Of a stretch of DNA of 35,334 nt, positions 1-35,334 are shown piece after piece. A model generated the notes under the pieces. The model saw nothing but the letters and a program-made list of their open reading frames with translations, was not told the origin of the DNA and ran no database searches. The translations under genes and the position numbers were made by a program. The stretch is from Spirochaetaceae bacterium (lineage in GTDB: Bacteria > Spirochaetota > Spirochaetia > B11-G9). The stretch lies in the NCBI GenBank assembly GCA_030638735.1, contig DAOWEB010000415.1, forward strand, positions 1 to 35,334, in the 5' to 3' direction. Each line of letters starts with the position of its first letter. Position 1 is the first letter of the stretch.

Positions 1-582
1 AAAAATTAGATATTTTATAATTTTTGATGATTTTTTATTTATATATACTTTTTTTATTTCATTTTGATTATCTTTCATCTCAACAGATATCAGTAAGTTA
101 TCTATATAGCCAATAAGGCTGTCTATAATCCCTGGATTATTAAATTTTCTAAAATAGAACTTACCCTGCTTTTCAGTAATTGCTTCAAAATAGTAGAAAA
201 CCCGTCCAATCAGATTACCAAAAGCACCTTTAAAATTCAGCTTTGACGACACTGATAAACGTGATATATATATTAAACCAATCAGCATAAGGGATCTTGA
301 TAATCCTGAAATTAATGCTCCCTGGGTTACAGGAAACTCTAACAACATAAAGATAACTTTTCCAGCAGGACGAATTATATATGCCAGAACAATTCCCGAA
401 ACAAGCATCAGATTAGGGACAATCCTGAACCTGCCGCCCTGAAGGATATATACAGTTATAAGTATAAATAATTGAATAGATCTTATTAATAACGACTGCT
501 GTAAAAGGTAAGCAGGGATAAAAAGCAACCCTAAAATAAGTTTCTGCCGGGGGGCTATAGTGAAATTATTTTTATAAATCAT
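1..582 (-). CDS. Hydrophobic membrane protein of unknown function, partial (C-terminus beyond the left edge)
   Basis: Minus-strand frame opens at ATG 582..580 (MIYKNNFTIAPRQKLILGLLFIPAYLLQQSLLIRSIQLFILITVYILQGG...) and has no stop to position 1. Start overlaps the stop of the upstream gene (ATGA). Absent from the ORF track because it is incomplete. Confidence 0.65.
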   Translation of the reverse strand, partial: MIYKNNFTIAPRQKLILGLLFIPAYLLQQSLLIRSIQLFILITVYILQGGRFRIVPNLMLVSGIVLAYIIRPAGKVIFMLLEFPVTQGALISGLSRSLMLIGLIYISRLSVSSKLNFKGAFGNLIGRVFYYFEAITEKQGKFYFRKFNNPGIIDSLIGYIDNLLISVEMKDNQNEIKKVYINKKSSKIIKYLIF

Positions 583-1094
583 GTTACTAACTTGCCCTCT
601 AACCATTTGGATCTGTTTATAAACTTATCAGCCAGTAAACCCAAGATTAAAGCTGAAATAAAACCCATAACAAGTAATGGAGGTGCAATGTATTTTACAG
701 AATTCCCAAAAATAAATATTTTGGCAAACAATATCTGAATAAGATTACTGGCAAGGGCTCCTGATATACTTACACCAATAAGAGTAATAGAAGATTTAAA
801 CAATAATATTAATAGAATCATTATAGTTCCACTTGCCATGGCCCCGGCAGCTGAAAATAAAAAAATATAGGAAAATAGTGTTCCGGTAATTAAACCCTGG
901 CCAAATATTTTTAAAATAATTAATAGAACAATATCTTTTGGTTTGAAAATAATTAATGATATTAGAATTGGTAAATTTGCCAGTCCTAATCTAAAAAAAG
1001 GAAATGGCTTGGGAATTAAATATTCCACTGTAGACAGGAAAATACAAAAAGCTGCAAATAAAGCAATTGTGTCGAGAGAATACCGATATTTCAC
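579..1094 (-). CDS. Gx transporter family / heptaprenyl diphosphate synthase component I-like membrane protein
   Basis: ORF 171 aa with GTG start; multi-TM pattern with FFRLGLANLPILISL and AGAMASGTIM segments typical of the Gx transporter (Hpre_diP_synt_I) family. Confidence 0.7.
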   Translation of the reverse strand: MKYRYSLDTIALFAAFCIFLSTVEYLIPKPFPFFRLGLANLPILISLIIFKPKDIVLLIILKIFGQGLITGTLFSYIFLFSAAGAMASGTIMILLILLFKSSITLIGVSISGALASNLIQILFAKIFIFGNSVKYIAPPLLVMGFISALILGLLADKFINRSKWLEGKLVT

Positions 1095-1153
1095 AATTTT
1101 AACTTTAGACTATCTATTAAAAAGGTTCAATCGATTAAAAGGAGACAGGAAAC

Positions 1154-1238
1154 CGGAGACGGGAGACCGGAAATGAGAAATCCAAACTCTTCGGTTCCTG
1201 AGCTTGTCGAAGGGCCGTTCTCCATCCTCCCGTCTCCG
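1154..1238. repeat. Intergenic inverted repeat enclosing a CCTGAGCTTGTCGAAGG motif
   Basis: CGGAGACGGGAG (1154-1165) pairs perfectly with CTCCCGTCTCCG (1227-1238); inner CTTCG (1189-1193) / CGAAG (1208-1212) hairpin. Confidence 0.75.
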
Positions 1239-1252
1239 TTCTCCCTTCTTTC

Positions 1253-3307
1253 CTATATCTTAAACTTACTAACTATCTCTGTAAGTTGTTCAGAAAGCTT
1301 TGACAGAGCTTCTGCACTGGTAGAAACCTGTGTACTTGCTTCTGATATAGCTCCTGCAGAACTTGAGACCTCTGCTATTTCTCTTGCTATCTCCTGTGAA
1401 ACAGTAGAATTCTGTCCTGACCGTTCAGTAGCATCCTGAACTGCCAAAGAAGCATGCCCGATATTATCTGTAATGTCTTTTGTTGTGACAGCCTGTTCCT
1501 CAACAGCTGCAACTATGGTTGTAACATAGTCATTTACCTGCTGAACAATCTCGGTAATTTTATTTATATCAGTTATAGAATTTGTTGTTGATGTCTGGAT
1601 CCGTTCAATTTTAATTCGTATATCTTCTGTTGCTTCTGCTGTCTGCTTGGCAAGATCTTTAATTTCGCTGGCTACAACTGCAAAACCTTTTCCAGCAGTA
1701 CCTGCCCTGGCTGCTTCGATAGTAGCATTAAGAGCAAGAAGATTTGTCTGGTCGGAAATACTTGTTATTGTTTCTGTTACCTTTCCAATATCATTAGCAG
1801 ATTCCCCAAGATCTTTCATCAATATACTAACTTCTTTGGACTGTTTAACTGCTTCTGAAGTAATATTCATTGCTTTCTCAGTATTCTGAACAATCTGGGA
1901 AATTGTAGCGGACATCTCTTCGGATGCAGATGCAACTCCATTCAAATTTTCTGAAGACTGATTCATACCATCAGATACAGAAGATGAATTAGCGTTTAGC
2001 TCCTCTGCAGCAGCGGCAACAGTACCGGCCTTTTCAGTAGAAGCTGATGCTTCAGAAGCAAGACCTACAGAAACTTCAAGAAGCTCGGAACTTGAAAGAG
2101 TTAAATCATTGGAACCTTCAACAATTGAAGAAATCACTTCTTTGAGATTTTTTGTCATATCAATAAAAGAGAGAGTAAGGTCTCCTAATTCATCATTTGC
2201 AACAACCGCAGTTCCAGTAGATGAATCGGTAAAATTTGCAGTTAAATCACCCTTTGCCACTTCACTTACAACTTTTTTCAATTTTTCAATTGGTTTTGTG
2301 ACTCTCAAAACTACATATATACTCAATATCACGAGAATAATAACTATAAGTACAACAAATACTATAAACATTATCATTCCAACAACTGCAGAAGATCTGT
2401 GTTCAGCAACAGCTATGTCAAAATCTGAAGCCAGTTTTAATTCAATATCAAGCATTAAGTTGATTTTAGTTGTCATCTGGGAAAACCAGTAAGCGGGGTC
2501 TATAGAACCAAGGCTTTCCTGCCCGACTCTTGCAAAAGCAATATCTCGCATCTTTTGAACTTCATTTACAGAAGAACCAGATAATGTATTACTGAAATAG
2601 GCTTTTTGTTCATCATTGGCATCAGCCATAAATACTTCGAAATAAACATCCTGATTTACAACTAAATTATTAAAAATTTTAAAAGTATCAAAGCCCATTT
2701 TATCTATTGCAAAAGCATTACTTAATACTGCACGTTCAATACCTGCACGCTCTTTTCCCCTTAGGAAATTGTTATATGCATTCAGCTGTGTTCTTATTTC
2801 AACTGTTGGAACATTTACAGCAATAAAACGTATAACCTCAAGTAAAAGCGAATTTTGATTAGAATAAAACCCAATGGCATCAGGTGTAGTTATAGTTAAA
2901 GAAGTTACTTTTTTTCGAATACTCTCATACTCATCAGCATGTTTCATGGAAACTACCAGTCTCTCTCTGAATTCATTGCCAAATTTATCCAGATCTGTCT
3001 TACTTATATATTCTTTAAGATCTATAAGTTTGGAATTTGTAAGTTTTCTCTGTCCTGGAAGTCCATCAGGGCCTGCAAATGAGGAACCTTTACTACCTAT
3101 ATACCCAGCAGTCATACCCCTCTCTTTTTGAGTCTCATGAATAAAAGCACTCATTTTCACTGCAAGAGTTGTTAATACTTCAGAATCATTTACATCTTTA
3201 AGTAGTGTTACTTTTTCATTTATACCGACTAACGAAAAATAAAGCACAGCAATAAATGGAATTATTGCCAGTAATATTATTTTTGCCTTGATTGTAAACC
3301 TAACCAT
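1253..3307 (-). CDS. Methyl-accepting chemotaxis protein with NIT-type (nitrate/nitrite sensing) sensor domain, HAMP and MCP signalling domain
   Basis: ORF 684 aa; N-terminal [20 protein letters not shown] (NIT-like), second TM, HAMP, and MCP hairpin tip [50 protein letters not shown]. Confidence 0.92.
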
Positions 3308-3337
3308 TGTTTACTCCCTTTGTGTATTTAAATTTAA

Positions 3338-3366
3338 TGACATAATATATTTTTAATTTTATGTCA
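3338..3366. promoter_or_regulatory. 8-bp inverted repeat in the upstream region of the NIT-MCP gene
   Basis: TGACATAA (3338-3345) and TTATGTCA (3359-3366), exact reverse complements, 13-nt spacer. Confidence 0.45.
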
Positions 3367-3377
3367 CTATACAAAAC

Positions 3378-3440
3378 CTGAAACTATTGTTTCAGCCATC
3401 TGAAATTACTATTTCAGTTCTTCTTAAACTACTGTTTAAG
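3378..3440. repeat. Three tandem palindromes with 7-bp arms and 4-nt centres
   Basis: CTGAAAC-TATT-GTTTCAG (3378-3395), CTGAAAT-TACT-ATTTCAG (3400-3417), CTTAAAC-TACT-GTTTAAG (3423-3440). Confidence 0.9.
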
Positions 3441-4280
3441 CTGATAAAAAATTGAACGTAAATACCTTTTCGACTCAAATGATGGACATACTGTAGCAAT
3501 ACTTTCAGTACTCCCAATTATAAGAGCTCCGTCAGGTTTTAAAAGTTTTGAAATTCTGTTAAATAATATTTTCTTTTTTTCCTCAGGGAAATAGATAGCA
3601 ACATTCCTGCAAAAAATAATATCAAACTTACCCAAATGACTGAAATCATCCATTAGATTCAACTTCTTAAAAGCTGCCAAAGATCTTATTTCATCATCGA
3701 TTTTCCATTTATCATTCTCTTTATTAAAGTACTTATTTAATTTTACCGAAGGAAGACCTCTTTCAATATCTACAAGGCTATAATATCCATAACTTGCCTT
3801 TGTTACAGCCTCATCAGAAATATCAGTGCCGAGAATAGACACATTATGTCTGGTTGTATCTCCTAAAAGTTCTTTTAGAACTATACCTATACTGTACACT
3901 TCCTGACCTGTGGAACATGCTGCACTCCAGATTTTTAATGTCAGAGGAGATTTATTTATATCCGATCCTGGAATTCTTTTATCTATTAAATCAGGAATAA
4001 TTTTATGCTGCAGAAGATCAAAGGGTGCACTGTCCCGAAAGAAATGGGTTTCATTTGTTGTCATAGCATCCAGAAGCTGCTGTTCAAGTTTTTTTGAAAA
4101 ATCCGCTTTAATTTTTCTATACAGATCTGTAAAGTTATCTGTACCTGTCTCTCTCAGCATTTTTACGAGCCGGGTTTCCAGAAGGTATCCCTTACTTGCG
4201 TTAAGATGTATCCCGGAAAGAGTACTTATATAATCTGAGAATAATGTAAGCTCTGCGGATGTAATCTTAACAACTGCCAC
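3429..4280 (-). CDS. cheR: CheR-type chemotaxis protein methyltransferase
   Basis: ORF 283 aa; MTTNETHFFRD, KIWSAACSTGQEVYSI, FDIIFCRNVAIYFPEEKK motifs; located directly after cheB. Confidence 0.93.
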   Translation of the reverse strand: MAVVKITSAELTLFSDYISTLSGIHLNASKGYLLETRLVKMLRETGTDNFTDLYRKIKADFSKKLEQQLLDAMTTNETHFFRDSAPFDLLQHKIIPDLIDKRIPGSDINKSPLTLKIWSAACSTGQEVYSIGIVLKELLGDTTRHNVSILGTDISDEAVTKASYGYYSLVDIERGLPSVKLNKYFNKENDKWKIDDEIRSLAAFKKLNLMDDFSHLGKFDIIFCRNVAIYFPEEKKKILFNRISKLLKPDGALIIGSTESIATVCPSFESKRYLRSIFYQLKQ

Positions 4281-5423
4281 CTATACAACCACCATTCGTA
4301 CTGATTTTTCAATGGCGGACGATATCATATCCAGAGGTAGAATAATATCAGAAACACCAGCTTTTACAACTTCCATTGGCATTCCATAAACTACACAACT
4401 TGCCTTATCCTGAGTTATAGAGACACCACCATGCCGTTTTATCAGTCTCATACCAGTTGTACCATCATTACCCATACCTGTCATAATAACGGCGGTAATT
4501 TTCCCGGGGAAAAGAGTGGAAACAGATCTGAACATATAGTCTACAGCCGGTTTACAATTATTTTCAGGAGGATCGTCGGTTATGCGTATAATATGATCAT
4601 TTCCACTGGCTGAAACAGAAATTTTCATCTGCTTTCCACCAGGAGCTATATATGCAGTTCCAGGGATAAGTTTTTCCCCTTCTTCCGCTTCCTTAACATT
4701 AATTTTACATTTTGCATTAAGGCTCTTTGCAAGAGACTGGGTAAAAAGAGGAGGCATATGCTGTACTATTAATATAGGAACACCAATTCCTGCAGAAATT
4801 TTTGGGAGCATCTCACCCAGAGCTGCAGGCCCGCCTGTAGAAATACCAATAACTACAATTTCCGGTTTTTTAAAATTTGGCATTTTTTTTAAAAAACTGG
4901 CAATTTCAAATATTGAGGAAGGAGTAAAGACAGGAGCTCTGGAGCCTGAAATATTTATTGCTTCCTTTTTTAAAACAGGTATAATTTTTTTATTACTGTT
5001 TTTTTCACGACCATCTTCATTTCTATTTCTTTCTTTCCATGCCTTGATAATAGGAGCCAGAGTATCTCTAATTTCTGCTCTGTTTTCTGCTACAGTACCA
5101 CTATCAGGTTTTGTAATAAAATCAAACGCTCCAAGCTGGAGTGCCTTTATTGTTAAATCTCCACCCTTAACTGTTACAGCACTTAATACAATAACACCTA
5201 CATCCAGATGTTCCTTTTTAATTGATTCAAGAACTTCAATACCATTCATTACGGGCATTTCTATATCCAGAGTAATAATATCCGGTTTTAACTCTTCAAT
5301 CTTTTGTAAAGCAATTTTTCCATTACTGGCACTTCCTACAATTTCAACTCCGGATATCTCCAGAAGGGAATCACTTATTATCTTTCTAAACACTATTGTG
5401 TCATCAACAACCAGAACCCTCAT
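4281..5423 (-). CDS. cheB: CheB protein-glutamate methylesterase (REC + methylesterase)
   Basis: ORF 380 aa; REC DIITLDIEMPVMNGIEVL; catalytic motifs GISTGGPAAL, VQHMPPLFTQSLA, MTGMGNDGTTGM. Confidence 0.95.
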   Translation of the reverse strand: MRVLVVDDTIVFRKIISDSLLEISGVEIVGSASNGKIALQKIEELKPDIITLDIEMPVMNGIEVLESIKKEHLDVGVIVLSAVTVKGGDLTIKALQLGAFDFITKPDSGTVAENRAEIRDTLAPIIKAWKERNRNEDGREKNSNKKIIPVLKKEAINISGSRAPVFTPSSIFEIASFLKKMPNFKKPEIVVIGISTGGPAALGEMLPKISAGIGVPILIVQHMPPLFTQSLAKSLNAKCKINVKEAEEGEKLIPGTAYIAPGGKQMKISVSASGNDHIIRITDDPPENNCKPAVDYMFRSVSTLFPGKITAVIMTGMGNDGTTGMRLIKRHGGVSITQDKASCVVYGMPMEVVKAGVSDIILPLDMISSAIEKSVRMVVV

Positions 5424-5428
5424 ACTTT

Positions 5429-5881
5429 TTAATCTCTCCCTTCTTCAGAAACTTCAAGGACAGACCTTATATTTAATAATGCAATCAGTTTTTGATCAGC
5501 CTGATAAACACTGTCAATATATCCCCCACGGGTACCGTGCATGGCAGCAGGAGCAGAGGTTAGATTTTTTTTATCAATGTCAATTACATCTGAAATAGAA
5601 TCAATTAGTAATCCTATGTGTTCATCTTTCCATTCAACTATAACAATTCGACTTGCCTTACCTATAATACTTTCTCCTAAGCCAAGTTTATTACTTAAAT
5701 CAATTATAGTAACAATCTTTCCCCGAAGATTTATAATACCAATTATATAGTTCTCTGCATTATGAACTTTTGTTATTTCGGTAACTCTTATGACCTCCTG
5801 GGTATCCAGAGTATCGAGACCCCATATTGTCTCACCAAGAAAAAATGTGAAAATTAGTGTACCAGCATTATCAGCTATCAT
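5429..5881 (-). CDS. cheW: CheW chemotaxis coupling protein
   Basis: ORF 150 aa; VIRVTEITKVHNAENYIIGIINLRGKIVTIIDLSNKLGL; SD-like AAGGAGG upstream on the minus strand. Confidence 0.93.
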   Translation of the reverse strand: MIADNAGTLIFTFFLGETIWGLDTLDTQEVIRVTEITKVHNAENYIIGIINLRGKIVTIIDLSNKLGLGESIIGKASRIVIVEWKDEHIGLLIDSISDVIDIDKKNLTSAPAAMHGTRGGYIDSVYQADQKLIALLNIRSVLEVSEEGRD

Positions 5882-5897
5882 TGCTCCTCCTTAGGAT

Positions 5898-5932
5898 GCA
5901 TAGGCGAGCAGGAAGCTTGCTTCCGACCAGCC
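5898..5932. repeat. Small hairpin repeat, copy A
   Basis: gcaTAGGCgagcaGGAAGcttgCTTCCgaccaGCC; shares both flanks with 15229-15262 but has a different self-complementary core. Confidence 0.8.
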
Positions 5933-5948
5933 TTAGGACGCATTGGCA

Positions 5949-7592
5949 TCACAACCTGTAAGTATCTACCATTTTCTTTATTGATTCAGACAATCCCGAT
6001 AATTTTTTTGCACTGTCCGCAACCTGACTGCTTGCATCAGACATCTCTTCTGCCGAGAGAGAAACTTCAGCAATTTCTTTTGCTATTTCCTGAGAAACAG
6101 TTGAATTCTGGATAGTCCGTTCCGATGCATCATGCACAGACAATGATGCATGCCCCATATTATCTGAAATATCCTTTGTTGTTACTGACTGTTCCTCCAC
6201 TGCAGCTGCAATGGTTGTAATATAATTATTTACATTTTGAACAATCTTAGAAATCTTTTTAATATCACTTATAGAGTTGGTAGTTGATGTTTGAATTCCA
6301 TCTATTTTACCTCTTATATCCTCTGTTGCAGCTGCTGTCTGTTTTGCAAGTTCCTTTATTTCACTGGCAACTACTGCAAAGCCCTTTCCAGCTGAACCTG
6401 CCCTGGCAGCTTCTATTGTAGCATTCAGGGCAAGAAGGTTAGTCTGATCCGATATACTGGTTATTGTTTCTGTTACTTTACCAATTTCATTGGCAGAATT
6501 ACCAAGAACGTCCATAATTTTTGTTACCTGCTCTGTTTGCACTACAGCCTTCTCTGTTACAACTCTTGCACTTTCAGTATTTCTAGCTATTTCATGTATT
6601 GTTGCAGTCATCTCTTCTGTGGCAGTTGCGACTCCATTGAGATTTGAAGAAGATTGTTCCATTCCATCAGCAACAGATGCTGAATTAGCATTTAACTCTT
6701 CTGAAGCTGCTGCAACAGTTCCAGCCTTCTCTGTTGTCATAGTTGACCCTCTTGCCATATGCTCTGAAATAGTAAGTAAATCAGAGGAGGCATCTGTAAG
6801 AGAATCAACATCTTTATTCATTAAAAACATCATTTCTTTTAGTGAAATCTGCATTTCAATTAATGCTCTTATAAGCATTCCTATTTCATCTTTTCTACGG
6901 GAATATTTACTATCTATTTGTGCTGTCAGATCCTTTGAAGCAATTTTTTTAGTATAATCAACAGCCTCTTTTAGAGGTCTGGATATATTTCGAACAATAT
7001 AAATAAGAATAAAAAAAGTTACCGCAAAACTAAAAATTATTATTATTATCATAATATTTTTTAATAATTTAACTCTTTCTTCACTTGCTATCTGCATAAG
7101 CACAACTGCTTTATTCATTTCAACAAGTAGTTTTACATTATTATCAATAATATATTTAAGTTCTTCAGCTCCTCCTGTACCGGAAACAAGCTTATCCATA
7201 TTAAATTTAAATGGTTTCCAGAGATCTACTACAACACTTAATTGGTCATTAATCCCCTGATTTTTCATATCAGATATTTTTCTAAATACCGTCATCCCCA
7301 TATCGACGGGAAGATCACCACCATCCTTCAGAGCGAACAATGTAAGATCAAAAAGTTTTACTGTAGTAGCAATCTGCTCTGCCTTAATTATGACTGGATC
7401 TTTGTCTTTAAGTAAAACTTCCTTAGACATTCGTTGAGAAAGCATTCTCTGTCGACCTGCAGTATTTATTAATATACCGTCATCTGCCTGAAGGCCTGTA
7501 ATCAAAAATACACTGACAAAAACAATCAGGGCCATTACAAGATAAACCAGTATAATTATTAGGATTTTTAAAGTAATTCCTTTTATAACCAT
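5949..7592 (-). CDS. Methyl-accepting chemotaxis protein with PilJ/NarX-like N-terminal sensor
   Basis: ORF 547 aa; [20 protein letters not shown] (PilJ-type P-box), TM, HAMP, and MCP tip [50 protein letters not shown]. Confidence 0.92.
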
Positions 7593-7609
7593 TTATAATT
7601 ATTCTCCTT

Positions 7610-10600
7610 TTATAGTCTAGCTGGTAGAAATTTTTGAATACTCTCTAAAAGCATCTCTTTATCCAGTTTGACCTGATAATCATTTATACCTACGGCCTTA
7701 CCCTTAGCCATATTCTCATCTCCAGCAAGAGAAGTAACTGCAATTACAGGTATATCTGCATAATTACTATCTGCTCTAACCCTGGCTACAAGTCCATATC
7801 CATCAAGATTGGGCATTTCAATATCTGTTACAAGCAAATCTACCTTCTCTGTACTTTCAACCATAAGCTTCCATGCAGCTTCTCCATCTTCGCCTGCAAT
7901 AACCTTATAACCAGCTCCTTCAATATAATTAACTACCTGTTTTCTAAAAAAAGTAGAATCCTCTGCAACAAGAACAAGAGGCTTTTCACCCTCAGATAAA
8001 TTTGCTTTAACTGCTCCGGGGACTGTCAAAGTAGTATCTCTGATCCAATCAGGATATATCTTTTCAACAATCTCATATACATCCAGAATCATGGTTGTTT
8101 TACCATCAATAATAACTGATCCCATTATCCCCGGCTGCCTTAAAGAAGTATGATCCACAAGCATCTCATCCTCTATAAAATCGACAGGGCGCATTGCAAG
8201 TAGTCCAATTTCTCTTCCAAAACCGTTAAATACAATAACAGCCAGATTATCTTCCGGAATAGATTTGCATTCTGCAGAATCTTCCAATCGAATAATAGGA
8301 AGCCCTTTTCCCATATACTGCATTATCCTTTTACCACCAACAATCTGGATACTTGAACTTTCAATATGTTCTACTCTGCCTACAAGTTCCAATGGCATAG
8401 CACAGTATTCTTCAGGAGAATTCCTGAAAAGAAGAAAAGAATGTCTGTCTTCCCCGGATTTACTTACTTCTATTTCATCTGAAGCCTGTGACTGTATAGT
8501 ACTTGTTACAGAAGACATTTTTAAAATAGAAGCAATTCCGGATATATCCAGAATTAGAGCAACACTTCCGTCACCCATAATAGTTGCACCTGCATATTCG
8601 CTGCAGCTTTTTATATGCCGTCCAAGAGGTTTAACAACAATTTCCATACTTTCATGAAGAGCATCTACAAGGATTCCATAAGATATATTTCCGGAAGAAA
8701 CTATTACAATGTTTAAAACGCTTCCGGCATGATACCGACGATCATTACCAACACGGACTTCATCATAAATTGTATCATTTTCACCATTTTTTTCAGCCCG
8801 ACGATCAATGGCTTGTTTCCGTTTATCGACCATCTCCTTTCCTGTTTCAGGATCGATATAGGTGGATTTTATACCAAGAACATCTGATAAAAATACAAGA
8901 GGTATCAACTTTCCTCGTAGATTTAGTACTTCTGAAGTACCAAGTCTTTCAATACTGTCTTTTACATCTTTTGGTTGGATTCTAATAAGCTCTTCCACAT
9001 TAAGCTGAGGAATGGCAAAACTTTCATTATTTACAGAAACAAGAAGAGAAGGAATAATAGCAAGAGTTAAAGGAAGTTTAATTCGAAAAACAGACCCCTT
9101 TCCCATAACAGAATCTATTTCCATTGTTCCGCCAAGCTTATCAAGATTACTTCTTACAACATCCATTCCAACTCCACGACCGGAAACATCAGTTACCTGT
9201 TCTGCAGTAGATAACCCTGGTAAAAGAATTAATTCTACTTTTGCTTTTTCGGACATGGAATCAACTTCATTCTGGGAAATCAAACCCTTGGAAACTGCTT
9301 TAGCAGCTATTTTACTGCCGTCAATACCATTTCCGTCATCTTCTATCTCAATTACAACCTGCCCGGCTTCGTGATAAGCCCGCAAACTTATTTCCCCCAC
9401 AGAATTTTTTCCTGCAAGCCTTCTTTCTTCAGGTAATTCAATTCCATGATCTACAGAATTACGAATCATATGGGTTAGTGGATCATTAAGACCTTCCAGA
9501 AGAGTCTTGTCCATTTCAACTTCTTTACCTACAATATTTAAATTCATCTGTTTATCAAGCTGTCTGGACAGATCCCTTACAACACGGGGGAATTTACTTA
9601 AAATTGATCCAATATCCTGCATTCTGGTCTGCATAATTGCTTCCTGCAGCTCTGAAGTAACCTGACTTATTCGCTGACCACCGGAAGTAATAGCTTTCAG
9701 GTCTCCCTGGCTAATTGATTCTTCAAGTTCATTTCTGCCAAGAACAAGCTCACCTGCAAGAGTCATTAGCTGTTCAAGCAGCTTTACTTTTACACGAAGA
9801 GTGCTGGAGGCCTCTGGTACAGCAGTATTCTTAGGTGCTGATTTTTTAACTGGCCCTGATTTTGAAGGAACTGATACTGGTGTTTCAGACACTGAGGAGA
9901 CGGGTTCACTAACCTTATTAACTTCTTCAGATTCTGATGGATCATGTATGATTGTTATTTTCGAATCATCCACATCAAAAAGGTGCTTAATTTTTTCAGG
10001 ATTAACAATAGTTGAAAAAAGAATATATACTGGAATTGATTTAGAAATATCATCATCCAAAGTTCCAACAGCTGCAAAATCTGTTACCGTATTCTCAATA
10101 GTTCCAGTACCTACAAGGCTCCTGTAAAACTCCAGTGGAGAATCCTCCTGGTCAGGAAGATCTTTAATAAGATCATACTGAACCAGATAAATATAGTTAT
10201 TATTGGCCACTGTCTGATTATAATCAAACTCATTTACCTGCATAATAACTCTTCCATCAGGAAGTTTAATATCAGTTAAATTAGCTACACTGCTTTTCTT
10301 TTCCTCAGGAAGAGTCTCCGCAGTTAAATTAGCAAGAGATCTTACAAACTCTTCAATATCCTCATCATTACTGAATTCAGGATTATTAACCATTTCCTTA
10401 AGCTTATCAAAAGAAATCAGCAGAATATTTATTATCTCCGGAGTAGGTATCATTTCCCGGCTTCTAATCATATCCAGTACATTTTCAACCTTATGCCCCA
10501 GATCCCGTATTTTCGAGAGATCAAAAAAACCAGCCCCTCCCTTAATAGAATGAGCAGCACGGAAAACAGTATTTACAAGTTCCTCATCAATATCTGCTCC

Positions 10601-10705
10601 GCTTTCCTCAATATTAAGAAGATTTGCTTCTATATTTGCAAGATGTTCCCTGGATTCTTCAAGGTAGGTGAGCAGGGTTTCATCATTCATATCAATAGCA
10701 GACAT
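7610..10705 (-). CDS. cheA: Hybrid CheA histidine kinase (Hpt - dimerisation - HATPase - CheW - second CheW-like - REC)
   Basis: ORF 1031 aa; Hpt FRAAHSIKGGAGFF; kinase HMIRNSVDHGIE, DDGNGID, GRGVGMDVV; two CheW-like segments; C-terminal REC PLVLVAEDSTFFRKQ...LLVTDIEMPNLDGYG. Confidence 0.95.
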   Translation of the reverse strand: MSAIDMNDETLLTYLEESREHLANIEANLLNIEESGADIDEELVNTVFRAAHSIKGGAGFFDLSKIRDLGHKVENVLDMIRSREMIPTPEIINILLISFDKLKEMVNNPEFSNDEDIEEFVRSLANLTAETLPEEKKSSVANLTDIKLPDGRVIMQVNEFDYNQTVANNNYIYLVQYDLIKDLPDQEDSPLEFYRSLVGTGTIENTVTDFAAVGTLDDDISKSIPVYILFSTIVNPEKIKHLFDVDDSKITIIHDPSESEEVNKVSEPVSSVSETPVSVPSKSGPVKKSAPKNTAVPEASSTLRVKVKLLEQLMTLAGELVLGRNELEESISQGDLKAITSGGQRISQVTSELQEAIMQTRMQDIGSILSKFPRVVRDLSRQLDKQMNLNIVGKEVEMDKTLLEGLNDPLTHMIRNSVDHGIELPEERRLAGKNSVGEISLRAYHEAGQVVIEIEDDGNGIDGSKIAAKAVSKGLISQNEVDSMSEKAKVELILLPGLSTAEQVTDVSGRGVGMDVVRSNLDKLGGTMEIDSVMGKGSVFRIKLPLTLAIIPSLLVSVNNESFAIPQLNVEELIRIQPKDVKDSIERLGTSEVLNLRGKLIPLVFLSDVLGIKSTYIDPETGKEMVDKRKQAIDRRAEKNGENDTIYDEVRVGNDRRYHAGSVLNIVIVSSGNISYGILVDALHESMEIVVKPLGRHIKSCSEYAGATIMGDGSVALILDISGIASILKMSSVTSTIQSQASDEIEVSKSGEDRHSFLLFRNSPEEYCAMPLELVGRVEHIESSSIQIVGGKRIMQYMGKGLPIIRLEDSAECKSIPEDNLAVIVFNGFGREIGLLAMRPVDFIEDEMLVDHTSLRQPGIMGSVIIDGKTTMILDVYEIVEKIYPDWIRDTTLTVPGAVKANLSEGEKPLVLVAEDSTFFRKQVVNYIEGAGYKVIAGEDGEAAWKLMVESTEKVDLLVTDIEMPNLDGYGLVARVRADSNYADIPVIAVTSLAGDENMAKGKAVGINDYQVKLDKEMLLESIQKFLPARL

Positions 10706-10706
10706 T

Positions 10707-11429
10707 TTACTCTCCTTTTAATGAAAAATGCTGATCCAGTCTCATACTTTTAAATAAATCCATAATTTCTCCAATAACATTTAGAACTTCAATTTTTCCG
10801 CCTATCTTAAGCAGGGAATTATGTGCAGAAATAAGAAATCCTATCCCCATAGAATCTACAACAGAAATTCCATTCAGATCGATTGTAAGCTCAATCAAAC
10901 CTTCCTGAATATTATTATTCACCAATACTCTTAGGTCATCTACAACTGATGCAACAAGATTAGATTCAAGTTTAAGCATTCCCCGACTACCATCTCTAAT
11001 AATAATATTTTCACCCATTGTTAACTCTCCATTATTTAGATATTTTCGAATCGTAAGTTTATTCCCCTTTTTATTAAAGAAAAACGAACTGGAATATTTA
11101 CGTATTATCGAGAGACCCCTGCCGGAGGTATCCTCATAACCACTCTCCTGTCTGGGGATTCCCCAGCTAAAACCAGTACCTGGATCCTCAATTTCTATTA
11201 TATACTCTTTATCATATATTAATAAACTACAATCAATTGTTAAATTATTATCATTATTACAACCATGTTTTACAGCATTAATCAGTCCTTCTCTAAGCAT
11301 AAGCTGTAATCCAAAAATTTCTTCATCCAGTTGATTTTCTTTAACTGCTTCCTCTGCTTTTATACAAAAGAGATCAACATCTTTATAGTTTGCAGAAATT
11401 TTATCAGAAATAGTTGATCTTAAGTTCAT
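10707..11429 (-). CDS. Fused RsbW-like serine kinase (HATPase) + STAS anti-sigma-antagonist-like protein
   Basis: ORF 240 aa; N-half LREGLINAVKHGC, IEIEDPGTGFSW, SGRGLSIIRKY (GHKL ATPase); C-half ELTIDLNGISVVDSMGIGFLISAHNSLLKIGGKIEVLNV (STAS). Confidence 0.87.
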   Translation of the reverse strand: MNLRSTISDKISANYKDVDLFCIKAEEAVKENQLDEEIFGLQLMLREGLINAVKHGCNNDNNLTIDCSLLIYDKEYIIEIEDPGTGFSWGIPRQESGYEDTSGRGLSIIRKYSSSFFFNKKGNKLTIRKYLNNGELTMGENIIIRDGSRGMLKLESNLVASVVDDLRVLVNNNIQEGLIELTIDLNGISVVDSMGIGFLISAHNSLLKIGGKIEVLNVIGEIMDLFKSMRLDQHFSLKGE

Positions 11430-12547
11430 ACTTCAAACCCTAAAAGAAGAATATCATCAGATAAAGCAGGATTTTTACCAAACAAACCAGTTATTATTTG
11501 ATCAATACTTGTATCAATAGAAACTTTACTGCATTCAGCTATTTGTTTTACCAGGTTTTTCAATCCCTGTTCGCGGTTTATATCATTTTTTCCATCACTT
11601 TCAATTATTCCATCCGTATAAATATAAAAACGATCACCTGCAGAAACATCCATCTCTAAAAGATCCATTGATACATTCTCAAACACCCCAAGAATATCAC
11701 CAACAGGTGAAAGTATTTCAGGCAATCCATTTACAGGAAGATAAATAACAGAAGGATGACCGGCACTTGCAATTTTTACAGTTTTTTTCTTACGATTTAG
11801 CAGAATATAAACTGCTGTCAGGTAAATTTCCAAAGGAAGAACCTTTTCCAGAACCCTGTTAACAGTAGAAAGAGTTTCCTTGGGAGAATGAACTACTCCG
11901 GCATTTTGAGAAATAAGAGCCTTAAAAGAAGAAGTAGCAAGGGAGGAACCAAGATTATGCCCACTCACATCTGCACAAAAATATCCATAGATTTCTTTAC
12001 TTAATGGAAGAACATCGTAAAAATCCCCACCTGCCGCCATTACTGATTTATAATATACTGAGAATTTAGCCTCAGGAAGATCTTCCGGATTAAGAAGTAT
12101 AGCCTGCTGAGCAAGAGTTAATTGACTAAGGCGATTGGCCTGAGTCTCAATAACAGCCTTCATTGCCTTACTAAGGCGCAAATGCAGTTTAACTCTGGCA
12201 ATTATCTCATCTTTATCATAGGGCTTGGTTACATAGTCAACTGCACCTACTGAAAAACCATGCACTTTATTAGCAGTTTCATCCAGAGCAGAAACAAAAA
12301 TAACAGGAATATCAACAGTTTCCTGATTATCTTTCAATTTCTTACAGGTTTCAAATCCATCTTCCAGGGGCATCATAATATCTAAAAGAATCAGATCCGG
12401 TTTTTGAGCTTTAGAGATTTGCCTGCATTCCAGACCATCAGAGGCTTGCAGTACATTAAACCCCTCTTTACTTAAAATATTATTAAGAATAAGGAGGTTT
12501 GTTCCAACATCATCTACAATTAATACTACAGGAGCTTTCCTGGACAT
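11426..12547 (-). CDS. Response regulator with C-terminal SpoIIE/PP2C phosphatase (RsbU-like)
   Basis: ORF 373 aa; REC DLILLDIMMPLEDGFETC; PP2C AAGGDFYDV, FCADVSGHNLGSSLA, SAGHPSVIYL, YIYTDGIIES, DDILLLGFEV. Confidence 0.92.
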   Translation of the reverse strand: MSRKAPVVLIVDDVGTNLLILNNILSKEGFNVLQASDGLECRQISKAQKPDLILLDIMMPLEDGFETCKKLKDNQETVDIPVIFVSALDETANKVHGFSVGAVDYVTKPYDKDEIIARVKLHLRLSKAMKAVIETQANRLSQLTLAQQAILLNPEDLPEAKFSVYYKSVMAAGGDFYDVLPLSKEIYGYFCADVSGHNLGSSLATSSFKALISQNAGVVHSPKETLSTVNRVLEKVLPLEIYLTAVYILLNRKKKTVKIASAGHPSVIYLPVNGLPEILSPVGDILGVFENVSMDLLEMDVSAGDRFYIYTDGIIESDGKNDINREQGLKNLVKQIAECSKVSIDTSIDQIITGLFGKNPALSDDILLLGFEV

Positions 12548-12553
12548 GCCCCC

Positions 12554-12916
12554 TTAGCCTGCTAGCATATTTATTACTTTAAGAAAAGATGCAGGTTCAA
12601 AGGGTTTTACAACCCAGCCATTAATCCCGAGAGCCTTACCTTTTTCTTTTTTTTCTGCAGAACTTTCTGTAGTAAGGAAAATTACAGGTTTAGTTTTATA
12701 CTCTGCCTTTTGTTTCAGGTTTTCTATAAACTCGAAACCACCCATTACCGGCATATTGACATCCACAAGGAAAAGATCAATATCCGTACTTAGATTATCC
12801 AGGGCTACCTGACCATTCTCGGCTCCTACTACTTCAAATCCCGCAGGCACAAGAGTTTTTTCAACAAGCATTCTTATAGTGTTGCTGTCATCTACACACA
12901 TTACTTTCTTAGCCAT
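12554..12916 (-). CDS. CheY-like single-domain response regulator
   Basis: ORF 120 aa; CVDDSNTIRMLVEKTL, DLFLVDVNMPVMGGFEF, TTESS, GWVVKPFEP. Confidence 0.92.
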   Translation of the reverse strand: MAKKVMCVDDSNTIRMLVEKTLVPAGFEVVGAENGQVALDNLSTDIDLFLVDVNMPVMGGFEFIENLKQKAEYKTKPVIFLTTESSAEKKEKGKALGINGWVVKPFEPASFLKVINMLAG

Positions 12917-13080
12917 GAATTATACTCCACTCAAATCGATATATTTAATTATCTGCATTACAACTATTATTAGCAAGTAATTTTCCTTATTATTTAATTT
13001 TTTTAATACTTTTATTGATAAATACATACTTCTCTTGTCCTAAAACAAAAAAGAGTAATATTTAGATACATGAATATCAG

Positions 13081-13482
13081 TTAAGTAGTTAAATAATTAT
13101 ATTTATTTACCATTTTTATAATTATTTCACGTTCATAAGGTTTTGAAATATAATCATCACAACCTGCAGAAATACAGGTTTCTTTGTTACCTTCCATAGA
13201 AAATGCTGTTACAGCAATTACAGGAATATGTTTTCTGTTTTCTTTAATTTCAATATCCCTGATAATACGGACAGCATCAAGGCCATTTAAATAAGGCATA
13301 TGCATATCCAAAAGAATAATATCTAGCTTAGTTTTTTTTCTGTAACAGGAGACTCCCTCTTCTCCATTATCAACAATAACTGTACTGTATCCTAAATCGG
13401 AAAGGATAGTATTGAGCAGCTTTTGATTTACTATATCATCATCCACAATTAGAGCGACTTTTTTTTCCATAACAGCGTCCAT
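13081..13482 (-). CDS. Single-domain response regulator
   Basis: ORF 133 aa; LIVDDDIVNQKLL, DIILLDMHMPYLNGLDAV, IAVTAF, DDYISKPYE. Confidence 0.9.
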   Translation of the reverse strand: MDAVMEKKVALIVDDDIVNQKLLNTILSDLGYSTVIVDNGEEGVSCYRKKTKLDIILLDMHMPYLNGLDAVRIIRDIEIKENRKHIPVIAVTAFSMEGNKETCISAGCDDYISKPYEREIIIKMVNKYNYLTT

Positions 13483-13675
13483 TTTTACATTTATTTTTTA
13501 ATAAGATCTGCAACCACTTTAAAGTATCAAGTATTAACACACCATCATAATAATACTTTAGGTTTTTGAATGCAAGCAGTGAAATAATAAGCTTTTTGCG
13601 CTGTACTACATTTTGTATCTAAAAAGCAGCTCTTCTCTAATATAGGGGTTGCTACCTTGTGCAAAATAGCCAAAA

Positions 13676-13801
13676 ACAAGCTGTCACCATAGACATCGCA
13701 AAAGTCTCATAATGATCATCGGATTTCCCCTCAACAAGTTACATGGATCAGATCTATTAGAGGCAGCTGTAGAAGTTGCCCGGACTCATCATGAAAAATG
13801 A
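13676..13801 (+). pseudogene. Relic of an HD-GYP domain gene
   Basis: Plus-strand 13739-13801 reads LHGSDLLEAAVEVARTHHEK* (HD-GYP GS..L..A..VA.THHEKW); just upstream in another frame TIDIAKV (92-706 region) resembles HDIGKV. No intact ORF. Confidence 0.65.
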
Positions 13802-13821
13802 TTTATTATTCCAATAATTAT

Positions 13822-13924
13822 TTATAACTTTTTCAGAGTAATAATACTTGATATTTTTTCAATTAACTGATCATTTGTAAAAGGTTTAACTATATAATTA
13901 GTAACACCTAGCTTAGCTATTTCC
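13822..13924 (-). pseudogene. C-terminal fragment of a response regulator
   Basis: Minus-strand reads VEIAKLGVTNYIVKPFTNDQLIEKISSIITLKKL* (REC alpha4-beta5-alpha5 with KPF motif); no N-terminal half is present. Confidence 0.75.
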
Positions 13925-14314
13925 ACCAGATGGTATATTATGATTAAGGTTTTGCCTTCTAACTACTTTGGGAGGACTTATATCACATTGTATGCCGGAA
14001 GCAGATAATTGTGTTCTAAGATTGCCTCCAATCATATTTGCAATTTCCTTTATAACATCATGAACTTCATTCTCTGATTTAATATCAATTGTATCAAGTC
14101 CCAGCATTATTGATGCTATTTTTTTTGAATAACCTTCTCGTATCTGAATTCTAAAATCACCAAGTATAGATCCACCAAAAAACAGGGAACCTTCCAGCCA
14201 GTGTTCATCGGTATCTATAATATCAGGATTCTCTTCAATTTCCTCCAGGTTGAGGTTAAGCATTGTAGAAAAAACTTTTTTTGTATTATCCCTAAGCATA
14301 TCTTGTAAAGCCAT
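13913..14314 (-). CDS. CheX-like CheY-P phosphatase, apparently C-terminally truncated
   Basis: ORF 133 aa; catalytic-helix motif VIKEIANMIGGNL (E..N) and CDISPPKVV typical of CheX. It stops at ...NIPSGGNS inside the response-regulator fragment and lacks the final strands. Confidence 0.7.
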   Translation of the reverse strand: MALQDMLRDNTKKVFSTMLNLNLEEIEENPDIIDTDEHWLEGSLFFGGSILGDFRIQIREGYSKKIASIMLGLDTIDIKSENEVHDVIKEIANMIGGNLRTQLSASGIQCDISPPKVVRRQNLNHNIPSGGNS

Positions 14315-14382
14315 ATCATTTTAGTAGCATTATATAATGCTAAAATCAAGAGTAAGCTGATTATTTAAAATAACACATTCAA

Positions 14383-14601
14383 CTACTCATCTTCCATATC
14401 CGGTAAAAAATCAACCAGATGTAATACATTGGAAGGAGGATCACATGGAATCATACTTGCAGCATAGGGCAGAATATCTCCACTGAATTTAGTAGAACCA
14501 TCAGTAAAAATAAGTTCCCCGTTTTTATGAAAAGCTGTAAATTTTTTTCCTATTGCCAAAGTAATTTCATACCATTTTTCCTGCTCAAGTTCTATATCCA
14601 C
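14383..14601 (-). CDS. Hypothetical small acidic protein
   Basis: ORF 72 aa (MDIELEQEKWYEITLAIGKKFTAFHKNGELIF...); plausible composition but no recognised family. Confidence 0.4.
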   Translation of the reverse strand: MDIELEQEKWYEITLAIGKKFTAFHKNGELIFTDGSTKFSGDILPYAASMIPCDPPSNVLHLVDFLPDMEDE

Positions 14602-14862
14602 AATATATCCTATCTTATCTCTATTATACGGACTGAAACGCCCCTGTATTTATCCATCATTGTACCATTTTTTTTCACGGACATATACCTCTGTATTCTA
14701 AAACAAAAGAATCAATATAAAACAAAACTGATCAACTTTACCAAATATGAAAGTAATAATAATAAACATATTCATAATTTCCTATAGTAATACAAAATTT
14801 AATAATATTTATCAATTTTTATATGGAATAGACTTAACAGCTTAAGTATACTTAGAAACAAT

Positions 14863-15135
14863 ATGACTAAAGATAAAGCAGTAATACAAAATAATGCAGG
14901 AATACACGTTCGCCCCTCTGGAGTAATTATAAGCGAACTGGGGAATTATTCAGGAGATATAGTTCTATCCATAAAAGATAATACTGTAGAATTAAACAGT
15001 GTAATGTCACTTCTTACATTGGGATTAATGAAAGATGATGAGGTGGAAATTTCTGTTAGCGGTCCTGATGAGGAAAATATTTGTACAAAAACCAAAGAAC
15101 TTTTAGAACGAATATATGATTTTCCACCAAGGTAG
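14863..15135 (+). CDS. HPr-family phosphocarrier protein
   Basis: ORF 90 aa; NAGIHVRPSGVI (His-15 site), NSVMSLLTLGL (Ser-46 region), DDEVEISVSGPDE. Confidence 0.92.
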   Translation: MTKDKAVIQNNAGIHVRPSGVIISELGNYSGDIVLSIKDNTVELNSVMSLLTLGLMKDDEVEISVSGPDEENICTKTKELLERIYDFPPR

Positions 15136-15142
15136 TAATTTT

Positions 15143-15215
15143 AATGAAAAACGAATAATGAAAAACTAAAAATATGGGAAATACACATAATGTGATTAAA
15201 CGTAGGGGTAGGTTT
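15143..15215. repeat. Direct repeat, copy 1 (pair with 15675-15746)
   Basis: aatgaaaaacgaataatgaaaaactaaaaatatgg...acacataatgtgattaaacgtaggggtagg occurs at both loci. Confidence 0.9.
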
Positions 15216-15228
15216 TATACCTGTGGTT

Positions 15229-15262
15229 GCATAGGCGAGCAGCAACGAAGTTGCGACCAGCC
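15229..15262. repeat. Small hairpin repeat, copy B
   Basis: gcaTAGGCgagcaGCAACgaaGTTGCgaccaGCC; compare copy A at 5898-5932. Confidence 0.8.
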
Positions 15263-15317
15263 TACCCTTACAAACAGTGGTATTAGACCCATTTTTTAAT
15301 CACTGAAAACAGGAGTA

Positions 15318-15668
15318 ATGCTAATGATCATAAAAAGAACGGATATGAAACAGGAAACCAGAAAAGAGATGAGAGGTGGATCAGGCGAAGTGAATATTAT
15401 TCATATGGCTGCACCTGAATCAATGACAAACGCTCGTTTAATGGCAGAACTGATATTGAAACCAGGTTCCGGTATAGGCATCCACCGGCATGATAAAGAA
15501 ACAGAATATTATATAATTACAGAAGGTTCCGGTATTGTAGTCGAGGATGACGGTCAAAAGATTGTCCAAAAAGGTGATATTGTTATTACCGGAAATGGCC
15601 AAAGTCACAGTATAAAAAATACAGGAAATACAGTTTTAAAATTTATTGCAGTAATAATTACAGAATAG
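15318..15668 (+). CDS. Small cupin-domain protein
   Basis: ORF 116 aa; LKPGSGIGIHRHDKETEYYIITEGSGIV, KGDIVITGNGQSHSIKNTG; SD caggag upstream. Confidence 0.88.
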   Translation: MLMIIKRTDMKQETRKEMRGGSGEVNIIHMAAPESMTNARLMAELILKPGSGIGIHRHDKETEYYIITEGSGIVVEDDGQKIVQKGDIVITGNGQSHSIKNTGNTVLKFIAVIITE

Positions 15669-15674
15669 AAGATA

Positions 15675-15746
15675 AATGAAAAACGAATAATGAAAAACTA
15701 AAAATATGGATAAAACACATAATGTGATTAAACGTAGGGGTAGGCC
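15675..15746. repeat. Direct repeat, copy 2 (pair with 15143-15215), followed by a simple GTAGGGGTAGGCCTTGCGTCTACCC hairpin
   Basis: Near-identical to copy 1 up to cgtaggggtagg, then ccttgcgtctaccctt closes directly. Confidence 0.9.
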
Positions 15747-15823
15747 TTGCGTCTACCCTTTCATACAGTGATACCAGATCCTGTATCTACAACTGCAGGC
15801 AGGACATATCAATAGGAGACAAA

Positions 15824-16264
15824 ATGTCAAACAAAATAGTAATAGGTGCAGATCATGGTGCATATGAATTAAAAGCTGAAATTATAAAACATCTTGAAAA
15901 CAGAGGATTTTCCATAAAAAATATGGGTGTAGATTCTGCTGATTCAGTGGATTACCCCGATATGGCCGAAATAACCTGTAAAGAGTATTTTAAGGGCAAT
16001 TATGATTTCGGGATTGTTTGCTGCGGAACAGGTATTGGTATAAGTATATCTGCAAATAAAGTAGATGGTATTCGTTGTGCTCTACCTCAAAATAAATTTG
16101 GTGCAGAAATGTCAAAGGTTCATAACAATGCAAATTTTATAGCTTTTGGCGGAAGAATTGAATACCATGATTCTGTAAATGATATGATCGATGCTTATAT
16201 TGATGCAAAATTTGAAGGCGGCCGGCACCAAAGACGGGTAGATAAGATAATGGGATTGGAATAA
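15824..16264 (+). CDS. rpiB: RpiB/LacAB-family sugar-phosphate isomerase (ribose 5-phosphate isomerase B)
   Basis: ORF 146 aa; IGADHGAYELK, DYPDMAE, GIVCCGTGIGISISANKVDGIRCAL, NNANFIAFGGR; SD taggag. Confidence 0.93.
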   Translation: MSNKIVIGADHGAYELKAEIIKHLENRGFSIKNMGVDSADSVDYPDMAEITCKEYFKGNYDFGIVCCGTGIGISISANKVDGIRCALPQNKFGAEMSKVHNNANFIAFGGRIEYHDSVNDMIDAYIDAKFEGGRHQRRVDKIMGLE

Positions 16265-16293
16265 TAATACATTACAATTTCTATCAATAATAA

Positions 16294-16322
16294 TTGACAC
16301 TTTTTGGTATTTTTCTTATCTT
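16294..16322 (+). promoter_or_regulatory. Predicted sigma70-type promoter for the 16406-19622 operon
   Basis: TTGACA (16294-16299) - 17 nt - TATCTT (16317-16322). Confidence 0.45.
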
Positions 16323-16326
16323 CTAT

Positions 16327-16368
16327 ACGATTGATAAATCGTACAGACGCCCTATAGGGCGTCTCTAC
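16327..16368. repeat. Two adjacent palindromes in the predicted 5' leader
   Basis: ACGATT-GATA-AATCGT (16327-16342) and perfect 20-nt palindrome AGACGCCCTATAGGGCGTCT (16345-16364) within GTAC...CTAC. Confidence 0.85.
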
Positions 16369-16405
16369 ACGGAATAATCTCCCTTTGCAAGGAATAATTA
16401 TATAA

Positions 16406-17653
16406 ATGAACGAAAAACACTTCACTCTGGAACAAACCCTCTTCGAAATAACAGAAAGACATCCAGAAACAATAGCTGTATTCGGGGCTAATGGATTTCC
16501 TCAGATGCTGGAAGAAGAAAAACGAAAAAGCTTTGGTAAAAATATAACTCTTAATACAGCGCTTTCATTTCAAAACAGAGATCCTGCTGCATTCTCAAAA
16601 ATACTTATTTCCAGTATAGAACGGGAAAAACATGGAGATGATGTTACTCTTGGTGGAGAATCTAAAAAGGCAGTTGGTGAAAAAGTAAAGATTACAGGTC
16701 TCTTGCCCTGCCCTGTACGAATTCCTCTATTGGAATCCTTTGGAAAGTTTATGGAAGGATTTGAAAAAACTCATAATATAGAAATTGAATATGAGCTGAA
16801 AGCCGCTGCTATGGGGCTGGATTGGGTGGAAAAAAACCTTGCAGAAGTTAAAGATGAATCAGGAATTCCCGATCTCTTTATATCTGCAGGATTTGACCTT
16901 TTTTTTGATGAAGAAAGATTTGGAAAGTTAAAGAGAGCCGGTGTTTTTAAAGATGAAGTTCATTTTAAAACCGAAAATGACTCCTTTAAAGGATATGGTT
17001 TAAAAGATCCCAGAGGACATTACTCTATGATTGGGGTTGTCCCTGCAGTTTTCCTGGTAAATACAAATGAACTGGGAGACAGAGCAGTCCCCATGAGCTG
17101 GTCAGATGTCCTTAAACCTGAATATGAAAACAGTGTATCCCTTCCGGTGGGAGACTTTGACCTTTTTAATGCCATTCTCCTAAATATACACAGAAATTTT
17201 GGAAAAGAAGGTGTAGAAAAACTTGGAAGAAGCCTTTTGGACTCCCTCCATCCTTCGGAGATGATAAAAAGTGAAAAAAAGAGTGCCAGACGACCTGCAA
17301 TTACAATTATGCCCTACTTTTTTACAAAGACAATTAAAGAAGGAAGTATAATGAAGGCAGTATGGCCTTCTGACGGTGCAATTTTAAGTCCGATCTTCAT
17401 GTTGTCCAAGTCGGAACGAATAGATAAATTAAAAGATGTTATTGATTTTTTTGCTTCTACAGAAGTAGGAGAAATTCTATCCCACAGTGGATTATTTCCC
17501 AGCACAAACCCTGATGTAGACAACAAACTTAAAGGAGAAAGTCCCTTTATGTGGCTTGGATGGGAATATATCTATTCAATCGATGTAGGACAGACAATAA
17601 GAGAATGTGAGCAAATTTTCAATGATTCAATTAAAGAGGTAATTGGCGTATGA
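16406..17653 (+). CDS. DUF1858/ScdA_N-like N-terminal domain fused to an extracellular-solute-binding-protein fold, no signal peptide
   Basis: ORF 415 aa; N-term LFEITERHPETIAVFGANGFPQM; rest KITGLLPCPVRIPLLESFGKFMEGFEKTHNIEIEYEL...PDLFISAG...VPAVFLVNTNEL...SWSDVLKPEYENSVSLP resembles iron/AEP-type SBPs. Start MNEKHFTLEQ is hydrophilic. Confidence 0.75.
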   Translation: MNEKHFTLEQTLFEITERHPETIAVFGANGFPQMLEEEKRKSFGKNITLNTALSFQNRDPAAFSKILISSIEREKHGDDVTLGGESKKAVGEKVKITGLLPCPVRIPLLESFGKFMEGFEKTHNIEIEYELKAAAMGLDWVEKNLAEVKDESGIPDLFISAGFDLFFDEERFGKLKRAGVFKDEVHFKTENDSFKGYGLKDPRGHYSMIGVVPAVFLVNTNELGDRAVPMSWSDVLKPEYENSVSLPVGDFDLFNAILLNIHRNFGKEGVEKLGRSLLDSLHPSEMIKSEKKSARRPAITIMPYFFTKTIKEGSIMKAVWPSDGAILSPIFMLSKSERIDKLKDVIDFFASTEVGEILSHSGLFPSTNPDVDNKLKGESPFMWLGWEYIYSIDVGQTIRECEQIFNDSIKEVIGV

Positions 17654-18351
17654 ATCTTGTAACAGTTTCAGGTCCTCCCTCTGTAGGAAAAACTTCGGTA
17701 ATTCTTAAAACAATTGCATCCCTTAAAGAGCGTGGTTTAAAGGTTGGTGTTGTAAAGTTTGACTGCCTTTTTACAGACGATGATATTCTTTATGAAAAAG
17801 CAGGAGTAATGGTACAAAAGGGACTGTCAGGAGGTTTGTGTCCTGATCATTATTTTGTAAGTAATATTGAAGAGGTCACACAGTGGGGCCTGGATAATGG
17901 ATTTGATATACTTATTAGTGAATCTGCAGGACTTTGCAACAGATGCTCCCCATATATAAAAGATATTAAGGCTGTTTGTGTTATAGATAATTTAAGTGGG
18001 ATTGGAACCCCTAAAAAGATTGGACCTATGCTGAAAAGTGCAGATATTGTAATAATAACCAAAGGGGACATTGTATCCCAGGCGGAACGTGAGGTATTTG
18101 CTTCCAGAGTTCACAGTGTAAATCCTGCTGCACTAATACTTCATGTAAATGGACTCACGGGCCAGGGAAGCTTTGAACTTTCTACCCTTCTCTATGATAA
18201 AGATGAAAATATTACAACTCTTAAGGGAAAAACTCTCCGGTTCTCCATGCCTGCAGCACTTTGTTCCTATTGCCTGGGAGAAACCAGAATAGGTGAAAGT
18301 TATCAAATGGGAAATGTAAGAAAAATTGATCTCGGGAAAAAGGAGATATAG
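17650..18351 (+). CDS. HypB/UreG/CobW-like (G3E) GTP-binding protein with CxxC motifs
   Basis: ORF 233 aa; Walker A SGPPSVGKTS, ESAGLCNRCSPY (E-x-x-G), TKGD specificity motif, C-terminal CSYC; ATGA overlap with the upstream gene. Confidence 0.82.
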   Translation: MNLVTVSGPPSVGKTSVILKTIASLKERGLKVGVVKFDCLFTDDDILYEKAGVMVQKGLSGGLCPDHYFVSNIEEVTQWGLDNGFDILISESAGLCNRCSPYIKDIKAVCVIDNLSGIGTPKKIGPMLKSADIVIITKGDIVSQAEREVFASRVHSVNPAALILHVNGLTGQGSFELSTLLYDKDENITTLKGKTLRFSMPAALCSYCLGETRIGESYQMGNVRKIDLGKKEI

Positions 18352-18352
18352 A

Positions 18353-19366
18353 GTGCCGGTACTGACTGAAATAGATTTATTACATGAAAAAATTGATATA
18401 ATACTAAATTCCTATCCCTTTGCCGCCACCTTTTTAACAAACAATGGAATTGATCCTGTTAAATACAATGACAGTACCATGGATGAGTATTTTAAAAGTA
18501 TTAGTTCTGAGCATATGGAAGATAATGCAATTGATCCTGAACATTTAATTGAACAGTTTGCAGAATTTATTAAACAGATGCTATCCTTTCTTGGTGAGGA
18601 TAATAAGGTAGTAGAGTCTATAACCATTCTTCCAGGCCATGACAAATCCGGAAAAGATGAAGATTTTACGGAGTTTGTCATTCAAAAAAATGAAATTGTT
18701 TCTATTGTGGGACCTACAGGATCCGGTAAAAGCAGACTTCTTGGAGATATTGAATGGGCAGCACAAAATGATACTCCTACAGGAAGGAGCATACTTATTA
18801 ACGGAAAAACTCCCGATAAAAAATGGAGATATTCCTCATCAGAAAAACTTGTTGCCCAGTTATCCCAGAATATGAATTTTGTTATGGATATGTCTGTGTA
18901 TGAGTTTCTTGAACTCCATGCAGAAAGCAGAATGGTAACTGACAGTGAAACTATTATTAAAAAAATAATAGAAGAAGCAAATAAACTGGCCGGAGAAAAA
19001 TTTGATCCCAATACCCCTATTACAGCCTTAAGTGGAGGACAATCCCGGGCATTGATGATTGCAGATACTGCTATATTAAGTAAGTCTCCTATTATTCTTA
19101 TAGATGAAATAGAAAATGCAGGTATAGACAGAAAAAAAGCATTGAAACTGCTTATTGCAGAAGAGAAAATTGTGCTTATGGCAACACATGACCCTGTTCT
19201 GGCACTCATGGGGAACAGACGGATTGTTATAAAAAACGGTGGTATAGATAAAGTAATTGAAACAACAGAAGAAGAAAAAGAAATATTATCAGAAATAGAA
19301 GAACTGGATAGAAAAGTTCAGGAAATGAGAGAAAAACTACGTAATGGTGAAAAATTAACATCGTAA
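18353..19366 (+). CDS. Soluble ABC-type ATPase with N-terminal DUF1858/ScdA_N-like helical domain
   Basis: Walker A GPTGSGKS, signature LSGGQSRALM, Walker B IILIDE, H-loop ATHDP. GTG at 18353 preceded by AAGGAG is preferred over the track start at 18326. Confidence 0.85.
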   Translation: MPVLTEIDLLHEKIDIILNSYPFAATFLTNNGIDPVKYNDSTMDEYFKSISSEHMEDNAIDPEHLIEQFAEFIKQMLSFLGEDNKVVESITILPGHDKSGKDEDFTEFVIQKNEIVSIVGPTGSGKSRLLGDIEWAAQNDTPTGRSILINGKTPDKKWRYSSSEKLVAQLSQNMNFVMDMSVYEFLELHAESRMVTDSETIIKKIIEEANKLAGEKFDPNTPITALSGGQSRALMIADTAILSKSPIILIDEIENAGIDRKKALKLLIAEEKIVLMATHDPVLALMGNRRIVIKNGGIDKVIETTEEEKEILSEIEELDRKVQEMREKLRNGEKLTS

Positions 19367-19379
19367 TAAGGAGTATAAT

Positions 19380-19622
19380 ATGCATGATGGATGTGCAGGA
19401 AGTTTTGAAACAGGACAGCAGGTTTTAGATAAGGTAAGAACTATGGGTTTTGCAGAGCAGATAATGCCAATGCCCCTGGAAATAAAGTGTGAAGAATGCG
19501 GGAATGAATTTTCTATGGAAACATTCGAGTCAAAATGTCCTGAATGTGAAATGGTTTACGGTGTAGTTCCATGTCACGCTTTTGATGTGGCAAATGTAGC
19601 TCTTGCCGGGAAAAATTATTAA
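19380..19622 (+). CDS. Small zinc-ribbon-like protein
   Basis: ORF 80 aa; IKCEECGNEF...ESKCPECEMVYG (two CxxC), SD aaggag upstream; last gene of the operon. Confidence 0.75.
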   Translation: MHDGCAGSFETGQQVLDKVRTMGFAEQIMPMPLEIKCEECGNEFSMETFESKCPECEMVYGVVPCHAFDVANVALAGKNY

Positions 19623-19624
19623 AT

Positions 19625-19656
19625 AAAAAAAACCAGCTTTCGGGCTGGTTTTTTTA
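19625..19656 (+). terminator. Rho-independent terminator
   Basis: AACCAGC (19631-19637) - tttcgg - GCTGGTT (19644-19650) followed by T-run; A-run upstream could allow bidirectional function. Confidence 0.92.
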
Positions 19657-19731
19657 TTGCTCTGAAGTAAAAATCACTTTTTGTCCATAATAAATAGTAC
19701 TTTTATCTGTTATAGTAAAGGGAGAAGGAAA

Positions 19732-20052
19732 ATGATGATTACCCAGGAAGATTTATCTCAGATTACCGAACATATCCACGGTCATTTTAACCAATGGATA
19801 AGTAACGCTCAAATATCTGCAAATACCCACAACTATGAAATGGAACACTCAGAAAGACTTGTTCGTGTCGAAGAAAGTATTAAAAATTCAATTGAGCTGA
19901 CTCAGCAGGGTTTTAAACTTATGGAAAAAAGTTTTGAACACGTAGAAACAAGATTATCGGAATTATCCAGAAGAATTTTTCAATTTATGATATGGTCGTT
20001 CGGGTTTACTACTACAGCTGCCGGAGTAATAATTACTGTATTAAAATTTTAA
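19732..20052 (+). CDS. Small coiled-coil protein with C-terminal TM segment
   Basis: In-frame ATG at 19732 with SD gggagaagg; RVEESIKNSIELTQQGFKLMEKSFEHVETRLSELSRRIFQFMIWSFGFTTTAAGVIITVLKF. Confidence 0.65.
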   Translation: MMITQEDLSQITEHIHGHFNQWISNAQISANTHNYEMEHSERLVRVEESIKNSIELTQQGFKLMEKSFEHVETRLSELSRRIFQFMIWSFGFTTTAAGVIITVLKF

Positions 20053-20072
20053 AACTGGTGTTAGACAGGATA

Positions 20073-20294
20073 TTACAATATTCTAAGCCGCTGTATACGC
20101 AACAAATCCACATAGTACTTCTTTACCAGTCCCAGACCTCTGTGAATAGAAAGAAGACTCCTGCCCCGGGAAACTTCTAACATTACATTCTTAAGTTCAT
20201 TTACAGATAAATATTCACTTAAGGCCTGAAAAACCTGTAACTGGTCAGGCTCTGATAAAGAACCCAGCCAGTTATCAATATCTTCCAAAAACAC
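20073..20294 (-). CDS. Hypothetical small protein
   Basis: ORF 73 aa, 3 nt downstream of the cytidine deaminase gene; no recognised family. Confidence 0.45.
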   Translation of the reverse strand: MFLEDIDNWLGSLSEPDQLQVFQALSEYLSVNELKNVMLEVSRGRSLLSIHRGLGLVKKYYVDLLRIQRLRIL

Positions 20295-20297
20295 TTT

Positions 20298-20699
20298 TTA
20301 TTCCGGAATTTCGTTAAAAGGAACTGGAAGAAGTTCTTTAAGAAGCATTTTTTTCTCTATTCCCTTTGGGCTTGCAAGATAAATGGGAAAGTCGGGAGGA
20401 CAGAACTCTGAAAATACCTGTAAACATAAGGCACATGGAGGTGATGCAGGCTCTGATCCTGTTACAACTACACAGAACTCAAATTCGACCTTTCCAAGAG
20501 CTGCTATAACGCTTACAATAGCTGTTCTTTCTGCACAGATAGTACCGCCATAACTTGCATTTTCCACATTACACCCTGGAAATATTTTATCACTGTTTTT
20601 TACAGCTAACGCAGCACCAACCTTAAATTCAGAATATGGTGCATACGCATTTTCTCTTGCTTCGAGAGCAATTTTAAAAGCTTTGTCTAATTTATCCAT
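20298..20699 (-). CDS. cdd: Cytidine deaminase
   Basis: MDKLDKAFKIALEARENAYAPYSEFKVGAAL, GCNVENASYGGTICAERTAI, SPPCALCLQVFSEF. Track ORF extends to 20825 but the extra 42 aa lie in repeat DNA. Confidence 0.9.
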   Translation of the reverse strand: MDKLDKAFKIALEARENAYAPYSEFKVGAALAVKNSDKIFPGCNVENASYGGTICAERTAIVSVIAALGKVEFEFCVVVTGSEPASPPCALCLQVFSEFCPPDFPIYLASPKGIEKKMLLKELLPVPFNEIPE

Positions 20700-20731
20700 A
20701 TGTTGAATACTATTACATTTTTTATTGCCGT

Positions 20732-20837
20732 GTACAGACGTAGACTGCCTTTGTGGAGTAGAGATGTTGCCTTCCTTTTGTAGAGTACAGACGTAGCATG
20801 CCTTTGTGGAGTACAGACGTAGCATGCTACGTCTCTA
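20732..20837. repeat. Degenerate tandem array of GTACAGACGTAG-type palindromic repeat units
   Basis: gtacagacgtagactgcctttgtggagta / gagatgttgccttccttttgtagagta / cagacgtagcatgcctttgtggagta / gtacagacgtagcatgctacgtctctac. Confidence 0.85.
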
Positions 20838-20849
20838 CAGGGAAACCAA

Positions 20850-21167
20850 CTACAGATTTTTCTGCACTTCCACCTTTATAACTTCATACGGCTGTGCCCC
20901 AGTCAACCGCATAACACTCTCACCATTTTTAAATAACATTATAGTGGGGATACTCTGAATCTGATATTTTGCAGCTGCAGCCTGAGCTTTATCTATATCT
21001 ATTTTTATTGTCATAACCTTTCCGGAAAAATCTTTTGCTACTTTCTCTATGGCTGGTGATACCATTTTGCAGGGACTACACCAGTCTGCATAGAAATCTA
21101 CAAGAATAGGTTTCTTTGAGTTTTGTACCAGGTCAAAGAAAGATTTAGGTTTTGTTTTTTCACTCAT
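20850..21167 (-). CDS. trxA: Thioredoxin
   Basis: ORF 105 aa; ILVDFYADWCSPCKMVSPAIEKVA, YQIQSIPTIMLFKNGE. Confidence 0.93.
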   Translation of the reverse strand: MSEKTKPKSFFDLVQNSKKPILVDFYADWCSPCKMVSPAIEKVAKDFSGKVMTIKIDIDKAQAAAAKYQIQSIPTIMLFKNGESVMRLTGAQPYEVIKVEVQKNL

Positions 21168-21331
21168 TAATTTGCTCCATGGAGATAAGATAGTAATAAA
21201 ATTGAAAAATGAATAATTAATAATGAAAAATAAAGAGGGAGAAGGAAATAGGAGATAAATATATGTACTGTTACGGGCATTTAAGGGCTAAATGGAACCC
21301 TCAGAAAGACTGGTGAGACCTGGGAAAAACC

Positions 21332-22447
21332 TTAAAAATTCAGGCTATTCTGGAGAGATGCCAGTTTAGAATGCGAACCAGGCTGATCAGAAAATCTCTG
21401 TGAAATCCCGATTATTTCATCACTTTTAGACAAAAATACTTCAGTTAGATCAGGATCAAAATCCTTACCTTTATGTTGATTAATAAAACTAAAGGCTCTG
21501 TCAAAAGACCATGCCTCTTTATAGGGACGTACAGAGGTCAGAGCATCAAAAACATCTGCCAACGCAGCTATACGCCCCACTTTTGGAATAGTCATTCCTG
21601 AAAGACCTCTGGGATAGCCGCTCCCATCCCATTTTTCATGGTGTGAACTGACTACCGTCCGTGCAGTTCTGAGAAGGTCGGACGGATGATTTCCTATGAT
21701 ATTCTCACCAATTGTTGTGTGGCTTTTCATTACTTCCCATTCTTTCTGATCCAGCTTCCCGGGTTTCAGGAGGGCCATATCCGGAATACCTATTTTACCT
21801 ATGTCATGCATAGGCGCTGCCTGGTACAGTAATTCGTTTTCATCTTCAGTGAGTCCTGCAGCGATGCCCAATATCCGGCAAAAATGACTCATTCGAACAA
21901 TATGCATTCCTGTCTCATTGTCCCTGTACTCAGAGGCTACACCGAGTTTATGTATAATCTCCAGGCGTGTCTCATTTAATTCGGCAGTACGCAGCCGAAC
22001 TTTTTTCTCCAATTCCCGGTTCTGATCAGCAAGCGCCAGATGTGCTCTGACCCGAGCCAATACAATCAGAGGTCTTACCGGTTTAATGATGTAGTCAACT
22101 GCCCCTAGCTCAAACCCACGGGTTTCATCAAGAACATCATCCATAGCAGTAACAAACATTACCGGTATGCTCCTGGTCCTTATATTAGACTTTAAGTGAC
22201 TGCAAACTTCATATCCATTCATCTCCGGCATATTTATATCTAACAGACATAGATCCGGTGTGTCCGGGGATTCCATAATTCTGAGGGCGACAGCACCATT
22301 TGAAGCCACCTTCAATCGATAATCTTTTACTAATATATTCCTTAGAATATCAATATTTTCAGGCGAATCATCGGCGATGAGTATAGTTTGCTTTGAAAGT
22401 TTTCTATTATCATTAAGGGTATCGGCTTTCTTTTTATCATTATCCAT
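21332..22447 (-). CDS. Response regulator with HD-GYP domain
   Basis: ORF 371 aa; REC DLCLLDINMPEMNGYEV; HD-GYP MHDIGKIGIPD, SSHHEKWDGSGYPRGL. Confidence 0.94.
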   Translation of the reverse strand: MDNDKKKADTLNDNRKLSKQTILIADDSPENIDILRNILVKDYRLKVASNGAVALRIMESPDTPDLCLLDINMPEMNGYEVCSHLKSNIRTRSIPVMFVTAMDDVLDETRGFELGAVDYIIKPVRPLIVLARVRAHLALADQNRELEKKVRLRTAELNETRLEIIHKLGVASEYRDNETGMHIVRMSHFCRILGIAAGLTEDENELLYQAAPMHDIGKIGIPDMALLKPGKLDQKEWEVMKSHTTIGENIIGNHPSDLLRTARTVVSSHHEKWDGSGYPRGLSGMTIPKVGRIAALADVFDALTSVRPYKEAWSFDRAFSFINQHKGKDFDPDLTEVFLSKSDEIIGISQRFSDQPGSHSKLASLQNSLNF

Positions 22448-25400
22448 TATTTTCCTCCATTGATTTTATAATTCTTTCAACAATTTCCAATGAACCTTCA
22501 AAATCATAATCCGACATCCGCACAAAAAGAGTATCCGTTTCCACTTTATAACCGCAGCTTATTAGCGAAGGGCCCAGCCTCTCGATTATTCCAACAGTGT
22601 CTGCATCATATTCAGATAATAATTTTTCTGCCTTTTTTAACTCTGACACTATTTCTTCAGGTTTCATAAAGCGTTCTTCTTCCGGTGATAATATTTCCCG
22701 GTTTACCTCTTCAAACTCTGTAATGGAATCCAGTACTTCTCGTAAGATTTTATCGGTGTTTTCTAAATGTTTATCTATTTCTTCAACATCATTTTCCTTA
22801 GCTGCAGCTTCCAGTCCCCGGGCCGCTTTATATAATTCTTCTGCTCCAAGATTACCGGCAACCCCCTTTAAGGTATGGGCCAGACGGGTAGAGAGTTCAG
22901 TATCATTAGCTGCAAGGGACTGGCCAATTTCAGTTATAAATGTACTATATTTTGTTTTGAATCTGAGCAGTAATTTCAAATAGAGTTCATAATTTTGATG
23001 GACATGATGTAGTCCTGAGACGACGTCAATACCATGAAGATTGGATAGATGCCCCTCAAAAGCTTCCCTCGTGCAACGATGATGCTCACTTTCCGATATA
23101 AAGACCTCGCGCTCTGCTGGCTTTATACATTCAATCAGGGAGGAATAGAGCTTTGAAAGCTCAAAGGGTTTGGTGACAAAGTTATCCATTCCGGCATCCA
23201 GACATCTTTGCTTTACATCTCCCACTACATCGGCGGTCAGGGCAATTATGGGTAGATCGGTAAAATTTTTCTCTTTCCGGATTTCCCGGGCTGCCTGAAA
23301 GCCATCCATTACGGGCATCTGCAGATCCATCAGAACGGCATCAAAAGGAATGCCTTCCCGGGACTCCATTACCTTTTCCACAGCTTCCAGGCCATCGTTG
23401 GCGATGGAGACCCAAAAGCCTGCATTCTCCAGTGACTCTGTTGCTATCATCTGGTTAATCTCATTGTCTTCTGCCAGAAGAATCCGGGCACCTTTAATAT
23501 TTTCAAAACCATCCGGCAGGCGATCATTAAAAGAACTTGTAAGGTGATCAGGCTGGAATTCCTTACCAAAAACATTTAATATGGTGTTTAATAATTCAGA
23601 TGAACTATATGGTTTGCTTAAAAGGCCGCTGACATATGGTTTATCCTGACGGTTTAGAGTTTCTTCGGATATATAGGTGCTGGTTAGAATGATTTTTGGT
23701 TTCTGCACAATTTCCGGGTCGTTCTTTATCAGTTTCGAAGCTTTAATACCATCGATTCCTTTTTCTCTGGAGTCAATGATCACCATGTCATAGTATCGCT
23801 TTCCACTAACAAGGGCATTATGTAATTCATTAATGGCCCTGGAGCTTGAGCTGACTGTGGTGACAGTAAAACCGAATCTTTCCAGTTGTTCCCGTTCTAT
23901 GTTCCGGATATCCCTTATATCGTCTACTACTAAAATCCTTAAACCTTTCAAATCGACCGGTGGCTGTAAAAATGCTCTCTCTTCTTCTGCCTTATAGCCA
24001 AATCGGGCCGTAAAAAAGAAGGTACTGCCCTTCCCCTCTTTACTCTTTATCCCGATTTTGCCTCCCATCATTTGAACCAGTTTTCTGCTGATACTCAGGC
24101 CTAAACCGGTACCCCCGTACTCCCGGGTGGTAGATGTATCAGCCTGGGTGTAGGTTTGGAAAAGCTTCGCCTGATTTTCATCAGAAAGGCCGATTCCACT
24201 ATCTTTGACTGAAAATTTAAGCGTAACTTCCTTATCCGCTTTTTTTATTAACTGTGAAGATATGATGATATATCCATCATGTGTAAATTTTATGGCATTA
24301 CTGATCAGGTTTAGCAGAATCTGCTCCAATCTACCGGGATCCCCTACCAAAAAAGAGGGGATATCGGGATCCATGTCATATATAATTTCCAATCCCCTGT
24401 CCCTGCTTTTTTGGAAGCTGATATTTCCAAGACTCTTAAGAATAGAATCGATATCAAATTCAATAGATTCCATTATTAACATTCCAGCTTCGATTTTAGA
24501 AAAATCCAGAATATCGTTGATAATTGCCAGAAGATTATGGGAAGCCATGTTAATTTTTGATGAGTAATCCTTCTGCTTTTCGCTAAGCAGGCTATTATTA
24601 AGAAGGCGGTTAAGACCTATAATAGCATTAATGGGGGTACGAATTTCGTGGCTCATATTTGCTAGAAAATCACTCTTGGCACTATTAGCTTTTTCAGCTT
24701 CTTCTCTGGCCTGCTTCTGCTCCTCGACTGCCTGCTTCAATATGCTGATATCCCAATTGATACCTATCATGTGTGTTGCCCCGTCCGATTCATCACGTTG
24801 TACAACAGCATCTGCTTTGATTATCCGAATTTCGCCGTTAGGCCATACCACTCTAAAGTCAGTATCCAAATCTCTCTCTCCGATAATTGCAGCCTGTACA
24901 GCTGCATCTGCTGCTGGGAGATCTTCCGGATGAACACATTTCTGCCAGGCATCGTAAGCACCGCTGAAATCCTCAGGGGCAACACCGAACAACCTGTACA
25001 TTGTATCATCCCAGACAAGCAGATCTTCCACCAGATCCCAATCCCAAATTCCTATTTCTGCAGAGGAGGTAGCAAGGCGCAGCCGCTCTGAGAGAGTTTG
25101 TAAATGCTCTTCGTTTGCTTTCTGTTTAGTGATATCATGAATTATTGCACTGGACCAGGTTTTACCCTTAACCTGCATTCTGGCCAGAGATACAAGAATA
25201 GGTACAAGGCTTCCATCCCTCCTAAGGGCGTTAATTTCGTGACTGTAGCTTTCCATTGTTTTATTATGTCCGGTATGCAAATAATTTATCACATATTGTT
25301 CATGACTATCCTTGATGGGATCCGGAATCAGCATATTTAGACTATTTCCAATAACTTCAGCAGCCATATAATCAAAAATCCGCTCTGCACCGGAGTTGAA

Positions 25401-26138
25401 TGATTGAATAATTCCTGTATCATCGATGGTAACAATTCCGTCTACAGCCGTGTCCACAATTGAGTGCAATAGCTCACCGGTCTCCCACAATTCCCTGCTT
25501 AAGGATTTCTCACGTAAATAGCTGGAAGAGATCAGGGATATTACTATTGCAATTATTACGAGCGCCAGAATGGAACCTGATACAATAATAATAGAATTTA
25601 CACTTACTACAGTGCTGATCTCTTTCTGCTTTTGAGACAGCAAAACATGCTCTGTATCTGCCATTTCTTCCTGAAGGTTAATAATTGCTTTTGTAAGAGC
25701 ATTACATCTATCACAATCAACAGCATTTTTGGCAGCTTCAAGTCTGGATACATTATGCAGAGAAACAGACTCTTCAATCCTTGCAAACTTTTCATCAATT
25801 AACTCTTTCATAGATGCCAGGCGGTGCAGCTGGATGGGTTTATCGATAAACAGGAGGGTTAAACTCTGATGTATCTCTATAAGTCCGGACATTTCCCCAT
25901 AATAAGCCTGGAGATCCTTATCATTACCTGACAGTAAATAAGTTAGATGAAAAGTCTCTGCATTAGCTAAATAATGTAGGATACTATCCAAAACTTCCAT
26001 ATTCCTGAAGGTGATATCTGTCTTGTTGTTGAGCTCTTCAATCCTGGAAACACTTTGGAAACCAATAAACATAACAGTAAACAGCAGGACACTGGGAATT
26101 ATAAAAATAAACACACGTTTTTTATATGTCGAATTCAC
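22440..26138 (-). CDS. Membrane hybrid histidine kinase (sensor - PAS - PAS - HisKA - HATPase - REC - REC - Hpt)
   Basis: FLANMSHEIRTPINAI; NLISNAIKFTHDG; GTGLGLSISRKLV; two RECs (MVIIDSREKGIDG, AVLMDLQMPVMDGFQ); Hpt LAHTLKGVAGNLG. GTG at 26138 with SD agggag preferred to the track start at 26165. Confidence 0.92.
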   Translation of the reverse strand: MNSTYKKRVFIFIIPSVLLFTVMFIGFQSVSRIEELNNKTDITFRNMEVLDSILHYLANAETFHLTYLLSGNDKDLQAYYGEMSGLIEIHQSLTLLFIDKPIQLHRLASMKELIDEKFARIEESVSLHNVSRLEAAKNAVDCDRCNALTKAIINLQEEMADTEHVLLSQKQKEISTVVSVNSIIIVSGSILALVIIAIVISLISSSYLREKSLSRELWETGELLHSIVDTAVDGIVTIDDTGIIQSFNSGAERIFDYMAAEVIGNSLNMLIPDPIKDSHEQYVINYLHTGHNKTMESYSHEINALRRDGSLVPILVSLARMQVKGKTWSSAIIHDITKQKANEEHLQTLSERLRLATSSAEIGIWDWDLVEDLLVWDDTMYRLFGVAPEDFSGAYDAWQKCVHPEDLPAADAAVQAAIIGERDLDTDFRVVWPNGEIRIIKADAVVQRDESDGATHMIGINWDISILKQAVEEQKQAREEAEKANSAKSDFLANMSHEIRTPINAIIGLNRLLNNSLLSEKQKDYSSKINMASHNLLAIINDILDFSKIEAGMLIMESIEFDIDSILKSLGNISFQKSRDRGLEIIYDMDPDIPSFLVGDPGRLEQILLNLISNAIKFTHDGYIIISSQLIKKADKEVTLKFSVKDSGIGLSDENQAKLFQTYTQADTSTTREYGGTGLGLSISRKLVQMMGGKIGIKSKEGKGSTFFFTARFGYKAEEERAFLQPPVDLKGLRILVVDDIRDIRNIEREQLERFGFTVTTVSSSSRAINELHNALVSGKRYYDMVIIDSREKGIDGIKASKLIKNDPEIVQKPKIILTSTYISEETLNRQDKPYVSGLLSKPYSSSELLNTILNVFGKEFQPDHLTSSFNDRLPDGFENIKGARILLAEDNEINQMIATESLENAGFWVSIANDGLEAVEKVMESREGIPFDAVLMDLQMPVMDGFQAAREIRKEKNFTDLPIIALTADVVGDVKQRCLDAGMDNFVTKPFELSKLYSSLIECIKPAEREVFISESEHHRCTREAFEGHLSNLHGIDVVSGLHHVHQNYELYLKLLLRFKTKYSTFITEIGQSLAANDTELSTRLAHTLKGVAGNLGAEELYKAARGLEAAAKENDVEEIDKHLENTDKILREVLDSITEFEEVNREILSPEEERFMKPEEIVSELKKAEKLLSEYDADTVGIIERLGPSLISCGYKVETDTLFVRMSDYDFEGSLEIVERIIKSMEENNG

Positions 26139-26590
26139 AATAGATCTCCCTATTTGAACTGCCACACGTATGCTGCGAGGTATCTGAATTCAGTTCAAAA
26201 ATCTACAGGTTTGATGGGCAATTTCCAAAAAACGATTTATTTTACGAACATATTTGACAGAATATGGAAACCACAGGACAAAGAGATACATAATTTTTTA
26301 ATAGTTTCATTATAATAAACATTTCAAACCTTAATTAATATTAATCTAATTTAAAAGGAATATCAAATAAAATCCTATTTTATTATAAAATTTATCAATG
26401 ATCTTTTTGCGATGCAGATTATATTTACACGTTTTTGGCTATATTGCTCAGTTATTCTTTCTATAGGCTTGAAATATTAGATATATTAGATGTTATGGAA
26501 ATCAAAATAAACTAAAAATCAACACTTATCAAATAGCTTTCAATAAATGGAGCTTGTATATAAGTAATTCTTCTACTAAACTAAAATCGT

Positions 26591-26953
26591 ATGATAAATA
26601 TAATGGTAATTGATGATGATATAAATATTCGTTCTGCCCTATCAAGAGAATTACGTTTCCATGGTTTTAATATAATTCCAGCAGAAACAGGATTAATGGC
26701 TCTTAATAAACTGGAAAGCCAACCTATTGATTTGGTACTGGTAGATATTAGAATGCCCGTAATGGATGGTCTTGAATTTATAAGAAAAGTAGTTGTTGAA
26801 CACCCTCTTATACAAATTATTATTTTGTCAGGTACTGTAACAAAAGAGGTAATTGCATCCATAGCACCCTATAGAGATAATATTCTGGATGTAATAGCAA
26901 AACCATGGGATCAGGATGCATTGTTAGAATTAATTAAAGCTGCGACTTCTTAA
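26591..26953 (+). CDS. Single-domain response regulator
   Basis: ORF 120 aa; MVIDDDINIRSAL, DLVLVDIRMPVMDGLEF, ILSGT, AKPWDQDALL. Confidence 0.88.
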   Translation: MINIMVIDDDINIRSALSRELRFHGFNIIPAETGLMALNKLESQPIDLVLVDIRMPVMDGLEFIRKVVVEHPLIQIIILSGTVTKEVIASIAPYRDNILDVIAKPWDQDALLELIKAATS

Positions 26954-28058
26954 GTTCCTGTACATCAGTATAGATGCTTTTAAGTATTTCGTCTGGTATT
27001 GTATAAAAAGAGTGATTAACAGGCATTTTATCACTCCACCAGAACAGTTCAATCAAGTTTCTAAGTTTTAAAGCCGTCTGCATCGATGGAGACTCATCCG
27101 TTTCCACTTTATCACAGTATTCCAGGAAATGTTCCGGTAATCGGCAAAGATGTAGAATAGTCCTGAATATTCCCCGCACACTATCGGAAGATTTGATGGG
27201 AATTCCATTATCTACCAGTGTTATCACCTGTTTGTTGTAAAGTCCTGTATCAATTTGTAATAAAAGGTAATTGTACAGATATATAAAGGGGAGATAAACT
27301 TTTAAAGGTTCTGTTTTTCCTGATCTGAACATCAATTTGAATATAGTACCATAATAAGATAAAAATATATCGGGCATTATTGAATAAGGTGAAGGTACAG
27401 AATAATCAGAAATAGGAATTTTTTGACTTAGATTCAGGATATTATCTGCACCAATTATATTTATTGCTTTATTCAGATCAAATTCAGACCTGGAACTAAA
27501 ATAATCTGAGCTCACAAGCCGTGCTACTCTAAAAAGAAGAAAAATATCAGACGAAATAATCTCTCCTAATTCTTCATTATGGGATTTACTTTTATCAATT
27601 AAATTAATCCTTTTAGATAACCCTGAAGTCATACTGAAAAAAGTATCAGAATTTATTTTTTCCCAGAGATCTCCATCCTCTATACTTTTCTTAATTTCAA
27701 TAAGTTCAGTAATTCTGGACAATAGTTTTTCATCATCCCATGGTTTGGGGAAAAAGGTCACTGCTGCACATGAAAACATAGTTTCCAGAACTACCTCTTT
27801 CTCTACATATCCACTCAACATAATTCGGATTACTTCAGGATACTTATCCCGGACAAAACTTAAGAGCTCAAACCCGTTCTCATCCGGCATCTTATAATCA
27901 CTGATTATCATATCTATTTGATTTCCAGTTAGAAACTGCTTTGCCTCCAGAGAGGAAGATACTATAACAATTTCATATGGATACTCAAAAAGCGTTCTTC
28001 TAAGGGCTTTTAAAATACTTTTTTCATCATCTACAAGAAGGATAACTATTTTATTCAT
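26934..28058 (-). CDS. Response regulator with divergent HDOD-like C-terminal domain
   Basis: ORF 374 aa; REC DMIISDYKMPDENGFELL, PKPWDDEKLL; then EIISSDIFLLFRVARLVSSDYF...DLNKAINIIGADNILNL resembling HDOD. Confidence 0.75.
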   Translation of the reverse strand: MNKIVILLVDDEKSILKALRRTLFEYPYEIVIVSSSLEAKQFLTGNQIDMIISDYKMPDENGFELLSFVRDKYPEVIRIMLSGYVEKEVVLETMFSCAAVTFFPKPWDDEKLLSRITELIEIKKSIEDGDLWEKINSDTFFSMTSGLSKRINLIDKSKSHNEELGEIISSDIFLLFRVARLVSSDYFSSRSEFDLNKAINIIGADNILNLSQKIPISDYSVPSPYSIMPDIFLSYYGTIFKLMFRSGKTEPLKVYLPFIYLYNYLLLQIDTGLYNKQVITLVDNGIPIKSSDSVRGIFRTILHLCRLPEHFLEYCDKVETDESPSMQTALKLRNLIELFWWSDKMPVNHSFYTIPDEILKSIYTDVQELKKSQL

Positions 28059-30585
28059 TTACAACTTCTCCTTCACTTTCTGCTACAATTGGTAATTTAA
28101 AGGTAATAACTGCGCCGCCATTTATGTCATTCTTTGCATAGATAACTCCATTATGTTTTTTAACAATAATATCATAGGATATATGCAAGCCCAGCCCTGT
28201 TCCTTCTCCAACCGGTTTGGTTGTAAAAAACGGCTCAAATATAGTATCAATTATTTCTTCAGGAATACCTGGTCCTGAATCCTTAATATCACAGCAAATG
28301 TAATCGTCTTCCTGGTAAGTGTTTATATAAATAGTACCTTTAGATCCCTTACCTTCATATTTTATCGCATGGGCTGCATTAATAATTAGATTCAAAATTA
28401 CCTGATTAATTTCACTGCTGTTGCACATTGTTTTTGGTATATCTCTAAAATCTGTTTTAGTTTCTGCTATATACTTAATTTCGTTTCGGGCAATAATCAG
28501 GGTTGTCCGAATTGCTTCATTCAGGTCGTAAACATTTATCGCCTGCATCTGATCAACTCTTGAAAAACTCCTTAAGCTGTTAACAATATTTATAACACGA
28601 TCGAATCCATCATAGGATTCTTTAAGAAGTTCATTCATATCCTCCATAATAAAATCAATTTTATGTTCAGACATAATATCTTTGAGATAATCCTGATTCA
28701 GATCTTTGTTTGAATATAAAGATTCGATCATCGAATGGATATGATCTCTATATTTACCCATAGTTCTGAAATTACTATAAACAAATCCTATAGGATTATT
28801 AATTTCATGGGCCACACCGGCAGCAAGCCTTCCGATGGATGCAAGTTTTTCTTCCTGAACAAGTGAGCCTTGAGTCTGAATCAACTCAGTGTTAATTTTC
28901 CTGAGCTTTTCTTCAGACTCTACTTTTTCTGATATATCCTCAATTATCGCGATATAACCTGTAATATTATTTTCTTTATTCTTAATGGGAGAAACAGATG
29001 TAAGTTCCCACAAAAGACGGCCGTCTTTACACTTATTTTCAAATGTTCCCCGCCAGGTTTTCCCTGATAAAAGATGATCCCACATTTCAAAGTAAAATTC
29101 ATCATTCCGGAGGCCGGATTTCAGTATTCTCAGGTCCTTACCTATAGCTTCTTTGGAACTGTATCCTGTAGTCTCAGTGAACATAGGATTAACATAGTTT
29201 ACTTTGCCTTCTGTATCAGTAATTATAATTGTAGAGGGGTTCTGCTCTATTGCCTGTCTGTATATCCTGATTTTACGTTCACGTATGGACTTAACAATTG
29301 CCATGGTAATTATGTCACCAATAACATTAAAAATGGAAACTTTCTTTCTGCCAGGCAGTGTACTCTTGTTCATGGTGATCCATAAGACGCCTAACTGTTT
29401 GTCTTTTTTTATAATCGGGATTATCAAAAAACTAAATTCCTTTACAGACTCAAGGTACTTTTCCATTTCCTGACTTAAGCTGACAGTAGAACCTTCCTCT
29501 GAAACCAGATATCCCGTTTCCTTTATTTTCATTAAATCCTTAAAAACTGATTCATCAGGGGACACAGATAATAGTTTATCTTCCGGGGTCCAGGAAGTTC
29601 GTCTGCATGATTCAATATGATTTTCGTTGTTCCACAATAAAATCTGACAGAAATCTGAACCAAAATAGCTGCCTATTTGATTCAACAAATCATGGAAAAG
29701 AATACTGATTTTCTCATCTGAATATTTTACTAAAAGCTGTAAAATTCCATTAAGCATCCCCCTCAATTTAAGCTGATCATTAAGTTCTGCCTCAAAAGAA
29801 AAGCGCTGCAGTGCAAGAGAGATTTGCTGGGCTACTACAGAAAAAGTGTTTATTTCATCGATAGTAAAAGGGAAGCTCTCTACATGACTATCCAGAACCA
29901 GATAGATCTCAATCATATCACCTGTTTTATAATTTTTTGAAAGAGATTCACTTAAAACCCATTGGCTTTCTCTGAAATTCTCAGATTCATAAATTATTGT
30001 ATTATATGTAATTCTGGTGCTTATATAGTCAGACATACTGAATGCACTGGGAATGAGGGGAAGTGTGTCCTTAATAAGCTCTTCCACATCTGTTCGCTTG
30101 TTAATTAGTTGGGATATTTTAAAAAATGTATCCAGTTCTCTTATCTGATCCAGAAGCTTTATTTTTGATATTTCAAGATTCTTCTCACTTTCAAGTTTTT
30201 TCTGTTCCAGGTGAATTCGTTTAACTGCAATGTTAATAAGGACTTTTAAAGTCTGAATACGAAAAGGTTTAAACAACAATCCATAGGGTTCGGCCTCCTC
30301 TATTCTTTCTACAGTTTCATCATCCATTCCTCCGGTTACAAAGATAACAGCTATTTGAAAACTTTCACTAAAAATCTTTGCAAGTTCAATACCGGAAAAA
30401 CGTTCTTCCAGAGAAATATCCATTAAAATAATATCCGGTTTAATCTCTTCTACCCGATCCAGAGCTTCTTCAGCGCTTAGGCAATATGAAATATTTTCAA
30501 ATCCATATTTTTCCAGCCCTCTTTTAATAAAATTAACTGTAATAATTTCATCTTCAACTATTAAAATGGAAATATCACTATTCAT
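28051..30585 (-). CDS. REC - GAF-like - PAS - HisKA - HATPase sensor kinase
   Basis: ORF 844 aa; [78 protein letters not shown]. Confidence 0.92.
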
Positions 30586-31786
30586 TTACACCTCCTGGAA
30601 GAATAAAACTAAACTTAGCTCCACACTTCTCAAGATTTTCAAACCAAATTTTACCCTGATGTTTTTGTACTATTATGTCATAACATAAACTAAGCCCAAG
30701 GCCTGTTCCTTTTCCAACCTCTTTAGTTGTAAAAAACGGATCAAATATTTTGTGGGCAACAGAGGCATCAATTCCTGGCCCAGTATCAGATACACTGAAT
30801 TTTACAGAATTATTTTCCTTTATAGTTTCAATAATTATCTTACCACGATCTTTTGAACCAATCATTTCTATTGCATTTGCAGCATTGACAATCAGGTTTA
30901 GCAAAACCTGATTTATTGAATCACCATTACAAAAAACCATGGGTATTTCACCTAACTCCAGTTTTACATCTGCAATATATTTATACTGTAGTTTTGCTAT
31001 ATTAAGAGTATCCAGTACTGCCTGATTTAAATCAAAATCAGTTTTAAAATCTTCATCTCCCATTCGTGCAAAACGCTTCAAACTGTTGGTTATTGTGGCT
31101 ATACGATTAAGTCCATCTTCATTTTCTTCTATAATATCTTTTATATCGGATAGTATAAAATCAATTTTATCTGCATTTTCAATTTCTTTCAGGGGATAAT
31201 TATTACTAATTTTTGTAAAAGTATCCGTCATCATTTCCAGGTATTTTTTTAATGACCTGGAATTGCTCTTTATAAAACCAAGAGGATTGTTTATTTCATG
31301 TGCAACACCTGCTGCAAGTTCTCCAATGGTTGCCATTTTTTCCTGCTGTGCCATTGTATTATAGGCATCCTGCAGTTTTTGATTAGTATCAGCTAATTCC
31401 AAATTCAATCTGGCTGTCATTAAGTTTAAATTTATAAATTCAGAAATATCATTTATTAGACCATATATTATCTGTTCTCCATTATCATCCTTTTGTATAT
31501 AACCATACTCATGACCTGTAATAAGTCTACTATCTTTACCTAACATTCTTATTTCAATATCAAATATCGTTTTTCCGGATAACAGGATAGAATCCAGTTC
31601 ATTTTTATCTTCGGGATTAGCATAAAACTGTATTAAATTTATTCCTTCCAAAATATCTGTAGGACTTATTTCAAGAAGCCTTTGACCAAAGGGATTAAGA
31701 TAAAGAATTGTCCCATCTTTTTTACTTACATAAAATAAAATACTACTGTCATTAATTAAACTGTTAAACCCGACACTGTAATCCAT
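30578..31786 (-). CDS. PAS-domain sensor histidine kinase
   Basis: ORF 402 aa; [44 protein letters not shown]. Confidence 0.93.
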   Translation of the reverse strand: MDYSVGFNSLINDSSILFYVSKKDGTILYLNPFGQRLLEISPTDILEGINLIQFYANPEDKNELDSILLSGKTIFDIEIRMLGKDSRLITGHEYGYIQKDDNGEQIIYGLINDISEFINLNLMTARLNLELADTNQKLQDAYNTMAQQEKMATIGELAAGVAHEINNPLGFIKSNSRSLKKYLEMMTDTFTKISNNYPLKEIENADKIDFILSDIKDIIEENEDGLNRIATITNSLKRFARMGDEDFKTDFDLNQAVLDTLNIAKLQYKYIADVKLELGEIPMVFCNGDSINQVLLNLIVNAANAIEMIGSKDRGKIIIETIKENNSVKFSVSDTGPGIDASVAHKIFDPFFTTKEVGKGTGLGLSLCYDIIVQKHQGKIWFENLEKCGAKFSFILPGGVNE

Positions 31787-32145
31787 TATTTCTCCTGTAT
31801 AAAGTTAAAAAAAGCAGTGAAGCCGAGCAGTTCCAAAATACTCATAACCTTGGGCTGCATATTTTTAATAAATAATTTCATACTTCTTTTTTTACTGTTT
31901 ACAAGAATTGTTGTAAACGCTCCTATTCCAGTTGAAGAAACATAGTAAAGTTCAGACATTGCAAGAATTAGTTCACAACCGGAAGGAGAAGAATCTATAA
32001 GCTTAGTCATATAATCTAAAAAATGTATTGAATTAGTTGTTTCCAATCTTCCTTTTACATTTACAGTAACTTTGTTTTCTACAGTTCTATCTGTGTTTAA
32101 AAATAATCCATCGTATTCTATTGTTTCACTTACATTTCCAGTCAT
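31786..32145 (-). CDS. STAS-domain anti-sigma-factor-antagonist-like protein
   Basis: ORF 119 aa; VTVNVKGRLETTNSIHFLDYM, CELILAMSELYYVSSTGIGAFTTIL. Confidence 0.85.
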   Translation of the reverse strand: MTGNVSETIEYDGLFLNTDRTVENKVTVNVKGRLETTNSIHFLDYMTKLIDSSPSGCELILAMSELYYVSSTGIGAFTTILVNSKKRSMKLFIKNMQPKVMSILELLGFTAFFNFIQEK

Positions 32146-33302
32146 TAGTTTATCCTTACAGACAGAAGTGTTATATCATCATAGAAAACACCTTCCATAC
32201 TTTCCTTTCTAAAAGTTTCTATAATTTCTTTCGGAGTTGAATTTCTACCGGTTTCATCAAGTAGTATTTTGCCTGTAATTTCTTTTGTTAAATTGCTCTT
32301 ATTATCGCCAACTTCAATTAGCCCATCTGTAAACATATAGACATAGTCACCTTTTTCAATCTTAAAAGACTTATTTTTATATTCAGCTTCATCGCTGATA
32401 TTAAGACAAAGACCCTCATCATGTATGGGATAAAACTTCGTACCCCGAACAAGATAAAAGTGAGATTGTCCTGCATTTGAAAAAATAATCTTTTTTCCCG
32501 CCGTATTAATTACAAGCGCTACAAATGTAATAAGCATGTCAGGAAACTGACTGAGTTCTTTGGATATTCTTATATTCAGCCATCTAAGAAAATCTGCAGG
32601 AGATATGCCGTTTTTTTGATGATCTCTGATATATTCGCTGTAAATTATTGTTTTAAGAATAGTTGTTATAAAGGCTGCTTTTAAGCCATGCCCGGCAACA
32701 TCTCCCAATAGGACCAGACAATTGCCATCCTGAAGCGGAATAATATCGTAGTAGTCGCCTCCACAATAGAGCATTGGTAGAGGCTGGTATTCAATTTCGA
32801 ATTTTATTCCCACCAATTCGGGTACATCCCGTTGGAGTAGTTTTTTCTGAAGCTCCCCTCCCCATTTTAATTCTTCCTCAAGCATATGCAGGTACTTTGT
32901 TTTTTCTTCTTTTAGTTTTGCCAGGTCGTAGGCTTTACCTATTTCTGTTAAAAGATATTTTTCATCCCATGGTTTAAGTATGTATGCGAAAATGCCGGAC
33001 TTAACGGCCTTCATAATCTCTTCGACCTCTGAATAACCTGTAAGGAGAATGGTAATTATATCCGGATACTTGTCTCTGATTTTAAGAAGAAGATCGCTCC
33101 CCAGCATTTCCGGCATACGTAAATCGGAAATAACAAGAAAAACTTCTTTTTCTATATCCAGAGCAGCAAAAGCCTCTACAGGATTTGTAAAGCTTATAAT
33201 CTCTATCCTGGAATCAGAACACCAGTCAAATAATTCTCTCTTCAGGGAGTTAAGAATACTCTGCTCATCGTCTACAAGCATAATTTTTTTCATATCAGTC
33301 AT
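32145..33302 (-). CDS. Response regulator with SpoIIE/PP2C phosphatase output
   Basis: ORF 385 aa; REC FLVISDLRMPEMLGSDLL, KPWDEKYLL; PP2C YCGGDYYDIIPL, LLGDVAGHGLKAAF, SNAGQSHFYL, YMFTDGLIEV, YDDITLLSV. Confidence 0.92.
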   Translation of the reverse strand: MTDMKKIMLVDDEQSILNSLKRELFDWCSDSRIEIISFTNPVEAFAALDIEKEVFLVISDLRMPEMLGSDLLLKIRDKYPDIITILLTGYSEVEEIMKAVKSGIFAYILKPWDEKYLLTEIGKAYDLAKLKEEKTKYLHMLEEELKWGGELQKKLLQRDVPELVGIKFEIEYQPLPMLYCGGDYYDIIPLQDGNCLVLLGDVAGHGLKAAFITTILKTIIYSEYIRDHQKNGISPADFLRWLNIRISKELSQFPDMLITFVALVINTAGKKIIFSNAGQSHFYLVRGTKFYPIHDEGLCLNISDEAEYKNKSFKIEKGDYVYMFTDGLIEVGDNKSNLTKEITGKILLDETGRNSTPKEIIETFRKESMEGVFYDDITLLSVRIN

Positions 33303-33322
33303 ACTACCCTTTCCTTCAGAAA

Positions 33323-34738
33323 TTAAAATCTCTTCCTGTCATTAATTCTTTTAAATTTTATCCTTACTGTGGTTCCATTATCCCTGGTGATATCTACTGT
33401 ACCACTCAGTTGGCCGGCCGCCAGCATATAGACTAAACTAAAACCTGTAGTATCTGAATTTTTGGGTACTATGGATTCAGGGATCCCTACTCCATTATCT
33501 TTAACCATAAGTGTTATTTCATTAGATTCATCTTCAGACAAACTTACATAGACAGATCCCTTACCATCCGGATATGCATGTCTTATACAGTTTGAGAGAA
33601 GTTCACCCACAATAAGGGCACCTGGCTGAGCAAGATCCAGACCAAAATCAGGAACATCTGCTTCTATATGGAGATCAATGTTCCCGCAGAACACTATTAA
33701 AGAATCACAAAGTGTGCTGAATATGTGTGAGACAACGTTTTTAAAGTTAATTGCAGAAAAAGAACGTTCCTGGTAGATATCATTATGGATAGCCGACATG
33801 GCGCCAACTCTCGCCTGAGCTATTGCAAGAACATCCTTCTCTACCTGTAGATCGCTGCATTCTATCTGCATGTTAAAAAGGCTTACCATTATCTGCATGT
33901 TGTTGTTTACACGATGGTAGATTTCCTGAAGAAGGAGTTCTTTTTCTTTAAGGTCCTCTTCAATTTGTTTCTGATCTTTAACTCTTTGGGTAATATCATT
34001 CATTATAGTAATAAGGCCTACTACTTCACCTTCAGAATCTCTGTAACGAGCAAAGCTTGAAGAAACGTAGAATATTTCACCATTTTTTTTTCTATTTTTA
34101 AATTTTTTTTCCTTAATATTTCCATTTAATGAATCTTGTAAAATTAATTTATGCTCTTCTTTTGATATTCCCGGAGCACTAATAATATTCAGTTCTTTAC
34201 CAATTATTTCTTCTGGTGTGTATTCTGTTAAGCTGATAAATGCAGGATTAACATATCCAATTATCCCTGTATTATCCATTAGAATTATAGCATTAGGACT
34301 TTGGTCTACAACAGTAGATAATTTTCTAATCTCATCCTGTGCTTTTTGTTTCTCTATCTTTACTTTCTTATTTTCAAGAGCAGAAATAACCGCCAGTCCC
34401 AACCGATTCATATTATCCTTAAGGATATAGTCTATAGCACCCGCTTTCATGCAGTTAACTGCTGTCCTTTCATTTATGGATCCGGTAACAATAATAACAG
34501 GAATATCCGGAGAATGCTCAAGGACATACTTTAGCGCAGACATTCCGTCATAGGTCGGCAGGCTGTAGTCGGATAAGATAAGATCCGGCTTAAATTCATC
34601 AATCAGCCTTTTAAAATCGACTTCGTTATCTGTACATATAAAATCGCAGAGAATATCTGCGACCCGAACCTGGTCCATAATCAGTTCTGCATCAGTTTCT
34701 AGGTCTTCCAGTATTAGAAATTTATAATCTGTGCACAT
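33323..34738 (-). CDS. REC - PAS - HisKA_2-type histidine kinase
   Basis: ORF 471 aa; DLILSDYSLPTYDGMSAL; PAS AIILMDNTGIIGYVNPAFISLTEYT; LLLQEIYHRVNNNMQIMVSLFNMQ; VKDNGVGIPE. Confidence 0.9.
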   Translation of the reverse strand: MCTDYKFLILEDLETDAELIMDQVRVADILCDFICTDNEVDFKRLIDEFKPDLILSDYSLPTYDGMSALKYVLEHSPDIPVIIVTGSINERTAVNCMKAGAIDYILKDNMNRLGLAVISALENKKVKIEKQKAQDEIRKLSTVVDQSPNAIILMDNTGIIGYVNPAFISLTEYTPEEIIGKELNIISAPGISKEEHKLILQDSLNGNIKEKKFKNRKKNGEIFYVSSSFARYRDSEGEVVGLITIMNDITQRVKDQKQIEEDLKEKELLLQEIYHRVNNNMQIMVSLFNMQIECSDLQVEKDVLAIAQARVGAMSAIHNDIYQERSFSAINFKNVVSHIFSTLCDSLIVFCGNIDLHIEADVPDFGLDLAQPGALIVGELLSNCIRHAYPDGKGSVYVSLSEDESNEITLMVKDNGVGIPESIVPKNSDTTGFSLVYMLAAGQLSGTVDITRDNGTTVRIKFKRINDRKRF

Positions 34739-34741
34739 TTT

Positions 34742-35334
34742 TTAATCCTCACTTTTATTGTTAATTACAAAATAAAAAGCAGCTCCTTTTCCGGGTTCTG
34801 ATTCTACCCAAACTCTACCACCATGGCGTTCTATTACCTGCTTTACTATTGCAAGTCCTACTCCTGTACCCTCTATACTACTATTATTGTGAAGCTGCAT
34901 AAAAATATCAAATATTTTATTAGAAAATCTCATATCTAAACCGCTGCCGTTATCTTCTACATAATATGCAGCTCCATCTTCTGACATTTGCATTCCTATT
35001 GTGATAAGAGGAGATTCCACAGTACGTGTAAACTTGACTGCATTATCTATTAAATTAATAAATACCTGTTTAATCATTGGATAACTGCCTGAAACATCCG
35101 GCAGAGTCAGAATATCGAATACCGGATTACTCCCTTCTCTATTTTCCGTAAAATTACTGCATATCTCCAAAACCAGTTTTTGCATATTTATATTATCGAT
35201 TTTTATTTCAGTTCTACCCATCCGGGAAAAAATGAGAAGGTCGTTTATAAGTGTCTGCATCTTCATGCTATTCTCTGAGATTACAGAGATCAGTCTAAGG
35301 GTTTCCTTATCTGCAGTTTGACCTATCTGACCCT
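34742..35334 (-). CDS. Sensor histidine kinase, C-terminal part (N-terminus beyond the right edge)
   Basis: Frame stays open past the track start (35266) to the edge: GQIGQTADKETLRLISVISENSMKMQTLINDLLIFSRMGRTEI...NLIDNAVKFTR...GTGVGLAIVKQVIERHGG. Confidence 0.88.
   Translation of the reverse strand, partial: GQIGQTADKETLRLISVISENSMKMQTLINDLLIFSRMGRTEIKIDNINMQKLVLEICSNFTENREGSNPVFDILTLPDVSGSYPMIKQVFINLIDNAVKFTRTVESPLITIGMQMSEDGAAYYVEDNGSGLDMRFSNKIFDIFMQLHNNSSIEGTGVGLAIVKQVIERHGGRVWVESEPGKGAAFYFVINNKSED

Follow-up and report, generated by a model that had tools for sequence, protein, structure and literature searches.

Stabilised upstream segments of Escherichia coli operons end, in 26 of 34 cases, at intercistronic hairpins that carry no U-tract and sometimes stand several in a row (PMC5927463). 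Clusters of hairpins near stop codons, likewise free of poly-U, have been reported as terminators in a study whose genomes included Treponema denticola and Leptospira (PMC8355165), and tandem hairpins are also known from the ANTAR dual-hairpin RNA, whose hexanucleotide loops have an A as their first base and a G as their fourth (PMC3369931). The window analysed here, a stretch of 35,334 bp from the 4.3-Mb genome of an uncultured Spirochaetia genus (assembly 90% complete), contains a row of short hairpins between cheR and a chemoreceptor (MCP) gene. It resembles the hairpins of malE-malF, puf and papB-papA (PMC5927463), which also lie between operon genes near the upstream stop codon, have no U-tract and are sometimes serial, and it shows the feature by which intercistronic mRNA-stabilising or processing hairpins are recognised, namely stable hairpins without a U-tract between co-directional genes, the last copy being followed by a partial T-run; unlike them, it is made of short, AT-rich, near-identical tandem copies, in a spirochaete, and is known from sequence only. 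With the terminator clusters (PMC8355165) it shares several short hairpins less than 15 nt apart beside a stop codon and independence of poly-U, and its geometry fits, but the array sits inside a co-directional che gene run.

We read the cheR-MCP gap as an intercistronic RNA boundary element of simple, closely spaced hairpins, to which we assign a probability of about one half. An ANTAR target RNA was also considered because tandem hairpins and a NIT-domain gene recall NasR: the ANTAR RNAs of NasR and EutV (PMC3369931) are likewise tandem small hairpins, and the MCP downstream has a NIT domain, as does NasR. This candidate was rejected on its loop, which is ANUA rather than an AnnGnn hexaloop (the A1/G4 hexaloop is present in 0 of 6 copies); nor does a terminator overlap the array. 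A search for ANTAR proteins found none in six genomes of the genus, and the control genomes likewise gave none.

The hairpin array and its surroundings

Table 1. Positions of the array, its flanking genes and the elements in the gap.
Feature	Position	Strand	Sequence (gene sense) or annotation
cheR methyltransferase gene	3429..4280	-	Pfam PF01739/PF03705
Hairpin copy 1	3423..3440	-	CTTAAAC-AGTA-GTTTAAG
Hairpin copy 2	3400..3417	-	CTGAAAT-AGTA-ATTTCAG
Hairpin copy 3	3378..3395	-	CTGAAAC-AATA-GTTTCAG, then GTTTTGTATAG
GTTTTGTATAG element abutting the last hairpin	3367..3377	-	(C/T)TTATATATAG in G001 and G005 (alignment)
Fourth hairpin	3338..3366	-	TGACATAAAATT...ATTATGTCA
NIT-HAMP-MCP chemoreceptor gene	1253..3307	-	Pfam PF08376 (NIT), PF00672 (HAMP), PF00015 (MCPsignal)

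The three 18-bp inverted repeats, perfect hairpins with 7-bp arms and 4-nt loops, were found where the sequence-only reading had placed them, with centres 22 and 23 bp apart and 71-133 bp upstream of the MCP ATG (3307), and one of them, as that reading had said, contains the cheR stop codon (TAG, 3429-3431). In gene sense the array begins in the last cheR codons (...Q-L-K-Q-TAG), so that the 5′ arm of copy 1 is the coding end (L-K-Q) and the stop codon falls in its loop and 3′ arm; the linkers AAGAA and ATGG separate the copies, and the array ends 70 bp before the ATG, which is preceded by the Shine-Dalgarno sequence GGGAG. The whole gap between the two genes is 121 bp. Because the copies are near-identical to each other, they are duplicates and not coincidences. 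Perfect hairpins with arms of 7 bp or more and loops of 3-6 nt occur at 0.57 per kb (0.47-Mb sample of the source genome), a density from which we estimate that independent hairpins would give well under one close triplet per genome even with similarity not demanded. Among 0.90 Mb sampled out of the 4.3 Mb, the cheR-MCP array was the only perfect, closely spaced triplet, the 49 others all having imperfect arms and unrelated sequences, and three hairpins fell within 60 bp in 1 of 100 dinucleotide shuffles of the window, mutual likeness again not being demanded.

A genome-wide search for the motif, proposed in the sequence-only reading, showed no random scatter: there are three occurrences in the source assembly, all at this junction. 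A relaxed 18-mer pattern matched nowhere but at this junction in the source genome and in two sister genomes (G001 and G005), with no recurrence upstream of other genes as a multi-copy regulon operator would show. Because the motif is unique to this junction it is neither a dispersed repeat nor a regulon motif; matches with two mismatches were single and only moderately above the reversed control. No Rfam covariance model matched positions 3308-3440, even with E values of up to 5 allowed. The RNA folding z-score is -4.8 for the 63-bp array and -4.4 for the whole gap, which ranks the junction fourth of 74 co-directional gaps in a sample of the source genome; the junction is thus strongly structured, yet other structured gaps exist in the genome. 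Two properties of the array count against a boundary element, namely that the plus strand folds equally well, as expected for any perfect inverted repeat, and that the stems are short and AT-rich.

Copy number, constraint and pairing in relatives

The orthologous cheR-MCP junction is present in two of the five other genomes of the genus, the sister Spirochaetia genomes G001 and G005. By alignment, the source genome has three copies, G001 two (copies 1 and 2) and G005 one (copy 1). Copy 1 has perfect arms in G001 and one T.T mismatch in G005; copy 2 is orthologous in G001, with one arm mismatch, and is missing from G005, while copy 3 is found in the source genome only. A cheR nucleotide tree placed G005 outside the source genome and G001 (support 0.897, near-star), which would fit growth from one copy to two and then three, with loss in G005 also possible. 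The gap is structured in both relatives (folding z of -2.3 in G001 and -2.8 in G005). Against a boundary element we count the varying copy number, the failure of copy 1 to form in the minimum-energy fold of G005, and the fact that the comparison of junctions covers three genomes only. More distantly, 22 cheR orthologues of about 49-62% identity, mostly from deltaproteobacteria, were checked; one (L061) is followed by a hairpin row, which is GC-rich, of CGCTC type and belongs to another family. In the two that were read downstream (L048 and L049), cheR is followed by a response-regulator-like gene and not by an MCP gene.

Between the source genome and G001, 2 of 29 non-coding array sites differ, compared with a proportion of 0.48-0.49 at four-fold sites, and the array is therefore under constraint; the binomial probability of 2/29 at the four-fold rate (P < 1e-5) is optimistic, as it comes from one genome pair and from an alignment whose anchor was the conserved part. 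In a pairing table of the six copies from the three genomes, 40 of 42 pair cells hold standard pairs. Double changes occurred at two pairs (columns 3/16 and 7/12), the same two paired arm substitutions that had been described between the copies, whereas two mismatches, in copy 2 of G001 and copy 1 of G005, are uncompensated, so that two of the three hairpins of the relatives carry one, a further point against a boundary element. Random placement of four arm changes would restore two pairs with a probability of about 0.002, a simple figure that ignores template switching. Template switching at quasipalindromes, known from E. coli (PMC7202029), can make paired changes without selection, and the compensatory argument is thus suggestive rather than decisive. 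The proposal that dyad symmetry is under selection stands in part: conservation of the arms far exceeds what the neutral rate would leave, but the proposal is qualified by the arm changes, two compensated and two not, and by the possibility that template-switch repair paired changes unselected.

A proposed boundary element and its alternatives

Between the array and the MCP gene lies a fourth hairpin that is unrelated in sequence to the tandem duplicates. G001 (CCAGATATAATATCTGG) and G005 (GGTATAAATTAAATTATACC) have hairpins of unrelated sequence at a comparable position, in all three genomes between a conserved TATAG, which the last array copy adjoins, and the Shine-Dalgarno sequence. Their shuffle p values are 0.025, 0.010 and 0.013 (Fisher 3e-4), somewhat optimistic figures since the segments were picked after the hairpins had been seen. 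A structure that recurs without its sequence points to RNA and not to a DNA-binding site. A structured leader or intercistronic RNA, the former suggested from the sequence, is supported indirectly by the folding z-scores and by these similarly placed hairpins. We rejected the idea that transcription starts after TATAG with a 5′ hairpin, as in the source genome and in G005 the expected start falls after the beginning of the hairpin. G005 additionally has a hairpin CTAAAC-AATAA-GTTTAG abutting the MCP Shine-Dalgarno sequence (L047, about 4890-4907); it resembles the array unit and lies beyond the unrelated hairpin, on its other side.

As a boundary element, the gap would be transcribed as part of the che-operon transcript and would fold into a row of 7-bp stem-loops from the cheR stop codon on. 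These hairpins would most likely shield the upstream che message from exonucleases at its 3′ end and/or terminate partially, two actions between which sequence alone cannot decide, and the MCP segment would be left with a structured 5′ end. MCP expression would thus differ in level from that of the upstream che genes, uncoupling the receptor from the operon. Three of the hairpins are recent tandem duplicates, and the copy number of the array changes through short duplications. If this holds, the junction would be a small, clean case of a che operon that sets its receptor-to-enzyme ratio by a hairpin row, and the change in copy number between sister species would offer a natural series of 1, 2 and 3 for dose effects on mRNA ends. 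The array most likely belongs to an ordinary class of intercistronic RNA elements, and it leaves the general picture unchanged.

An operator array in the DNA, with the 18-bp palindromes serving as binding sites of a dimeric regulator over an MCP promoter that has its -35 in the last hairpin, is in our view unlikely. Its half-sites would lie about one helical turn apart and its copies about two, which the spacing of 22-23 bp suits; the letters of arms and loop are themselves conserved beyond pairing, TATAG abuts the last copy in each genome, the GTTTTGTATAG element being possibly a weak -10 region, and the source genome has one weak promoter match (CTGAAA-18-TATAGT, 9/12). However, shuffles match as often, and no promoter match was found at the corresponding place in G001 or G005, where in the latter a single imperfect palindrome is left. 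The cooperative operator array of the sequence-only reading finds no support in the confinement of the motif to this one place in the genome, in the window proteins scanned, which revealed no helix-turn-helix gene or DNA-binding output domain, or in the two and one copies in the sisters. Pairing that is mostly, though not strictly, kept and downstream hairpins that are unrelated in sequence favour selection for RNA structure over a sequence-specific operator.

A terminator cluster, by which che-operon transcription would end after cheR and the MCP gene would have its own promoter, appears quite improbable. The first hairpin on the stop codon, the stems of 7 and the gaps under 15 match the published clusters (PMC8355165), and copy 3 with the following GTTTTGT gives one weak terminator-like match against 0.1 expected. 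No such site was found in G001 or G005, the partial T-run after copy 3 is not a true U-tract, and no convincing conserved MCP promoter is seen; the GC-rich stem with a U-tract, conserved in orthologues, that marks an intrinsic terminator is represented by this weak site in the source genome only.

No better a prospect is a mutational by-product, that is, a quasipalindrome that arose by chance at the cheR stop, was amplified by slippage, had its arms kept matched by template switching and has no function. The copy numbers of 1, 2 and 3 across three species, the paired changes between copies alongside mismatches in the relatives, and the E. coli precedent (PMC7202029) would all be expected of such a process, but template switching alone would not keep a sequence this long, with so few array differences from G001 despite heavily diverged neutral sites, and further downstream the three genomes have independent hairpins in comparable places. 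Finally, the fixed A, U and A of the ANUA tetraloop (position 2 being free in all six copies) could be read by a dedicated RNA-binding protein, with a copy number that changes rapidly between species tuning chemoreceptor expression, a reading that we regard as very remote.

Other repeats and features of the window

A predicted small protein of 123 aa without a Pfam match is encoded at 19681-20052. A long hairpin of GGAGACGGGAG-type repeats (1120-1250) separates the MCP gene from the gene next to it, and pieces of this hairpin turn up at 11 further genomic sites, of which contig C317 carries several; a similar purine-rich hairpin is found at L158:12302-12427. A palindromic repeat at 15225-15263, part of a GTAGGGGTAGG...CCTACCC hairpin, has 44 matching places in the source genome including itself, some of them in tandem about 42 bp apart (for instance C419:6078-6159 and C396:9781-9862), and forms a REP-like dispersed family. 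Short palindromes that start with AGACG and end with CGTCT are present at 16345-16364 and 20815-20834, and a similar AGACGTAGC...GCTACGTCT structure at L155:10788-10946 hints at another dispersed palindromic family.
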